A DNA stretch of 64,000 nucleotides. Source: Gemmatimonas groenlandica (GTDB lineage Bacteria > Gemmatimonadota > Gemmatimonadetes > Gemmatimonadales > Gemmatimonadaceae). Made by a program: the position numbers and the translations under genes. Under the pieces are notes generated by a model. The model saw only the letters and a program-made list of their open reading frames with translations. It was not told the origin of the DNA and searched no databases. Below, piece by piece: positions 1 to 64,000 of the stretch. Each line of letters starts with the position of its first letter. The first letter of the stretch is position 1. Where the stretch lies: contig NZ_CP053085.1 in assembly GCF_013004105.1 (NCBI RefSeq), forward strand, positions 4,216,001 through 4,280,000, read 5' to 3'.

Positions 1-140
1 TCGCCCTCCAGCGTCATGGCGGTGAAGGCCGGCGCCGGAGCGCCCAACGACGGCGCTTTCGGGGTGGCACTGCGTTCGCACGCCGAGAGCGCGACACCGG
101 CCAGAAACGCGAACAGTCCTGCGCGTGCGAAGCGTGGCAT
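1..140 (-). CDS. Thioredoxin-fold lipoprotein (N-terminal part, cut by window edge)
   Basis: This gene runs off the left edge, so only about 46 N-terminal codons are visible. The start is the ATG at 140, 10 bp after the stop of the TonB receptor gene on the same strand. The N-terminus is a lipoprotein signal (FLAGVALSAC), which predicts a lipidated cysteine at about residue 20. It continues as APSLGAPAPAFTAMTLEG, the usual beginning of TlpA/AhpC-TSA-type thiol-disulfide proteins. Likely role: a membrane-anchored periplasmic thiol reductant or metallochaperone-like protein, expressed with the receptor. The catalytic CxxC would lie outside the window, so the family call rests on the first strand only. 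Confidence 0.55.
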   Translation of the reverse strand, partial: MPRFARAGLFAFLAGVALSACERSATPKAPSLGAPAPAFTAMTLEG

Positions 141-150
141 CAGATCGGGA

Positions 151-2445
151 TCAGAAGGTGTACTTCAGGCTACTGGAATACGTACGCTGCGGAAACGGAT
201 GAAACAGAAAGTACTTCCGGTTCAGCAGGTTGTCCGCGCCGAGCGACGCCGAAACGTGCGTGCCGAAGCGGTAGTTCGCGTGCGCGTCGGCCACGAACCA
301 AGCGCTGAATCCCTGATACACGTTGGGGTTCAGATCGGCATTGTCGAGCGTGGTCCATACGGCGTCACTGTAGCGCCCGCCCAGTGAGATTGCGAGCTTC
401 GACACGGGCCGGTACGTCGCCACGAAGTTGGCGCGCCACTCGGGAATGTTCGGGAGCTGCTTGCCGATGGCCGCGTTGGCCGGCGCCGTGGCGCTGGCGC
501 GCCCCGACGTCGCCAGCGTACGGGCATCGAGATATGTCGCGCTGCCCGACAGCTCCAGACCGGGGATCAGGACGTCGTGCTCGGATACTACCAGTTCGAC
601 ACCACGCGCCCGCACATGATCGACATTGGAGATGAACGAATAGAACGTCTGCGATCCGGGAACCAGCGGCTGGAACTGCGAGATGATCGCGTCGTGTACA
701 TCGTCGTGGAACAGCGCGAGTTGCACGCGACTGCGTGCGAACGCGTGTTCGATGCGCACTTCACTCGCCAGTACGTTGTCCGGCTTGAGGTTCGGATCGG
801 GCGACGTGAACGTCACCCCAGTCGTCACCAGCTGATACAGCTCGGCAGCCGTGGCAAACCGATAAGCCTTGGCGACCGAGGCGCTGAGTGTCCAATCGCG
901 TGACATGGTCCACGCCAACGATGCCTTCGGGGAGAAGCGCGACGCGTCGACATCGGGCTGCGTGACACGCGTGCTCCCGTTCACATTCAACCCGTCAAAG
1001 CCGCGCCACTGCTCGTAGCGGCCACCGAGCGTGAGGCGCAGCATGGGCGTGATGCGCCAGTGGTCCTGTACCCACAGCGCGGTCGTGCGCGTCTTGCCGT
1101 CGCCCTGCGACGCCACGGTGGTGGTTACCGGGTCCGACACCCGCCAGTTCGCGGTGTTGTAGGTCGGGTTGGAGAGCGTGTACTGGTCCACATGCGCGCC
1201 GAACGTCACCGTGTGAGCTGCCAACGCGCCACCCTTGTGCCACGCCGCCTTCACATCGGCCGTTCGCCAGCCGGTACCGGAGAGCACCGCAACGCGCCCC
1301 GCGTCGCCGAACGTCGGCGTGGTGGCGGCGGCGGTGGTGGGGAAACGCTGCCGATCGGTGTCCATCGTGTAGCTCGTACCCACGACTTCGACGTCCCAAT
1401 CGCGTTTCGTGTCGGTGCGTAGCGAGAAACTCTGCGCGTTGTGTTGCTGCAGCAGTCCGTAGTTACCGCTCGCGAAGCCGGCGAGTCCCGCGTAGCTGGG
1501 CGCGCCGGTACGCGCGAGATACGTTTCCACGCCGGCGTCCGCGTCGTTCTGCCAGAAACCATACGTGTAGGCAGCACGCATCGTCGGCGTGATGTCGTAC
1601 GCGAGCTTGATCTTCGCATTCGTCATCTGCGTGTGCAGCAGTCCCGTCGCACCCAATACGTTGGCCGCAGCATTCAGCTTGTTGGTGGCGGCATAGCCGC
1701 CGGTGGTATTCGCCGGAAAGGTGGCGCCGGTGACATACGTGAGGGGCTGGCCTTTGCTGTCCTGATAATTGCCGCTGAGCGACACGGTCAGCTTGCCGAA
1801 GCGGTTCGCCACACGGGCCGACGTCTGCGACGTGCCGTACGTGGTGTTGGTACCGTACAGATCGAACGGCATCAGCGACTGCGACTGCGCGATCGAGCCT
1901 TCGAACTTGTCCGGCAGTCGCGTGGTGATCTCCATGACCGCTCCCATCGAGTTGCCGGGATACGCCGCCGAGAACGGGCCGTACATCATGTCCACCCGAT
2001 CGATTTCTTCAGGTGCCACCAGACCCCAGCGAGGGCCGCCGATGGTGTTGTTGTTGGCGATCAGCGCCGACAGTGGTACGCCGTCGGCGAACACCAGGCT
2101 GCGCGCACTCGAGCTGACGCCCCACACGCGGGTGCCCATCACGGCCTGCGTGTCGCCGTTGTTGCGCTTTCGGATGAACACGCTGGGTAGGTATTTCACC
2201 GCGTCCGGCGTGTCCATGAGGTTCACGGTTTCTTCGACGCGTTTGGCGGTCACGCTGGCGCTCACGGGCATGGTGAGGCGGGTAAGGGCCGGGCGCGTAT
2301 CGCGGTCGGCGGTGACACGCATGCCGCCGAGGGTGGCCACGGTGTCGCGGCGGGTGGAGTCTTTCCCGACAGGCTTCGTCGGCGGAGTCTGCGCACGGGC
2401 GGTGCCGGCGACCAGCAGGGCGCCGAGCAGGGTCACGAGCTTCAT
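151..2445 (-). CDS. TonB-dependent outer-membrane receptor
   Basis: This 764-residue protein is a normal length for a TonB-dependent transporter. It has a Sec signal peptide ending near AGTARA-Q (about residue 19) and a plug domain at roughly 60-180. The plug contains DTPDAVKYLPSVFIRKR and the VDMMYGPFSAAYPGNSMGAV segment typical of plugs. A long beta-barrel follows and ends in the aromatic C-terminus SLKYTF that BAM recognises. It imports a ligand across the outer membrane using TonB-ExbBD energy. The substrate cannot be read from sequence. Its neighbours (a His/Cys-rich membrane protein upstream and a thioredoxin-like lipoprotein downstream, same strand) make a metal or metal-chelate plausible. 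That is inference only. Confidence 0.9.
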   Translation of the reverse strand: MKLVTLLGALLVAGTARAQTPPTKPVGKDSTRRDTVATLGGMRVTADRDTRPALTRLTMPVSASVTAKRVEETVNLMDTPDAVKYLPSVFIRKRNNGDTQAVMGTRVWGVSSSARSLVFADGVPLSALIANNNTIGGPRWGLVAPEEIDRVDMMYGPFSAAYPGNSMGAVMEITTRLPDKFEGSIAQSQSLMPFDLYGTNTTYGTSQTSARVANRFGKLTVSLSGNYQDSKGQPLTYVTGATFPANTTGGYAATNKLNAAANVLGATGLLHTQMTNAKIKLAYDITPTMRAAYTYGFWQNDADAGVETYLARTGAPSYAGLAGFASGNYGLLQQHNAQSFSLRTDTKRDWDVEVVGTSYTMDTDRQRFPTTAAATTPTFGDAGRVAVLSGTGWRTADVKAAWHKGGALAAHTVTFGAHVDQYTLSNPTYNTANWRVSDPVTTTVASQGDGKTRTTALWVQDHWRITPMLRLTLGGRYEQWRGFDGLNVNGSTRVTQPDVDASRFSPKASLAWTMSRDWTLSASVAKAYRFATAAELYQLVTTGVTFTSPDPNLKPDNVLASEVRIEHAFARSRVQLALFHDDVHDAIISQFQPLVPGSQTFYSFISNVDHVRARGVELVVSEHDVLIPGLELSGSATYLDARTLATSGRASATAPANAAIGKQLPNIPEWRANFVATYRPVSKLAISLGGRYSDAVWTTLDNADLNPNVYQGFSAWFVADAHANYRFGTHVSASLGADNLLNRKYFLFHPFPQRTYSSSLKYTF

Positions 2446-2633
2446 AAACGTGGTCAGGATAGGAGTACGGGCGCTCTCCCCGCGCTCACACCGGCCCCGC
2501 GCGACGCCGGATGGCGAAAGGCAGGGCGGGAGCTGTCAGGAAAAACACGAGAGGGGCGACGCACGCGTAAAAGCCTTCACGCGGCGTCGAAGTCGGCAGG
2601 AGACCAGCGGGTGCGGCAAGGCCGGAGAGGGCC

Positions 2634-3065
2634 TTAGGCGCGCACCCCGGGTGGCGGGCCGTTCGCAAACGGCAGCGCGTGGGCCGGGCGCACTGGTACG
2701 CGCGTGAGCACGATCGCAGCCTGCACGCTCGCCTGGCGCGAGAGGACTTCCTCGATCGTAACATCGACGCGGGCCACGACATTCGCGGTCATGGTCGAGC
2801 ACTGACCGAGACAGGTGCAGCACGGGTGTCCCTCGTGCTCGGGCTCGGCGGTCTCGGCGGCCGGCGCCGACGCGGAGGCGCCGGCGTGCGACGCGGCATG
2901 CTCGTGATGCGTCAGGTTCGCCGCATGTGCCGGGGCGGTAGAGGTCACCGCGCCCATCCCGGAATGCATCGCACACGCAAAGAATCCGGCTGGCTCGATG
3001 AGCGCAGTCGAGAACCAGACCGCCCAGAGGCTGATCAGGACCCGGTACCAGATGGGATGCCGCAT
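2634..3065 (-). CDS. Small His/Cys-rich membrane-anchored protein of unknown function
   Basis: This 143-residue protein begins with a hydrophobic segment at about residues 7-30 (signal or anchor). It then has a His-rich stretch (THHEHAASHAGAS) and a Cys/His cluster (GHPCCTCLGQCS), and ends in a Pro-rich tail. Cysteine and histidine spacing of this kind suggests exported metal binding, resembling the small DUF2946-like proteins found near TonB receptors. The family assignment is tentative. It is the first gene of a probable three-gene minus-strand unit with the TonB receptor and the thioredoxin-like lipoprotein. The 188-bp gap before the receptor holds no convincing gene. No enzyme motif is visible. 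Confidence 0.6.
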   Translation of the reverse strand: MRHPIWYRVLISLWAVWFSTALIEPAGFFACAMHSGMGAVTSTAPAHAANLTHHEHAASHAGASASAPAAETAEPEHEGHPCCTCLGQCSTMTANVVARVDVTIEEVLSRQASVQAAIVLTRVPVRPAHALPFANGPPPGVRA

Positions 3066-3130
3066 GCGTAATTAACGGTAGTTCACACTGACGAACTGGG
3101 GAAGAGAGGGGGTCTGGCCCCGTCCACTTC

Positions 3131-3886
3131 ATGACATGGGAGTCGCTCACGACTATGCGTGGCACACCAGGCAGTCCTTTCCTGACGCACCTCGAATTGC
3201 GCGAGGAGCGCATTCAGCCCGGCGTGCATCCGTTCGAGATTCCGCTGCTGCAGCACCCGCTATCCCTCGAGTTCACCACGCCGGTGACGTTTCTGGTGGG
3301 TGAGAACGGATCGGGGAAATCCACGCTGCTGGAGGCGCTGGCGTGGAGCGTGGGATTTGGCGCGCAGGGCGGTAATCGCGATCATCAGTTCGCCGAGGAG
3401 GCCGACGGGTACGAACTGGGTCGTGCGCTTCGTCTGGGCTGGCGCCAGCGAACCACCGAAGGCTTCTTCATGCGCGCCGAAACGTTCTTCAACTTCGCGA
3501 GCACGCTGGAGTCGCTGGACAGCAACTTCGCGCGCTACGGCGGTGAGTCGTTGCACCGCAAGTCGCACGGGGAAGCGTTTCTGTCGCTGTTCGAACATCG
3601 CTTCGACGATGGGCTGTTCCTGCTCGATGAACCCGAGGCCGCGTTGTCGCCGCAACGTCAACTCGCCTTTCTGCAGATCCTGCATCGTCTCACGGTCACG
3701 CGTGAGGCGCAGTTCGTGATCGCCACGCATTCGCCGATGCTGCTCGCCTTCCCCGGCGCCACGGTGTTCAGTCTCGACGATGGTGTGATCGAGCAGGTCG
3801 ATTATCGCGACACCGACCATTTTCGCGTGACGCGGGATTTCCTGGCCGCGCCGGAGCGTTTTTTTCGCTATCTGTTTGAGGACTGA
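3131..3886 (+). CDS. AAA/ABC-type ATPase (AAA_15/AAA_21-like)
   Basis: This 251-residue stand-alone nucleotide-binding protein of the SMC/ABC-like predicted ATPase class has all core motifs. They are Walker A GENGSGKST (57-65), a signature-like SHGEAFL (145-151), Walker B LFLLDEPEAAL (162-172) and the H-loop ATHSPM (His 200). There are no membrane segments and no fused nuclease. Family members are cytosolic ATPases of mostly unknown role, some in toxin or defence pairs, but no partner is adjacent here. The ATG at 3131 gives the full frame. A second in-frame ATG at 3155 is preceded by GGGAG and is an equally good start. Confidence 0.85.
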   Translation: MTWESLTTMRGTPGSPFLTHLELREERIQPGVHPFEIPLLQHPLSLEFTTPVTFLVGENGSGKSTLLEALAWSVGFGAQGGNRDHQFAEEADGYELGRALRLGWRQRTTEGFFMRAETFFNFASTLESLDSNFARYGGESLHRKSHGEAFLSLFEHRFDDGLFLLDEPEAALSPQRQLAFLQILHRLTVTREAQFVIATHSPMLLAFPGATVFSLDDGVIEQVDYRDTDHFRVTRDFLAAPERFFRYLFED

Positions 3887-3907
3887 ATTGGGCGGTAGTA
3901 TTGCCCG

Positions 3908-5188
3908 ATGACTGATCTCTCTCGTCGTGATCTGCTGGCAGGCGCCGCTGGATTCCTCGGCGGTGCCGCCCTGGCCGGACTTCCGCTCGCCGTCGAAGGA
4001 CAAGGCGGTGCCCCGCCAACCGCGCCCTCGACGGTGCCGCCGCCGCCAGCGCCGCCACGTCCGGTCGCGCCGCTCGACGCCACGAAGATGCCCGGCGCGC
4101 CGACGGCGGCGCTGGGGGCGCGATCGGAGTACTTCGCCCCAACGCGCATCCCCAATGGCACGCCGGTCGGCAGCTCGCGAACGCCGCTGCAGGATCTCAC
4201 TGGCACCATCACGCCGAGCGATCTGCACTTCGAACGCCATCACGCGGGGATCCCCACGCTCGACCCCGAGCGGCACACGCTCACGATTCACGGACTGGTG
4301 GATCGTCCGATGTCCTTCACCGTGGCGGACATCAAGCGCTTCCCGCAGATCACGCGCACGTACTTCATCGAGTGCTCGGGCAACGGCGGCGCGGGCTATC
4401 GCGATCCGAAGCCGGACACCACGCCGCAGCCGCTGGCCGGCCTGTTCAGCACCTCAGAGTGGACCGGCGTACCACTCGCCACGTTGTTTCGCGAAGTCGG
4501 CGTGAAGTCCGATGCCTCGTGGTTTCTGGCTGAAGGCGGAGACGCCTGCAAGCTGGCGCGCTCGATTCCGATCGCGAAAGCGTGGGACGATGCCATGATC
4601 GTGTGGGCGCAGAATGGCGAGCCGCTGCGTCCCGCGCAGGGCTACCCCATGCGCTTGCTACTGCCCGGCTTCGAAGGGAACAGCAACGTGAAGTGGCTCC
4701 GGCGTCTCGAACTCGGCACCAAGCCATGGATGACGCGTTGGGAAACGTCGAAGTACACCGACCCGATGCCTGATGGCACGGCGCGCATCTTCACGTTCGA
4801 GATCGACGCGAAGTCGGTGATCACGTCGCCCTGCTATCCGAACATGATCACGGCGCGCGGCTGGCGCAGTGTGAACGGGCTCGCCTGGAGTGGGCGTGGT
4901 CGCATCACCCGTGTCGAAGTGAGCATCGACGGCGGCACGTCCTGGCACGACGCGGAACTGCTGAACACGCCGCAGCCCAAGTCGACGGTTCGCTTTCAGT
5001 ACATGTGGAATTGGCAGGGCACCGACGCCACGCTGTTGAGTCGCGCCACCGACGACGCCGGCTACGTGCAGCCTACGCGTGCCGCGATGGTCGCCGAGCG
5101 CGGCGAGTTCACCGACTATCACTACAATCAGATCATCGGCTGGAAGGTCGATCGCAGCGGAGCCGTCACGTTCCACGGAGCGACCTGA
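3908..5188 (+). CDS. soxC: Tat-exported molybdopterin sulfite/sulfane dehydrogenase, SoxC-like
   Basis: This is a 426-residue sulfite-oxidase-family molybdoenzyme. The N-terminus has a twin-arginine signal (SRRDLLAG, residues 5-12), followed by a Pro/Ala-rich linker to about residue 60. The Moco-binding domain holds the HHAGIP motif (111-116) and the molybdenum-ligand cysteine in FIECSGNG (Cys156). The C-terminal part has the Mo-co dimerisation fold (VSIDGGTSWHDA). The sequence looks closer to SoxC than to plant-type sulfite oxidase. It sits 2 bp upstream of a cytochrome c gene, matching the SoxCD arrangement, in which SoxC passes electrons to the SoxD cytochrome in the periplasm. No soxXYZAB genes lie in this window, so the substrate could be sulfite or another sulfur compound. 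Confidence 0.85.
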   Translation: MTDLSRRDLLAGAAGFLGGAALAGLPLAVEGQGGAPPTAPSTVPPPPAPPRPVAPLDATKMPGAPTAALGARSEYFAPTRIPNGTPVGSSRTPLQDLTGTITPSDLHFERHHAGIPTLDPERHTLTIHGLVDRPMSFTVADIKRFPQITRTYFIECSGNGGAGYRDPKPDTTPQPLAGLFSTSEWTGVPLATLFREVGVKSDASWFLAEGGDACKLARSIPIAKAWDDAMIVWAQNGEPLRPAQGYPMRLLLPGFEGNSNVKWLRRLELGTKPWMTRWETSKYTDPMPDGTARIFTFEIDAKSVITSPCYPNMITARGWRSVNGLAWSGRGRITRVEVSIDGGTSWHDAELLNTPQPKSTVRFQYMWNWQGTDATLLSRATDDAGYVQPTRAAMVAERGEFTDYHYNQIIGWKVDRSGAVTFHGAT

Positions 5189-5190
5189 TC

Positions 5191-5835
5191 ATGCGCCCAA
5201 TGCCTCGGATGTGCACGCTCGTTGCGGTTGCCCTCTCCGCCTGTTCTCCCTCGCCGAATGACCGTACCGACGCGACGAATGCATCGTTTGCCTCGTACGA
5301 TGCGGGCGCCGTACCCGGTGGTCCCGGTTCCAAGCAGTCGTACGCCCTAGGGCACCTGGCTGCTGACTCCGCCATCGCGGCGATGAATCAGGACATCGGC
5401 CCTGACGGTGTGGAGCTTCCCGCGGGGCGTGGCTCGGTGCAACGCGGCGCCGTGGTGTACGCGGCACAGTGTTCGCAGTGTCATGGAGCCAAGGGAGAGG
5501 GACTGCCCACGTTCCCCAAGCTGGTGGGGCGCGATTCAGCCGGCGCTCCCACGCCGGAGTTCCAGTTTGCTACGAAGAACAAGACCAAGACGATCGGCAA
5601 CTACTGGCCGTACGCCACGACGCTGTTCGATTACATCAAGCGTGCGATGCCGTTCGCCACGCCGGGCTCGATGACCGACGACGACGTGTATGCGGTGACC
5701 GCGTTCCTGTTGTCGGCGAATGCCGTCATTCCCGACACGACCACGCTCGACGCCGTAGCGCTTCGCGCCATCCGCATGCCGGCGCGTGATCATTTCGTGC
5801 CGGACAACCGCAAACCCACCGCCACCACCAAATAG
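5191..5835 (+). CDS. c-type cytochrome lipoprotein, SoxD-like partner of the SoxC-like enzyme
   Basis: This 214-residue protein starts at the ATG two bases after the molybdoenzyme stop. The frame is open further upstream, but that part overlaps the molybdoenzyme and looks non-coding. The signal peptide ends in ALSAC (lipobox Cys18), so it is probably membrane-anchored in the periplasm. There is one haem c site, CSQCH (94-98). RAMPFATPGSM supplies the probable axial methionine (Met153), followed by the usual last helix MTDDDVYAVTAFLL. It probably accepts electrons from the upstream molybdoenzyme and passes them to a terminal oxidase. Its stop (TAG) overlaps the GTG start of the next gene by one base. 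Confidence 0.85.
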   Translation: MRPMPRMCTLVAVALSACSPSPNDRTDATNASFASYDAGAVPGGPGSKQSYALGHLAADSAIAAMNQDIGPDGVELPAGRGSVQRGAVVYAAQCSQCHGAKGEGLPTFPKLVGRDSAGAPTPEFQFATKNKTKTIGNYWPYATTLFDYIKRAMPFATPGSMTDDDVYAVTAFLLSANAVIPDTTTLDAVALRAIRMPARDHFVPDNRKPTATTK

Positions 5836-7142
5836 TGAAACGCCGCGTCACGCGCGCTCCCGTCCACGCCGTTGCGCATCACAAGCGGGGCATCACGGCA
5901 CGCTTTGCCGCGATGCGCGTGGCCGGGGCCAGTGCGTTGGCGTCGGTGCTCGCGGTGCTGGGGCCGGGCTTGCTGGCGGGGCTCTCCGATGACGATCCGG
6001 CGGGCATCACGACGTATTCTATTCTGGGCGCCGAGCATGGCTATCGGCTGCTCTGGATCATTCCGGCGTCCACGATCCTGCTGGTGCAATTCCATCTCGT
6101 GGCGGTTCGTATCGGTGCGGCCACGGGCAAGGGCTTCGTGGCGGTGGTGCGAGAGCGCTGGGGCCGAACATGGGGCTACGCGGCCGTCTTCGGGCTCGTC
6201 TTCGCCAACTTCGGTACCATCTGCGCCGAGTACGCCGGCGTAGCCGCAGCCGGTTCGCTGATTGGATTGCCGGCGTGGCTGAGCGCGATCGCCGCCGGGA
6301 CGCTGATCACGCTGGTGGTGGTGTTGGGATCGTTCGCCCGGGTGGAGAAAGTGTTGTTGGCGATATCGGCCACCCTCGCGCTGTACGTGGTCGACGGCAT
6401 TCTGGCCGGGCCCGTGTGGGCCGAGGTCGCATACGGATCGGTCGTGCCGCGCATGCCGGTGAGTCGCGACGGCTGGATTGCGCTGGCAGCGTCGCTGGGC
6501 ACGACACTCGCGCCATGGGGGCTGGCGTTCATCCAGTCGTACGCGGTGGACAAGAAAATCACCATGGCCTCGCTGCGATGGGAGCGCGTGGACGTGGTGG
6601 TGGGATCGGCGCTGACTGGCATCGTCGGGCTCGCCATCGCGGTGGCGTGCGCGGCCACGCTGCACCAAGCGGGCGTGCACATCGTGGATGCGGGTGACGC
6701 GGCCGCCGCGCTGCGTCCCCTGGCGGGATCGTTTGCGACGCTCTTTTTCGGGGTCGGCCTGTTGGGATCGTCCCTGTTGGCCGCGGCCATCGTGCCGATC
6801 GCGACGTCGTACTCGATCGCCGAAGGCGTAGGCGAGCCGGCGTCGCTGGATCTGGATTCCAAACATTTTCATTGGTTCTATGCCGCCTTCGTCGGGCTCA
6901 CGGTGGCCGGCGTCGGTGTGGTCGCCGTGCCGGGGCTTCCGCTCATTCAGTTGATCTACAGCAGTCAAGTGTTGAACGCGGTGATGTTGCCGTTGCACAT
7001 CGTCGCCTTGCTGCTGTTGGCGGGAAACGCTGAGATTATGGGAAGCGCGCGCTCGTCAACGGGCGCGCGATTCCTGGGTTGGATCAGTTTCGTGCTCGTA
7101 CTGGCCTGTCTCGGCGGCATGGCCTGGAGTTGGATCGGCTAG
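5835..7142 (+). CDS. NRAMP (SLC11)-like divalent metal transporter with variant metal-site motifs
   Basis: This 435-residue membrane protein has about 11 predicted helices and starts with GTG inside the upstream stop (TAGTG). Helix 1 carries GPGLLAGLSDDDPAGITT, where NRAMP manganese/iron carriers have DPGN. The helix-6 position reads GTTLAPWG (222-229) instead of the usual methionine-proline-histidine segment. Both departures suggest a substrate preference unlike classical MntH. NRAMP-related magnesium transporters are known to lose the helix-6 methionine, so Mg2+ or another hard ion is a possibility (inference). It is translationally coupled to the cytochrome gene, although the functional link is unclear. 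Confidence 0.8.
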   Translation: MKRRVTRAPVHAVAHHKRGITARFAAMRVAGASALASVLAVLGPGLLAGLSDDDPAGITTYSILGAEHGYRLLWIIPASTILLVQFHLVAVRIGAATGKGFVAVVRERWGRTWGYAAVFGLVFANFGTICAEYAGVAAAGSLIGLPAWLSAIAAGTLITLVVVLGSFARVEKVLLAISATLALYVVDGILAGPVWAEVAYGSVVPRMPVSRDGWIALAASLGTTLAPWGLAFIQSYAVDKKITMASLRWERVDVVVGSALTGIVGLAIAVACAATLHQAGVHIVDAGDAAAALRPLAGSFATLFFGVGLLGSSLLAAAIVPIATSYSIAEGVGEPASLDLDSKHFHWFYAAFVGLTVAGVGVVAVPGLPLIQLIYSSQVLNAVMLPLHIVALLLLAGNAEIMGSARSSTGARFLGWISFVLVLACLGGMAWSWIG

Positions 7143-7173
7143 CCCGTTTGCATACAACCTTGTCCAGTGTCTC

Positions 7174-7950
7174 ATGTCGACATCACGTCGTGTAGTCCGT
7201 GCGGCAGCCCTCACGGCTGGCCTGTCGCTGTTCGCGCTCAGCGCACAGGCGCAGGAGGCACCAAAGCGGCCGTACGAATTTGCCGGCGATTTCTCACTCG
7301 CGGCCAGTCAAGGAAATCAGCAGGTGACCACGATCGCGCTCGGTCAGCGCTACAGCTACAAGTTCGCGCACTGGAAGTTTTCGCAGAGCGCCGCAGCGCT
7401 CCGTGGTACGGCCAATGGCGTGCGCAATGCGGAGCTCTATCAGCTTTCGCTGCGTAGCGATTACGACATCACCAAGAAGCTCACCGCGTATCTGAGTGCC
7501 TCCGGGTTGCGTAATACACCGGCCGGACTCAACAGCCAGCTCCTGGAAGGGGTGGGACTCGGCTACCAGTTCATCGACACCGAGCGCGACAAGCTGCAGT
7601 TCTCGCTTGGGCTCGGCGCGTTGCAGCGCAGCTTCGTAGGCGACGCCGAATCGCAGAGCGATTTCGTAGGGAACGCCAGCGGTAACTATCGCCACGCTTT
7701 CTCGAAAGCGGCGTATCTCGAGCAGACCGCCACGTTCACGCCGAACTTCACCACGAGTGATGCGTGGCTGCTGACTGCGAAGTCGGCGGTGGTCGCTCCG
7801 CTGTCGGCGCGTTTCGGCATCAAGGTGGGATATCTCGTGAACTTCAACAACGCGCCGCCGTTACTGCCGCCGGTGAATGGTGTGGCGCAGACGGTGCGTT
7901 TCAAGAAGTTCGATGGATTGCTGACCACGGGCGTCCAGTTCACCTACTGA
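7174..7950 (+). CDS. DUF481 outer-membrane protein (YdiY-like)
   Basis: This 258-residue exported protein has a signal peptide cleaved near ALSAQAQ (about residue 27). It then has alternating amphipathic strands typical of DUF481 beta-barrels (FAGDFSLAASQGNQQVTTI, LEGVGLGYQFIDTERDKLQF) and the C-terminal aromatic VQFTY. Family members are salt- or stress-induced outer-membrane proteins without a known enzymatic role. The ATG at 7174 is 31 bp after the transporter gene. Its stop TGA overlaps the ATG of cysM (TGATG), so the two are probably co-transcribed although unrelated in function. Confidence 0.85.
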   Translation: MSTSRRVVRAAALTAGLSLFALSAQAQEAPKRPYEFAGDFSLAASQGNQQVTTIALGQRYSYKFAHWKFSQSAAALRGTANGVRNAELYQLSLRSDYDITKKLTAYLSASGLRNTPAGLNSQLLEGVGLGYQFIDTERDKLQFSLGLGALQRSFVGDAESQSDFVGNASGNYRHAFSKAAYLEQTATFTPNFTTSDAWLLTAKSAVVAPLSARFGIKVGYLVNFNNAPPLLPPVNGVAQTVRFKKFDGLLTTGVQFTY

Positions 7951-8852
7951 TGCATTCCACGATCGATCGCACGATCGGCAATACTCCGCTGGTCCGTTTG
8001 CAGCGCATTCCCGGAGCCGACGTTGCCGCGCGCGGCACGGTGATCCTGGGAAAGCTCGAGGGAAACAACCCGGGCGGTTCGGTGAAGGACCGTCCGGTGT
8101 TGTCGATGATCCGTGGCGCGGAGGCGCGCGGCGAGATTCATCCGGGCGACCGGCTCATCGAAGCCACGAGTGGGAACACCGGCATCGCGATGGCCATGAT
8201 TGCGGCGATGACGGGCTATCGCATGACGCTCATCATGCCTGACAATCTCAGCGCCGAGCGTCGCGCCAGCATGCGGGCCTACGGCGCCGAGTTGATCCTC
8301 ACGCCCGCCGTGCAGGGCGGGATGGAGTACGCGCGCGACCTCGCCATGACCATGCAGGCGAACGGCGAGGGGCGCGTACTCGACCAGTTCGCGAACCCCG
8401 ACAATCCGCGTGCGCACTACGACACGACGGGACCGGAGATCTGGCGCGATACGCAGGGCGGCATCACACACTTCGTGAGTGCGATGGGCACCACCGGCAC
8501 GATAATGGGGGTGTCGCGGTTTTTGCGCGAGCAGGAGGCGGGTGTGATGATCGTCGGCGCGCAGCCATCGGAGGGCTCGCAGATCGCGGGCATCCGGAAA
8601 TGGTCGCCGGCGTATCAGCCGAAGATCTATCAGCCGTCCGAGGTCGATCGCATCGAACAGGTGTCGCAAGCCGACGCCGAGGAGATGGCGCGGCGACTGG
8701 CAGCGGAGGAGGGGATCTTCTGCGGCCCGTCGGCGGCCGGCGCGTGTGTGATCGCGTTGCGCGTAGCCGCTGAGGTGGAGAACGCGACCATCGTGTTCAT
8801 CGTGTGCGATCGCGGGGATCGGTACTTGAGCACGGGGTTGTTTCCGGGTTAA
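7950..8852 (+). CDS. cysM: Cysteine synthase B / O-acetylserine sulfhydrylase
   Basis: This 300-residue PLP enzyme makes L-cysteine from O-acetylserine and sulfide (CysM also accepts thiosulfate). Visible features are TIGNTPLVRL near the N-terminus, EGNNPGGSVKDR with the PLP lysine at 46, the phosphate/substrate loop EATSGNTG (71-78), and GTTGTIMG for PLP phosphate binding. The EGNNPGGSVKDRP wording is more CysM-like than CysK-like. Length is normal for CysM. The start ATG at 7950 overlaps the stop of the DUF481 gene, whereas a longer upstream frame would run through DUF481. The gene is followed by a long palindromic repeat. Confidence 0.93.
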   Translation: MHSTIDRTIGNTPLVRLQRIPGADVAARGTVILGKLEGNNPGGSVKDRPVLSMIRGAEARGEIHPGDRLIEATSGNTGIAMAMIAAMTGYRMTLIMPDNLSAERRASMRAYGAELILTPAVQGGMEYARDLAMTMQANGEGRVLDQFANPDNPRAHYDTTGPEIWRDTQGGITHFVSAMGTTGTIMGVSRFLREQEAGVMIVGAQPSEGSQIAGIRKWSPAYQPKIYQPSEVDRIEQVSQADAEEMARRLAAEEGIFCGPSAAGACVIALRVAAEVENATIVFIVCDRGDRYLSTGLFPG

Positions 8853-8883
8853 TGGGCGCCGTAGCTCTGAGCGAGGAGTCGAG

Positions 8884-9126
8884 CGGGATACGAATGGAAA
8901 AAGGCGGTTCCTGCCTGACACGGATACGAATTGATACGAGCTGATACGAACAGATCATCGTCGTTGCGCGCCAGACTCGGTGGCTCGGCGGCTGTTCAAT
9001 TTGGAGAATGAACAGCTTGCGCTCGATGGTGATATCGCGCGCGACACGGAGCGAATCCGTTCGCAGCCGTTCCTGTCGGTTCGTATCCGTGTCAGGCAGG
9101 AACTGTTGGTTTCCGCTGCTATCCCG
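8884..9126. repeat. Long palindromic iteron element, copy A
   Basis: The 312-bp gap between the convergent genes cysM and the PQQ dehydrogenase holds no gene but contains this 243-bp element. The left arm begins CGGGATACGAATGG and continues GGCGGTTCCTGCC-TGACACGGATACGAA. The right arm is its inverted complement (TTCGTATCCGTGTC-AGGCAGGAAC ... GCTATCCCG). Each arm contains tandem units close to GATACGAACN with a 10-bp period. The centre is an independent hairpin, GCTGTTCA (8991-8998) with TGAACAGC (9009-9016). The same architecture recurs at about 13508-13748, 13758-13999 and 46546-46785. Between convergent genes it could also act as a bidirectional terminator. Confidence 0.88.
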
Positions 9127-9164
9127 AGGCCGGTCGCGGCAGCCCGGAACATATCCAAGAGAAA

Positions 9165-10397
9165 TTACGCGCCCGGCGTGACCCGCCAGATCTCGCCACC
9201 GTCGGTCGCTACGTACAACGAACCATCCGGCCCCATCGTGAGCGCGCGGTATCGCGTACCGGGTAGGTCGGCGCTCACGCGACCGGTGGCGAGACCCGCG
9301 CTGTCGATCGTGAGAATGTCGAGGCGCTGACCGGCCATGACGCCGACCGCGAGCGCACCGTTCCATCCGCGCCAGGAGGTGCCGGTGAGAAACACCAGCG
9401 GACCCATACCCTGCGAGGAGCCGCTGTTCGACCATGCCGGTCGCATCGCGTTGGGGAAGCGCGCAACGTCCGTCATCGGCATCGTGCTCGCGTTGCCGGC
9501 GTAGCCGCAGTAGCCGTCGGCGCAATTCAGTGCGGGCCGATTCTGGGGATCCCACCCTCCGTTTCCGCCGGCCACGAGCGGCGTGACCTCGTCGCTGTGA
9601 TTCGGACCATGCTCGGCGATGAACGGTTGTCCCGTGCCCGGACGGAACGTGATGCCCTGCACGTTCCGATGACCGTAGGTGAAAATGCGCGCGTCAAAGC
9701 CGGCCGGCGCATTGTTGCCCGGCGCGGCGGCACCGCTCGTGGAGATGCGCAACACCTTGCCGCCGAGCACGGTCGGACTCTGCGGAATGGTGCCGTTGTG
9801 ATTGTCGCCCGTGGTGACGTACAGGAATCCATCCGGACCGAAGCGCAGCCGCCCGCCACTGTGCGAGCCGGCACCACCGTGCGCGTTGCCCTCATTCTTG
9901 AACGCGATATCGGTGACGATTTCGGTGCGGTTGCTCGCACTGCGCTGGTCGGCGCCGAGCACGAGCCGCACCACTCGATTCGTGCGCGGTGTCGTCGCGC
10001 TCGACGTCATGTACACATACACGGCGCGATTCGTGGCGAACGCCGGGTCGAGCGCGATGCCGTGCACGCCGCTCTGGCCCTGGCAGAGCAGATCGGCTGC
10101 GACCAGCGACGAGCCCGCCGTACCGAACAACCGTGTCACCGAGCCATCGGAGTGTCGCACCGAGAGTCCACGGCAGCGCTCGGTGAAGAACATCGCGCCA
10201 TCACTGCCGAAGGCGATATCCCACGGATTGCTGAGACTCGAGAGCACCACCGTGCGGGTGAGCGTGGGCGTGGCCGTGCTCGGCTGGTCTGGCAGTGTCG
10301 GCTGCTGCTGCGGCACACCGGCCGGACTCGAGCAGGCAGATGCGGCGACGACAAGAGCGAAGCCGGTGGCGATCACGCGAAACGGGATGGTCAACAT
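9165..10397 (-). CDS. PQQ-dependent sugar dehydrogenase (Asd/YliI-like), lipoprotein
   Basis: This 410-residue soluble-glucose-dehydrogenase-type beta-propeller is exported through a lipoprotein signal (FALVVAASAC, Cys22). It carries the family landmarks LSNPWDIAFGSDGAMFFTER, GAGSHSGGRLRFGPDGFLYVTTGDNHN, and GHRNVQGITF followed by EHGPNHSDEV. The glycine- and histidine-rich segments form the active-site and calcium/PQQ region. It should oxidise aldose sugars in the periplasm and pass electrons to a quinone or cytochrome. No PQQ biosynthesis genes lie in the window. It is transcribed toward cysM, with repeat copy A between the two gene ends. Confidence 0.88.
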   Translation of the reverse strand: MLTIPFRVIATGFALVVAASACSSPAGVPQQQPTLPDQPSTATPTLTRTVVLSSLSNPWDIAFGSDGAMFFTERCRGLSVRHSDGSVTRLFGTAGSSLVAADLLCQGQSGVHGIALDPAFATNRAVYVYMTSSATTPRTNRVVRLVLGADQRSASNRTEIVTDIAFKNEGNAHGGAGSHSGGRLRFGPDGFLYVTTGDNHNGTIPQSPTVLGGKVLRISTSGAAAPGNNAPAGFDARIFTYGHRNVQGITFRPGTGQPFIAEHGPNHSDEVTPLVAGGNGGWDPQNRPALNCADGYCGYAGNASTMPMTDVARFPNAMRPAWSNSGSSQGMGPLVFLTGTSWRGWNGALAVGVMAGQRLDILTIDSAGLATGRVSADLPGTRYRALTMGPDGSLYVATDGGEIWRVTPGA

Positions 10398-10484
10398 CCG
10401 AGCTAGTACTCCCGGACAGCGGGGAAGGTTGCCGAGCTTGTGATTTGGTGTTCACCTTCCTGCATTCCACTCGAGGAGAGAGGC

Positions 10485-10844
10485 ATGGCGGGATCGGTAA
10501 GCTGGGTGCTGGAGTTGCAGGTGCAGCCGGGACGCTCGGACGAGCTTCGCACGCTGATGGAAGAGATGGTCTTGAGCACACACGCACATGAGCCAGGCAC
10601 GCACGGCTACGAGTGGTACATGAGCGCCGACGGCAGCCAGTGTCATCTGTACGAGCGTTACGCCGACTCGGCCGCGGCACTGGCGCATTGTCACACGTTC
10701 GGCGCGCGATTCGCGGGACGGTTCATGTCGCTGCTCACGCCCACGCGATGCACCGTGTACGGGTCACCGGACGCGCCGCTGCAAGGCGCCCTGTCGATGC
10801 TGCGCCCGACGTATCTCGGGCAGGCCGCCGGATTCCACCGCTGA
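10485..10844 (+). CDS. Antibiotic-biosynthesis-monooxygenase (ABM) fold protein
   Basis: This 119-residue dimeric ferredoxin-like protein carries the ABM pattern SWVLELQVQPGRSDELRTLMEEMV ... EPGTHGYEWYMSADGSQCHLYERYADSAAALAH (shown here in parts of the domain, not as one motif). The ATG at 10485 is preceded by a good ribosome site (GAGGAGAG), so the longer frame from 10440 is unlikely. Family members are small cofactor-poor oxygenases or stress-related enzymes such as YgiN-type proteins. The substrate is unknown. It is followed after 11 bp by a SnoaL-like exported protein, probably in the same transcript. Confidence 0.8.
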   Translation: MAGSVSWVLELQVQPGRSDELRTLMEEMVLSTHAHEPGTHGYEWYMSADGSQCHLYERYADSAAALAHCHTFGARFAGRFMSLLTPTRCTVYGSPDAPLQGALSMLRPTYLGQAAGFHR

Positions 10845-10855
10845 CGCCGCGTGCC

Positions 10856-11365
10856 ATGCGAATTCTCCGTACCGCGCTCGTGCTGGGCGGACTCATGATG
10901 TTGACCGCGGCCGGCGATGCGAATGCGCAGTCGGCGGATGCGCAGTCTGTCCGAGCGGCACGCGCGGCGCAGAACGCCGCCATCGCCGCCGGTGATCTCG
11001 ACGCGGTCACGTCGTTCTGGACCGATGACATCACGGTGCGTCGGGCCCTTGGCTCGCCGGTGGCCGGCCGCACCGCTGCCCGGGCGGCTTTTGAGCCGCC
11101 CAGCGGCGCGACCGCGTCCGCGGTCTCTCCACGCATCGTGTACCGCCGCATCCCGAACGAGGTCGAGGTGAGCCCGCAGTGGCCGCTCGCCTTCGAAACC
11201 GGCGTCTGGGAAGGACGCGAGGGAACAAGTGATGGCCCCGTCATCATCGGGGGTCGATTCTCCGCGCAGTGGGTGAAGCGCGACGGCCGATGGCTGATCC
11301 GCTCCGAGGTGTTCGTGGCCCTCACCTGCGCAGGGACTGGCTGTTCGCTCGTGGCCGTGCCATAA
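10856..11365 (+). CDS. Exported SnoaL/DUF4440-like (NTF2 fold) protein
   Basis: This 169-residue protein has an N-terminal signal peptide (VLGGLMMLTAAGDANAQ, cleavage near residue 25). One NTF2-like domain follows: VRAARAAQNAAIAAGDLDAVTSFWTDDITVRR, GSPVAGRTAARAAF and finally SAQWVKRDGRWLIRSEVF. This is the order seen in SnoaL-like and DUF4440 proteins. These are small ligand-binding or ketosteroid-isomerase-like folds of unpredictable substrate. The start ATG at 10856 lies 11 bp after the ABM gene. A frame extending upstream to 10613 is the shadow of that gene. Two cysteines near the C-terminus (CAGTGC) could form a disulfide in the periplasm. Confidence 0.72.
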   Translation: MRILRTALVLGGLMMLTAAGDANAQSADAQSVRAARAAQNAAIAAGDLDAVTSFWTDDITVRRALGSPVAGRTAARAAFEPPSGATASAVSPRIVYRRIPNEVEVSPQWPLAFETGVWEGREGTSDGPVIIGGRFSAQWVKRDGRWLIRSEVFVALTCAGTGCSLVAVP

Positions 11366-11372
11366 CTCAGGC

Positions 11373-12479
11373 ATGAACCGACTCGCGCTTCCTTTGCTCC
11401 TGGCCCTCGCGCCCTCGCTCCTTCGCGCACAAGCTGCGCCTCCACACAGAGCCGAGCATCGCGAGTTCGTGGTGTCGAACTTCACGACGGAAAGTGGCGT
11501 CACATTGCCGCAGGCCCGCATCGTGTACGGTACCTACGGCAAGCTCAACGCCGCGCGTGACAACGTCGTGCTGCTACCCTCGCACTACATGGCCAATCAT
11601 CACGGCTACGAGTGGCTGATCGGCGATGGCTTGGCGCTCGACACGACGAAGCTGTTTCTGGTGGCCACGGAACTGTTCGGAAACGGCGCCTCGTCGTCGC
11701 CGAGCAACACGCCGGAGCCGTTGCATGGCCCGCGTTTTCCTCTCACGACGATTCGCGACAACGTGCAGATCGTGCATCGTCTGCTCACCGAGCAGCTGGG
11801 GGTGACGCACCTCCGCGCGGTGATCGGCTTCTCGATGGGCGCCCAGCAGGCGTTTCAGTGGGCAGTGAGCTATCCAGCCTTCGCCGACCGTATCGTGGCG
11901 ACGTCGGGCACGGCGAAGACGTACGGCCATGGGATTATGCGGCTCGAGGGGCAGATCGCTGCCATCACGGCCGATCCGTCGTTCAATAACGGCGACTACG
12001 CTGCGCCACCGAAGGCAGGACTCGAAGCGTTCGGCATGGTGTGGGCCGCGTGGCTGTATTCGCAGGAGTGGTGGCGCAAGGAGCTGTGGCGAGCGAGCGC
12101 GCGACCTGGCACCAGCTTCGATCAGTTCGTGCAGTCGTGGCGCACGCGCTTCTCGGCCGATGCCAACAACTACATCCTGCAGGCGCGCACGTGGGAGCGA
12201 CACGATGTCGGCACCACGCCGGGCTTCAGCGGCGACACCGAGAAGGCGCTCCGGTCGATCTCGGTACCGTTACTGTACATGCCGTCGGAAACCGACTTGT
12301 ACTTCCCCGTCGGCGATGCGCGCTACGAAGCGCAATTCATTCCGAAGGTGCAGTTGGTGCCCATCCCCTCGCTCTGGGGACATCCGGCTGGTGCCGGTGC
12401 GAATCCCGAGGACAAGCGGTTCCTGAACGCGAAGATCACCGCGTTTCTGGCCGGCGGCGACGCCAACCGGGCACGGTAG
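11373..12479 (+). CDS. Exported MetX-like alpha/beta hydrolase (homoserine O-acetyltransferase family)
   Basis: This 368-residue alpha/beta hydrolase of the homoserine O-acetyltransferase family has the nucleophile serine in GFSMGAQQ (Ser154). A probable catalytic acid lies in MPSETDLYFPVGDARY, and the histidine is in LWGHPAGAGANP. It differs from biosynthetic MetX by starting with a signal peptide (LPLLLALAPSLLRAQ, cleavage near residue 20). The glycine-rich MetX substrate segment appears as LFGNGASSSPSNTPE. It is therefore more likely a periplasmic esterase or acyltransferase than a methionine enzyme (inference). Its stop overlaps the GTG start of a protein kinase gene by one base. Confidence 0.8.
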   Translation: MNRLALPLLLALAPSLLRAQAAPPHRAEHREFVVSNFTTESGVTLPQARIVYGTYGKLNAARDNVVLLPSHYMANHHGYEWLIGDGLALDTTKLFLVATELFGNGASSSPSNTPEPLHGPRFPLTTIRDNVQIVHRLLTEQLGVTHLRAVIGFSMGAQQAFQWAVSYPAFADRIVATSGTAKTYGHGIMRLEGQIAAITADPSFNNGDYAAPPKAGLEAFGMVWAAWLYSQEWWRKELWRASARPGTSFDQFVQSWRTRFSADANNYILQARTWERHDVGTTPGFSGDTEKALRSISVPLLYMPSETDLYFPVGDARYEAQFIPKVQLVPIPSLWGHPAGAGANPEDKRFLNAKITAFLAGGDANRAR

Positions 12480-13480
12480 TGGCGAACACGTTCCGCGTCG
12501 ATTCCGAGGAGCTGCGTGCGCGATTGCACGCGCTCTTCGGTAGCGAGCTGCGGATCGATCGTGAACTCGGACGTGGCGGCATGGCCGCGGTGTTTCTGGC
12601 CTTTGATTCCGCGCTGGAGCGACAAGTCGCGGTGAAGCTGTTGCTGCCCGATGTGTCGGTGCACGGCGATGTGGTGGAGCGGTTCCTGCGCGAGGCGCGC
12701 ACGGTCGCGGCGCTGCAACATCCCCACATCGTGACCGTGTACGGCGTGCGCAGTCGCGACGACGCGCACGCGATTGTCATGCAGTTTGTGGACGGCACGA
12801 GCCTCGATGCGGTGGTGGCCGAACAGGGAGCGCTGCCCCCCGCACAGGCGGCCCGCCTGCTGTCGCAGGTGGCGGCCGGATTGCAGCATGCGCACGATCG
12901 CGGGGTGGTGCATCGCGACGTGAAGCCGGCCAACGTGCTGGTGGATGATCAGGGCAATGCGTACGTGTCGGACTTCGGCATCGCGCGTCGTAACGACGGC
13001 GCGATCGTGACACGGGCCGGGTTCGTATTGGGCTCATGGGACTACATGAGCCCCGAGCAACGCACGGGTGAGCGCGTGACGCCTGCCGCCGACCAATACG
13101 CGTTCGGTGTGATGGCCTTCGAAGTGTTCACCGGGCGGTTACCGTTTCCGGGTACACCGGCAGAGGTTATTCGTGGCCACATGGACACGCCGGCGCCATC
13201 GTTGCGCGCGGTCGTCCCGGAGCTCACACCGACCATCGATGCGTTGATCGCCCGCATGCTGGCCAAGGATCCGTCCGACCGCTGGCCGTCGCTGGCCGAG
13301 GCGCGGTTGCGTCTCGATGAACTCGCGGAAGGTCGCACGTCGGGCGCGCACGATGTGGTGCCGACGGCGACACCGGCGGTGTCGACGCGGGCCGTGTCGA
13401 CGCGCGCCGTCACGATCGGCGTGGTGGTGCTGCTGCTGGCCGCGATCGCCGCGTGGGCGCTGGGGCTGTTCGGCTCGTAG
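12479..13480 (+). CDS. Membrane-anchored Ser/Thr protein kinase
   Basis: This is a 333-residue Hanks-type kinase with a C-terminal membrane anchor. Subdomains visible are GRGGMAAVF (31-39), the VAVK lysine (Lys53), the catalytic loop HRDVKPAN (145-152), DFG (165-167) and the P+1 region SPEQ. A linker of about 40 residues contains a 15-bp tandem duplication (AVSTR twice). It leads to one hydrophobic helix (IGVVVLLLAAIAAWALGLF) that ends the protein, so there is no extracellular sensor. The start is GTG at 12479 in a TAGTG overlap with the hydrolase gene. A longer frame upstream is the hydrolase's shadow. The target is unknown. Confidence 0.9.
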   Translation: MANTFRVDSEELRARLHALFGSELRIDRELGRGGMAAVFLAFDSALERQVAVKLLLPDVSVHGDVVERFLREARTVAALQHPHIVTVYGVRSRDDAHAIVMQFVDGTSLDAVVAEQGALPPAQAARLLSQVAAGLQHAHDRGVVHRDVKPANVLVDDQGNAYVSDFGIARRNDGAIVTRAGFVLGSWDYMSPEQRTGERVTPAADQYAFGVMAFEVFTGRLPFPGTPAEVIRGHMDTPAPSLRAVVPELTPTIDALIARMLAKDPSDRWPSLAEARLRLDELAEGRTSGAHDVVPTATPAVSTRAVSTRAVTIGVVVLLLAAIAAWALGLFGS

Positions 13481-13507
13481 TCCCGTCACGGCGAATGCCG
13501 CGGCGTT

Positions 13508-13748
13508 GGGATTGAACGGATACCAACGGTTCCTGCCTGACACGGAGACGAACTGATACGAACCGAGAGCAACTGATCATCAGTGCCACGCGACCGAGCC
13601 CGTGGCTCGACGGCTGTTCAATTTTGCCATTGAACAACTCGTGCGTGATTACGATCTCGCCGACCGCACGGGGCTGATCCGTTCGCATCCGTTGCTATCG
13701 GTTCGTATCCGTGTCAGGCAGGAACCGCCTGTTTCCGTTCCTATCCCG
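13508..13748. repeat. Long palindromic iteron element, copy B (first of a tandem pair)
   Basis: This is about 240 bp in the 618-bp gene-free stretch after the kinase gene. It has the same inverted arms as copy A (CGGTTCCTGCC-TGACACGGA at left, TCCGTGTCA-GGCAGGAACCG at right). Its 10-bp units read GATACGAACC and the related GAGAGCAACT. The core hairpin is GTTCAAT (13616-13622) with ATTGAAC (13629-13635). It aligns without gaps to copy C exactly 251 bp downstream, with about a dozen mismatches over 231 bp. Confidence 0.88.
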
Positions 13749-13757
13749 CGGGCCGCC

Positions 13758-13999
13758 GGATCAACAGCGGATACCAACGGTTCCTGCCTGACACGGATAC
13801 GAGCTGATACGAACCGATAGCAACTGATCATCCGCGCCACGCGACCGAGCCCGTGGCTCGACGGCGGTTCAATTTTGCAATTGAACAACTCGTGCGTGAT
13901 TACGATCTCGCCGACCGCACGGGACGGATCCGTTCGCAGCCGTTGCTATCGGTTCGTATCCGTGTCAGGCTGGAACCGCCTGTTTCCGTTCCTATCCCG
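13758..13999. repeat. Long palindromic iteron element, copy C (second of a tandem pair)
   Basis: This is the tandem neighbour of copy B with a period of 251 bp. The arms carry units GATACGAGCT, GATACGAACC and GATAGCAACT at left and the inverted units at right. The central hairpin is the best in the family: GTTCAATT (13867-13874) with AATTGAAC (13879-13886) and a 4-nt loop. The remaining 100 bp to the next gene (14000-14098) show no further feature. A frame of 526 codons that reads through this repeat into the next gene is a false extension. Confidence 0.88.
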
Positions 14000-14098
14000 C
14001 GGGCCGCGATCGCAGCAACGACGGACGTGGCGGCTCGACGAATGTCAGGGAAATACCGGTTGCGAGAGGGAGCACGCGGTCCCACTGTAACTGGGACT

Positions 14099-15433
14099 AT
14101 GAATACCGGATTACGTCGGACTTTCGGCGCCTATGCGGCGGTGGTCTCGCTACTCGGAGTCGTGGCCGCCACGCTCGGCAGCACGCCCACGTCGGTCGCC
14201 AGACGTTCGCGCTCGTTCGCCCCCGCCACGCGCGATCCCATCGCCCGGTTGCAGTCGCAGCTCGACGTGGGGCAGGTCACACTGGCCCACGACTCGCTGT
14301 TGGGCTACCTACCCGCGTTGCTGAAGACGCTGAAGATCCCTGTCTCGTCGCAGGGGCTCGTGTTCTCGCGCACCAGTTTGCAGACCGACAAGATCACGCC
14401 ATGGTCGCCGCGCGCGATCTACTTCAACGACGAGGTATACATCGGCTACGTGCAGGAAAGCACGTTCCTCGAGATTGCCACTGTCGATCCGGTGAAGGGT
14501 GCGGTGTTCTACACGCTGAGTCAGGAACCGCGGGCTCGCCCCGTGTTCTCCCGCGAGACGACCACGTGTCTCATGTGCCACCAGTCCCGCACTGCCACCG
14601 GCGGCGTGCCGGGGTTCATGGTGATTTCGACTATCGCTGACCGCTACGGCTATCCCGTGGTGGGGATGCATGAAGGCAGTACGACCGACGCCACGCCGCT
14701 TAGGCAGCGCTTCGGTGGTTGGTATGTGACCGGCTCTGCCGGCGCACAGGGACATGCCGGCAACGTGTACTCGCCCAAGCTGGCGCACGAGATCACCGAC
14801 AAGCCGGCGTATCGCGCGCAGCTCGACATGAATGCCGAAAGCGCACGCCCGGATCTCACCGGCAAGTTCGATCCGACGCCGTATTTGTCGGCGCAGAGCG
14901 ACATCGTGGCGCTGATGGTACTCGTGCATCAGACTGTCGTGCACAACCTCATTACGGCGGTGCATGAAGCCGCTCCCGACGCCGTGTTCGAAGACTCCAT
15001 GTCGCGGGCCAGTGGACGCGACACCACCTCGCGCGCACAGCCCGGGGGCGGACCAGCGGCCCGTCTGCGTCGTGACGTGGAGAAGCTCGTGCGGGCGATG
15101 CTGTTCGTCGGCGAAGCCCCGTTCAGTGGCACGGTGAAAGGCACCACCACGTACGCGCAGGACTTCGTGAAAGCGGCGCCACGCGATGCGAAGGGGAGGT
15201 CGTTGCGGGATCTCGATCTCGAGAAGCGGCTCTTCAAGTATCCGCTCAGCTTCCTGATCTACTCCGACAGCTTCAACGCGCTCCCCGCTCTAGCAAAGAG
15301 CGAGGTGTACCGGCAGTTGCGCGCGATTCTGACCGGCGCCGACGCGAGCGCGGAGTTCGCGCAACTCTCAGCCAGCGATCGCGCGGCGATTCTGGAAATT
15401 CTCTCGGCCACCAAGCCGGACTTCCCGCGCTAA
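14099..15433 (+). CDS. Exported CxxCH-containing protein of unknown family
   Basis: This 444-residue protein has an N-terminal hydrophobic segment (AAVVSLLGVVAATLG, residues 13-27) acting as signal or anchor. There is one haem-c-like motif CLMCH (157-161), located after RPVFSRETTT. I recognise no cytochrome fold around it. The rest is a mixed alpha/beta sequence (SPRAIYFNDEVYIGYVQEST, GGWYVTGSAGAQGHAGN). Later histidines (LVHQTVVHNLITAVHEA) could be axial or metal ligands. The chosen ATG at 14099 gives a clean signal peptide. Another in-frame ATG lies at 14042. It is convergent with the DUF4159 gene, 10 bp between the stops. It is probably a periplasmic haem protein, reaction unknown. Confidence 0.7.
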   Translation: MNTGLRRTFGAYAAVVSLLGVVAATLGSTPTSVARRSRSFAPATRDPIARLQSQLDVGQVTLAHDSLLGYLPALLKTLKIPVSSQGLVFSRTSLQTDKITPWSPRAIYFNDEVYIGYVQESTFLEIATVDPVKGAVFYTLSQEPRARPVFSRETTTCLMCHQSRTATGGVPGFMVISTIADRYGYPVVGMHEGSTTDATPLRQRFGGWYVTGSAGAQGHAGNVYSPKLAHEITDKPAYRAQLDMNAESARPDLTGKFDPTPYLSAQSDIVALMVLVHQTVVHNLITAVHEAAPDAVFEDSMSRASGRDTTSRAQPGGGPAARLRRDVEKLVRAMLFVGEAPFSGTVKGTTTYAQDFVKAAPRDAKGRSLRDLDLEKRLFKYPLSFLIYSDSFNALPALAKSEVYRQLRAILTGADASAEFAQLSASDRAAILEILSATKPDFPR

Positions 15434-15443
15434 TCCAACGAAC

Positions 15444-16097
15444 TCAGTGCGTCAGCCCGTACACCACGTAGTTCGTGGCGAACTTGTACGCGTCGTTGGA
15501 GAAGTTCACGGGATACCAGCCTTCGCCCGACCACTCCATGTAGTCGCCGATGTCGTTGTTGTAGTTGATGATCACCTGCAGCCGCTTGCTCGGGTCGTTG
15601 TCCTCGTAGATACCGAGGTACTCGGCCTTGGCCAGCGGCGTGGCAGGGTGGGTCATCCCGACCAGCGTCTTGATGTGAAAGAACGAATTGAAGATCAGAT
15701 GCGATACGTCCATCGGTACGATGCGCGCATTGGGCAGCACCGACAGCATCGCCTTCTCGAACACCTCCCACTGGCGGTCGAAGTAGAAATCGTCGACGAT
15801 CAGAAATCCGCCTTTCTGAATCCAGCGACGCAGCGCTTCGGCTTCCTGCTCCGTGGGAATCCAGTAGCCTGGCTCCGTGAGATACGCGACCGGGTAGTGA
15901 TTGAGCGCGGGATCGTCCAGCACATGCACGTTGCTGACTTTCTTGTGGAGCCGCAGTGTGGAGAGATCGCCCAAAATCGTCATGAAGTTGCGCTCCATCT
16001 GCGGATAGTCCGCACTCCAGGCCATGCGGTATCCCTGGGTGTAGCGCAGCCGTACGAACGTGTAGCGACCGTCGTACGGCACGTTCGGCTCGATCAT
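15444..16097 (-). CDS. DUF4159 domain protein
   Basis: This 217-residue protein is made almost entirely of a DUF4159 domain: YTFVRLRYTQGY near the start, the NFMTILGDLSTLR region, the EAEALRRWIQKGGFLIVDDFYF core and the C-terminal DIGDYMEWSGEGWYPV. DUF4159 has a glutamine-amidotransferase-like fold without the catalytic cysteine. Its function is unknown, and members are often found near membrane or MoxR-type genes. No signal peptide is visible in this frame. It lies 18 bp downstream of the LPOR homologue on the same strand and probably shares its transcript. Confidence 0.82.
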   Translation of the reverse strand: MIEPNVPYDGRYTFVRLRYTQGYRMAWSADYPQMERNFMTILGDLSTLRLHKKVSNVHVLDDPALNHYPVAYLTEPGYWIPTEQEAEALRRWIQKGGFLIVDDFYFDRQWEVFEKAMLSVLPNARIVPMDVSHLIFNSFFHIKTLVGMTHPATPLAKAEYLGIYEDNDPSKRLQVIINYNNDIGDYMEWSGEGWYPVNFSNDAYKFATNYVVYGLTH

Positions 16098-16115
16098 GAA
16101 GCGCTGCCGCTGCGA

Positions 16116-17135
<1,020 letters not shown>

Positions 17136-17184
17136 TCACCGAGGGAATCTGTTCCGATTCTCATGTCGTGGCTACACTATCGGC

Positions 17185-18219
17185 ATGTCATTTCGCTTCC
17201 CTCACCGTACCCGCGTGCGGGCGGCCCTGGCTCTCGGGGTCACCTGCCTGACGGCGTACGGCGTACGCGCTCACGCCACGCCGCAGGCCACCGCTCACTT
17301 CGGCCCGGGTGCACGGGTGTTGTTGGACGCGCACAACGCGTACCCCGAGCGGGGCCGGTGGAGTACGCGGATCGATGACGCGCTGGCCATCGGCCTGCCG
17401 ATCGCGATCGAGCAAGACCTGCATTGGCGGGTGACGGGCGGAAGCGCACCGCAAACGGTGGTGGCGCACGACGACGACGCGCTCGAGGGCGCCCCGTCGT
17501 TCGACGCCCACTTCTTCGCCCGCATCCGGCCGATCATGGAGCGCGCGCTGGCAGAGGACAGGCGGGACACGTGGCCGTTGATCACGCTCAATCTCGATTT
17601 CAAGGACAACACACCGGCGCATCTCGACGCGGTATGGGCGCTGCTCGGCACGTACGAGGCTTGGTTGACGACTGCCACTCGCACTGCCACGCCGGCGCAC
17701 CCTGAGGCGCTCGTTCCAGGGCCGCTACTCGTGCTGACCGGCTCGGATACGGCGCAACGCCGCCGTTTTCACGATGATGTACCCGTTGGCGCCAAACTGC
17801 GCGCCTTCGGTGCGATGGCGCCCGTGCCGGTACGTGGGGCCACCAAAGCCCTACGGGCGCAGCGTGCCATGCGCATGACGAGTGCACAGCACATCGATGC
17901 GCACGCCGACAACTTTGCGCGCTGGGTGAACTTTCCGTGGAGCGTGATCGAGGCCGGTGGGCAGAAAACTGCCGGCGCATGGGTTCCGGCCGATTCGGCA
18001 CGGCTGCACGCGTTCGTGCAGCGCGCCCACGCGCAGGGCTTCTGGATTCGCTTCTACACGCTCGACGGATTCTCCCCCACCGAGGATCGCGGCTTCACCG
18101 CCTCGTACAACTTCGGGTCGCGGGCGGCGGCCGCCGCGCGATGGCGCGCGGCCATTACGAGCGGCGTCGACTTCGTGGCGACCGATCAGTACGCAGCGTT
18201 CACCGATCTCCGTCGCTAG
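17185..18219 (+). CDS. Exported PLC/GDPD-like phosphodiesterase
   Basis: This 344-residue protein has a signal peptide (ALALGVTCLTAYGVRAHA) and a TIM-barrel phosphodiesterase pattern. DAHNAYPE carries the first catalytic histidine (His50), IEQDLHW the Glu76/Asp78 pair that binds metal in glycerophosphodiesterases, and VVAHDDD a second histidine. The closing strands GFWIRFYTLDG and VDFVATDQYAAF are also present. It probably cleaves phosphodiester bonds of lipid head groups in the periplasm, but PI-PLC and GDPD cannot be told apart by eye. The ATG at 17185 fits the signal peptide, and the frame reaching back to 17050 overlaps the LPOR gene. It is divergent from LPOR. Confidence 0.75.
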   Translation: MSFRFPHRTRVRAALALGVTCLTAYGVRAHATPQATAHFGPGARVLLDAHNAYPERGRWSTRIDDALAIGLPIAIEQDLHWRVTGGSAPQTVVAHDDDALEGAPSFDAHFFARIRPIMERALAEDRRDTWPLITLNLDFKDNTPAHLDAVWALLGTYEAWLTTATRTATPAHPEALVPGPLLVLTGSDTAQRRRFHDDVPVGAKLRAFGAMAPVPVRGATKALRAQRAMRMTSAQHIDAHADNFARWVNFPWSVIEAGGQKTAGAWVPADSARLHAFVQRAHAQGFWIRFYTLDGFSPTEDRGFTASYNFGSRAAAAARWRAAITSGVDFVATDQYAAFTDLRR

Positions 18220-18240
18220 CCGTCGCGTACGCCCGACGGC
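18219..18240. terminator. Hairpin between convergent genes, possible terminator
   Basis: GCCGTCG at 18219-18225 pairs perfectly with CGACGGC at 18234-18240 across an 8-nt loop. It sits in the 32-bp gap between the convergent phosphodiesterase and hydroxy-acid dehydrogenase genes. There is no U-tract, so intrinsic termination is only a possibility. Confidence 0.35.
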
Positions 18241-18251
18241 AGACGGTGGCG

Positions 18252-19547
18252 TTATGCCGGTGTGATGTGCTTGAGCGTAATGTCGGCGAGTGATCGGGTG
18301 CCGCTCTGCTTCATGGCGACTTCGAATTCCTTGCGCAACAAGCCGAGTACGGCTTCCACGCCTTCCTGCCCGAAGGCGCCAAGGCCCCAGATGTAGGGAC
18401 GGCCAATACCGATGGACGTGGCGCCGAGTGCCATGGCCTTGAACACATCGGTGCCGCGGCGGAATCCGCCGTCGCAGATCACGGGGATGCGACGTTCGGT
18501 GCCGAGCAGCACCTCCGGCAGCGACGTGATCGTCGCGCGATGCGAGTTCTCGGCGCGACCGCCGTGATTCGACACGAACAGTCCGTCCACGCCGTGCTTC
18601 ACCGCGAGATCGGCATCTTCGGCGGTCACGATGCCTTTGATCAGGACCTTCATGCTGGTCGACTGCTTGAGGCGATCGATGAACTCCCAGGTGGGCGTGC
18701 CCACCTCCGGGATCGGCGTGGCTTTCTGATAGCCCACGAGATTCGGCTTACGTCGGTTGTCGCGATCGTCCACGCGTCCGCTTACACCGGGGAGCGGTGC
18801 CCCGCCCAGATGGCACTTGGTGCAGGTCCGCGTGTCCTTGCGCGCTTCGCGGATCATGGTTTCGCGATTACTGCCACCCAGCAGATCGACCGTGAACGCG
18901 ATCGCCGGGGCGCCCGCCTTCTCCACGCGCTTCACCATCTGCTTGGTAACCGCCCAGTCGGATTGGTGATACAGCTGAAACCACACCGGTCCACCGCGCG
19001 CCTCGATGGCGTCTTCGATCGACGTCGTGGCCACCGTGGAGAGTACCATGAGGTGATCTTTCGTCTTGGCCGCGCGGGCCGTGGCGATTTCGCCGAGCGG
19101 ATTAAAGGCCTTCTGGCTGCCCAGCGGGTTGACGATGATCGGCGTGGGGTACTTGGTGCCGAACCACGACACGCTGGTATCGAGCCGACTCACGTCGATC
19201 AGGCGGCGAGGACGCATCGCCCAACGATCGAAGCCCTGGCGGTTGGCTTGGATGGTGGCGTCGTCGTCCGTGCCGGTCGCGAGATAGCCCCAATGGGCCA
19301 CTGGAATGTTCTGCTTGGCGACCGGCTCGAAGTCGAAAACATCCAGCGCTTCGCCGGCGGTGCGGATCTGCTGCGCCAGCTGAAGAGCCGTGTCGTCCAG
19401 GCGAGTTCGCGGTCCGTCGCTGGCCTGCAGCAGGCGTGAGAACACCGATTCGTCGAGACCGGCGGCAGCCAACAGCGGACTGCCCGCCAGAAACGTAAGG
19501 AAATGACGGCGAGAGGGGTCGATGGACATGCCCCAAATGGCACTCAT
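18252..19547 (-). CDS. Tat-exported FMN-dependent alpha-hydroxy-acid dehydrogenase with an internal CxxCH motif
   Basis: This 431-residue protein belongs to the lactate dehydrogenase/glycolate oxidase FMN family. Visible residues are the flavin-binding lysine in VLIKG (Lys304), the catalytic histidine in SNHGGR (His328), and the phosphate-binding end ICDGGFRRGTDVFKAMALGA with GIGRPY. It differs from cytosolic relatives in two ways. First, it begins with a twin-arginine signal (PSRRHFLTFLAGS). Second, the loop between barrel strands contains TCTKCHLGG (Cys242-His246), a c-type haem binding motif. It may oxidise lactate or another 2-hydroxy acid in the periplasm and hand electrons to a bound haem (inference). 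The ATG at 19529 is an alternative start and keeps the Tat motif. Confidence 0.85.
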   Translation of the reverse strand: MSAIWGMSIDPSRRHFLTFLAGSPLLAAAGLDESVFSRLLQASDGPRTRLDDTALQLAQQIRTAGEALDVFDFEPVAKQNIPVAHWGYLATGTDDDATIQANRQGFDRWAMRPRRLIDVSRLDTSVSWFGTKYPTPIIVNPLGSQKAFNPLGEIATARAAKTKDHLMVLSTVATTSIEDAIEARGGPVWFQLYHQSDWAVTKQMVKRVEKAGAPAIAFTVDLLGGSNRETMIREARKDTRTCTKCHLGGAPLPGVSGRVDDRDNRRKPNLVGYQKATPIPEVGTPTWEFIDRLKQSTSMKVLIKGIVTAEDADLAVKHGVDGLFVSNHGGRAENSHRATITSLPEVLLGTERRIPVICDGGFRRGTDVFKAMALGATSIGIGRPYIWGLGAFGQEGVEAVLGLLRKEFEVAMKQSGTRSLADITLKHITPA

Positions 19548-19613
19548 CGCTCGCCGTTGTCCAGCGTCATAGATTGACCGCACTCCCCCCACCCACCCGC
19601 AGCTCCCCCTCCT

Positions 19614-21953
19614 TTGCCTTTCTCGTCCACGCGGCGAAACCCCGCGCTTCGCACGTCCGCGACCGCGTTCCTTACCGCGGTCGCCCTCGCCACGGTCGCT
19701 CCGACGGCGTCTGCGCAGGCGACCCCACCGGCGACCACGCCGATACGCCTCGATGCCGCCGTGGCCGACTCGTTCGCCCGTGCGGCCCGCGCCCGTCCGC
19801 GGCCCTCATTCAGCGCGCTGCGCGTGACCACCGCGCCGACGATCGACGGCAAGCTCGATGAAGCGATGTGGTCGGAGGGAACGCCCATTCGCGATTTCGT
19901 GCAGCGTGAACTGAACGAAGGCGTTCCCGCGTCCGAACGGACCGAAGTCCGCCTCGCGACCGACGGCGTGAATCTCTACATCGGCGCGCGCATGTACGAC
20001 CGCGAGCCGCATCTGATCGTGCCCGGCGAGAAGATTCGCGACGTGCAGCTCGCCAACAGCGATCATATCGCGTTCGTGTTCGACACCTACCACGATCACC
20101 AGAATGGCTTCGTGTTTGCCACCACACCGGCCGGTGTGGAATACGACGGACAGGTGATTCGCGAGGGCGAAGGCGGCGGCGCGCAGGTCGCGGGCCAGAA
20201 TCGGACGCAGGCCGGCGGGTTGGGCGGCTTCAACGTGAACTGGGACGCCAGCTGGACGGTGGCCACCACGGTCGACTCGCTTGGCTGGACGGCGGAGTTC
20301 CGTATTCCGTTCTCGACGTTGCGGTATCAGTCTGGAAGTGCCGAACAGACATGGGGCATGAATGTCTCGCGTAACATTCGTCGCAAGAACGAGGAGCTGT
20401 ACTGGTCGTTCATTCCGCGGCAATTCAACCTCTATCGACTCTCGATCGCGGGCACTCTTGCCAATCTCACGCTGCCGGTGCGGCGCATCCGCACGGTCAC
20501 GCCGTATGTGCTCACGTCGTCACAGGAGCGGTGGACCAGCGGGATCAAGCAGGACAGCAAGCGTCCCACGGAATTCGGTGGTGAAATCAAGTACGGCGTC
20601 ACACCGTCGCTCACGCTCGATCTCACGGTCAATACGGACTTCGCGCAGGTCGAGGTGGACGATCAGCGGGTGAATCTCACGCGCTTCCCTGTGTTCTTTC
20701 CGGAGAAGCGTCCGTTCTTCCTCGAGAATGCCGGCGTGTTCTCGGCCGGTACGCCGCAGGCGGTCGATCTGTTCTTCACGCGCCGCATCGGTATCTCCAA
20801 CAACGGAACGCCGCAGTCCATTCTGGGCGGCGGTCGTTTGTCGGGACGCGTGGGTGGCACCACGGTGGGGCTGCTGCAGATGATGACCGACGCGCCCGAT
20901 GCCCAGAATTCCGGTCAGTCGTTCACAGTGGGACGCGCGACGCGCGAGCTCTCGGCGCGCTCGCGCGTTGGCGCCATGGTGGTGCAGCGCATGGCCACCG
21001 ATGACGGCGGCGACGTGAACCGCACGTTCGCGGTGGACAGCCGCATCGGACTCGGCCAGCGGTGGACCAGTGACCTCTGGGCGGCGCGTACGACCACGCG
21101 CGATCTCGACGGCGACGCCAACGCGTTTAGTGGACGCATCGCGTATCAGACGAACGTCTGGAATCACAACGCGCGCATCGCACAGATCGGCGAAGCGTTC
21201 AATCCGGAAGTGGGCTTCATGAGCCGACCGGGCGGCTACCGCGCCTACGATATGTCGCTCATGCGGCTGGTGCGCAAGCCGGAGTGGGCGTGGTTCCGGC
21301 AGTGGAATCCGCACGTGAGCTACCGCAGCGCCTACGGCCTCAACGATGGTTTCTACCAGTCGGGGTACTGGCACATCGATCTCACCGAGATCGAGTTGGC
21401 GAACAGCACGAAGTTCGGCCCCGAGTACAACATCTCGCATGAAGGCCTGCAAGCGCCGTTCACGATCGCTCCGGGTGTGGTGATTCCCGCCGGTCAGTAC
21501 GACTGGGGCACTTTCGGCTGGGACTATACCACCGACCCGAGCGAAAACCTGTCCGCCACGGGCCGCTTTGACGTCGGTCAGTTCTGGACGGGTCGCCGAA
21601 GCGGCGGCAGTGGTACGATCACGCTGCGTCGTGGCGCCACGTTCTCCGGGTCATTCACCGCCGACTACAACGATGTGCGGCTGCCTCAGGGCGGCTTCGT
21701 CAGTTCACTCGAAGCGGTCCGTCTGAATTACTTCTTCTCGCCGCGCGTGTTCGTGCAGACGCTGACGCAGTACAACAACCAGCAGAAGGTCTTCTCCGCC
21801 AACGTCCGCTTCGGTTGGCTGAACACCGCTGGCACTGGCCTGTTCATCGTGCTGAATGATGGTCGCGCGGCGAACAGCTTCTTCGACCTCGGCGCACCGC
21901 AACAGCGCTCGGTGTTCCTGAAGTTCACGCGCCAGTTCGGGACTGGCGGCTGA
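19614..21953 (+). CDS. DUF5916 outer-membrane protein with CBM9-like N-terminal domain
   Basis: This 779-residue exported protein has an N-terminal signal (SATAFLTAVALATVAPTASAQA, read in parts, cleavage near residue 34). A family-9 carbohydrate-binding-like domain follows at about 70-250, with TAPTIDGKLDEAMWSEGTP, VRLATDGVNLYIGARMYD and SDHIAFVFDTYHD. The long C-terminal DUF5916 region (from RIRTVTPYVLTSSQERW) is predicted to form a beta-barrel. PVFFPEKRPFFLENAGVFSAG is the family hallmark. The role is unknown, and related proteins sit with outer-membrane peptidases or TonB systems. The start is TTG at 19614 with no clear ribosome site. The region upstream is shared with the divergent dehydrogenase gene. 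A strong terminator follows. Confidence 0.85.
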   Translation: MPFSSTRRNPALRTSATAFLTAVALATVAPTASAQATPPATTPIRLDAAVADSFARAARARPRPSFSALRVTTAPTIDGKLDEAMWSEGTPIRDFVQRELNEGVPASERTEVRLATDGVNLYIGARMYDREPHLIVPGEKIRDVQLANSDHIAFVFDTYHDHQNGFVFATTPAGVEYDGQVIREGEGGGAQVAGQNRTQAGGLGGFNVNWDASWTVATTVDSLGWTAEFRIPFSTLRYQSGSAEQTWGMNVSRNIRRKNEELYWSFIPRQFNLYRLSIAGTLANLTLPVRRIRTVTPYVLTSSQERWTSGIKQDSKRPTEFGGEIKYGVTPSLTLDLTVNTDFAQVEVDDQRVNLTRFPVFFPEKRPFFLENAGVFSAGTPQAVDLFFTRRIGISNNGTPQSILGGGRLSGRVGGTTVGLLQMMTDAPDAQNSGQSFTVGRATRELSARSRVGAMVVQRMATDDGGDVNRTFAVDSRIGLGQRWTSDLWAARTTTRDLDGDANAFSGRIAYQTNVWNHNARIAQIGEAFNPEVGFMSRPGGYRAYDMSLMRLVRKPEWAWFRQWNPHVSYRSAYGLNDGFYQSGYWHIDLTEIELANSTKFGPEYNISHEGLQAPFTIAPGVVIPAGQYDWGTFGWDYTTDPSENLSATGRFDVGQFWTGRRSGGSGTITLRRGATFSGSFTADYNDVRLPQGGFVSSLEAVRLNYFFSPRVFVQTLTQYNNQQKVFSANVRFGWLNTAGTGLFIVLNDGRAANSFFDLGAPQQRSVFLKFTRQFGTGG

Positions 21954-21977
21954 CCGGCCCTTGTTGCGACGACGTGC

Positions 21978-22013
21978 GGAAAGGGTCAGCGCGACGGTAC
22001 GCTGACCCTTTCC
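21978..22013 (+). terminator. Intrinsic terminator hairpin after the DUF5916 gene
   Basis: A perfect 14-bp stem, GGAAAGGGTCAGCG (21978-21991) with CGCTGACCCTTTCC (22000-22013), encloses an 8-nt loop 25 bp after the stop. The A-rich left side and T-rich right side fit bidirectional use. The core GGTCAGCG/CGCTGACC resembles the two hairpins near 27.7 and 27.9 kb. Confidence 0.75.
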
Positions 22014-22104
22014 CGTACGCGGCATCTTCCACGCCGTCTAGTCGCGGCCGCTTTCGGCGTGTCTATTTACGAGGAATCACCCCCCTCCCCCAGGACTCCC
22101 CCGC

Positions 22105-22671
22105 ATGTCACCGGCTGAACCCGACGTCACGCTGCTCCTGGAAGAGGCACGGCTCGGCGCCGCCGGCGCGGCGGATCAGCTTGCCCGTGCGGTCTACGAC
22201 ACCATGCACCGCATCGCCGTGAGTGCGTTGCGTCAGGAGCGCGACGGGCACACGCTGCAACCGACCGAGCTGGTGGACGAGGCCTTCGTTCGGCTGGTGA
22301 ATCATCGCGACACCTCGTGGGAAAGTCGCTCACACTTTTACGGTGTCGCGGCAAATGTGACGCGCCGCATTCTGGTCGATCATGCGCGCCGCCGCGCCCG
22401 TGTGAAACGCGACCATGGCATACAGGTCACGCTGGACAACGCGTTGAGCGATGAGGGCGCCGGTTCGCTCGATTTGATCGCGCTGGATCAGGCGCTGATG
22501 GAACTCGAAACGCTCGCCCCTCGACAGGGGCGCGTCGTGGAGCTTCGCTTCTTCGCGGGTCTCGATATTGATGCCACGGCGGAGGTGCTGGGCACATCCC
22601 GCGCTACGGTGAAACGCGACTGGGCGTTCGCGCGCGCGTTTCTTCTGCAGGCGCTCTCGAGCATCCACTGA
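22105..22671 (+). CDS. ECF-type sigma factor (TIGR02999 family)
   Basis: This 188-residue RNA polymerase sigma factor has only regions 2 and 4. Region 2 includes HTLQPTELVDEAFVRLVNH and SHFYGVAANVTRRILVDHARR (promoter opening and -10 contact). Region 4 includes LDQALMELETLAPRQGRVVELRFFAGLDIDATAEVLGTSRATVKRDW (helix-turn-helix for the -35 element). The wording matches the acidobacterial-type TIGR02999 group, which often lies next to Ser/Thr kinases and lacks an anti-sigma gene. Here a TPR kinase follows 17 bp downstream. It is likely controlled by phosphorylation or by the kinase directly (inference). The start is ATG at 22105 after a C-rich leader. Confidence 0.9.
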   Translation: MSPAEPDVTLLLEEARLGAAGAADQLARAVYDTMHRIAVSALRQERDGHTLQPTELVDEAFVRLVNHRDTSWESRSHFYGVAANVTRRILVDHARRRARVKRDHGIQVTLDNALSDEGAGSLDLIALDQALMELETLAPRQGRVVELRFFAGLDIDATAEVLGTSRATVKRDWAFARAFLLQALSSIH

Positions 22672-22688
22672 GCGACCCGGGCCACGCG

Positions 22689-25223
22689 ATGGCGAACGTC
22701 CCACTCACCCCCGAGCGGTTGGCGCGCATGCAAGAGTGCTTCGAGCGCGCACTGGAGCTCGAGGACAGCGCGCTCGCTGCGTATCTGCGCGACCTGCAGA
22801 CCGAAGACGCCGACCTCGCGATGCGCCTGCGCGGGCTCCTCGATGCGCACGCACAAACGGGCAGCGGCTTCGAGAGTCCGGTATCGCTGGAGTTCCCGGA
22901 GGACGAAGGGGTCGATTCATGGATTGGACGCACCGTGGGCGTGTACGAGATCACGCGCCGTATCGGTGTCGGTGGCATGGGCGCCGTGTACGCGGCGGCG
23001 CGCAACGACGATCAGTTCCGCAAGCGCGTGGCCATCAAGTTGCTGCGCGCGCAGACGGTGAGCGAGTCGGCCGTGCGGCGATTTCGGCGGGAACGACAGA
23101 TCCTCGCTACACTCGAACATCCGCATATCGCCGCGCTGCTCGACGGCGGCGTGACGGGTGATGGCCATCCGTTCTTCGCGATGGAGTATGTCGAAGGCGA
23201 ACCGCTCACCACCTACTGCGATACCCGCGCGCTCTCGATCACCGAACGTCTCGAGCTGTTCCGTCAGGTGTGCTCGGCGGTGCAGTTCGCGCACCAGAGT
23301 CTTGTCGTCCATCGCGATCTGAAGCCCGCGAACATCCTCGTCAATGCCGACGGTCAGGTAAAACTGCTCGATTTCGGCATCGCGTCGCTCCTACCATCGG
23401 CGCTTGACGGTGCAGAGGAGGAGACGCTCACGCGCGCCGGCGCCCGCGCCCTCACACCAGGCTATGCCTCGCCCGAGCAGCTGCTCGGCCTCCCCATTGG
23501 CACGCGCTCCGATGTGTACTCGCTCGGCGTGGTGCTGTACGAACTGCTCTGCGGCAAGCGACCGTTCCAGTCACGAAGCGGCGACGCAGTTCCGGCGCGA
23601 CCCAGCGGTGCGATCACCGCCGAGCGTCTCACGCAACTCTCCGAGCGGTCCAGTGACCGCGCACGGATGCGCGTCGCCGGTGATCTCGACGCGATCGTGC
23701 TGAAAGCGCTGCGCACCGAGCCCGAACGTCGTTACGGATCCGCTGAAGAACTGTCGGCCGACATCAACAATCATCTCACCGGTCGTCCGGTCTCCGCGCG
23801 GCCGGATAGCATGGGCTACCGCGTCGGCAAGTTCGTTCGTCGCCGTCGTGCAGAGTCGGTGGCGGTCGCGCTTACACTGGTCTCGATCGTGGGTGGTAGT
23901 GTCGTCGCCATCCGTCAGGAACGCGCTGCCAATCGTGAGCGCGTTCGTGCCGAGGCCGAAGGCAAGCGCGCCGCCGAAGTCACGGCATTTCTTACTACGA
24001 TGCTCGGCGCGGCCAACCCCGGCGCCTTTGGTCGTGACGTAAAAGTGCGCGAGGTGCTCGACTCGGCCTCGATCTCGGCCAATGCCCTCGCGCGTCAGCC
24101 GGCGCTGGAGTCGGAGATCCGCATGATCATTGGCGGTACCTATCTCGCGCTCGGCGAGTTTCCCCTTGCAGAGGCACAGTACCGACTCGCGGTGCATGCG
24201 CAGCAGCGGCGCGGCAGCGCCGGAGGGCGCGGCGAAGCACTCGCCCTCTCGCAGCTCAGCATGGCGAAGGAGTTTCAGGGGCAGTTCGCCGCTGCGGACA
24301 CGCTGCTGCGTGCGGCCGATACGCTCTTCACACGTCACGGTTTTGTCGATGACGAGCAGCGCATCAGTCATCTCGATGCACGGGCGCGCATTCTGAGTAG
24401 CATCGGCGATACCAAGGGTGCTGAGCCCATCTTCATCGAGGCGTTGGCACTGCAACGTCGTCAGGTGCCGGCCAACGACTCGTCCATCGCGGCGTCGTAT
24501 ACCAACCTCGCGGTGGTACAGAGCGACCTTGGCAACAACCGGTCGGCGGAAACGCTGATGGTGGCGGCCGTGGCGGCAGCACGTCGTGCGTATGGCACCT
24601 CGCATCCGCATGTGGCCGCCATTCTGTCGCCGCTGGCGAGCATCCAGGAGCGGGCGGGCCTACCGGCGCGCGCCGAGTCGACCTACCGAGAAACCATCGC
24701 CATGCGACGGGCGCTGCTTGGCGACGACCATCCCGACCTGGCGTGGACGATGCATAACTTCGCCGACTTTCTGATGACGAAGGAGCGGTACGCCGAGAGC
24801 GTGGCGTGGTCACGTCAGGTGCTCGCGATGCGGGGGAAGTCGATGAAGGACGAGCATCCGCTCATTCCTGCGTCGATGAGTGTGTTGGGCCGTTCGCTCG
24901 ACGGCCTCGACTCGCTCGACGCTGGCGAGCGGTGGCTTCGCGAGAGTCTGGCCATCAGAAAGTCCGTATATCCGCCGGGGCATTTTCTCATCGCGTCGAG
25001 CGAGGGACAGGTCGGTGCGCATCTGGCGCTTCGTGGCCGCTACGCGAGCGCGGAGTCGATGCTGCTGAAGAGTGAGCAGCAGCTCGTGGCGGCGCGCGGC
25101 GATGGCGCGCCGATCGTGGTGGATGCGCGCACGCGCCTGGTGAAGCTGTACCAGCGCTGGGGGAAGCCCGATTCGGTGCGCGTGTGGCAGGAGCGGATGG
25201 CACGGTCGGCTAAGGGGTCCTGA
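22689..25223 (+). CDS. Ser/Thr protein kinase with transmembrane helix and TPR repeats
   Basis: This 844-residue protein starts with a helical segment of about 80 residues before the Hanks kinase domain (about 85-365). The kinase motifs are GVGGMGAVY (93-101), the VAIK lysine (Lys117), HRDLKPAN (208-215), DFG (228-230) and SPEQ. One membrane helix lies at about 389-407 (SVAVALTLVSIVGGSVVAI). The C-terminal half (about 440-840) is a series of tetratricopeptide repeats of the kinesin-light-chain type, outside the membrane or folded back. It forms a two-gene unit with the ECF sigma factor, and both kinase and sigma factor lack a visible anti-sigma partner. The TPR domain is a probable protein-binding sensor. 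Confidence 0.92.
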   Translation: MANVPLTPERLARMQECFERALELEDSALAAYLRDLQTEDADLAMRLRGLLDAHAQTGSGFESPVSLEFPEDEGVDSWIGRTVGVYEITRRIGVGGMGAVYAAARNDDQFRKRVAIKLLRAQTVSESAVRRFRRERQILATLEHPHIAALLDGGVTGDGHPFFAMEYVEGEPLTTYCDTRALSITERLELFRQVCSAVQFAHQSLVVHRDLKPANILVNADGQVKLLDFGIASLLPSALDGAEEETLTRAGARALTPGYASPEQLLGLPIGTRSDVYSLGVVLYELLCGKRPFQSRSGDAVPARPSGAITAERLTQLSERSSDRARMRVAGDLDAIVLKALRTEPERRYGSAEELSADINNHLTGRPVSARPDSMGYRVGKFVRRRRAESVAVALTLVSIVGGSVVAIRQERAANRERVRAEAEGKRAAEVTAFLTTMLGAANPGAFGRDVKVREVLDSASISANALARQPALESEIRMIIGGTYLALGEFPLAEAQYRLAVHAQQRRGSAGGRGEALALSQLSMAKEFQGQFAAADTLLRAADTLFTRHGFVDDEQRISHLDARARILSSIGDTKGAEPIFIEALALQRRQVPANDSSIAASYTNLAVVQSDLGNNRSAETLMVAAVAAARRAYGTSHPHVAAILSPLASIQERAGLPARAESTYRETIAMRRALLGDDHPDLAWTMHNFADFLMTKERYAESVAWSRQVLAMRGKSMKDEHPLIPASMSVLGRSLDGLDSLDAGERWLRESLAIRKSVYPPGHFLIASSEGQVGAHLALRGRYASAESMLLKSEQQLVAARGDGAPIVVDARTRLVKLYQRWGKPDSVRVWQERMARSAKGS

Positions 25224-25333
25224 CCTCGCGGGACGGCCGTGGAGGTGCGGTTGGGACGGGAATGAGCCGGTTTGCCGGGAACTGACGCCCACCTGAGTAG
25301 CCAGTCTGCTCACCACGTTCCCGGACCCCCGCC

Positions 25334-27004
25334 ATGTCTCGACTTCCCTCTGTTCGCTTTGTTGTCGGTGCCCTCGCGCTATTGGGCGCTATTGCCTGCG
25401 GTGGCGGTGATTCGCCCAGCGGACCCAAAACGCCGACGCCGACTCCTACGCCAACGCCGACCGTGCAGTCGGTGGTCGTGTCTCCGGCTACGGCCACGCT
25501 CGTCGCCGCGGGCGCGACCACGGCACTCACCTCAGACGTCCGACTGTCGAATGGCACGTCGGGGTCGCAGGCGGTGACCTGGAGCTCCTCCACCCCAACC
25601 GTGGCGACGGTGTCGACGGCGGGCGTCGTAACGGCAGTCGCTTCCGGTACCGCGACGATCACCGCGGCGGTCGGCGCCGTGACCGGCACCGCGACGATTA
25701 CCGTCGCCATTCCGTTCGTACAGTCCATCACGGTCACGCCAGCCACGAACACGCTCGCCTCCTTCGGTGCGACCACGCAGGTCGCAGCGGCCGTGATGAT
25801 GTCCAACGGCGTCGCCGGCACCCAAACACCAACCTGGACGTCGTCAAATCCGGCGGTAGCGACGGTGACTGCGGGCACGGTGACGGCGGTGTCGAATGGC
25901 ACGACCACGATCACGGCCACGGTTGGAACGGTCTCCGGTACAGCGACGGTCACGGTGGCGCAGGTCGTGGCGTCGGTGCGACTACTGCCGACTGACACGG
26001 TGATGAAGACGGCCGGTCCACTGCGTGCCAGCGCACTCGACGCGCGCGGCAACGTGATCGCCAATGCGCCGATCGTATGGACTGCGGTAAATCCCGGGCT
26101 TGCCACCGTGAGCCAGACCGGTGCCGTGACCCCACTCAACCCCGGCGTGGCGCGCATGCGCGTGAGTTCGGGCGCGTTTCAGGCCACATCCATCGTGCGC
26201 AGCATCGCGAACATCGTGCGCTTGAGCGACATGACGCCGCTGTTCGAGTACACGGCGTCGGCCGGACAGCGTCGTGCCTATTCCGAGATCAGCCAGAGCA
26301 ATGCGGACGCGCGCGCCATTCTGATGGGGCAAGTCTGGAGCTACCTCGAAACCGTCCTTCCCTTGAGCGGCTCGGCTTCGACCGACATGTTCTTCAGCAC
26401 GTGGCCGGAGATCTGGCTCGAGGTGTCCCCTTTCTGCGGCGGGATTCTGTTCGCCAATCAGGATGTCTATCAGGGCTGCAACTCACCGACGTGGACCCAT
26501 TGGGTGGTCCCCTCGGGAACCGACTTCTACCACATCACGCGCTGGCTGTCGCGGCAGTTTCTGTTGTCGTCGATGACGCGCGTCGCGGAATTTCCGTGGT
26601 TCTTGGGCGGCTACACGCAGTGGCTGGCCGGCGGGTCGTTCCAAGGGGCGGCGATCACTGGCAGCCCGCTGCGAGCGAGTATCCAGGACTTCCGCACCGG
26701 CGACGCGCAGGGGTTCCTGGTGCCGATCGACACCCTCGTGCGGACCTCCAACGCTCGCTTTTTCGAGAACCTGCCGCAGCGCACCCCGGTGGCGATACGG
26801 CAGGCGCAGAGCAGCCTGTTCCTGGCGTATCTGAACCGCGACTATCCGCTCGTGATTCCCGCGATTCTGGCACGCATTCGCGCCACGCCGGGCAACGCGT
26901 TCACGAATGACATGCTGATCGCCGAGATCCAGGACCGGACCGGCCGCACGCTGGCGCAGCTCGAGCCCGCTTACTTGATCTACGCCAGAAGCCTGCAGCC
27001 GTAG
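25334..27004 (+). CDS. Lipoprotein with bacterial Ig-like (Big_2) repeats and an unassigned C-terminal domain
   Basis: This 556-residue surface or periplasmic lipoprotein has lipobox LLGAIAC (Cys22). A low-complexity Thr/Pro linker (PTPTPTPTPT) precedes three Big_2-type repeats. Each has a VVVSPATATL-like opening and a TVATVSTAGVVTAVASGTATITA-like closing strand pair (read in parts). The C-terminal 290 residues (from about DMTPLFEYTA) are a mostly alpha sequence I do not recognise. It contains two cysteines in SPFCGGILF and YQGCNSP, and a helix-rich end with FLAYLNRDYPLVIPAILARI resembling peptidase-like scaffolds of Gemmatimonadota. The gene stands alone: 110 bp after the kinase, with a strong terminator immediately behind. 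Confidence 0.8.
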   Translation: MSRLPSVRFVVGALALLGAIACGGGDSPSGPKTPTPTPTPTPTVQSVVVSPATATLVAAGATTALTSDVRLSNGTSGSQAVTWSSSTPTVATVSTAGVVTAVASGTATITAAVGAVTGTATITVAIPFVQSITVTPATNTLASFGATTQVAAAVMMSNGVAGTQTPTWTSSNPAVATVTAGTVTAVSNGTTTITATVGTVSGTATVTVAQVVASVRLLPTDTVMKTAGPLRASALDARGNVIANAPIVWTAVNPGLATVSQTGAVTPLNPGVARMRVSSGAFQATSIVRSIANIVRLSDMTPLFEYTASAGQRRAYSEISQSNADARAILMGQVWSYLETVLPLSGSASTDMFFSTWPEIWLEVSPFCGGILFANQDVYQGCNSPTWTHWVVPSGTDFYHITRWLSRQFLLSSMTRVAEFPWFLGGYTQWLAGGSFQGAAITGSPLRASIQDFRTGDAQGFLVPIDTLVRTSNARFFENLPQRTPVAIRQAQSSLFLAYLNRDYPLVIPAILARIRATPGNAFTNDMLIAEIQDRTGRTLAQLEPAYLIYARSLQP

Positions 27005-27007
27005 CGA

Positions 27008-27060
27008 AAGTGTTGGTGACTGCGGATCTTTCCGGTTCGCAGTTACCGACACTTCTTTTG
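27008..27060 (+). terminator. Strong intrinsic terminator after the Ig-like lipoprotein
   Basis: AAGTGTTGGTGACTGCG (27008-27024) pairs with CGCAGTTACCGACACTT (27038-27054). This is a 17-bp stem with two G-T wobbles and a 13-nt loop, followed by CTTTTG. It begins four bases after the stop codon at 27004, so it very probably ends that transcript and isolates the nitroreductase gene. Confidence 0.85.
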
Positions 27061-27082
27061 TTGCCCATTTTCGTTGCCCATC

Positions 27083-27643
27083 ATGAACGTTTTCGACGCC
27101 ATCGCCGCCCGCCGCTCCGTCCGCAAGTTCACCGATCGCACGCCCACGCAGGCGGAGCTGGAGCAGCTGCTGCAGGCGGCCGTGCTGGCGCCGAACCACC
27201 GCCTCACGAATCCGTGGCGCTTCTACGTGCTTGGCCCTGAGGCGCGGGCAGCCTACGGCCTGGCGCTGGGCAACCGCAAGGCGAAGAAGGCGACCGACGA
27301 GGCGCACGCCGAGACGATCCGTCGCAACACGAGCGACGAGCATCGCGCGCAGCCGTGCATGCTGTTGGTGGCGATGGTGCAGAACGAGAACGCCGAAATT
27401 CGCGAAGAAGACTACGCGTCGACGATGATGGCCACGCAGAACATCTGTCTGGCAGCGACCGCGATTGGACTCGGCACGCACATCCGTTCCGGCGCGATCA
27501 TGGACGATCCGGCCGCACGCGCTGCGGGTGGTGTGCCCGAAGGCGAGAGGATCATCGCCGTGCTGACGGTCGGTGAGCCGCTGGAAACGCCCGAGGCCAA
27601 GGTGCGTCGCGCGGTGGCGGAAGTCACGCAGTGGCGCGACTGA
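27083..27643 (+). CDS. Nitroreductase-family FMN oxidoreductase
   Basis: This 186-residue protein of the nitroreductase superfamily begins MNVFDAIAARRSVRKFTD, where the RRSVRKF stretch binds the FMN phosphate. It continues with LLQAAVLAPNHRLTNPWRFYVLG (FMN and substrate site), the central helix DYASTMMATQNICLAATAIGLGTH, and the VLTVGEP end. It should reduce nitro-aromatic or quinone-like compounds with NAD(P)H as a dimer. The physiological substrate is not predictable. An in-frame TTG at 27074 adds three residues. The ATG at 27083 is preferred because homologues begin there. It is a single-gene unit between two terminators. Confidence 0.88.
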   Translation: MNVFDAIAARRSVRKFTDRTPTQAELEQLLQAAVLAPNHRLTNPWRFYVLGPEARAAYGLALGNRKAKKATDEAHAETIRRNTSDEHRAQPCMLLVAMVQNENAEIREEDYASTMMATQNICLAATAIGLGTHIRSGAIMDDPAARAAGGVPEGERIIAVLTVGEPLETPEAKVRRAVAEVTQWRD

Positions 27644-27678
27644 CACGAGCGGCAGTGCGCGTGTGATGGATGACAGGC

Positions 27679-27708
27679 AAGGTCAGCGCGAAGGTGCGCT
27701 GGCCTTTT
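27679..27708 (+). terminator. Intrinsic terminator after the nitroreductase gene
   Basis: AAGGTCAGCGC (27679-27689) pairs with GCGCTGGCCTT (27696-27706) around a 6-nt loop, followed by TT. It lies 36 bp after the stop. The core matches those of the hairpins at 21978 and 27914. Confidence 0.75.
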
Positions 27709-27724
27709 GCTGTGACGGATCGTG

Positions 27725-27900
27725 AAAAGCGTAACCGCGGATCACGCGGATAGGGCGCTGATGCTCGCACACGCCGCCGTCGCCAGTGGATGCGACTGCT
27801 GTTCAATTCTTGAAATGAACAGCGCATGACGCGCGCGATCCTTGACACTCGCCACGGCGAATCCGCGCAACGTCCGCGAAATCCGCGGTCAGGCTGTTCG
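27725..27900. repeat. Long palindromic element, variant type 2
   Basis: Together with its two flanking terminators, this fills the 324-bp gap between the nitroreductase gene and nuoN. The core is the same hairpin as in copy A: GCTGTTCA (27798-27805) with TGAACAGC (27816-27823). The arms are different in sequence and less perfect: left ACCGCGGATCACGCGGAT, right ATCCGCGCAACGTCCGCG-AAATCCGCGGT. They show repeated CGCGGAT units spaced about 9-11 bp. It looks like a second subfamily with the same plan. Confidence 0.6.
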
Positions 27901-27913
27901 ATGACCCTCACAA

Positions 27914-27946
27914 GAAAGGCCAGCGCACACTCTGCGCTGGCCTTTC
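27914..27946. terminator. Intrinsic terminator at the end of the nuo operon
   Basis: GAAAGGCCAGCGCA (27914-27927) pairs perfectly with TGCGCTGGCCTTTC (27933-27946), a 14-bp stem with a 5-nt loop. It lies 22 bp beyond the nuoN stop and symmetrically faces the nitroreductase side, so it can serve both directions. Confidence 0.82.
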
Positions 27947-27967
27947 AAATCCCAATCACAACCGCGA

Positions 27968-29377
27968 CTACATCCGACCCAGCACCCATCCCGGAAGCAC
28001 GGCGAGTACCAGCGTGCCCACGAGGCACAGCACACCCGCCGCGCGCGCCATACCACCCGCACGCTGCTCACTCGGCGCCGCTTCACCAGCCGTCATGAAC
28101 AGCAACTGAATCACACGCAGGTAGAAGTAGATGCCGAGGTAGCTGCCCACGAGGCCGAGCACAGCATATGTGGTGTAACCCGCCGCCACGACGTTCTTGA
28201 AGATCAGGAACTTGGCGGCGAAGCCCGGGAACGGCGGCAAGCCGGCCAGCGACAGCATCGCGATGGCGATCATCGCTGCCGCAAACGGGTTGCGATGATA
28301 CAGCCCCTTGAGCGCGTCGAGCGAATCACGCTGCTCGTCGCTGTCGTTCTGCGGCATGACCGCGAATGCCAGCAGGTTTACCACCGAATATGCCACCACA
28401 TAAAACAGCACCGCCTGCATGCGCCCTTCAGCATCGCCCAGGAACGCGTAGAACAGGTAGCCCGCGTGCGCGATGGAGGAATACGCGATCATACGACGGA
28501 AACTCTGCTGCTTGATCGCCGCCAGGTTGCCCCACACGATCGACACCAGCGGCAGCACCAGCAGCAGGTCGACCAGCGGCCCCGTGACATTCGCGCCGGC
28601 GAACAAACGCACCGCGGCGAGCAGCACGGCGCCCTTGGTCAGCGTGGCCATGTAGGCCGTGACCGGGATGCTCGCGCCCTCGTACGTGTCGGGCGCCCAC
28701 GCGTGGAACGGCACGACGGCGGCCTTCAAGAACAACGCCAGCAGCAAGAGCACGACGGCCGTGCGCGTCATGATATCGCTCGAGGCCAGAGCCGCGCCGA
28801 AGACATCGACGCCCATCGAGCCTGTCGCACCGTACAGCAGCGACACGCCCATGAGGAACGTGGCCGACGCCGCGCCGCTGAGTACGAGGTACTTGAACGC
28901 CGATTCCGCACTCTGTGGGCGACGGAAGGCCAACAGCACCAGCGCATACACCGGCATCGCCAAAAGCTCGAGGCCTAAGAACATCACGAGGAAGCTGTCG
29001 GCCGACGGCAGCAGACAGAGGCCGTACAGCGATGACAGCAGCAGGATCGAGAACTCACCGTCGCTGAACTCTGTGCGCGACATGAGCAGGACGGGCACGG
29101 CGAGGGCGAGCAAGGCACCCTTGGCCATCAGTATGGCTGGTGTGACCGAGAACTGACCGGCGAACGGTGCGGCCGCGTACGGCACGTTCGACAACCAGAA
29201 TGCCGCGGCCGACGACGCGATGACGGCACCCAGCGCCACCCACAACGCCGACCGCGATCCACGTCCAAGCACTTCCATGATGATCACCAGCACGATGCCG
29301 CCGAGCAGGAGGTGCTCGGGGAGCATCGCCAACAGCGCGTCCTGCGCATTCACTGACGAGGTCATCGCGGGATTCAC
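27968..29377 (-). CDS. nuoN: NADH-quinone oxidoreductase subunit N
   Basis: This 469-residue antiporter-like membrane subunit of complex I has about 14 helices. It closes the 14-gene nuo operon. Landmarks are FLGLELLAMPVYALVLLAF (the glutamate in TM5 of the proton channel), the LFLKAAVVPFHAWAPDTYEGAS segment with the conserved lysine, and RRMIAYSSIAHAGYL. It moves protons during NADH oxidation. The start overlaps the end of nuoM by four bases (ATGA arrangement at 29374-29377). A terminator follows 22 bp downstream. Length and motifs are those of a complete subunit. Confidence 0.95.
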   Translation of the reverse strand: MNPAMTSSVNAQDALLAMLPEHLLLGGIVLVIIMEVLGRGSRSALWVALGAVIASSAAAFWLSNVPYAAAPFAGQFSVTPAILMAKGALLALAVPVLLMSRTEFSDGEFSILLLSSLYGLCLLPSADSFLVMFLGLELLAMPVYALVLLAFRRPQSAESAFKYLVLSGAASATFLMGVSLLYGATGSMGVDVFGAALASSDIMTRTAVVLLLLALFLKAAVVPFHAWAPDTYEGASIPVTAYMATLTKGAVLLAAVRLFAGANVTGPLVDLLLVLPLVSIVWGNLAAIKQQSFRRMIAYSSIAHAGYLFYAFLGDAEGRMQAVLFYVVAYSVVNLLAFAVMPQNDSDEQRDSLDALKGLYHRNPFAAAMIAIAMLSLAGLPPFPGFAAKFLIFKNVVAAGYTTYAVLGLVGSYLGIYFYLRVIQLLFMTAGEAAPSEQRAGGMARAAGVLCLVGTLVLAVLPGWVLGRM

Positions 29378-30954
29378 GGCGTCACCCCCACCATCGGAGA
29401 GGCTGCCGGCGTGCGCGACGTCGTCACCAACGACTGATATGTCTTGGCCGCCAGCTCAGTCTTTTGCAACGCGCCGTCCGGGAAGAGGCCAAGCGCGAAC
29501 ACGGCGATCGTGAGCAGCCCGAGAATGCTCTTCTCGCGCAGTGACAGGTCCAGCAATGGATGTTCGGCCGACTGGTGCGGCGCTTTGACTTCGCCGAACA
29601 GGAAGGTGAGCGCGAAGCGCAACATGTACATCGCGCCGAGTACTACGCCGGTGACCGCCACTGAGGCGAGCACCAACGGCAGGTTGTTGCCGTCGAGATG
29701 CGCCGGCCACGCCGCCGTGAAGGCGCCCATGAGAGCGAGGAACTCACCGGTGAAGCCGCTGGTGGTGGGCAATCCCACCGACGCCAGCGTGAAGATCATG
29801 AAGAACACCGAGTACACCGGGAGCAGGCGGGCCAGACCGCCGTACGCGGCGAGCTCGCGCGTGTGGCAGCGATCGTAGATCATGCCGACCAGCAGGAACA
29901 AGCCGGCCGCCACGAGTCCGTGGCTCACCATCTGAATGATCGCGCCCTGAATGCCTACCAGCTCGAGACTGAGCAGCCCCAGCATCACGTAGCCCAGGTG
30001 ACTGATCGACGAATACGCGATGATCTTCTTGATGTCGGTCTGCACGAGGGCGAGACAGGCGCCGTACACGATGCTGATCACCGCCAGCGTCATCAGCAGC
30101 GGCGTGAAGGCGCGCGCGGCGTCGGGAAAGAGCGGGAAGCCGAGCTTCATGAAGCCGTACGTGCCCATCTTGAGGAGCACGCCGGCCAGAATCACCGAGC
30201 CCGCCGTGGGCGCTTCCACGTGCGCATCAGGGAGCCACGTGTGCAGCGGCACCATCGGCACCTTGATCGCGAACGACAGCGCGAAGGCACCCAGCAAAAT
30301 CGTTTGTACCGACAGCGGCAACTGCGTCTGATACAGGTCAGCGAAGGCGAACGACAGCACACCGCTGCTCTGCTGCATCGACTGCACGAGATAGATCACG
30401 GCGGCCAGCATGAGAATGCTGCCGAAGGCCGTATACAGCACGAACTTGAGCGTCGCGTACACGCGCCGCGCGCCGCCCCACATGCCGATGATCAGGAACA
30501 TGGGGATCAGCATCGCTTCCCAGAAGAGGTAGAACAGGAAGAGATCCTGCGCGACGAACGCGCCCATCATGGCGAACTGCAGCAGCAGCACCATGACGTG
30601 GAAGAGCGGCACATCCTGCTTGATCGACGTCCACGCGCCCAGCACCACGATCGGACCCAGGAACGCCGTGAGCAGCACGAGCAGGATGTTGAAGCCGTCG
30701 AGCCCGATCAGATACGACACGCCCCACTGGCCAATCCACGGCAGCTGGGTGGCGAACTGCAGCCCTGCTGCGGTGGCGTCGAACTGGAGATACAGCACGG
30801 TGGCGAGGGCGAACTGCACCGTCATCACGGCGACGCTGATTGTGCGTGACAGCCCGTCGTTCGCGCGGGCCGCCAGCAAGACCAGCCCCACCCCTATGAT
30901 CGGCAGCCACAGGACAAGATTCAGCAGCATCGGTCCCATCGTGAACTCAGACAT
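29374..30954 (-). CDS. nuoM: NADH-quinone oxidoreductase subunit M
   Basis: This 526-residue membrane subunit is related to Mrp antiporters. It contains FLFYLFWEAMLIPMFLIIGMWGG with the channel glutamate, the FAIKVPMVPLHTWLPDAHVEAP segment carrying Lys and His of the proton path, and KKIIAYSSISHLGYVMLG. It belongs to the membrane arm of complex I. It overlaps nuoL upstream by eight bases and nuoN downstream by four, consistent with coupled translation of the three large antiporter-like subunits. No missing key residue was noticed. Confidence 0.95.
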   Translation of the reverse strand: MSEFTMGPMLLNLVLWLPIIGVGLVLLAARANDGLSRTISVAVMTVQFALATVLYLQFDATAAGLQFATQLPWIGQWGVSYLIGLDGFNILLVLLTAFLGPIVVLGAWTSIKQDVPLFHVMVLLLQFAMMGAFVAQDLFLFYLFWEAMLIPMFLIIGMWGGARRVYATLKFVLYTAFGSILMLAAVIYLVQSMQQSSGVLSFAFADLYQTQLPLSVQTILLGAFALSFAIKVPMVPLHTWLPDAHVEAPTAGSVILAGVLLKMGTYGFMKLGFPLFPDAARAFTPLLMTLAVISIVYGACLALVQTDIKKIIAYSSISHLGYVMLGLLSLELVGIQGAIIQMVSHGLVAAGLFLLVGMIYDRCHTRELAAYGGLARLLPVYSVFFMIFTLASVGLPTTSGFTGEFLALMGAFTAAWPAHLDGNNLPLVLASVAVTGVVLGAMYMLRFALTFLFGEVKAPHQSAEHPLLDLSLREKSILGLLTIAVFALGLFPDGALQKTELAAKTYQSLVTTSRTPAASPMVGVTP

Positions 30955-32857
30955 GACGCCAGCTCCAGAGCAGGGCGCCCACGATGCCGACCATCACCAA
31001 CAAGGCGTACAGGTGCAGGCTGCCGGTCTGTACGCGACTGAGCACACCCGCCGTACGCTGGGCGAGTGACGCCAATCCGTTCAGCGAGCCGTCCAGCAGC
31101 ATCTTGTCACCGCCGCGCAGCAGCACGACGTCGGAGAACCAGGCCAACGGCTTCACGATCATGCGATCGTACAGTTCGTCGACGAAATACTTGCCCGACA
31201 GCAGTCGGTGAACTGGCAGCAGCGCCTGTTTGATGCCTTCAGGGCGCGCCGCCGGACCACCGAACATGAATGCCGCGATTCCGAGTCCGGCGAAGGCCAG
31301 CACGATCGACACGATCAGCAGCGGCTCCTTATACTGCTCGAGGCTATCCACGACCGGCGGCAGGGGAATTTGCGCCTCGAGGAAGTGCGGAATCGCGATA
31401 TAGCCACCGCCCGCCGACAACAGCGCGAGCAGCATCAACACGCCGGTCATCGACATCGGCGACTCGTGCACATGGTGCTCCACCTCGTGGCTCATGCGCG
31501 AGGCGCCCATGAACGTGAGCCACAACAGGCGGAACATGTAGAAGGCCGTCATCAGCGCCGTCAGCGCGGCCATGCCCCAGAGCCACGGTGCGCCGCCCTT
31601 CGTACTGGCGAAGGCGTACCAGAGGATCTCGTCTTTCGAGAAGAAGCCTGCCAACCCCGGAATGCCGGCAATCGCCGCCGTCGCGACGGCGAAGGTCCAG
31701 AAGGTGAGCGGAATCTTGTTGCGCAGACCGCCCATCTTGCGGATATCCTGTTCGCCGCCGAGCGCGTGAATCACGCTACCCGCACCGAGGAACAGACACG
31801 CCTTGAAGAAGGCATGCGTGACGACGTGAAAGATCGCCACGCCGTAGGCGCCGACGCCGAGCGCCAGGAACATGAAGCCTAGCTGCGACACGGTGGAGTA
31901 GGCGAGCACCTTCTTGATGTCGGTCTGCACCAGCGCCACCGTGGCGGCGAAGAACGCCGTCAGCACACCGACCACGGCGATCACGTGCGAGGCCTCGGGC
32001 GCCATCATGTAGATGCCCGACATGCGCGTCGTGAGATACACACCCGCCGTGACCATGGTAGCGGCGTGGATCAGCGCCGACACCGGGGTCGGGCCGGCCA
32101 TGGCGTCGGGGAGCCACACGTACAGCGGAATCTGCGCCGACTTGCCGGTGGCACCGACGAACAGCAGCAGGCCCACCAGGCTGGCTGGCACGAGCATCGC
32201 CGCGCCGGTGCCGCTCACGAACGCGCCGTTGATCGTGTCCATGTCGAGCGTGCCGAAGGCGCGATACAACAGGAACATGCCCAGCAGGAAGCCGGCATCA
32301 CCGATGCGGTTGGTGATGAACGCCTTGCGGCCGGCCTTGGCGTTGGTGAGATCGTCGAACCAGAAGCCGATGAGGAGGTACGACGCCATTCCCACGCCTT
32401 CCCAACCCACGAACAGCACGAGCATGGAACGACCGAGCACCAGCAGCAGCATGAAGAACAGGAAGAGATTCAGGTACGCGAAGAAGCGCCCGAAGCTCTT
32501 GTCGTCGTGCATGTAGCCGGTGGAATAGATGTGGATCACCGATCCGACACCCGTGACCACCAGCGTCATGATCGCGCTGAGGCGATCGAAGTAGAACGCG
32601 ATCTCGAACGACGACGAGCCGATCAGCGCCCAGCGATAGAGCGGCTCGACGATCGGCGTATAGCCACCGCCCTGCAGGTCGAAGAATGCCTTGATCGTGA
32701 GCGCGAACGCCGCGATCGGAAAGGCGCAGCCGATGATGCCGGCGGCGCGCTCGCTGGCGCGGTGGCCGCCGAGCGCCGTGGCAAAGAATCCATTGAACAG
32801 AAAGCCGACGAGAGGCAGCAGGGCGATGAGCGCCAGCGTATGAGGCATGCGGCTCAA
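30947..32857 (-). CDS. nuoL: NADH-quinone oxidoreductase subunit L
   Basis: This 636-residue distal antiporter-like subunit of complex I has FVGWEGVGMASYLLIGFWF (channel glutamate), GKSAQIPLYVWLPDAMAGPTPVSALIHAATMVTAGVYL (read in parts, with Lys and His of the proton path) and KKVLAYSTVSQLGFM. The long C-terminal amphipathic region ends near WSWRHV, in keeping with the lateral helix that clamps the membrane arm. It overlaps nuoK by four bases and nuoM by eight. Full length. Confidence 0.96.
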   Translation of the reverse strand: MSRMPHTLALIALLPLVGFLFNGFFATALGGHRASERAAGIIGCAFPIAAFALTIKAFFDLQGGGYTPIVEPLYRWALIGSSSFEIAFYFDRLSAIMTLVVTGVGSVIHIYSTGYMHDDKSFGRFFAYLNLFLFFMLLLVLGRSMLVLFVGWEGVGMASYLLIGFWFDDLTNAKAGRKAFITNRIGDAGFLLGMFLLYRAFGTLDMDTINGAFVSGTGAAMLVPASLVGLLLFVGATGKSAQIPLYVWLPDAMAGPTPVSALIHAATMVTAGVYLTTRMSGIYMMAPEASHVIAVVGVLTAFFAATVALVQTDIKKVLAYSTVSQLGFMFLALGVGAYGVAIFHVVTHAFFKACLFLGAGSVIHALGGEQDIRKMGGLRNKIPLTFWTFAVATAAIAGIPGLAGFFSKDEILWYAFASTKGGAPWLWGMAALTALMTAFYMFRLLWLTFMGASRMSHEVEHHVHESPMSMTGVLMLLALLSAGGGYIAIPHFLEAQIPLPPVVDSLEQYKEPLLIVSIVLAFAGLGIAAFMFGGPAARPEGIKQALLPVHRLLSGKYFVDELYDRMIVKPLAWFSDVVLLRGGDKMLLDGSLNGLASLAQRTAGVLSRVQTGSLHLYALLVMVGIVGALLWSWRHV

Positions 32858-33156
32858 CCCTTGAGATCAGCGTAACGATCGATGTCCATCGAGCGCTTGA
32901 AGCGCACGAGCAGCAGGACGATCGGAATGGCCAGTGCGATTTCCGCGGTGGCCACGACGAACACCAGGAACACCAGCACGGCGCCCGCGGCATCGCCGCG
33001 TTGCTGCGAGAAGGTGACCAGGCTGAGATTCACGCCGTTCAGCATGAGCTCCATGCACATCAGCATGACCAGCGCATTGCGGCGCACGATCACGCCCAGC
33101 AGGCCGAGCGAGAAGAGCGCGCCGGAGAGCACGAGCAACAGCTGCACCTTATCCAT
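32854..33156 (-). CDS. nuoK: NADH-quinone oxidoreductase subunit K
   Basis: This 100-residue subunit has three transmembrane helices and the two conserved membrane glutamates (MLMCMELMLNGVNL and VVATAEIALAIPIVLLL) that form part of the E-channel for proton coupling. It ends with SMDIDRYADLKG, a usual NuoK tail. It overlaps nuoJ by eight bases and nuoL by four. Confidence 0.95.
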   Translation of the reverse strand: MDKVQLLLVLSGALFSLGLLGVIVRRNALVMLMCMELMLNGVNLSLVTFSQQRGDAAGAVLVFLVFVVATAEIALAIPIVLLLVRFKRSMDIDRYADLKG

Positions 33157-33640
33157 TGGCCCGTCCCTGCGCTCGGCGGCTCACCTTGATCACGGCCAGC
33201 GCGGCGACGATCACCGCCACCAGAAACACCGACGTGAGCTCGAACTCCAGCCAGTACTGCGATAGAAACGCGGTAGAGAACTGCGTCAGGCTGAACGGCG
33301 CGGCACCCGGTGCCGTGAGGACCTCGGCCGAACTGCGGTACACACTGATTCCCAACACACCCACCAGCGCCGCGAAGCCCATGACACCGGGCACGAGCCA
33401 GCGAGAAAATCGCGCATTGCCTGGCGCCTCGCGCACCTCGAGCAACATGATCACGTACACCATGAAGACCATCACCGCGCCGACGTAGATCAGCACTTGG
33501 AAGGCGGCGATGAAGTGCACGCCCAGCAATCCATAGATGCCACCCAGCATGACCATGCTCGTGATCAGCGCCAGCGCAACGCGCATGGGCTCACGAATCA
33601 CGAGCATCAGCACGGCCGAGATGAGCGCGATGACGCCCAT
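33149..33640 (-). CDS. nuoJ: NADH-quinone oxidoreductase subunit J
   Basis: This is a subunit with five transmembrane helices, 163 residues from the first ATG (33640). It has AAFQVLIYVGAVMVFMVYVIMLL, the conserved TM3 whose pi-bulge rearranges during catalysis. From the ATG the first helix is short (MGVIALISAVLMLVI). The frame stays open upstream to a CTG at 33655 that overlaps the nuoI stop as CTGA. Starting there adds MILGL and restores a full first helix, so initiation at CTG is a real possibility. The gene overlaps nuoK by eight bases. Confidence 0.9.
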   Translation of the reverse strand: MGVIALISAVLMLVIREPMRVALALITSMVMLGGIYGLLGVHFIAAFQVLIYVGAVMVFMVYVIMLLEVREAPGNARFSRWLVPGVMGFAALVGVLGISVYRSSAEVLTAPGAAPFSLTQFSTAFLSQYWLEFELTSVFLVAVIVAALAVIKVSRRAQGRANG

Positions 33641-33651
33641 CAGGCCCAGAA

Positions 33652-34308
33652 TCAGTGTGTCGATGACTCGCGCCCTCGCATAATGCTGTCGCTGACCTTC
33701 AAAGCAACCGGCTTCGGTGGATAGGGCTTGAGCACGTCCTGCTTCGGATTCCAGGTCAGCATCTCATCCATCGTGAGCCACATGTTGTAGCGATCGCCCG
33801 ACACGAGGTTGGGGATGTCCTGTTCCATGCGGATGGCATCCTCCGGACAGGCCTCGACACACAGGCCGCAGAACACGCAGCGCGAATAGTCGATCTCAAA
33901 GCGGATCGGCGACTTGGGATGCGCCGGATCGTTGATGTCGAAGGCGGACTCGATCTCGATCACCTTCGCGGGGCACACGGTCGCGCACATGTTGCACGCG
34001 ATACACTGCGGCGACCCGTCGGGACGCTGTGTAAGGATATGCTTGCCGCGGTTCGCCGGCGCAAAATCCGCGCGCTTCTCTTCGGGATAGTACGTGGTGA
34101 CGGCGCCACGACGGCCGGTGATCCACTTGCCCATGTTACGCAGGAAGATCCCGGTCGTGATCGCCAGCCCGCGCAAAACTTCGGGCAAGTACGCCTTCTC
34201 CCACCACGTCATGGTGGGCTCGTTCCAGTACTGCTTCCGCGCGTACTTCACGGTGCGCACAACAGGCGGAGCCGGGGGCTTCACGTCGGGCTTGATCGGC
34301 GTGGTCAC
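33652..34308 (-). CDS. nuoI: NADH-quinone oxidoreductase subunit I (two [4Fe-4S] clusters)
   Basis: This 218-residue peripheral-arm subunit has two ferredoxin-type motifs, CIACNMCATVCP and CVFCGLCVEACP, which bind clusters N6a and N6b leading to quinone. The start is the GTG at 34308, which overlaps the nuoH stop in a GTGA. A longer frame to 34386 would lie inside nuoH. A Pro-rich N-terminal stretch (IKPDVKPPAPPVV) and a C-terminal extension after YNMWLTMDEMLTWN make it slightly longer than E. coli NuoI. Confidence 0.94.
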   Translation of the reverse strand: MTTPIKPDVKPPAPPVVRTVKYARKQYWNEPTMTWWEKAYLPEVLRGLAITTGIFLRNMGKWITGRRGAVTTYYPEEKRADFAPANRGKHILTQRPDGSPQCIACNMCATVCPAKVIEIESAFDINDPAHPKSPIRFEIDYSRCVFCGLCVEACPEDAIRMEQDIPNLVSGDRYNMWLTMDEMLTWNPKQDVLKPYPPKPVALKVSDSIMRGRESSTH

Positions 34309-35459
34309 TGGCCACCCCCCATCAGCCACATGGCCACGGCGGTCACCACCAGATTCGCCAGCGACAACGGCAACAGCATCTTCCACGCGAACGACAGCAT
34401 CTGGTCATACCGGAAACGGGGCAGTGACCAGCGGATCTGGATCTGGATCACGCACATCAGGAAGACCTTGGCCAGGAAGCCGAGCATCTGCAGCGGCACC
34501 ACCAGCCCGTGACTGAGCGCCACCGCATGGCCGCCGGGAAACAGGAAGCCGGCGTCGCTCATGAACGGCAGGTTGTAGCCACCCAGAAACAGCGTGGTGA
34601 ACAGCGCGCCCACGATCGCGATCTGAATGAACTCGGCGAACATGAAGAGACCCATCTTCATGGCGCTGTATTCGGTGTAGTAGCCGGCGATCAGCTCCGA
34701 CTCCGCCTCAGGCAGGTCGAACGGGATACGCTTGTTCTCGGCGATCGCCGCCGTGAGAAACAGGAACGCCGCAAAGGGCTGCATGAACACGCCCCACTTG
34801 GGCAGCACCCCCAGCATCACACCCGACTGCTGACGCACGATCGCGCCCAGATCGACGGTGCCGTACACGAGAATCAGGCCCATGATGGTGAGGGCCATGA
34901 CCAGCTCGTACGAAATCATCTGCGAACCGGCCCGCAGTCCGCCCAGGAGCGAGAACTTGTTCTCCGAGCTCCAGCCGGCCAGCATCGTGCCGATGATCGT
35001 GAGTCCGCTGAAGGCAAAGACAATCAGAATACCGGCGTCGAGCTGCGCGATCTGCAGCGGGTACGTGCGGCCACCGAACCACGAGGCCAGCGACGGAAAC
35101 AGCTGGGCCGGATCGAGCGTGCCGCCGAACGGAATCACGGCGAACACCAGCAGCACCGGCGCGAACACGATGAACGGCGCCAGGAAGTAGCCCAGCGCGT
35201 CGTGCGTCTTCGGCTTGAAGTTCTCCTTGAGGAGCATCTTCAGGCCATCGGCCATGCCATGAAAGAGTCCCAGCCACACCAGCTTGATGTTGGTGAACGG
35301 GATCTTGATGTAGGCGCGGTTGGCGCCGATCCGGTCTGACATCACGGCGGCCTGCTTGCGCTCCACCCACGTGAGTAACCCGCCGAAGCTGAGCAGCACG
35401 ACGATGGCATACGTGATGAAGACCAGCGACACGACGAGATCGGGCATGAACACGTTCAT
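34305..35459 (-). CDS. nuoH: NADH-quinone oxidoreductase subunit H
   Basis: This 384-residue membrane subunit forms the quinone-entry chamber. Visible are the ERKQAAVMSDRIGANRA loop, the LPEAESELIAGYYTEYSAMKMGLFMFAEF segment (read in parts) with the acidic residues of the quinone-linked funnel, and the C-terminal VFLMCVIQIQIRWSLPRFRYDQ. It overlaps nuoG upstream and nuoI downstream by four bases each. Full length. Confidence 0.95.
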   Translation of the reverse strand: MNVFMPDLVVSLVFITYAIVVLLSFGGLLTWVERKQAAVMSDRIGANRAYIKIPFTNIKLVWLGLFHGMADGLKMLLKENFKPKTHDALGYFLAPFIVFAPVLLVFAVIPFGGTLDPAQLFPSLASWFGGRTYPLQIAQLDAGILIVFAFSGLTIIGTMLAGWSSENKFSLLGGLRAGSQMISYELVMALTIMGLILVYGTVDLGAIVRQQSGVMLGVLPKWGVFMQPFAAFLFLTAAIAENKRIPFDLPEAESELIAGYYTEYSAMKMGLFMFAEFIQIAIVGALFTTLFLGGYNLPFMSDAGFLFPGGHAVALSHGLVVPLQMLGFLAKVFLMCVIQIQIRWSLPRFRYDQMLSFAWKMLLPLSLANLVVTAVAMWLMGGGQ

Positions 35460-36916
35460 GCGCCCGACGCGGCGGAGAGCGCGGCGAACAGGGCCTCAGC
35501 GTGCACGATGCTGGGCTTCACGGGAAAGCACGCTTCGAACGGCGTGACCACGCCGTTGAAGTTCGTGTAGTGACCGCTTCGTTCGGTCTGCACGCTGATG
35601 GGAATGAACACATCGGCCGCTGCGTTGGCGGCATGCGCGTACGAATCGAGGCGGATCACCTTCGCCCCCGACGGGACCAACGCGCTGTCGAAGCCTTCAC
35701 CCCACACCAGCACCACGTCGCTATCGGCCGACAGGGCATCACTCACGCGCTCGGGAAGCGCCGAATACAGCGCAAGCGCCGCCTTGCGATTGGGATTCTT
35801 GTCGGGCTTGATGAGTAGATGATCCTCGAGCACTTCGCCGGGGAGCGGCAGGTGATCGGCCTTCACGAAGCCCGGCACCGTGGTGCCGAACGCAGTATGG
35901 AACGCCGTCAACTCCTCGTTTGACCCCCAGCTCGACACGATCGCCACCGGCTTGCGTGCTGCGGCAATCAGCTGCTTCGCGGCGGCGATCGCGACACCCA
36001 ACTCCACCGGCGCGCCGTGCTGCATCGACTGCTCCGCGCGCGGTCGTTCGAACAGATGCGCGAGATCACGGGCTTTATTGCAGACCCAGAGGCCGTTCAC
36101 CTCGGGATTCTCGTGCGGTGTGACTCGATCGATCGTCGTATTCAACCGCGGATCGAGCGCGTTCAGCTTCCACTCGTGCTTGCGGTGCCACACATCGATG
36201 CTGCAGCCGCGCTCGCACCCTGGGCACACCGACGGCGTGGCCTGCAGGTACCACACGCGCGCATGATTCATCAGCTCGGTGGACAGCAGCGCACCCACCG
36301 GGCAGAGGTCGATCACGTTGTCGGAGTAGACGTCGAGGTTGAAGTCGGCGTCCTCGGCGGGACGGATCAGCGCATGATCGCCGCGGTTCACGGCGCCAAG
36401 CGCCTTCGAGCCCGACACTTCGTTTGTGAAGCGGACGCAGAGCGTGCACATGATGCACCGCTCGTTGTCCAGCATGATGCGATCGGACAGCGGGAAGAAC
36501 TTCGTGGCGTGCGTTTTCGGATCGCGCGACTTCGACGCAGCGCCGTTCAACTCGTAGTGATAATCCTGCAGCAGACACTCACCCGACTTGTTGCAGACGC
36601 CACAATCAACCGGGTGGTTGAGCGTGATGAACTGCATTGTATCCTGATTGAGCGTCTTGATCTTCTCCGACTTGGTCAGGACGCGCATGCCGGCGGTGAC
36701 GGGCATGTTGCAGGCGATATCGAACCACGGGTCGCCCGAGTCTTGCTCGATCTCCACCATGCAGATGCGGCAGTTGCCGGGCACCGACAACTGCGGATGC
36801 CAGCAGAAGTGCGGGATCTCCACGCCGTTGGCACGCGCCGCCTGAATCACGGTTTGCCCGTCTTCCGCCTGCATCGGTACGCCATCGATGGCGAAGTCGA
36901 GCATCTTCTTGCTCAC
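35456..36916 (-). CDS. nuoG: NADH-quinone oxidoreductase subunit G (short form)
   Basis: This 486-residue subunit is much shorter than the 700-900 residues usual for NuoG. The N-terminal iron-sulfur part is intact: a [2Fe-2S] site (FCWHPQLSVPGNCRICMVEI and the distal cysteine), the His-Cys cluster (HPVDCGVCNKSGECLLQDYHY), a [4Fe-4S] site (CIMCTLCVRF with later CPVGALL), and a further CPGCERGC set. The molybdopterin-oxidoreductase-like domain is reduced to about 190 residues (VAIVSSWGSNEEL onward). Electron transfer should therefore be preserved while the structural C-terminal domain is trimmed. The start overlaps nuoF by four bases. Confidence 0.93.
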   Translation of the reverse strand: MSKKMLDFAIDGVPMQAEDGQTVIQAARANGVEIPHFCWHPQLSVPGNCRICMVEIEQDSGDPWFDIACNMPVTAGMRVLTKSEKIKTLNQDTMQFITLNHPVDCGVCNKSGECLLQDYHYELNGAASKSRDPKTHATKFFPLSDRIMLDNERCIMCTLCVRFTNEVSGSKALGAVNRGDHALIRPAEDADFNLDVYSDNVIDLCPVGALLSTELMNHARVWYLQATPSVCPGCERGCSIDVWHRKHEWKLNALDPRLNTTIDRVTPHENPEVNGLWVCNKARDLAHLFERPRAEQSMQHGAPVELGVAIAAAKQLIAAARKPVAIVSSWGSNEELTAFHTAFGTTVPGFVKADHLPLPGEVLEDHLLIKPDKNPNRKAALALYSALPERVSDALSADSDVVLVWGEGFDSALVPSGAKVIRLDSYAHAANAAADVFIPISVQTERSGHYTNFNGVVTPFEACFPVKPSIVHAEALFAALSAASGA

Positions 36917-38241
36917 GAGGCGGCTCCGACCAGCGCATTCGCGAATGGAGACGTCGCGAACGGGTCTTCCACGGTCAGGTTGCCGTCATACATGGAGCGT
37001 CCGTTCGTGATGTAGTACTCGAACTCCTCACGGTAGTGATCGAGGATGGCCGAACAGGCGTAACCCGCCGAGTCACCGAGACTGCAGATGGTGGTGCCGT
37101 CGTTCGCCTCGGAGATCTTGTAGAGCTGGTCGATGTCCTCGGGGCGTCCACCGCCGGCCACGATGCGATTCAGGATGCGCTCCATCCAGCCCATACCCTG
37201 ACGGCACGGTGTGCACTGCCCGCACGACTCGTGGTGGTAGAAGCGCTGAATGACCGCCGCCAGACGCACCATGCAGGTGCCTTCGGCGATCGCGATCATG
37301 CCTCCCGAGCCAACCTGCGAACCCGCCGCCACCGCCGAGTTGTGATCGAGCGTGACGCCTTCGATCGCGCTCGCGCTGAGCAGCTTGGTGGACACGCCGC
37401 CCGGAATGATGCACTTGAGCGCCTTCCCGTTCTGCATGCCACCGCAATCCTCGTAGATGAACTTCGTCCACGAGTATCCGTACTCGACCTCGTAGACGCC
37501 CGGCTTCGCGATATGGCCGGAAATCGAGATCATCTGCGTGCCCGGGCTCTTGGCCGTGCCCACCTTCCTGAACTCCGCCGAACCGAGGCGGAGGATCACC
37601 GGCACGTTCGCCAGCGTTTCCACGTTGTTCACGACCGTGGGCTTCTGGTACAGCCCCTTCACCGTGAGACGCGGCGGACGATTGCGCGGCCAGCCCTTCT
37701 TGCCTTCGAGCGACGCCAGCATGGCCGACGCCTCGCCGCACACATACGAGCCGGCACCGCGATACAGCACCACGTCGAGCGAATAGCCGGTGCCGAGGAT
37801 ATTCTCGCCCAGCAGTCCGGCCGCGTACGCCTCTTCGATGGACTCGGCCATGCGACGATGCGCCAGATCGAATTCGCCGCGAATGTAGATGAAGGCGTGA
37901 CGTCCCTCCAGCGCGTACGAGCCGATGATCAGCCCTTCGAGCGCCATGTGCGGCACGCACTCCATGAGCCAGCGATCCTTGAAGGTGCCCGGCTCGCCTT
38001 CGTCGGCATTCATGCAGACGTAGTGCGGCTCGCCGTCACCCAGCTTGACCACGCCCCACTTGCGACCGGCCGGGAAGGCGGCGCCGCCGTGGCCCAACAG
38101 GCCCGCTGCCGCGACTTCCTTGGTCACGTCAGTCGGCGTCATGCTCAGCGCCTTTTCCAACGCCTGATAGCCGAAGCGCGTGCGATACTCGGCGAGCGTG
38201 TGCGACGTGTCGGTAACGGGGAAGTTCATGAAGAATTTCAC
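36913..38241 (-). CDS. nuoF: NADH-quinone oxidoreductase subunit F
   Basis: This 442-residue subunit holds the NADH/FMN site and cluster N3. Motifs are GLLGHGGAAFPAGRKW for FMN/NADH binding, NADEGEPGTFKDR, GAGSYVCGE, and ESCGQCTPCRQGMGW followed downstream by SLGDSAG, which together contribute the [4Fe-4S] cysteines. It oxidises NADH and passes electrons to NuoE and NuoG. It overlaps nuoE by four bases upstream and nuoG by four downstream. Confidence 0.96.
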   Translation of the reverse strand: MKFFMNFPVTDTSHTLAEYRTRFGYQALEKALSMTPTDVTKEVAAAGLLGHGGAAFPAGRKWGVVKLGDGEPHYVCMNADEGEPGTFKDRWLMECVPHMALEGLIIGSYALEGRHAFIYIRGEFDLAHRRMAESIEEAYAAGLLGENILGTGYSLDVVLYRGAGSYVCGEASAMLASLEGKKGWPRNRPPRLTVKGLYQKPTVVNNVETLANVPVILRLGSAEFRKVGTAKSPGTQMISISGHIAKPGVYEVEYGYSWTKFIYEDCGGMQNGKALKCIIPGGVSTKLLSASAIEGVTLDHNSAVAAGSQVGSGGMIAIAEGTCMVRLAAVIQRFYHHESCGQCTPCRQGMGWMERILNRIVAGGGRPEDIDQLYKISEANDGTTICSLGDSAGYACSAILDHYREEFEYYITNGRSMYDGNLTVEDPFATSPFANALVGAAS

Positions 38242-38732
38242 GATGTCCCCCTCAACTCAGTAAGCAACGCGTCGACCGACGCCGGCGTCAGATTCTCGTA
38301 GAAGGCATCGCCCACCATCATCATCGGTGCCGTGCCGCACGACGCCAGGCATTCCACCGTGGTCAGCGTGAACTGCCCGTCGGCGGAGGTCTCGCCCGGC
38401 TTGATGCCGAGTCGTCCGCACAGATGCTTCACCAACCCTTCCGCGCCGCGCAGCGAACAGCTCACGTTGTGGCACACCTGGATGTGGTGCGTGCCCAGCG
38501 GCACGCGCGTGAACTGCGTGTAGAAGGCGACAACTTCATCGATCTGCGTGCGCGGCACACCGAGGTACGCGGTGAGATCGGAGATATCTTCGTCGGCGAT
38601 GTAGCCGCGCTCTTCTTGAATGCGACGGAGCGCGGGAATCGAGAGCGAACCGTCGAAGCCGGCCGGATAGCGGCGCTTCCACTGTTCGAACTCGGGGATC
38701 AGACGTTGTACGAGACCGGTCATCGGTCGCAC
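38238..38732 (-). CDS. nuoE: NADH-quinone oxidoreductase subunit E
   Basis: This 164-residue thioredoxin-fold subunit has a [2Fe-2S] cluster (N1a). The four ligands lie in QVCHNVSC and ECLASCGTAP. The N-terminal helical bundle RIQEERGYIADEDISDLTAYLG is typical. The listed start at 38732 overlaps nuoD by 13 bases. An ATG at 38723 three codons further is also possible. Confidence 0.95.
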   Translation of the reverse strand: MRPMTGLVQRLIPEFEQWKRRYPAGFDGSLSIPALRRIQEERGYIADEDISDLTAYLGVPRTQIDEVVAFYTQFTRVPLGTHHIQVCHNVSCSLRGAEGLVKHLCGRLGIKPGETSADGQFTLTTVECLASCGTAPMMMVGDAFYENLTPASVDALLTELRGTS

Positions 38733-39937
38733 TCCCCACCGATCATGTTCACGGAGCCGAACGTCGTGACGATGTCGGCGAGTTGATAGCCATCGAGCAT
38801 GCGGTGGACGCCACCCATATGCACGAAGCTGGGCGACCGTACATGCACTTTGTGCGGCGTGCCGCCACCGGTGCTCACGAGGAAGAATCCGAGCTCTCCG
38901 TTGGGCGCTTCGTGCGCCAGATAGATCTCGCCCGCCGGCACCGACGGGCCTTCCATGACGAGCTTGAAGTGGTTGATCAACGATTCAATCTCGTTGTACA
39001 CGAGCGTCTTCTCGGGAAACACGCAACGGCGATCGTCCAAGTTGATCGGACCTTCGGGCATCATGTCCATGAGCTGACGGATCATGTACACCGACTCGTC
39101 CATCTCGCGCATGCGCACGTAGTACCGATCGTAGTTGTCGCCGTTGATTCCGACCGGTACGTCGAAGTCGAGCTCGGCGTACGCCAGATACGGCGTGTCC
39201 TTTCGCAGGTCGCGCGGCACGCCGGTACTGCGCAGGATCACGCCGGTGAAGCCCCAGTGCAGCGCGTCGGCGGTGCTGATCGTGCCTACGTTGCGCAACC
39301 GGTCGATGAAGATGCGATTGCGATCGACCAGGCCGTGCACACGCTCGATATACGTCTCGTACTCGGCCAGGATCTCGTGCAGGCGCGCGAACCAGCCATC
39401 GGGCACGTCGTTGGCGAGTCCGCCGATGCGGCCGTACGAGTACGTTACGCGCGCACCGGTGAGCGCGGCGAGATGCTCGTACATGAAGTCGCGCACCGTG
39501 ACGAGATACAGGAACGCCGTCATGGCGCCAAGCTCCATGAGACTCGCCGCCACGCACGTGAGGTGGTCGGTGATGCGTGAGTACTCGGAGAGGAGCGTGC
39601 GCAGGTACTTCGTACGCGGCGTGATCTCGATACCCATCATCTGTTCCACGGCATCGCAATACGCGAAGTCGTTGATCAGCGCCGAGCAGTAGTTCAGGCG
39701 GTCGACGTACGGAATGAGATTGTGCCAGGTGTGATCCTCGCACTCTTTCTCGAACCCGCGATGCAGATAGCCGCAGTGCACGTCGGTGCGAAGCACCTTC
39801 TCGCCATCGAGCTCGGCGATGATCTGCACCGTGCCGTGCGTCGCGGGGTGCGACGGTCCGATGTTGACGATGACGGTGTCGTCGCGCTCGTGTGTGGTGA
39901 AGGCGGAGCGGACCGGATTCGGGATGCTAGCGGACAA
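38720..39937 (-). CDS. nuoD: NADH-quinone oxidoreductase subunit D
   Basis: This is the 405-residue 49-kDa-type subunit that lines the quinone site. It has NIGPSHPATHGTVQ with the quinone-interacting histidine, DVHCGYLHRGFEK, the DRLNYCSAL stretch, and the C-terminal ADIVTTFGSVNMIGGECDR. It is a stand-alone NuoD, not a fused NuoCD. It overlaps nuoC by 11 bases upstream. Confidence 0.96.
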   Translation of the reverse strand: MSASIPNPVRSAFTTHERDDTVIVNIGPSHPATHGTVQIIAELDGEKVLRTDVHCGYLHRGFEKECEDHTWHNLIPYVDRLNYCSALINDFAYCDAVEQMMGIEITPRTKYLRTLLSEYSRITDHLTCVAASLMELGAMTAFLYLVTVRDFMYEHLAALTGARVTYSYGRIGGLANDVPDGWFARLHEILAEYETYIERVHGLVDRNRIFIDRLRNVGTISTADALHWGFTGVILRSTGVPRDLRKDTPYLAYAELDFDVPVGINGDNYDRYYVRMREMDESVYMIRQLMDMMPEGPINLDDRRCVFPEKTLVYNEIESLINHFKLVMEGPSVPAGEIYLAHEAPNGELGFFLVSTGGGTPHKVHVRSPSFVHMGGVHRMLDGYQLADIVTTFGSVNMIGGECDR

Positions 39938-40427
39938 GGGTACCCTGCGGCGGACGGTAGGGGACCAGCGGCTGCTCCAGCTGCTTGGGGTAGTCTTTGC
40001 GCAGCGGATGTCCCGAAAAACCTTCGTACAGCAGAATGGGGCGCAGGTCGTCGTTGCCGCGGAACACGATGCCGTACATGTCGTGGCACTCGCGCTCCAT
40101 GTACCCGGCCGATCCGAACAGCGACGTCAGCGTGTCCACGGTGGGATCGCTTGCACTCACGCGCGTTTTCAGCCGGACGCGCACCTTGTGCGTCGTCGAG
40201 TAGAAGTGGTGCACGACCTCGAAACGGAGCGCGTCGTCGGGCCAATCGATGGCGGTGACGTCGAGAAAGAGGTCGAACGCGAACTGCGACTTCAGGCGTT
40301 CGGCCACCGGCAGCAGTGCCGCCGGCTCGAGGTGCAGTACCAGCACGCCATGCTGCACACCATGCGACTCGATGCCGGTGCTCGGCGCAAACTGCTGCTC
40401 CACGAGATCGAGAAACGGTGTGGTCAC
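39927..40427 (-). CDS. nuoC: NADH-quinone oxidoreductase subunit C
   Basis: This 166-residue 30-kDa-type subunit starts at the GTG at 40427, immediately after the nuoB stop, as no ATG is available in the correct place. Family motifs are FDLFLDVTAIDWPD, VVHHFYSTTHKVRVRLK, and the signature ERECHDMYGIVFRGNDDLRPILLYEGFSGHPLRKDYP (read in parts). It docks NuoD in the peripheral arm. Confidence 0.94.
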   Translation of the reverse strand: MTTPFLDLVEQQFAPSTGIESHGVQHGVLVLHLEPAALLPVAERLKSQFAFDLFLDVTAIDWPDDALRFEVVHHFYSTTHKVRVRLKTRVSASDPTVDTLTSLFGSAGYMERECHDMYGIVFRGNDDLRPILLYEGFSGHPLRKDYPKQLEQPLVPYRPPQGTLVR

Positions 40428-40429
40428 GA

Positions 40430-40993
40430 TCAGAACGACTCGTTCACGATGAGATGCTTGCCGTTGGCGATCTTTTCCTGCAGTTGCATGATGCCATCGA
40501 TCACCATTTCGGGGCGCGGCGGACATCCCGGCACGTACACGTCCACCGGGATGATGCGATCGATGCCGGGCAGCGAGGCGTAATTCTGATAGAAGCCGCC
40601 TGATGTTGCGCACACGCCGAAGGCCATGACCCACTTCGGCTCGCACATCTGCTCGTACACTTTCAGAAGAATCGGCGCCTGCTTCTGCGTGACCGTCCCG
40701 ACCACCATGAGCAGATCGGCTTGACGGGGCGAGAAACGGGGCAGGGCGGCGCCAAAGCGGTCGGTGTCGTAGGCCGAGGCACTCACGGCCATGAACTCCA
40801 TGGCGCAGCAGGCGGTCACGAACGGATACGGGAAGAGCGAGAACTTGCGTGCCCACCCCACCAGTTCGTCCTTCCGCGTGGTGAGATACTCGAACGACGC
40901 GGACTTGGTGTGCGCGGGCGCGTTCACGGACGCGTGCGCTGACGCAGCCGGCGCGCCGAGGGCGTCCACGATGGGAAGCGGTTTGCCGTACAT
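40430..40993 (-). CDS. nuoB: NADH-quinone oxidoreductase subunit B
   Basis: This 187-residue subunit binds cluster N2, the last electron donor to quinone. The ligands are in TACCAMEF (adjacent cysteines), MCEPKWVMAFGVCATSGG and VPGCPPRPE. A non-conserved N-terminal extension of about 40 residues (GAPAASAHASVNAPAHTKSA) precedes the core. The ATG at 40993 lies two bases after the nuoA stop, and the longer open frame upstream is inside nuoA. Confidence 0.95.
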   Translation of the reverse strand: MYGKPLPIVDALGAPAASAHASVNAPAHTKSASFEYLTTRKDELVGWARKFSLFPYPFVTACCAMEFMAVSASAYDTDRFGAALPRFSPRQADLLMVVGTVTQKQAPILLKVYEQMCEPKWVMAFGVCATSGGFYQNYASLPGIDRIIPVDVYVPGCPPRPEMVIDGIMQLQEKIANGKHLIVNESF

Positions 40994-40995
40994 GA

Positions 40996-41361
40996 TTACT
41001 CCGTCACCGCTTCCAGAATGCGCGCCTTGTAGACGTACAGCAGGCTGATGACCAGCAGAAAGATGAACAGCGCCAGCGTGAACATCAGGAACCCCGAGAG
41101 CGGTCGAGCGCCAAGAGCCCAGACGAACAGGAACATCGTCTCGAGGTCGAACAGGATGAAAATGATGGCCACCGCGTAGTACTTGATGGGCACCGCTTTC
41201 ACGTTCACGAAATCCACCGGCGTCGCACCACATTCGAAGGGCTCGAACTTGGTGCTCGTCATCGCCGGCTTGGGGCCGAGCCACGCGTTCAGCGTGAGCA
41301 CCAGCCCCAGAAATCCGACGATCGCCAGCAGATACAGCAGGAAGGTGATGTAAGGGCTCAT
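40996..41361 (-). CDS. nuoA: NADH-quinone oxidoreductase subunit A
   Basis: This 121-residue first subunit of the nuo operon has three transmembrane helices and the loop KFEPFECGATPVDFVNVKAVPIKYY (in parts), which contains the conserved acidic/cysteine residues near the quinone cavity. LFDLETMFLFVWAL is the TM2 signature. The 68-bp gap to the upstream histidine kinase gene on the same strand shows no convincing -35/-10 pair, so transcription may start within or upstream of the kinase gene. Confidence 0.95.
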   Translation of the reverse strand: MSPYITFLLYLLAIVGFLGLVLTLNAWLGPKPAMTSTKFEPFECGATPVDFVNVKAVPIKYYAVAIIFILFDLETMFLFVWALGARPLSGFLMFTLALFIFLLVISLLYVYKARILEAVTE

Positions 41362-41429
41362 CGTACGTGCAAACTAGCGCCTGAGCCTTCTTGATGCCTA
41401 ATTCCGGGCGCGACGGTCCGGCTGAGCCT

Positions 41430-43352
41430 CTACTGAATACTCAGGATCGCCGCGCGCACGGTCGTCAACAGCGAATCCGCCGAGAACGGCTTGGCGAGGA
41501 AGTCGGATGCACCCTCGAGCAGCGCATCCCGGCGACGCTCCGTCGTGGCCAGCCCGCTCATCGCCACGATTCGCATGGTGGCATCGATGGCCCGGATGGT
41601 CCGAATCGCCTCGATCCCGTCCATCACCGGCATCATGAGGTCAGTCAAGACCAACGCGATCTCAGCTTGGTGCGTCGTGAATTGCTGCACCCCTTCCGAG
41701 CCATTGCTGGCCACGTGCACGCGGTAGCCAGCGCGACGGAGCGTGGTCTGCAGGAGGCGACGGATCGAGTCCTCGTCGTCGATGACTAGAATGCACTGGC
41801 CGGCGCCTTGCGGCATCGTCGGCATGGGATCGGGCGTCGGTGCCGCCGATGACTGCGATGCGGGAAGTGACACGCGGAAGATGCTGCCGCTGCCCAGCGA
41901 GCTCTCGACCTGAAAAAATCCGCCGTGGCTGCGCACGATGGCGTGCGAGGTCGAGAGTCCGAGTCCCGAACCCTCGCCGATCCCTTTGGTGGTGAAGAAC
42001 GGGTCGAAGATCTTGTCCAGATGCTCGGTCAGAATACCGTAGCCGGTGTCGCGCACTTCAATCTGTAGGTACGCACCGGGCGGCAGTCCGGGCTCGGGAA
42101 TATCGACGCTGCGGAGGTCCACGTTGCGCGCTGCGATCGTGATCGCTCCTCCGCCCGGCATCGCGTCCTTGGCATTCAGCAGCAAATTGAGCATGACCTG
42201 CTGAATTTGCGTGGAGTCGCCCGCGAAGGTCCACAGGTGTTCCGGGAGTGACGTGTGGATCTGTACGTCGGACATGAGGCGATCGCGCACCAGCCGCAAC
42301 ACATCGCGCATCACGGCCGACATGCTCAGCGTCACGCGCTGGCCCTCCACGCCGCGGGCATACGACAAGACTTGCCGCACCATGTCGGCACCCCGCCGGG
42401 CGCTTGCCTCGATCGTCTCGAGTACCTCGCGCTGCGTGTCGGAGCCCAGTTCGTCCTTGAGCACCTCGATCGAGAGCAGGATCGGCGCGAGCACGTTGTT
42501 CAGGTCGTGGGCAATCCCGCCCGCCAACGTACCGATGCCCTCCATGCGCTGCGCACGGGCCACGCGCGCCTCCAGCAGCCGACGTTCTGCCTCGTCCCGT
42601 TTCTTCTCGGTGATATCACGTACCACGCCGATCACCTGGCGCGTATCGACCTGCGGATGCACGCTCCACGACAACCAGCGATACGAACCGTCTTTGCACC
42701 GATACCGATTTTCGATGTCACGCATGGGCTGTCCGGGAAAGATCTTCTTCCGGTCGGCAAAGACTTTGTCCCGATCGTCGGGGTGAACAAACTCGATCAA
42801 TGGACGACTGGTGAGTTCCTCGGCCGTCCATCCCAGGCATCGCGTCCACGCCGGATTCACATGGGTAAACCAGCCGTCGTAGTTGGCGATGCTGAGCATA
42901 TCGAGCGACAGATCGAAGAACCGATCGCGCTCGACCTGCATGCGCCGGCGTTCGGTGACGTCCTCGGTCATGCGCACGATAAACGCCGGCGTCCCGTCGT
43001 CTTCGCGAATGACCGAGAGGTTGACGCTCCCCCAGACCTCGCGGCCGCTGGCGTGGACGAAGCGCTTCGTGATCACATCGCTGCGGCGCACGCCCGCGAG
43101 CAGCTCGCGCAGCACGCGCGAATCGACCGCCTGATCGTCGGCGTGAATCAACGAGGCAATGGAGCGGCCACACAGGGCAGTTTCGTCGTAGCCGAGGAGA
43201 CGGCAGAAGGCGTCATTCGTCTGGACGATCTGACCGTCGGCATCGGTGATGACCATGCCGATGGCGACGTCGCGGAACGTCTGGCGTAGCGCGTCGGAGC
43301 TTGAAACGGTCACAGGTCCAATCCAGTCGGGCCGGAAAATGCGTGGCAGCAC
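41430..43352 (-). CDS. Soluble hybrid sensor histidine kinase (PAS-PAS-HisKA-HATPase-REC)
   Basis: This 640-residue cytosolic kinase has no membrane helices. Two PAS domains occupy about 20-130 (QIVQTNDAFCRLLGYDE) and 145-250 (DGWFTHVNPAWTRCLGW, with PAC RYRCKDGSYRWLSWSVHP). The phosphoacceptor histidine is His282 in GGIAHDLNNVLAP. ATP-binding boxes are NLLLNAKDA, EVRDTGYGI and GSGLGLS. A receiver domain (about 518-638) carries the acidic residues VIDDED and the phosphoacceptor Asp571 in VLTDLMMP. The architecture resembles the FixL/PAS type of sensor, but no haem- or flavin-binding residue is obvious. It lies 45 bp after copA and just ahead of nuoA, all on the minus strand. No response-regulator gene is adjacent. 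Confidence 0.9.
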   Translation of the reverse strand: MLPRIFRPDWIGPVTVSSSDALRQTFRDVAIGMVITDADGQIVQTNDAFCRLLGYDETALCGRSIASLIHADDQAVDSRVLRELLAGVRRSDVITKRFVHASGREVWGSVNLSVIREDDGTPAFIVRMTEDVTERRRMQVERDRFFDLSLDMLSIANYDGWFTHVNPAWTRCLGWTAEELTSRPLIEFVHPDDRDKVFADRKKIFPGQPMRDIENRYRCKDGSYRWLSWSVHPQVDTRQVIGVVRDITEKKRDEAERRLLEARVARAQRMEGIGTLAGGIAHDLNNVLAPILLSIEVLKDELGSDTQREVLETIEASARRGADMVRQVLSYARGVEGQRVTLSMSAVMRDVLRLVRDRLMSDVQIHTSLPEHLWTFAGDSTQIQQVMLNLLLNAKDAMPGGGAITIAARNVDLRSVDIPEPGLPPGAYLQIEVRDTGYGILTEHLDKIFDPFFTTKGIGEGSGLGLSTSHAIVRSHGGFFQVESSLGSGSIFRVSLPASQSSAAPTPDPMPTMPQGAGQCILVIDDEDSIRRLLQTTLRRAGYRVHVASNGSEGVQQFTTHQAEIALVLTDLMMPVMDGIEAIRTIRAIDATMRIVAMSGLATTERRRDALLEGASDFLAKPFSADSLLTTVRAAILSIQ

Positions 43353-43397
43353 GTCATGGCAGCGCCATGAAGTGTAGACGCCTGTACCGTGCGAAGG

Positions 43398-45788
43398 CTA
43401 CTGGATGGTCGCGGCGAACCGTCGCAACCGCAAACTGTTCGAGACCACACTCACTGAGCTGAACGCCATCGCCGCGCTGGCCAGAATGGGGCTGAGCAGG
43501 AGTCCGAAGGCGGGATACAGCACACCCGCTGCCACCGGGATACCGATCACGTTGTAGACGAAGGCCCAGAACAGGTTCTGCTTCATCGTGCGCATGGTCC
43601 GACGGGAGAGCGCGATGGCCTGGGCCGCCGTCCGCAGATCCCCGCGCATCAGCACAATATCACCCGCCTCGATGGCGACGTCGGTGCCGGTGCCGATCGC
43701 CATGCCGACATCGGCTTGCGCCAAGGCCGGGGCGTCGTTGATGCCGTCGCCGACCATCGCCACCACCCGTCCCAGCGCCTGCAGGCGGGTGATCTCCGCG
43801 ACTTTGCCGGCCGGCAGCACGCCGGCGACCACGCGATCGATGCCAGCCAGGCGCGCTACCGCGTCGGCGGTACGCTGATTGTCGCCAGTCAGCATCACGA
43901 CCTCGAGACCCATGGCGTGTAGCTGCGTGATCGCGGCCCGTGAACTCTCCTTGATGGGATCGGCGACGGCGATCACGCCGGCGAGTACGCCATCCATCGC
44001 CACGAACATCGGCGTCTTGCCATCGCTGGCCAAGCGATCCACATCGGCCTGCGCCGACGCCGTGTCCACCGAATAGTCGGCCATGAGCGCCGCGTTCCCG
44101 ACGGCGATCGCGACGTCGCGGCCCGTCGTCGCGTCGCCATCACGCACGACGCCGATCGCGCCGCGGCCGGTTTGCGATTCGAAGGTGTCGGGTTCAGCCA
44201 CCGTGAGGCCCAACCCCCGCGCATGACGCACGATGGCATCGGCCAACGGGTGTTCGCTGCGTGACTCGATCGACGCGACCATTCGCAGCAGGTCATGCTC
44301 GCGGTGCACGAACGCGCCATCGGTGGCGAGGACCACGTCGGTGACCGCGGGCTTGCCCTCGGTAACCGTGCCGGTCTTGTCGAGCACCACCGTGTTCAGA
44401 TCCCCGGCGCGCTGCAGAGCTTCGCCCCCTTTGATCAGCACACCCAGCTCGGCGCCCTTGCCGGTCGCCACCATGACGGCGGTCGGCACCGCGAGCCCCA
44501 TGGCACACGGGCAGGCGATGATCAGCACCGCCACCGACGCGGCAAAGGCGCGCACCGCCGGCGCACTGTCCGCGGCGACGAACCATACCATAAACGTGAG
44601 CACCGCCAGCGAGAGGACGATCGGCACAAAGATGCCCGAGATGCGATCGGCCAGCCGTTGAATCGGTGCCCGCGAGCCCTGCGCATCGCGCATCAGCTTC
44701 ACGATCTGCGCCAGCACACTATCGCCACCCAGAGTGGTGGCGCGGAATCGAAAGGCGCCGGTGGCGTTGATGGTGCCGCCGATCACGCGGTCGCCAACCC
44801 CCTTCGTGACCGGCATCGATTCCCCGGTCAGCATGCTCTCATCGACGGCGCTGCTACCGGCGAGCAGCTCGCCGTCAACCGGAATGCGCTCGCCGGGGCG
44901 CACGATCACGGTATCGCCGGCCATCACCGACTCGACCGGCAGGTCGAGCTCCTGCGCATCGCGCAGCACTCGTGCGGTTTTCGGCTGCAGGTGCACCAGC
45001 GCCCGCAACGCCGACGAGGTGCGCTGCTTGGCGCGCGCTTCGAACATGTTGCCGGTGAGAATCAGCGCGATGATGAGCACCACGGCTTCGTAGTACACAT
45101 CGGGTGCCAACCCCCGACTGACGAAGAATTCGGGGGCGACGGTCGCTACCACGGAGTAGAGAAACGCGGCGCCGGTGCCGACCGCCACGAGCGTGTTCAT
45201 GTCGGCGGCGTGATGGCGAAAGGCAGACCAGGCACCGGTGTAAAAGTGCCGTCCGGCCCAGGTCATCACGCCCAGCGTGAGCGCCAGCAGGAGCCAGGTG
45301 GTGACGCGCGGATCGATGGCGTACATCCACGGCGCCACACGGCGGAGCGCGGGGTCGAGCACGGTCATCGACCAGCGCATGAAGGGATCGCCGATGGTGG
45401 ACGCGCCGCCGTGCGCGTGCATGGTGGCCGCCAGCTGGCTCATGAGCGGCATGGAGATGATCATGGCGATCGCCCCGGCGATACCACTCACGATCGCCTT
45501 GCGACGCAGTGTGAGATATTCCGTGGTGGTCGCGCGATCACGCGCTTCCTGCTCCTCGAATGCCGACTGATCGGGCGGGGCCAGCGCTGCCCCGTACCCG
45601 GTGTCGACAATGGCCGCAACGAGTGCGTCGGGCGACGTCGCGGCCGGATCAAAGGTCACGGTCGCATTGTGCATCATGAGATTGACCGTCGCGTCGCTGA
45701 CGCCCGGCTGTTTCTGCAGTGTGCGCTGCACTCGCGACTGGCACGCGGCGCATGTCATGCCGCTGACCGGAATACGAATGGTGTCCAT
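43398..45788 (-). CDS. copA: Copper-translocating P1B-type ATPase
   Basis: This 796-residue copper exporter has one N-terminal heavy-metal domain ([11 protein letters not shown], Cys13/Cys16) and eight membrane helices. The actuator motif TGES is at 321-324, the metal-binding CPC is in ACPCAMG (426-428), and the phosphorylated aspartate is in DKTGT (Asp470). [10 protein letters not shown] in the hinge, and the late membrane helices with YN and [15 protein letters not shown], define the Cu+ subgroup. It pumps Cu+ out of the cytosol. It is the last gene of a copZ-cupredoxin-copA operon behind a clear promoter. Confidence 0.96.
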
Positions 45789-45816
45789 TGAACCTCCTTG
45801 TTGCCCGTGTGCGCCG

Positions 45817-46233
45817 TTAGGCCACAGCGATCACGGAGCCGCGCAGCATGCTCATGCCGCACATGAAAGCGTAGGTACCAGCTTTGGGTGGTGTGATTTC
45901 GATCGTCGTCTGTTGCCCGGTCGGGAGAAATTTGCGGATCCCGAAATCGGGGAAGACGACCTCGTCGGAGCAGCTCCCGGTGTCCCGCCGGTCGAAGATC
46001 AGGCGTACGGGCTGTCCCGCCGGGACCTGCACCGACTGCGGGCTGTAGCCGCCGTCGACCGTGATCGTGATACTCGGCGGTCCGGCCGTCGCCGTGGCCC
46101 CGGCCGTGGCGACGGACGCCACAGCGGAGGCGGTGACCGAGGCGGTCACCGGCGACGAGGCGAAGAAGTACCAGTTGATCCAGACGATCGTGGCGGTACC
46201 GCCCAGCACAACGATCCACTCGATACCGGTCAT
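45817..46233 (-). CDS. Membrane-anchored cupredoxin-like protein
   Basis: This 138-residue protein has an N-terminal membrane helix ([22 protein letters not shown], in parts), an Ala/Thr/Ser-rich linker, and a cupredoxin fold. Probable copper ligands lie in [13 protein letters not shown] (Cys) and YAFMCGMSM (Cys-Met). It matches the cupredoxin_1 proteins that accompany CopA and CopZ operons, and it likely receives or buffers copper at the outer face of the membrane. The ATG at 46233 is supported by the helix. The longer frame to 46401 runs through copZ in another reading. It is 28 bp upstream of copA and 13 bp after copZ. Confidence 0.85.
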
Positions 46234-46246
46234 GGCGGTCTCCGGG

Positions 46247-46456
46247 TTAGGCCGCGGTGACGACGCGGTAGCCTTCTTCTTCAACGGCCTTCGCGATGTC
46301 CGTCGGCGTCGTCGTGTTCGCGTCGTACTCGACCGACGCGGTCCCGATGACCACGTGGTCGACGGTGACGCCAGGAACACCCTTGAGGGCGCGGGTGACA
46401 CCGGCCACGCAATGGCCGCAGGTCATGCCGGAGATCTGCATCGTGAGCTTGTCCAT
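46247..46456 (-). CDS. copZ: Heavy-metal-associated (HMA) copper chaperone, CopZ-like
   Basis: This 69-residue ferredoxin-like chaperone has the metal site MTCGHC in GMTCGHCVAGVTRAL, the VPGV loop and EYDANTTTPTDIAKAVEEEGY. It carries Cu+ to CopA in the cytosol. The ATG at 46456 is preceded by GGAG at a good distance. The frame that reaches back to 46489 begins upstream of this site. It is the first gene of the operon and lies 42 nt behind the predicted transcription start. Confidence 0.9.
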   Translation of the reverse strand: MDKLTMQISGMTCGHCVAGVTRALKGVPGVTVDHVVIGTASVEYDANTTTPTDIAKAVEEEGYRVVTAA

Positions 46457-46504
46457 CGGGTCGCTCCAATTGAAATGGGGGAGGGGCAAGTGCCCTTGAG
46501 ATTA

Positions 46505-46533
46505 AGTGTATATACCCCCCACCCCTATGTCAA
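46505..46533 (-). promoter_or_regulatory. Promoter with G-tract operator for the copper operon
   Basis: On the minus strand, TTGACA (46533-46528) and TACACT (46510-46505) are separated by exactly 17 bp. The spacer contains TAGGGGTGGGGGGTATA. A G-tract flanked by AT-rich sides is the form of operator used by CsoR/RcnR/FrmR-family repressors. Transcription would start near 46498, leaving a short leader before copZ. A MerR/CueR promoter would instead have a 19-20 bp spacer. Confidence 0.72.
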
Positions 46534-46545
46534 CGGCGGGGAAGA

Positions 46546-46785
46546 CTGGGAAAACGCGGAAACGGGCGGTTCCTGCCTGACACGGATACGAACCGATAGG
46601 AACGGCTGCGAACGGATTCGCCCGTGAATGGGGGCCATCGTCAAGAAACCCGACTTTTCATGTACTGAACTGAAAGGCGGTCGAGCCGCTGAGCCCGTCG
46701 CGCACCGACGGGGATCGGTTGCTATCGGTTCCTATCAGTTCGTATCCGTGTCAGTCAGGAACCGCATGTTTCCGTTCGTATCCAG
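46546..46785. repeat. Long palindromic iteron element, copy D
   Basis: This 240-bp element fills most of the 364-bp gap between the copper operon promoter and the FG-GAP gene. The terminal 28 bp of the two arms align without gaps (CTGGgAaAACGCGGAAAC against the inverted CTGGATACGAACGGAAAC). The inner arms contain GATACGAACCGATAGGAACG and the inverse on the right. The centre is diverged: only a weak CTTTTCA/TGAAAG hairpin remains instead of GTTCAAT/ATTGAAC. One extra 10-bp unit lies on the right rather than on the left. Confidence 0.85.
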
Positions 46786-46820
46786 CTAGCGACCACAGGA
46801 ACGGCGGCACAGGTTGGGAA

Positions 46821-48032
46821 ATGCGCACATTCTGCCTTGCCGTCGTCCTCTTCGCGTTGTCGTCACCTCTCGCCGACGCACGCGCCCAACTGCCGCTGCC
46901 GCAGTTCGATCGCGTGCTCCTGCTCGAGACCACCGCCGAAACCTCGGCGAACGCCAGCATCGGGGACGTGAACGGCGACGGCAAACCGGACATCGTGCTC
47001 GCCAAGGGGCGGCATTGGCCGTTGGTCGACCGGGTGCTGATCGGCGACGGCAAAGGCGGCTTCGCTCCGGCGCGTGACCTGGGCACCGCCTCCGACCGAT
47101 CATATGCAGCCCGCTTGGTGGATCTCGATCGTGACGGCGATCTCGACGTGGTGCTTAGCAACGATCGTCCCGACCCGAGCCTTGTCTACCTGAACGATGG
47201 CGCGGGACACTTCTCGGTTGGATCCACGTTCGGCAAGGCCGAGTGGCCCACGCGAAATGCCAGTGTGGCCGACATCAACGGAGACGGCCTCCCCGACATC
47301 ATCGTGGCCAACCGGTACGGCAAGAATCCAGGTGGCAACTACGTCTGCCTGAATCGCGGTGCCGGCCGGTTCGACGACCAGTGCATCCGCTTTTCACGCG
47401 AGTCGGCCACCACGATCACGCCCGCCGACGTGAACCGTGACGGGCTCGTCGACCTCATCGTACCGCACCGAGACGGCGGGCAGAGCATGGTGTATCTGCA
47501 GCAGCGGCGCACCGGGACCGGTCCCGGTACCGGTATCGGTGCCGGCCTTGGCCCCGATCCTGTGTTCGCGGGCGTGCCCTTCGGTCCGGCCGACGCGGCG
47601 ATCCGGGCGTCGGAAACGGGCGATTTCAACGGCGACGGGATTCTGGATCTGGTCGCCATCGACGAAGCAAATGGCCTGTCGCTCTATACCGGCGTACGCG
47701 ACGGTGGCTTCGCGGCCGGCGTGTCACTCGGTCGGGAGCAAACGGCGCCGTACGCTCTGGCCGTGGGGGATCTCAACGCCGATGGCCTGACCGATATCGT
47801 GGTGGGCTACGTCGAGGCGGAGTCGGTGGCGTACATCCGCACCGGGACCACCTTCGCGAGGGTACGGTTCGGCGACGGCCGCGGTACGGTGTACGGCTTT
47901 GCCATCGGCGATGTGAACGGAGACGGCCAAGTGGACATCGCGGCCGGGCGCTCGGAGGCACCGAACGTGCTGTACTTCGGCCGGCGCGCGGCGCTGAAGC
48001 CCGCTCCGCTGAAGCCCGCTCCTCGCCGATAG
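46821..48032 (+). CDS. Exported FG-GAP/VCBS-repeat protein
   Basis: This 403-residue protein has a signal peptide (LAVVLFALSSPLADARAQ) and a seven-bladed beta-propeller of the integrin FG-GAP/VCBS type. The calcium-loop repeats include GDVNGDGKPDIV, VDLDRDGDLDVV, ADINGDGLPDII, ADVNRDGLVDLI, GDFNGDGILDLV, GDLNADGLTDIV and GDVNGDGQVDIA. Such domains mediate protein or ligand contacts at the surface. Low-complexity Gly/Thr (GPGTGIGAGLGP) and a duplicated LKPAP at the C-terminus are local slippage products. The ATG at 46821 fits the signal peptide. The frame reaching 46719 begins inside repeat copy D. Confidence 0.85.
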   Translation: MRTFCLAVVLFALSSPLADARAQLPLPQFDRVLLLETTAETSANASIGDVNGDGKPDIVLAKGRHWPLVDRVLIGDGKGGFAPARDLGTASDRSYAARLVDLDRDGDLDVVLSNDRPDPSLVYLNDGAGHFSVGSTFGKAEWPTRNASVADINGDGLPDIIVANRYGKNPGGNYVCLNRGAGRFDDQCIRFSRESATTITPADVNRDGLVDLIVPHRDGGQSMVYLQQRRTGTGPGTGIGAGLGPDPVFAGVPFGPADAAIRASETGDFNGDGILDLVAIDEANGLSLYTGVRDGGFAAGVSLGREQTAPYALAVGDLNADGLTDIVVGYVEAESVAYIRTGTTFARVRFGDGRGTVYGFAIGDVNGDGQVDIAAGRSEAPNVLYFGRRAALKPAPLKPAPRR

Positions 48033-48044
48033 GGACCGCACGCC

Positions 48045-48425
48045 ATGCCGAATGACGTGGACGGCCTGCTCGCCACGCTCGATCATCCGCAGCGCGATGC
48101 CATCGACACGTTGCGGCACATCATCCTGCAAGCCGACCCCCGTATCGGCGAAGCGGTGAAGTGGAATGCGCCCAGCTTCCACACCACGGAGCACTTTGCC
48201 ACGTTCCACCTGCGCGCGAAGACCGGCTTCCAGCTCGTGCTGCATTTGGGCGCCAAAGGTCGGCCCGACGCCGCGGTGCGCGCCACCGTGCCCGACCCGC
48301 ACACGCTGCTGCAGTGGAAGAGCGCCGACCGTGCCATCATCGCCCTGCGTGATCTGGCCGATGTCGACGCCAAGCGTGACGCGTTGACGCACATTCTGCG
48401 ACACTGGATCGAGGAGGTCCGCTAA
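48045..48425 (+). CDS. DUF1801 (YdhG-like) protein
   Basis: This 126-residue protein of the DUF1801/YdhG family has [34 protein letters not shown] (in parts) and [14 protein letters not shown]. Its structure is a small alpha/beta fold. Its function is unknown, although it is often encoded beside ECF sigma factors and VOC proteins, as here. Its stop overlaps the ATG of the ECF gene (TAATG), so the two are translationally coupled. Confidence 0.82.
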
Positions 48426-49384
48426 TGGCTCCGCACGCTCTCGCGGCGATCGATCTCGATACACATCGGGCCGCGCTCACAGGTCACTGCTATCGTATGC
48501 TGGGTTCGGTCGTCGACGCCGAGGACGCGGTGCAGGAGACCATGCTGCGGGCCTGGCGCGCGCTCGAGAAATTCGATGGTCGCTCAGCGCTGGGCACGTG
48601 GCTGCATCGCATCGCCACCAACGTATGTCTCGATGCGCTCGGCGATCGCACGCCGCGCGTCCTGGCGTTCGACGACATGCCGCGTTCCGCGACTACCGAC
48701 GAGCTGACGACGCGCCCGCGTGCGCATTGGCTCGAGCCCATTCCCGATGTGCGCGCGATCCCGTCGACCGACGATCCGCACGAGCGCGCCGTGATGCGCG
48801 AGAATCTGCGATTGGCCTTCGTGTCGGCGCTACAGGCGTTGCCGCCGCGTCAGCGCGCGGCCCTGATTCTCACGCAGGTGCTCAACTGGTCGGCGGCGGA
48901 AGTCGCCGACTGCCTCGACCTCAGCACTGCCGCGGTGAACAGTGCGCTGCAGCGGGCCCGGGCCACCCTCGACGCGCGCCGCTCGAGTGCGCCCACCGGC
49001 ACGCCGATGGAGTTGAACGCCCAACAGCAGCGCACGCTCGAGCGGTTCGTGGCCGCCTTCGAAGCGTACGATGTGCCGGCCCTCACGGCGCTGCTGCGCG
49101 ACGATGTGGTGATGTGCATGCCGCCCTATGCGTTCTGGTTGCAGGGCCCCGTGGACGTGGCCGACTGGCTCACCGGCCGTGGCGCCGGCTGCAAGCCCTC
49201 GCGCCTCGTGGCGACCCAAGCCAGTGGAGCACCGGCCTTCGCGCAGTACCGGCAGAATGGGGCTGAGCCCTGGTCGCTCATCGTGCTCGACTTCGTCGGC
49301 GATCGCATCGGCACGATGCACTACTTCCTCGACACCGAGACGCTGTTTCCCCACTTCGAATTGCCGATGCGACTCGACCGATGA
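48425..49384 (+). CDS. ECF sigma factor with C-terminal SnoaL-like domain (TIGR02960-like)
   Basis: This 319-residue sigma-70 family protein has region 2 ([33 protein letters not shown] and [13 protein letters not shown], in parts) and region 4 ([44 protein letters not shown]). It also has a C-terminal NTF2/SnoaL-like domain from about residue 195 ([35 protein letters not shown]). In this class the C-terminal domain acts as an intramolecular regulator, replacing an anti-sigma factor. Its partners DUF1801 and a VOC protein flank it. The regulon is unknown. Confidence 0.87.
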
Positions 49385-49457
49385 TTTTCGGGTGGATGGT
49401 GGGTCGAAGAGATATATGCCGATTGTCTACGCCGTCTCCCTCACGCCCAATCCTCCC

Positions 49458-49865
49458 ATGGCGACCGCCCGCAAGATCTTCCTCAACATGTCGGTGAAGG
49501 ACCTGGACGCCACGAAGGCGTTCTTCGCCGCCCTCGGCTTCACGTTCAACCCGCAGTTCACCGACCAGAACGCGGCGTGCATGATCGTGAGCGAGGAGGC
49601 CTACGTGATGCTGCTCACCGAGCCGTTCTTCGGCGGATTCACGACGAAGGCGATCTGCGATACGCGCACGCACACCGAGTCGCTCTTCGCCCTGAGTTGC
49701 GACAATCGCGAGGAGGTGAACGACATGGTGCAGAAGGCCGTCGCCGCCGGCGGACGGGAAGCCATGCCGGTGCAGGACCACGGGTTCATGTACGCCTGGA
49801 GCTTCTACGACCTCGACGAGCATCACTGGGAGGTGTTCTGGATGGACCCGGCCACCATCCAGTAG
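49458..49865 (+). CDS. VOC (glyoxalase-fold) family protein
   Basis: This 135-residue protein of the vicinal-oxygen-chelate superfamily begins TARKIFLNMSVKDLDATKAFFAALGF and ends DHGFMYAWSFYDLDEHHWEVFWMDP. The likely metal-binding Glu and His are in the last strands. Members range from glyoxalases to antibiotic-resistance proteins, and the substrate is unknown here. The start is uncertain: the ATG at 49458 matches the domain and lacks a ribosome site, while the ATG at 49416 (with GAAGAG upstream) adds 14 residues. It follows the ECF gene by 73 bp and probably belongs to the same unit. Confidence 0.8.
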   Translation: MATARKIFLNMSVKDLDATKAFFAALGFTFNPQFTDQNAACMIVSEEAYVMLLTEPFFGGFTTKAICDTRTHTESLFALSCDNREEVNDMVQKAVAAGGREAMPVQDHGFMYAWSFYDLDEHHWEVFWMDPATIQ

Positions 49866-49981
49866 CGCGAAAGGCTCGCGGGAGGGGAGACAAGCGGGCA
49901 GCGCGGGTGCCATTGTCAGCGGGAGTCCGCCATTTTTCGTGACGCCCGTCGCCTGCCCGCCTCCTTCTTCCGTCGTCCCGC

Positions 49982-50986
49982 ATGCCTGTCACCCCACAAC
50001 GGATCGTCGTCACAGGTGGTGCCGGATTTCTTGGCTCGCATCTGTGCGAGCTGCTGCTGTCGCAGGGGCACGAGGTGCTGTGTGTCGACAACTTCTTCAC
50101 CAGTTCGCGGCGCGGCGTCGAGCATCTGCTCGACTATAAGCGCTTCGAACTGCTGCGGCACGACGTCACGATGCCGCTCAATGTGGAAGCCGACGAGATC
50201 TACAATCTGGCCTGCCCGGCGTCGCCGGTGCATTACCAGCACGATCCGGTGCAAACCACCAAGACCAGTGTGATCGGCGCGATCAACATGCTGGAGCTGG
50301 CCAAGCGGCTGCGGGCCAAGGTGCTGCAGGCGTCCACGTCGGAGGTGTATGGGGACCCGATCGTGCACCCGCAGACGGAGTCGTACTGGGGCAATGTGAA
50401 TCCGATCGGTCCGCGCTCCTGCTACGACGAGGGGAAGCGATGCGCCGAGACGTTGTTCTTCGACTACTACCATCAGGAGAAGGTGCGCATCAAAGTCGTG
50501 CGCATCTTCAACACGTACGGCCCGCGCATGCATCCGAATGACGGGCGCGTGGTGTCGAACTTCATCATGCAGGCGCTGCGCGGCGACGACATCACGTTGT
50601 TCGGCGACGGCGAGCAGACGCGGTCCTTCTGCTATGTGAGCGATCTGATCGACGGACTGCATAGGATGATGAAGTCGCCCGACTCCGTCGTTGGCCCGAT
50701 CAATCTCGGCAACCCGGAGGAGTGCACCGTGCGAGCGCTTGCTGAAACCATCATCGGCCTCACGGGATCCCGCTCCAAGCTGGTGCGCCGCCCGCTGCCG
50801 CCCGATGATCCACGCCAGCGTCAGCCCGATATCACGAAGGCGCGCGAGGTGCTGGGCTGGGAGCCGAGCGTGTCGATGCAGCTTGGTCTGGCCAGCACGA
50901 TCGCGTATTTCGACACGCTGCTGGCGAGTGGTGAAGTGCCGGAGCTCATCGGCGGGGCGGGGCTGGCGAGCGCCGCGGAGCGGTGA
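49982..50986 (+). CDS. NAD-dependent UDP-glucuronate decarboxylase-type sugar epimerase
   Basis: This 334-residue extended short-chain dehydrogenase has Rossmann site [11 protein letters not shown] (10-20), [21 protein letters not shown] (Ser/Thr of the catalytic triad), and Tyr148/Lys152 in the UXS-type motif [12 protein letters not shown]. It also has the [13 protein letters not shown] pattern. UXS converts UDP-glucuronate to UDP-xylose with NAD+. It supplies a pentose donor to the downstream glycosyltransferases. It is the first gene of the long polysaccharide operon. Its stop overlaps the GTG start of the next gene. Confidence 0.85.
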
Positions 50987-51810
50987 GCGCGATCGTGGGT
51001 GCATTGGCGAGCGCGTTTACGATCCACGAGTACGGTGACGCGCGAGTGGCGGCGGTGATCCCCGCACGGAACGAGGCGCGCACCATCGCCGAAGTCGTGC
51101 GCGAATCCGCGCGCTATGTGCACGAAGTGCTGGTACTCGACGGTGGATCGCGCGACGGCACCGCCGAGCAGGCCCGCGCCGCGGGTGCGCGCGTGATCAC
51201 CGACCGCGGACGCGGCAAAGGCGCCGCCGTTCGGCAAAGCCTCGGCGAGACCACGGCCGACGTCGTCGTCTTTCTCGACGCCGATGGTTCGCATGATCCG
51301 ACGGATATTCCGTCGCTCGTGCGACCGGTGCTGGCCCGCGAGGCTGAATTGTGTGTGGGCAGCCGTTTTTCCGGTGGCACCGACGAGCTGTCGGTCACGG
51401 TGGGCCAGCTCATTCGCACGATCGGCAACATCTCGATGAACATTGCGATCAACCGGCGGTTCGATGTCGCCCTCACCGATACCTTGAACGGCTTCCGCGC
51501 CATTCGACGCGAGGTCGCGCTCGAGGTCAAGCTCGCCGAAGACCGGCACACCATCGAGCAGGAAATGGTGATGAAGGTGCTGGCCTACGGCTATCGTGTC
51601 GTGAACCGGCCTACGCATGAATACGCGCGGTTGTTCGGTACGAGTCACATCGCGGTGTGGCGCGAATGGCCCACGTTCGTGCGCTGTGTGCTGGTGAACA
51701 TCTTTCAGTCGCAGCGCGCGCCGCTCACGCACGGCGTGCGAGTGAAGCCGGCGTTGGAAACGTGGATGCGGGAGAGTACGCCACTGGAGTCCGCTGCGAG
51801 CGACTCGTGA
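50983..51810 (+). CDS. Family 2 glycosyltransferase (dolichol/polyprenol-phosphate mannosyltransferase-like)
   Basis: This 275-residue soluble GT-A glycosyltransferase has [35 protein letters not shown], and the DXD motif in [14 protein letters not shown]. It also has [14 protein letters not shown] and [19 protein letters not shown] with the acceptor-loop histidine and glutamate. It resembles prenyl-phosphate mannose/glucose synthases but lacks a C-terminal membrane domain. It may charge the lipid carrier used by the GT39-type enzyme that follows. The start is GTG at 50983 in a four-base overlap with the preceding gene. Confidence 0.87.
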
Positions 51811-51814
51811 CGGG

Positions 51815-53617
51815 ATGCGCCCGGTGACCGACGCGACACGGCAGGCGTGGCCGCGGTCGCGTTGGCTGCTGCTGGTTACCGCGATCGGCGTCGCATTGAC
51901 GGCAGCGCTGATGCCGCATGCGTGGTATGACGCGCTGCCGCGACAGGCAGAACTACCCCCGCCGCCCATCAGTGGGGTGACGTTGCTGCGCGTCGTGCTG
52001 CTGGTACAGGCCGCGGTGATGTTGATGGTGGTCGCCTTCGACTGGCGGTTCGTGCGACTGGCGGCGACTTCACGACTGGCGGGTCATGCGGCGCGCGATG
52101 AACCGGGCGACCTCACGCCGCGGGCGGGGGCCATCGGTCTCACGGTCATCACGCTGCTCGCCTTGGCGCTGCGCCTGTATCACCTCGACCGTGATCTCTG
52201 GCTCGACGAAATCTCGCCGATCCTCGACTACGCGTCGCTGTCGGTACCGCAGATCGTCGGCAGCTACCTGCGGTCGAACAATCACCTGTTGAACACGCTG
52301 CTCCTGAAGGAGATGATCGCGCTGTTCGGCGAACAGGCGTGGTCGGTGCGCTTGCCGGCCGTCGCGTTCGGCGTGGCCGGTGTGCCGGCGCTGTACTGGT
52401 GCGCGCGACTGGCCCTCTCGCGGCGCGCCTCTCTGGGGGCGGCGCTGTTGCTGGCGGTGTCGTATCACCATCTGTTCTTCTCGCAGAATGCCCGCGGCTA
52501 CACTGCCTACCTGTGTCTGGCGCTGCTCAGCACGCGGGCCTTGGTGAATGGACTGCGCGACGATCGCCTGCGCGACTGGCTGTTGTATGTGGCGGCCACC
52601 GTGCTGGGCTTTGCCGCGCTGCTCAATACGGCGTTCGTGCTGGCCGCGCAGGGGTTGGTGGCTCTGGCGGTCGTGTGGCGCGTCTACCGGGCGGGCGGCC
52701 CGGCGATGCCGCTATTGCGTCGCGTCCTGGTGGTATGCTCGATCGCCGGGTTTCTGAGCGCCGAACTGTATGCGGTCGCCATGCCCGAAGTGTACGTGGT
52801 GATTACGAACGTCTACAAAACGCAGAGCACTGGCTTTCTGCTCTTTTCGTGGGAGTTCGTGCGCGAAGTGCTGCGCGGCGTGAGTGCGGGGTTCGGGTCG
52901 GGCGGCATCGGCGCCGGTGCGCTGCTGGCGGCAGTGCCGTTCCTGCTGGTGGCTGGGGCCGGCGCGCTGGCGGTCCTGAAGCGGGCGTGGGTGCTGGCCC
53001 TCGGCCTCGCGCTGCCGGGTCTCCTCACGCTCGCCTTTCTGCTGGTGCGCGGCCTCACGATCTCGCCGCGCTTCTTTCTGCTCTGGCTTCCGCTAGCGGT
53101 GCTCACGGCCGTGGTGGCGATCGACGACGGTGCCGGCTGGATCTGGCGATCGCGGCCGAAGCGGGCCGCCCTGGTCGGCGGCGCCGCCGTGGCGCTGCTG
53201 GCCATGTTGTCGGCCGCTTCCTTGGCGCGGTATTATGCGACACCCAAGCAGCCGTATCGCGCGGCGTTGGCCTACGTGGAGCGGGAGCGAAAGCCCGACG
53301 ACCGCGTGGTGGTGGTGTATCTCGCCGAACTGGGGATGCGGTACTACGGCGCGCGCGCCGGTGCGCCTCTCGAGCAGCGATACCGATTCGTGCGCACCGT
53401 GCCCGCGCTCGATAGTGCCCTGGCACGGCGCGGTGCCGGACGAGTGTGGTTGGTTGTCACCTTTGAACGAGCGTTGCAGATGGACCTCCCGGAACTGAAC
53501 GCGCGCGTGCGCTCCGGCTGGACGCTGCAACAGACGTTCGACGGCACCGTCGGCGACGGCGGGATCAGCGTGTGGCGCGAACGGGACGCTGCCGCCACAT
53601 CGGGCAGCGCGCCATGA
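51815..53617 (+). CDS. GT39/ArnT-like membrane glycosyltransferase
   Basis: This 600-residue membrane protein has about 12 helices. The first large periplasmic loop carries the acidic pair in LWLDEISPILDY, the catalytic position of PMT/ArnT-type enzymes that use polyprenyl-phosphate sugars. LSYHHLFFSQ-like wording (VSYHHLFFSQNARGYT) matches the GT39/PIG-M-type DUF2029 group. The last 130 residues form a soluble C-terminal part (KPDDRVVVVYLAELGMRYYG) outside the membrane. It probably transfers the sugar made available by the GT2 gene just upstream. Start ATG at 51815, four bases after that stop. Confidence 0.85.
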   Translation: MRPVTDATRQAWPRSRWLLLVTAIGVALTAALMPHAWYDALPRQAELPPPPISGVTLLRVVLLVQAAVMLMVVAFDWRFVRLAATSRLAGHAARDEPGDLTPRAGAIGLTVITLLALALRLYHLDRDLWLDEISPILDYASLSVPQIVGSYLRSNNHLLNTLLLKEMIALFGEQAWSVRLPAVAFGVAGVPALYWCARLALSRRASLGAALLLAVSYHHLFFSQNARGYTAYLCLALLSTRALVNGLRDDRLRDWLLYVAATVLGFAALLNTAFVLAAQGLVALAVVWRVYRAGGPAMPLLRRVLVVCSIAGFLSAELYAVAMPEVYVVITNVYKTQSTGFLLFSWEFVREVLRGVSAGFGSGGIGAGALLAAVPFLLVAGAGALAVLKRAWVLALGLALPGLLTLAFLLVRGLTISPRFFLLWLPLAVLTAVVAIDDGAGWIWRSRPKRAALVGGAAVALLAMLSAASLARYYATPKQPYRAALAYVERERKPDDRVVVVYLAELGMRYYGARAGAPLEQRYRFVRTVPALDSALARRGAGRVWLVVTFERALQMDLPELNARVRSGWTLQQTFDGTVGDGGISVWRERDAAATSGSAP

Positions 53618-53644
53618 CTGCGCAGGCATCGTGAACGGACGGTC

Positions 53645-54742
53645 GTGGTGAAAGTCGCCGTCATCGGATTGGGCAACGCCGGGGCCACGCTGCATCTGCC
53701 GGCGCTGGCTGCGATGCGCGACATCGACGTCGTGGGCGCGGTGGATCTCGACACCACCCGTCGCGATCAGGCGAAGACGACATTCCGTGTGCCGGTCTTC
53801 GCGAGTGTTGAGGAGATGTTCGCCACCGCGCGCCCCGACGTGGTGTGCATCGGCACGCCGCCGGGGTCGCACGCGGCGCTCTGCCTGCAGTCGTTCAGCG
53901 CGGGCGCGCACGTCCTGTGCGAGAAGCCGTTCGTGTCGAGTATCGCGCAGGCGGACATGGTCTTGGCGGCGGCTCGTGCGGCTGGTCGTCGCATTGCGCT
54001 CAATCACGAGTTCCGTGAGATGCCGGTGTTCAAGGCCGTGCGTGATGCCGTGAGCAGCGGCGCCACGGGGGGGCTCAATTTCGCGCAGGTGTGGCAACAG
54101 ATGGATCTGCCGCCGTGGGCCGAACCCGGCTGGCGCGGCGGCATGCGGCAGCGCACGCTGTACGAGGCTGGTGTGCACCTCGTCGATTTCCTCATGGCGC
54201 TGTTCGGGGAGCGTCCGCGCGCGGTGCAGGCATGGACCTCTACCTGCGGCGTGCGCGAGGGCGAGTCAGATGCCGTGGCACTGCTCACCATGGAGTTCAG
54301 TCGTGGGCGTCTGGCCACGGTCACGCAGAACCGCCTGGCCAAAGGGGAAACGCAATACTTCGAGGTGCGCGCCGACACCGACCGCGCGTCACTACGCGCG
54401 TCATTCGGCGGCCGTGCCCGCATTTCCGCCGGATTGTTTCGCAGCACGCGCCCGCATGTTCGTGTGGAATACGGCATCGCCGGCATCGCCTGGCAGGAAG
54501 TGGGCACCACGCGCTCCATGCTGGCGCGCAACCCGAAGGACCCGAGAATGGTGGCGACGCGATACGTGTTCGAGCGCTCGCTCGCGGCGTTCCGCGATGG
54601 CACCGAGCCACCGGCCAGCGGTGAGGTGGGCCGCGACGTGATGACGGTCATCGCCGCGGCGTACCACTCGGCCGCGATCGGGCAGCGGGTCGCGATCGAC
54701 GACGCTCTGATTGCGGAGTTGCGCGATGTGCATCTCGGGTAA
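53645..54742 (+). CDS. Gfo/Idh/MocA-family oxidoreductase 1
   Basis: This 365-residue NAD(P)-dependent sugar oxidoreductase has Rossmann start VKVAVIGLGNAGATLHLPAL, the EKP motif (CEKPFVSS) and a C-terminal beta-sheet domain with LYEAGVHLVDFLMALF, where the conserved histidine of the active site sits. Enzymes of this family make 3-keto sugars or modified nucleotide sugars (for example UDP-3-keto-GlcNAcA precursors). The start is GTG at 53645 or 53648, 27 bp after the GT39 gene. It forms a pair with the next gene, possibly a two-step redox modification. Confidence 0.87.
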   Translation: MVKVAVIGLGNAGATLHLPALAAMRDIDVVGAVDLDTTRRDQAKTTFRVPVFASVEEMFATARPDVVCIGTPPGSHAALCLQSFSAGAHVLCEKPFVSSIAQADMVLAAARAAGRRIALNHEFREMPVFKAVRDAVSSGATGGLNFAQVWQQMDLPPWAEPGWRGGMRQRTLYEAGVHLVDFLMALFGERPRAVQAWTSTCGVREGESDAVALLTMEFSRGRLATVTQNRLAKGETQYFEVRADTDRASLRASFGGRARISAGLFRSTRPHVRVEYGIAGIAWQEVGTTRSMLARNPKDPRMVATRYVFERSLAAFRDGTEPPASGEVGRDVMTVIAAAYHSAAIGQRVAIDDALIAELRDVHLG

Positions 54743-54748
54743 GTCGCG

Positions 54749-55795
54749 ATGAGTCACGCACCGATCGGCGCGCTGATCGTCGGAGCCGGCCTGATGGGTC
54801 GTGCTCATGCGCACGCCATCACGGCGAGCGGCGGGGTAGTGGTGGGTGTGGTCGACCCCGATCCATTGCGTGCCAGCGCACTCGCTGGCACCTCTGGCCG
54901 CGTGCCAGTGTTCGCGGACGTGGCCTCGGCGCTGCAGGCCACGACGCCCACGGTGGTGCACGTGTGCACGCCGCTGCCCACGCACCGTGCAGTGATCGAA
55001 GCGGCCTTGCACGCCGACTGTCATGTGATCGGTGAGAAGCCGCTCACGGCCACGGCACCCGAAGCGGAGGCGCTCTGTGCGCTCGCGGCCGCCCGCGGCC
55101 GTCATCTGGTGCCGGTGCATCAGTTTCCGTTCCAGCAGGGAGTGGGCGATCTGCTGGCGAAGCACGACGCGCTGGGCACCATCGTCCACGTCGAACTCAC
55201 GATAGCATCCGCTGGCGCCAGCGGCCCGCGCGACGCCGACGATGTCGTGGCGGAGATTCTGCCGCACTGTCTGTCCCTGACGCAGGTGCTGTTGCCGACG
55301 TCGCACGGCGATGCCTCGCATGGCGATGCCTCGCATGGCGATGCGTCGCTCAACGGTTTGCCGTGGCAGGTCACGCGCGTGAGCCCCGGTGAATGGCGCA
55401 TCACCGCACACGCGAACACCGCGTCGATCGCGTACCTCATCTCCATGTCGGCGCGGCCGACGTGCGCGGAACTGCGGGTGTTCGGCACCACGGCCTCGGC
55501 GGTGGTCGATCTGTTCCACGGCTACTCGGTGATCGACACCGGCGCGGTGACCCGCGCTTCAAAGGCGGCGCGTCCGTTTCGCGTGGCTGGCCGCTCGATG
55601 GTGGCGGCTTCGGCGAATCTGGCACGGCGCGGACTGCGCGCCGAGTCAGCGTATCCGGGGCTGCAGGCGCTCGTGCATCGGGCGTATCTCGCCTTCGCGG
55701 GCCGCGGCGACGTGCCCATTTCGCCGCGCACTCTGCTCGACGTGGCCCGTGCGCGCGACCGGCTGATTGCGCTCAGCGGCTGGACCGCTCCGTGA
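54749..55795 (+). CDS. Gfo/Idh/MocA-family oxidoreductase 2
   Basis: This 348-residue protein is the second oxidoreductase of the family. It has GALIVGAGLMGRAHAHAI for the nucleotide, VHVCTPLPTHRAVIEAAL, and GEKPLTATAPEAEAL with the conserved lysine. The expected histidine region is VLLPTSHGD, interrupted by a triple SHGDA tandem repeat (55301-55345, exact 15-bp units with a few changes). The repeat makes the local fold uncertain but keeps the frame. The gene lies six bases after its paralogue. Confidence 0.83.
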   Translation: MSHAPIGALIVGAGLMGRAHAHAITASGGVVVGVVDPDPLRASALAGTSGRVPVFADVASALQATTPTVVHVCTPLPTHRAVIEAALHADCHVIGEKPLTATAPEAEALCALAAARGRHLVPVHQFPFQQGVGDLLAKHDALGTIVHVELTIASAGASGPRDADDVVAEILPHCLSLTQVLLPTSHGDASHGDASHGDASLNGLPWQVTRVSPGEWRITAHANTASIAYLISMSARPTCAELRVFGTTASAVVDLFHGYSVIDTGAVTRASKAARPFRVAGRSMVAASANLARRGLRAESAYPGLQALVHRAYLAFAGRGDVPISPRTLLDVARARDRLIALSGWTAP

Positions 55796-55802
55796 GTCAT
55801 TC

Positions 55803-56741
55803 GTGACCGCGCCGGCGCTGAGCATCGTGCTGGCCGTCTCCCACGACGATGCCCTGCGCGACGGTTCGCTCGCCGCCGCCCTCAGCGCAATCGCGCAGAG
55901 TGTCGCCGGGGTGACCGGCGGCCTCACGCACGAGGTGATCGTGGTGGCCGCGAACGCGCAGGGGCTCCCCCTGCCGGGCGCACTTCCGTCGGCGCGCTTG
56001 GTCACCGTCGCGCCTGGTGCGCTCACGCCCGTGAACTGGGGCCTCGGCCTGCGTGCCGCCAGCGGACGCGTGGTGGCTTTTACCACGTCGCAGATGCGTG
56101 TCAGCATCACGTGGGCCGGTGCGCTGCTGGAGGCGATCAACGGCGGCGTCGATGCCGGGGTGATTGGCGCGGGTGGACCGGTCGACCTGCCAGCCGTCGC
56201 GTCGGACGCCGACGCCGCCACGCTGGTCCGCTTCAGTGCATTCCTGCCCGGACGCTGGCCCCGCGTGATGTCGGCCCACGATATCCCCGGCGACAATGCC
56301 GCCTATCTGCGCGCGCATCTCGTGGAGCATGAGGACCTGCTGCGCGACGGGTTCTGGGAGGTCGAATTCCATCGGCGGTTCGCGCGCGCGGGCAAGCAGC
56401 TGCTGATGGTCCCGGCGGCACGAGCCACCGCGCAGGGCGTCGTCGACCTGCGTGCGCTTCGGGCACAACGCTTCGCGCATGCCGTCTCGTTCGGCAGCAG
56501 CCGGGTCGACCGGCATGGTCAGTCGGCGATCCGGATCGTGCTGGCCGCGCCGCTCGTGCCGCTGGTGCTGGCGGCGCGCATCGCCCGCCGGGCACGCGCC
56601 GCGGGTGTTGATCATGGTCGGATTCGGCGGGCCCTCCCGGCCGTCGTGCGGCTCACGATCGCCTGGGCCGCGGGAGAGGCAGTCGGTGCGTGGCGCGCCG
56701 CCGTCGGGCGCGGCAATCAGGTAACGTTCGCGCATGAGTGA
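55803..56741 (+). CDS. GT2-like glycosyltransferase with a C-terminal membrane segment
   Basis: This 312-residue protein is a truncated-style GT-A enzyme. It has APALSIVLAVSHDDALRDG at the start and EVIVVAANAQGLPLPG. A DXD-like position is not evident: the corresponding loop reads AFTTSQMRVS. HDIPGDNAAYLR and the GFWEVEFHRRFARAGK acceptor loop are present. One membrane segment lies near the C-terminus (IVLAAPLVPLVLAARIA). The GTG at 55803, six bases after the oxidoreductase stop, is preferred over the upstream ATG inside that gene. It overlaps the next glycosyltransferase by eight bases. The missing acidic motif suggests altered or lost catalysis. Confidence 0.65.
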   Translation: MTAPALSIVLAVSHDDALRDGSLAAALSAIAQSVAGVTGGLTHEVIVVAANAQGLPLPGALPSARLVTVAPGALTPVNWGLGLRAASGRVVAFTTSQMRVSITWAGALLEAINGGVDAGVIGAGGPVDLPAVASDADAATLVRFSAFLPGRWPRVMSAHDIPGDNAAYLRAHLVEHEDLLRDGFWEVEFHRRFARAGKQLLMVPAARATAQGVVDLRALRAQRFAHAVSFGSSRVDRHGQSAIRIVLAAPLVPLVLAARIARRARAAGVDHGRIRRALPAVVRLTIAWAAGEAVGAWRAAVGRGNQVTFAHE

Positions 56742-57702
56742 CGTGACGCCAATCGCGCCTGCGACCGGGACGGAAACCGCGCACCACACCGAGAGCAACC
56801 GGCCGCCGCCGATGCTGTCGGTAGTCGTGCCGTCGGTGAATGGCTGGTCGGATCTCGTCGCCTGCTTGTCGGCGCTCGAGCGGGCCGAGTCGCGCACACG
56901 CACGCGGCTCGAGGTCCTCGTGCCTGAGCGGTGCGGTAGTGCGGTGCGCACCCACGTGTCGCAGCGCTTCCCCTCGGTCCGCCTGTTGCCGGTGGCGGGT
57001 ACCACGACGATCCCACACATGCGGGCCCTGGCGATCGACATGGCCACCGCACCCACGGTCGCCGTGATTGAGGATCATGTGATCGTGCCGGAGCAGTGGG
57101 CGCAGCAGATCGTCGACGCGTGCCGCGGCGATGTGCGGGTGGTGGGTGGCGTGTTGGTGAACGCGGCCACGGATAGCACGGTGGACTGGGCCGCATTTTT
57201 CTGCGAATACAGTCACGTGCTCACGCCGCGCCCCGCTGGCCCCGCCGAGTGGTTGATGGGTAACAACACGGCCTATGCCCGCACCGCGCTGCAGGAGTGC
57301 GCTGAGGTCGTGCACGCCGGGCGGTGGGAGAACGTGCTGCACGACGAGCTGCGTCGGCGCGGCATCGTGCTTTGGAACCGCCCGGACATCGTGGTGGGGC
57401 ACAAGAAGCACTACACCGTCAGCGAATACAGTGAACAGCGATTCCTGTACGCGCGGGCGTACGCCGCCGATCGCGTGCGCTCGTCGTCGATGCCGTCTCG
57501 GCTCGCGTACGGTGCGGCGGCGATGGCGCTGCCCGTGCTGCTCTACGCCCGCATCACGTCGCGCGTGTGGCGGAGTGGCGCCCACCGCCGGGAGCTGCTG
57601 CACTCCCTGCCGCTACTCGCGCTGTTCGTGAGCGCGTGGGGACTCGGCGAGGTCACCGGTGCCTGGTTCGGAGACGGCGGTGCCATGGCGAGGGTGTGCT
57701 GA
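56734..57702 (+). CDS. GT2-like glycosyltransferase, paralogue of the preceding gene
   Basis: This 322-residue protein has the GT-A start MLSVVVPSVNGWSDLVACLSALERA, VAVIEDHVIVPEQW in the usual DXD region (EDH), GNNTAYART, and the end LHDELRRRGIVLW with a terminal helix. It resembles the preceding gene in length and order of motifs, suggesting a local duplication followed by divergence (inference from layout, not from alignment). It overlaps its neighbour upstream by eight bases. Its stop overlaps a 37-codon fragment (TGATG). Confidence 0.72.
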   Translation: MSDVTPIAPATGTETAHHTESNRPPPMLSVVVPSVNGWSDLVACLSALERAESRTRTRLEVLVPERCGSAVRTHVSQRFPSVRLLPVAGTTTIPHMRALAIDMATAPTVAVIEDHVIVPEQWAQQIVDACRGDVRVVGGVLVNAATDSTVDWAAFFCEYSHVLTPRPAGPAEWLMGNNTAYARTALQECAEVVHAGRWENVLHDELRRRGIVLWNRPDIVVGHKKHYTVSEYSEQRFLYARAYAADRVRSSSMPSRLAYGAAAMALPVLLYARITSRVWRSGAHRRELLHSLPLLALFVSAWGLGEVTGAWFGDGGAMARVC

Positions 57703-57815
57703 TGACCGGCGGGTTGGTAGTGGTTGCCGCGTGGGGCAGCGAGGCGCTGTTGCGGCAGTGTCTCGCGCTCCTCGACGCCGAGCGTCACACGCGTGACGTG
57801 GCGCGACGCGCATGA
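57702..57815 (+). pseudogene. 37-codon glycosyltransferase start, probably a deletion remnant
   Basis: The frame runs from ATG 57702 to TGA 57815 and reads MTGGLVVVAAWGSEALLR, then QCLALLDAERHTRDVARRA. This is the exact pattern of a GT2 N-terminus (first beta strand, then the alpha helix with QCLALLDAE). There the frame stops. Both ends are coupled to their neighbours: TGATG with the gene before and ATGA with the gene after. A complete GT2 would need about 250 more codons, so an internal deletion is the simplest reading. A real short peptide cannot be excluded. Confidence 0.55.
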
Positions 57816-59002
57816 AGATCGGCATCGACGCCTGTACCTGGGTGAACCGTCGTGGCTACGGTCGCTTTACGCGCGGGCTCGTGCAGGCCATGGTGAACGC
57901 GTGTCCGCAACACGACTTCACGCTGGTGGTGGATAGCACGATGGCGCGCGATGCGTCCTTCCCGGCGCGGACCCATCTGCACGTGGTGCAGACCTCCGAA
58001 CGTCAGGCCACGGCGGCGTCGGCCGATGGCTCCCGTCGGCCGGCCGATCTGTTGCGCATGGGGCGCGCGATCGGTGCGCTCGACGTGGACGTCTTTCTCT
58101 TTCCCACCTCGTTCTCGTACGTGCCCGTGTTCGGGCGGACCCCGGTGGTCACGGTGTTTCACGATGCCACGGCCGAGATGCATCCGGCGTTGATCTTCCC
58201 GCGCGCCGTGCCACGGCTGCTGTGGACGATCAAATCGCACCTCGCCCGCCGGCAGTCGCGGCGCATCGTAACCGTGTCGGAGAATGCCCGCGCCCAGATC
58301 GCCCACGTGTTCGGCATGCCGGTCGGCGAGATCGATGTGGTCAGCGAAGGGGCCGATCCGATCTTTCAGCCCGTCTCCGACTCCGCCGCCGAAGCCACAA
58401 ACGTGCGCGCGCAATACGGGCTGCCGTCGGAGGGCGCCCTGTTGCTGTACGTGGGCGGATTGAGCCCGCACAAGAACATCGACGGCCTGCTGCGCGCGGT
58501 CGCCGCGCTGCCGCCTTCGCTATCGCCTTGGCATCTGGCCATCGTTGGGGACGTGGCGAACGACACATTCCTCACCTGCGCGCACGCGTTGCAGGCACAG
58601 GCGCGTGCGCCTGGTCTTGCCGGCCGCGTCACGTTCACCGGCTTCGTGCCAGACGACCAGCTCGCGGCACTCTATCGCGCGTCCACGGTGCTGGTGTTGC
58701 CGTCGTTCAGCGAGGGATTCGGGTTGCCCGTGCTCGAGGCCATGGCGTGCGGTGTCCCGGTGGCGGTGAGCAACCGCTTCTCGCTGCCGGAAATCGTGGG
58801 CGATGCCGGTGTGCTCTTCGATCCGGACTCCGCGCCCGACATGACGCAGGCGCTCTCGCGCGTGCTCGGCAATGAAGACCTGCGCGCCATGATGCGTGCC
58901 AAGGGATTGCAGCGCGCGGATGCCTATTCGTGGCGCCGCGGGGCGGAGCGCATGGCGCAGTTGCTGGAGCGTGTCGTCGCGCCATCGGGAGCGGCCGCAT
59001 GA
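57812..59002 (+). CDS. GT4-family glycosyltransferase
   Basis: This 396-residue GT-B enzyme of the GT4 (glycosyltransferase group 1) family has the N-domain IGIDACTWVNRRGYGRFTRGLV, the linker VVTVFHDATAEMHP, and VTVSENARAQIAHVFG. The C-domain has LLYVGGLSPHKNIDGLLRAVAAL and the retaining-enzyme signature FSEGFGLPVLEAMACGVPVAVSNRFSLPEIVGDAG (read in parts) with the E-x7-E pair. It transfers a sugar to a lipid-linked or growing glycan. The ATG at 57812 overlaps the stop of the small remnant (ATGA). Confidence 0.92.
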   Translation: MKIGIDACTWVNRRGYGRFTRGLVQAMVNACPQHDFTLVVDSTMARDASFPARTHLHVVQTSERQATAASADGSRRPADLLRMGRAIGALDVDVFLFPTSFSYVPVFGRTPVVTVFHDATAEMHPALIFPRAVPRLLWTIKSHLARRQSRRIVTVSENARAQIAHVFGMPVGEIDVVSEGADPIFQPVSDSAAEATNVRAQYGLPSEGALLLYVGGLSPHKNIDGLLRAVAALPPSLSPWHLAIVGDVANDTFLTCAHALQAQARAPGLAGRVTFTGFVPDDQLAALYRASTVLVLPSFSEGFGLPVLEAMACGVPVAVSNRFSLPEIVGDAGVLFDPDSAPDMTQALSRVLGNEDLRAMMRAKGLQRADAYSWRRGAERMAQLLERVVAPSGAAA

Positions 59003-60228
59003 CACCGCGTCGCTTCTGCTTCGTCACCACGTTCTATCCGCCGTATCACTTCGGCGGAGACGGCGTGTTCGTGTACCGGCTGGCCGAGGCGCTGGCCGCG
59101 CGCGGGCATCGGGTGGATGTGATTCACTCCATCGACGCGTATCGCGCGAAGGTGGACGCCGAACCGTCGGTGGCGTTCACTGACCATCCCAACGTACGTC
59201 GTATCGGCCTGCAGTCGGCGCACCCGCGCTGGTCGGCGCTCCAGGTGCATCAGTCGGGACATCCGCTGCCGTACGCGGCACAGCTCGAAGCGCACTTCGC
59301 CGCGAACGCGTACGATGTGATTCACTACCACAACGTGTCGCTCATGGGCGCGCCCTCGATCTTGCGCATGGGTACGGCGGTGAAGTTCTACACTACGCAC
59401 GAGTACTGGCTCGTGTGTCCCACGCACGTGCTGTTCAAGAACGATCGCGAGGCGTGCACGTCGCGGGCGTGTCTCAGCTGCACGCTGCGCAGCCATCGTC
59501 CACCGCAGTGGTGGCGCGCCACCTCGCAGCTGGCGGACAGTCTGGAGTCGGTCGATGCGGTCCTCACGCCCAGCCGGTTCGCGCGCGACCGGCACGCGAG
59601 TGATGGCATCACCAAGCCGCTCACGCTGCTGCCGCACTTCGTGCCGGTGCCGACGGATGCCGAACTGGCGGTGTCGTCGCCGTCGGTGCGGCCGTATTTC
59701 CTGTATGTCGGTCGACTCGAGCGACTGAAGGGCGTGCAGGATCTGCTCACGATCTTTTCGACCTATCGCGACGCCGACCTGCTCATCGTGGGTTCGGGCG
59801 AGAGCGAAGCGTCATTGCGCGCCGCCGCGCAATCGATGCCGCACGTGCACTTCCTCGACACCGTGCATCCGTCGGCACTCGACAGCTACATCCAGCAGGC
59901 GATCGCCCTGCTGGTGCCGTCGTTGTGTTATGAAACCTTCGCGCTGAGCGCGGCCGAGGCGATGGCCTACGGCACGCCGGTGATCGGGCGGCGTATCGGT
60001 GCGGTGCAGGAGCTGCTCGAGATTTCGGGTGGTGGGCTTACGTTCGAGACGCTTGCCGAGTGCCGCGCCGCCATGGAACGGATGCGGCTCGAGCCCGAGG
60101 TCCGCGCCGCGTTCGGCGATGCCGGTCGGGCGTTCGCGCAGCGCGAGTGGACGATCGAGGTGCATCTCGCGCGCTACGAGGCGCTGGTGGAGTCGCATCT
60201 GGAGACGCGCGCCGCGAGGCGGCCGTGA
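58999..60228 (+). CDS. GT4-family glycosyltransferase
   Basis: This is a 409-residue GT-B enzyme. PRRFCFVTTFYPPYHFGGDGVFVYRLAEALAARGHRVDVIHS forms the N-domain loop (read in parts). YVGRLERLKGVQDLLTIFS and LCYETFALSAAEAMAYGTPVIGRRIGAVQELL form the donor-binding end with the two glutamates. A Cys-rich insert CTSRACLSCTLRSHRP, between the two domains, is common in this subgroup. The start ATG at 58999 overlaps the preceding stop (ATGA), and the frame reaching further back is the shadow of the gene before. The stop overlaps the next GTG. Confidence 0.9.
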   Translation: MTPRRFCFVTTFYPPYHFGGDGVFVYRLAEALAARGHRVDVIHSIDAYRAKVDAEPSVAFTDHPNVRRIGLQSAHPRWSALQVHQSGHPLPYAAQLEAHFAANAYDVIHYHNVSLMGAPSILRMGTAVKFYTTHEYWLVCPTHVLFKNDREACTSRACLSCTLRSHRPPQWWRATSQLADSLESVDAVLTPSRFARDRHASDGITKPLTLLPHFVPVPTDAELAVSSPSVRPYFLYVGRLERLKGVQDLLTIFSTYRDADLLIVGSGESEASLRAAAQSMPHVHFLDTVHPSALDSYIQQAIALLVPSLCYETFALSAAEAMAYGTPVIGRRIGAVQELLEISGGGLTFETLAECRAAMERMRLEPEVRAAFGDAGRAFAQREWTIEVHLARYEALVESHLETRAARRP

Positions 60229-61016
60229 CCGACGCGGCGGTCCCGATTCTCACGTATCACTCGTTGGACGACTCGGGGTCGGTGATCTCGACGTCACCGG
60301 GAGTGTTTCGCGCGCAGATGGAGCTGATGGCGCGCCGTGGGTACCGGGTGATCGCGTTGCGCGAACTGCTCGATGCGTGGGACCGCGCCGAGCCGGTGGC
60401 GCCGAACACCGTGGTGCTCACATTCGACGACGCCACCGAGAATCTGTTGCCGCACGCGCTGCCGGTACTTTCGGCGCTGCAGTTCCGCGCGACGATCTTT
60501 GCGGTGAGCGGAAAGCTGGGCGGTGTGAACGACTGGCCGGGCCAAGCGCCTGGCATTCCCCGCTTGCCGCTGTTGTCGCGCAGCGGACTGGCCGAGTGTA
60601 TCGCGGCGGGCTGTGAAATCGGCGCCCACACGGCCACTCACGTCCGACTCGACACGCTCTCGCCGTCAGCGTGGTCCGCGGAGGTCGTGGTCTGTCGCGA
60701 GGCGTTGGAGTCGACGCTCGGTGTATCGGTCACGTCGTTCGCGTATCCGTTCGGTCACTCGAACGCGGCCGTGCGCGCGACGGTCGCACAACACTACCGC
60801 GCGGCGGTCGGTACGCAGTTGCGGGTGGCGGCGGCCACCGACGATCGGTACGGGCTGCCGCGGGTGGAGATGTACTACTGGCGGAGTCCGTCGGTCTTTC
60901 CGCTGTTCGGGCATCGTGCCGGCGACTGGTATCTGCGGGTGCGCGCGGCGGCCCGCGCCGTGCGCGCGGTGGCCCCACTGCTCGATGCAGTGGTGCACCG
61001 GGGGATCGGTCGCTGA
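60225..61016 (+). CDS. Polysaccharide deacetylase (NodB-like)
   Basis: This 263-residue carbohydrate esterase family 4 protein has motif 1 TFDDATEN (two aspartates), motif 2 HTATHVRLDTLS (metal-binding HxxxH), and motif 3 FAYPFGHSN. Motif 4 is less clear. It probably removes acetyl groups from the glycan. There is no signal peptide in this frame, so it acts in the cytosol or on a lipid-linked intermediate before export. The GTG at 60225 overlaps the stop of the GT4 gene (GTGA). Confidence 0.88.
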   Translation: MTDAAVPILTYHSLDDSGSVISTSPGVFRAQMELMARRGYRVIALRELLDAWDRAEPVAPNTVVLTFDDATENLLPHALPVLSALQFRATIFAVSGKLGGVNDWPGQAPGIPRLPLLSRSGLAECIAAGCEIGAHTATHVRLDTLSPSAWSAEVVVCREALESTLGVSVTSFAYPFGHSNAAVRATVAQHYRAAVGTQLRVAAATDDRYGLPRVEMYYWRSPSVFPLFGHRAGDWYLRVRAAARAVRAVAPLLDAVVHRGIGR

Positions 61017-62260
61017 GTACGCGCGCGCCGTCGTCGACGCTCATCAGGTTCAGCTCGCTCGCGTTGGCCGATGTCGCGTCGCGGGGCCTCGCTTTTCTGG
61101 GCACGTTGCTGATCGTACGCGCCTTCGCAGACGAAGCGTTCGGCCAGATCGGCGTGGCGACGACGGTGGTCACCTACGCGCTGCAGGCGAGTACCTGCGG
61201 GCTCGATGTGTTCGCGGTGCGTCACGGGGCGCGTCATCCCGACCAGATCGGCGCGACGGCGAGCTCCGTGATGGCGATGCGTGGTGCCTTGGGGCTGGCG
61301 GCGTACACGGTCCTGCTGGTGGTGTGCTGGGCGCTGCCGGCGCTGCGTCCGATCCTGCCGTTGGTGGCGCTGTTCGGTCTTACGGTCTTCACCGGTGCGC
61401 TGTCGCTCACGTGGGTGCCGCAGGCGCTGCAACAGACCCGAGTGTTGGCCACAGCGAATCTTTCCATCGGTGCGCTGTACTTCCTGGGCGTGTTGCTTAT
61501 CACGCGGACAGGCGGGCCGCTGTGGAGCCTTCCGATGGCACAGGTGGCAGCTGAAGCGCTGGTGGCGGTGGGACTCTTCCGGTGGCTGCGGGGGCGTGCC
61601 GAACGACTGGTGGCGCCATGGCCGGTGGCGGAGTGGGGGCGTGTGCTGCGCGAGTCGGCGCCGATCGGCGCGTCGTGGCTGCTGCGAACCGTCGCCCTGG
61701 GCTCCGATCTCGTACTGTTGCGCCTGCTGTTGGTCGGCGACGCCCAGATCGGCTGGTATAACGGCGCCTGGCGCCTGTTTGGGCTGATGATGGGACTGAG
61801 CGCCGTGTACTTCACTATTCTCTTTCCGCGCCTCTCGCGACGGGCGGCCGAATCGCCGGCCGCGTTCCGCGCGGAAGCGCTCGGATCGCTGGCCCGCGTG
61901 ATGCCGCTGGCGCTGGCGGGAGCGGTTGGCGTGGCGGTGTTGGCGCCGTGGGCACTCGGCCTCCTCTTCTCACCCTCCTTCGCCGGCGCGGCGATGGCGC
62001 TCCGCATTCTGGGTGCGGCAGCACTCGTAAATGTGGTGAACAACCATTTCCGCTATATGCTGCTGGCCACCAACCGCCAGCGGGTGGATTTGCGCAATAC
62101 GATGCTGTCGACGGGCGCTCACGTGACGTTGAAGCTGGCGCTGATCCCTATCGCCGGGATCGAGGGGGCGGCGCTGGGTACCCTCGGGGGTGAACTGGCG
62201 GTGCTGGCGCTCGGCAGCTGGGCCACGCGCGCTGACTTCCGTCGCCGGGGCGCGTCCTGA
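61013..62260 (+). CDS. Polysaccharide flippase (Wzx/MOP superfamily)
   Basis: This membrane protein of about 415 residues has 12 predicted helices. It has LIRFSSLALADVASRGLAFLGTLLIVRAFADEAFGQIG at the start (read in parts), GDAQIGWYNGAWRLFGLMMGLSAVYFTILFPRLSRRA in the middle and NHFRYMLLATNRQRV near the end, the order found in O-antigen or oligosaccharide flippases. It exports the lipid-linked glycan. No ATG or GTG fits: the in-frame codon overlapping the preceding stop is CTG (CTGA, 61013), and the next choice is TTG at 61064, which would cut into the first helix. It closes the operon. Confidence 0.85.
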   Translation: MSTRAPSSTLIRFSSLALADVASRGLAFLGTLLIVRAFADEAFGQIGVATTVVTYALQASTCGLDVFAVRHGARHPDQIGATASSVMAMRGALGLAAYTVLLVVCWALPALRPILPLVALFGLTVFTGALSLTWVPQALQQTRVLATANLSIGALYFLGVLLITRTGGPLWSLPMAQVAAEALVAVGLFRWLRGRAERLVAPWPVAEWGRVLRESAPIGASWLLRTVALGSDLVLLRLLLVGDAQIGWYNGAWRLFGLMMGLSAVYFTILFPRLSRRAAESPAAFRAEALGSLARVMPLALAGAVGVAVLAPWALGLLFSPSFAGAAMALRILGAAALVNVVNNHFRYMLLATNRQRVDLRNTMLSTGAHVTLKLALIPIAGIEGAALGTLGGELAVLALGSWATRADFRRRGAS

Positions 62261-62289
62261 GTGACAATAGATGAAGCTTCCTCTATACT
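62261..62289 (+). promoter_or_regulatory. Near-consensus sigma-70-type promoter
   Basis: GTGACA (62261-62266) and TATACT (62284-62289) are separated by exactly 17 bp. Transcription would begin near 62296, after the flippase stop at 62260 and before the ATG at 62331. An ATG at 62271 lies upstream of the predicted start site and is therefore unlikely to be used. Confidence 0.7.
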
Positions 62290-62330
62290 TGGGGACGACG
62301 ACCCGGTGGACTGACCATTTTCCAACGAGC

Positions 62331-63260
62331 ATGCCCAGGATTCACAACGTGATGACGTCGTCGGTACTGCCGGCGGTGCTGCTTGTCGGCGCCTTGCTTC
62401 CCGGAGCCCGGGCTGCGCACGCTCAGGTGGACTATCGGAACATCGATTCGGGGCGTCCGGTCCGCATCGGCGATGCGACGCCTACTGCGCGCAAGTCGCT
62501 CGAACTGAATCTTGGCAATGGACGCGTCGAGCAGCTGTCGCAGGGGCGCTATCGCCTGCAGCTGGAGCCGCGTCTGACGTACGGGTTGCTCCCTCGCACC
62601 GAAGTGTCCGTGCGCTCGCCGGTCTTCTTCAACGAACGGGCGCTGCGACCGCGCGCCGGCGTCGCGGGAGTCGGCATCGGCTTCGAGCATCAGCTCCGCA
62701 TCGAATCGCTGCACTTGCCGAGCGTGGGGCTCGGCACTGAGCTGTTCGTGCCCACCGGTCCGGCGGCGTTGCCGCCCACGTACTCCGTGCGTGGCATGAT
62801 GACGCGCTCGTTTCCGGTGGGACGCATCCATTTCAACGGCGCCTACGGCACCTTCAACGTGCGCACGCCGGTCGGCTTCGAAAAGATCCTCCCGCCCATT
62901 CACGGCGCCTGCAGTGTGGCGCCGACCGAACTGGCGATGACCGTGCGTTTCGCCTGTATGCCCTCGACGTTGCTGAGCGCCGCCGCCCCCGGCGCGACGC
63001 GCACGCACGATCGCTGGCTGTTCGGCATGGCGGTCGACAAGTCGCTACCGCTGCGCTCCACGCTGCTCATGGCCGACGTGTTCGGACAGAAATATCGCAG
63101 TATCGGTCGTCCGGTCGACTGGACCGGCGAAGTGGGCGTGCGGACCCAGCTCTCGCGTTCCATCGTGATCGACGCGGCTGTCGGTCGCTTGTTCACCGGT
63201 GAAAGCCGCGCGACGTTCCTGACCTTCGGCACGACGCTCAGTCGTGCCCTTACGCTATAG
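62331..63260 (+). CDS. Exported outer-membrane beta-barrel-like protein, function unknown
   Basis: This 309-residue protein starts at the ATG at 62331 and has a signal peptide (VLPAVLLVGALLPGARAAHAQ). It is rich in alternating beta strands (LELNLGNGRVEQL, YRLQLEPRLTYGLLPRTEVSVRSPVFF, VGLGTELFVP, RIHFNGAYGTFNVRT). It closes with SIVIDAAVGRLFTGESRATFLTFGTTLSR and ends in the aromatic-poor TL. It looks like a transporter-type outer-membrane protein of the group that includes MetA-like phenol-pathway proteins, without a specific family. It stands 70 bp after the flippase gene and has its own promoter. Confidence 0.75.
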   Translation: MPRIHNVMTSSVLPAVLLVGALLPGARAAHAQVDYRNIDSGRPVRIGDATPTARKSLELNLGNGRVEQLSQGRYRLQLEPRLTYGLLPRTEVSVRSPVFFNERALRPRAGVAGVGIGFEHQLRIESLHLPSVGLGTELFVPTGPAALPPTYSVRGMMTRSFPVGRIHFNGAYGTFNVRTPVGFEKILPPIHGACSVAPTELAMTVRFACMPSTLLSAAAPGATRTHDRWLFGMAVDKSLPLRSTLLMADVFGQKYRSIGRPVDWTGEVGVRTQLSRSIVIDAAVGRLFTGESRATFLTFGTTLSRALTL

Positions 63261-63266
63261 GCCATC

Positions 63267-64000
63267 ATGTCCCTTCACACGCAGTCGTCCCGCCGACTGC
63301 TCGCACGTACGCTGCTGGCGGCCGCGGCCGTCAGTGGTGCCGTGTCGGCGGTATCCGCCGCGCCGCTACAGGCGCAGGCCGGCAAGTACTTCGAGCAGAC
63401 GTATCTGCCGGGCGCGCACAGCTTCGCCTTCAACGCGCTGCATCCGCGTGCCAGCTACTTGTTCAACGCCTTCGACTACGGACACGCCATTCTGTACGAA
63501 CGGTTGTGGCGTTCACCGGGTACGGCGGCGCGTGATCTCGATGGACAGGAATACGACTTCCTGACCAAATCACTGCTCGAAAAGCCGCCCCGTGTGCCGC
63601 TCGATGAAGCGGCCGTTGGTCCGTCGTGGTCGCTGCTGGCTCCGGAAACGCTTGCGATGTTCAGCTGGGCGCACATGCTGCACCGGCAGCTGTACGACGT
63701 GCTCGCGCACGACGCCGGCAAACCGGCCGAGCGCGACGCACATGTGGCCGATCTGCTGCGTTACTACAAGTCTCGCCCGGCGCTCGCCTTCAGCTCGCAT
63801 CCGAAGGACATGAACCTGATGGAAGGTCAGTCATACTCGCTGGCCTTCCGCAAGCAGAACCCGAAGTTCAACGGGCTCGTGTGGTCGTACCACTGGATTC
63901 AGATGACGCTGTACGACGCCATGCTGGCCTCCGATGCGAAGGCGGACATGGACGTGAACGTGAACGCCGTGGTCGATCGGTTCTACGAGATGACGCGCGG
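63267..64000 (+). CDS. Exported protein of unknown family (cut by right window edge)
   Basis: Only the first 244 codons are visible, because the frame is open at position 64000. A signal peptide (LLARTLLAAAAVSGAVSAVSAAPLQAQA, in parts) is followed by a mostly alpha-helical region. This region is rich in aromatic and histidine residues (SFAFNALHPRASYLFNAFDYGHAILYERLW, FSWAHMLHRQLYDVLAHD, VWSYHWIQMTLYDAML). No family is recognised. It follows the beta-barrel gene by 6 bp and probably shares its promoter. A haem or metal ligand set is possible from the histidines but not shown. Confidence 0.75.
   Translation, partial: MSLHTQSSRRLLARTLLAAAAVSGAVSAVSAAPLQAQAGKYFEQTYLPGAHSFAFNALHPRASYLFNAFDYGHAILYERLWRSPGTAARDLDGQEYDFLTKSLLEKPPRVPLDEAAVGPSWSLLAPETLAMFSWAHMLHRQLYDVLAHDAGKPAERDAHVADLLRYYKSRPALAFSSHPKDMNLMEGQSYSLAFRKQNPKFNGLVWSYHWIQMTLYDAMLASDAKADMDVNVNAVVDRFYEMTR

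Follow-up and report, generated by a model that had tools for sequence, protein, structure and literature searches.

Gemmatimonas groenlandica, whose genome is a single contig of 5,179,092 bases, encodes a flavin-dependent dehydrogenase that combines a CxxCH motif with a Tat-type signal in one chain. We asked whether this motif is likely to hold a c-type haem next to the flavin and, if so, how haem could be attached to a protein that would leave the cytoplasm in a folded state. The analysis covered a 64,000-nucleotide stretch of the chromosome (the window), and positions are those of the window unless stated otherwise.

A Tat-type FMN-dependent dehydrogenase with a CxxCH motif

The gene for the FMN-dependent 2-hydroxy-acid dehydrogenase is located on the minus strand at 18252 to 19547, with its ATG at 19547, and encodes 431 amino acids; the plus strand of the same interval contains stop codons and is not open. 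The Pfam model FMN_dh spanned residues 77 to 429 (E = 5.7e-108; 361.5 bits, cut-off 24.9). The top Foldseek match of the window protein was 1gox (TM score of 0.91 on the target), and glycolate oxidases were among the nearest solved structures, with glycolate oxidase the best by fold. Scores with the curated NCBIfam models for L-lactate oxidase, LldD, and MftD were far under the respective cut-offs (203.7 versus 645.5, 175.8 versus 550, and 194.5 versus 470.9 bits). The initial annotation had described the catalytic residues of the FMN family as complete, and upon alignment to 5zbm all seven residues of the glycolate oxidase set (Tyr, Tyr, Asp, Arg, Lys, His, and Arg) were indeed recovered, as Y88, Y193, D221, R228, K304, H328, and R331. 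Of these, Y88 (19284 to 19286, minus strand) occupies the position of the catalytic Tyr24 of glycolate oxidase. At the position of glycolate oxidase Trp108 the window protein has Val172, and Val is found there in 75 of the 104 CxxCH proteins described below.

The N terminus of the protein, SRRHFLTFLAGSPLLAAAG, is of the twin-arginine type and is followed by a linker and, from residue 77 onward, by the barrel. The twin arginines R13-R14 (19506 to 19511, minus strand) were present in all 99 aligned clade members, in agreement with the twin-arginine signal proposed earlier. The haem c attachment motif, CTKCH (residues 242 to 246), is encoded at 18810 to 18824 on the minus strand, inside the interval 18810 to 18835 in which a CxxCH had been reported for this FMN_dh protein with the strand left unstated.

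Conservation of the CxxCH motif

Homologues were gathered from 298 genomes of the phylum Gemmatimonadota (70 carriers at an E value of 1e-80) and further from GTDB genome contigs, with two other phyla searched in 398 and 297 genomes and matches found in 6 and 21, respectively. In total, 146 FMN_dh proteins were aligned, 104 of them with CxxCH; L007 was left out on account of an in-frame TAG. The 104 CxxCH proteins, from Gemmatimonadota, Acidobacteriota, Pseudomonadota, and other phyla, formed 67 clusters at 80% identity, and their pairwise identity had a median of 51% and a minimum of 38%. Loss of a Cys or of the His in close homologues had been named beforehand as an argument against haem binding; in the 104 relatives, C242, C245, and H246 were all kept, and variation was seen in the two intervening letters, in the residue after the motif, and in the spacing between the motif and the [KR]P further on, with it the length of the loop. 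Such variation around a fixed Cys/Cys/His set is usual for haem c sites. CxxCH was found in none of the 41 other FMN_dh proteins aligned, which include two Tat-type near relatives, nor in the FMN_dh paralogues of the same genome. Since the motif is retained in an identical position throughout the clade and the paralogues and the 41 other proteins lack it, the sequence comparison confirmed that the CxxCH of the window protein is more than chance.

The presence of the motif showed a sharp break near 285 bits of similarity to the window protein: no protein under this value had CxxCH, and all proteins over it did, with the exception of L086, L155, and L078. In L078 the His codon contains an ambiguous base, to which the apparent loss of the His is ascribed. 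A further relative, on a plasmid of Methylobacterium bullatum, also has CxxCH and stands outside the tally of 104. Viral contigs yielded no relatives. In one subclade (L042, L043, L044, L046, L080, L082, L154, and L156 to L160) an extra pair of Cys residues, CxxCG, is found near the N terminus besides the CxxCH, and this pair could be a zinc knuckle or a second redox site.

Residues that accompany the motif

The alignment columns of the CxxCH set were compared one by one with those of the other FMN_dh proteins. Residues fixed to 98% or more among the CxxCH proteins and almost never present in the others were C242, C245, H246, H85, R115, and F392. H85 (19293 to 19295, minus strand) was His in 103 of 103 CxxCH members and in 0 of 40 other FMN_dh proteins. 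R115 (19203 to 19205, minus strand; 98% versus 5%) is a possible haem-site residue, and F392 (18372 to 18374, minus strand; 99% versus 7%) lies in the helix after beta8. W198 (18954 to 18956, minus strand; 95% versus 2%), also clade specific, is at the start of alpha3, next to loop 4.

In the structure model, H85 is on the helix of residues 83 to 90, three residues (one helical turn) ahead of the catalytic Y88. In flavocytochrome b2, Tyr143, the equivalent of Y88, faces the haem, and H85 should therefore lie on the side where an FMN-adjacent haem would be. We propose H85 as the most likely distal ligand of the haem. A downstream KPM motif, whose Met is at the site of N269 (18741 to 18743, minus strand), was considered as the source of a universal distal ligand and rejected: of the 104 proteins, 72 have Met at this site, 24, including the window protein, have Asn, and 8 have other residues. 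In many relatives Met269 may nevertheless be the distal ligand, the window protein having Asn.

A tree that holds the CxxCH proteins together was not worse (p-AU = 0.845), so the clade may be of single origin, in which case the fixed residues show constraint rather than independent coupling events. The Tat-type proteins L086 and L155, which lack Cys, Cys, and His as well as H85 and W198, were considered as losses of the site, since a quick free tree nested both among the CxxCH proteins; the constrained tree with the CxxCH proteins together had the better likelihood, so that the trees do not demonstrate a loss. L086 and L155 and the acidobacterial L103 and L109, all FMN_dh proteins of the Tat type in which both CxxCH and H85 are missing, are natural comparison enzymes for the putatively haem-bearing clade.

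The motif is located in loop 4, the active-site lid

The motif had been assigned to a loop between barrel strands, and it could now be placed more precisely, in the loop 4 insert of residues 229 to 285 (18693 to 18863, minus strand; pLDDT of 48 to 82), the active-site lid between beta4 (residues 215 to 219) and alpha4 (residues 287 to 296) of the model. In lactate oxidase, loop 4 is an active-site lid that is partly disordered in crystals (PMC4908395), and mandelate dehydrogenase and lactate monooxygenase are marked by long loops 4 (PMC8491902). For the window protein, the AlphaFold2 model was confident in the barrel and uncertain in the loop (block means of 48 to 67 at residues 241 to 280). 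For the homologue L069, which has a compact loop, block means in this region were 78 to 85, and the whole CxxCH (residues 216 to 220) was predicted on one helical turn, as would be expected for a haem c site. None of the Pfam cytochrome c families matched the window protein at an E value of 0.001, and no recognised cytochrome c fold was found in the loop, which is very short; the smallest cytochrome units comprise 40 to 74 residues (PMC6472588).

Presumed export and haem attachment

A Tat-like N terminus was found in 105 of the 105 CxxCH sequences tallied, with a choice of start codons that favoured the RR. In 15 CxxCH sequences of several lineages (L027, L031, L037, L038, L040, L049, L050, L075, and others) the Tat-like N terminus is followed by a lipobox-like Cys; these are probable Tat-exported lipoproteins, and the Cys is consistent with mature proteins on the outer side of the inner membrane. 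The genome of G. groenlandica encodes TatC and, from the Ccm system for haem attachment, CcmB, CcmC, CcmE, and CcmF; CcmB adjoins an ABC protein. The haem-lyase family was found in 24 of 25 carrier genomes, the exception being one metagenome-assembled genome (MAG) of Verrucomicrobiia. The genome further encodes many CBB3-type cytochrome c domains, and proteins with such domains could serve as electron acceptors. One of these domains is found in the window at 5437 to 5709 on the plus strand (genome positions 4221437 to 4221709), approximately 13 kb from the gene, and might conceivably be an acceptor.

The initial annotation had pointed out that Tat substrates fold before export, whereas haem c is attached to unfolded chains. 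The question is a real one, but it can probably be resolved. In the predicted barrel, low confidence and flexibility are found mainly in the lid, which could therefore accept haem in an unfolded state while the rest of the Tat substrate is folded and loaded with FMN. In the open-access literature we found nothing on haem c in FMN_dh proteins, nor on haem attachment to Tat substrates.

Genomic neighbourhood

Clustering of the neighbouring open reading frames of 35 stretches revealed no widely shared neighbour and hence no conserved operon, so that neither the partner nor the substrate can be inferred from context. In two acidobacterial loci (L065 and L066) the dehydrogenase gene is followed by a gene that, as read from its sequence, resembles an HpcH/HpaI-type aldolase, and a pathway of 2-keto/2-hydroxy acids may be indicated. 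Two other genes of the window deserve mention. At 16116 to 17129 (minus strand) a protein is encoded that scores over the NCBIfam cut-off for light-dependent protochlorophyllide reductase (TIGR01289; 469 bits, cut-off 331), in a host that is an aerobic anoxygenic phototroph, and the species paper makes no mention of this enzyme. At 13853 to 15433 (plus strand) lies the gene of a 526-amino-acid protein with a CLMCH motif of its own and no match in Pfam or NCBIfam, which is likely a c-type haem protein.

Proposed function and alternative explanations

Taken together, we consider it probable that the window protein, a member of the FMN-dependent 2-hydroxy-acid dehydrogenase family, is a periplasmic flavocytochrome c with a putative haem. 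The points that count for this reading are the invariant Cys, Cys, and His in a divergent family, the full catalytic set, the occurrence of CxxCH only with a Tat-like N terminus, the co-fixation of H85, R115, F392, and W198, the Ccm, TatC, and cytochrome c domains encoded in the genome, the haem-lyase family in nearly all carrier genomes examined, and the helical turn predicted for CxxCH in L069. Against it count the missing cytochrome c fold, the shortness of the loop, the want of a universal Met ligand, the one carrier MAG in which the haem-lyase family was not found, and the co-occurrence of H85, which may stem from one origin. Of the c-haem in the barrel loop that had been proposed, the invariant Cys, Cys, and His amid varying letters and the position in the loop thus held, and haem binding itself stays putative.

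The main rival is a structural Cys2His2 metal site, in which C242, C245, H246, and H85 would bind zinc or iron and so fasten the lid onto the N-terminal helix, with electrons passing to quinone or oxygen as they do in other members of the family; it seems unlikely to us. In its favour, the number of candidate ligands that are both invariant and clade specific is exactly four, and the extra N-terminal CxxCG of one subclade (12 proteins) is a common form of zinc knuckle; that pair is, however, missing from most members. Adjacent Cys and His on one small metal would be unusual, CxxCH is the standard motif for haem c, and the intervening letters resemble those of haem c sites and not CPxCG knuckles. 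Moreover, the proteins are of the exported type and their hosts bear Ccm. If the two Cys residues instead formed a disulfide or thiol switch that latches the lid, this would suit the position of the loop and the frequent oxidation of periplasmic CxxC pairs, but would leave the invariance of H246 (104 of 104) and H85 (103 of 103) unexplained, and we regard it as very improbable. The haem might also be attached and yet not relay electrons from FMN to cytochrome c, acting rather as a redox or gas sensor, a peroxide scavenger, or a gate of the lid. A five-coordinate haem is conceivable in the window protein, which has no Met ligand, and no partner gene was found nearby. Given that H85 is invariant, that the position of loop 4 above the flavin site is ideally suited to electron transfer, and that flavocytochrome b2 offers a precedent with FMN and haem 0.53 nm apart (PMC6472588), we give such a role quite a small chance.

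For the periplasmic flavocytochrome c, the following sequence of events can be envisaged. The barrel would fold in the cytoplasm, take up FMN, and leave via Tat, for which the signal is present. Loop 4 would stay accessible, and C242 and C245 would receive haem from Ccm, the proximal ligand being H246 and the distal one most likely H85. FMN would then be reduced by a 2-hydroxy acid and would give up its electrons singly to the neighbouring haem c, from which an oxidase or a soluble cytochrome c would take them over; flavocytochrome b2 works in this way with its N-terminal b5 domain. The most specific form of this proposal, in which the haem is itself part of the lid, c-type, held by a single loop, ligated by H85 across the mouth of the active site, and attached after export to the folded FMN-loaded Tat substrate, we put forward tentatively, as a possibility that may well prove wrong. 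If true, the lid would bind haem c with no cytochrome fold around it, and this flavin family would have a second and independent connection to cytochrome c. The family is spread across several phyla, and the searched libraries cover it only through the generic FMN_dh model. As G. groenlandica is in culture, the question whether haem c is attached to a folded Tat substrate can be tested, and a very small haem relay within a single chain would be of interest for direct-electron-transfer biosensors.

Comparison with known systems

Glycolate oxidase/hydroxyacid oxidase 1 (1gox and 5zbm), the best match of the window protein in both structure and sequence, passes its electrons to oxygen, is cytosolic or peroxisomal, and has neither CxxCH nor H85. 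(S)-Mandelate dehydrogenase and lactate 2-monooxygenase have the same fold and an elaborated loop 4, which serves for membrane binding or as a larger lid and not for haem (PMC8491902). Transfer from flavin to haem c also takes place in p-cresol methylhydroxylase, gluconate 2-dehydrogenase, and spermidine dehydrogenase (PMC6472588), but these are other flavin enzymes, in which a distinct cytochrome subunit, and not a loop of the flavin barrel, carries the haem c. Flavocytochrome b2, the yeast L-lactate:cytochrome c oxidoreductase (EC 1.1.2.3; 1kbi and 1fcb), is the functional model for this proposal and has the FMN barrel and the catalytic residues in common with the window protein. Its haem b, with His/His ligation, is bound by a b5 domain of its own at the N terminus, approximately 86 residues long (PMC6472588), whereas the window protein, in which no Cyt-b5 match was found and just 76 residues precede the barrel, has a covalent haem c motif in loop 4 and would be exported by the bacterial Tat system. 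No such combination was found in the open-access literature, and the CxxCH clade, if haem is present, would represent a variant of the flavocytochrome b2 principle. Both enzymes would then have in common the proposed flow from 2-hydroxy acid to FMN, haem, and cytochrome c, and a location, in the case of the window protein a presumed one, outside the cytoplasm.
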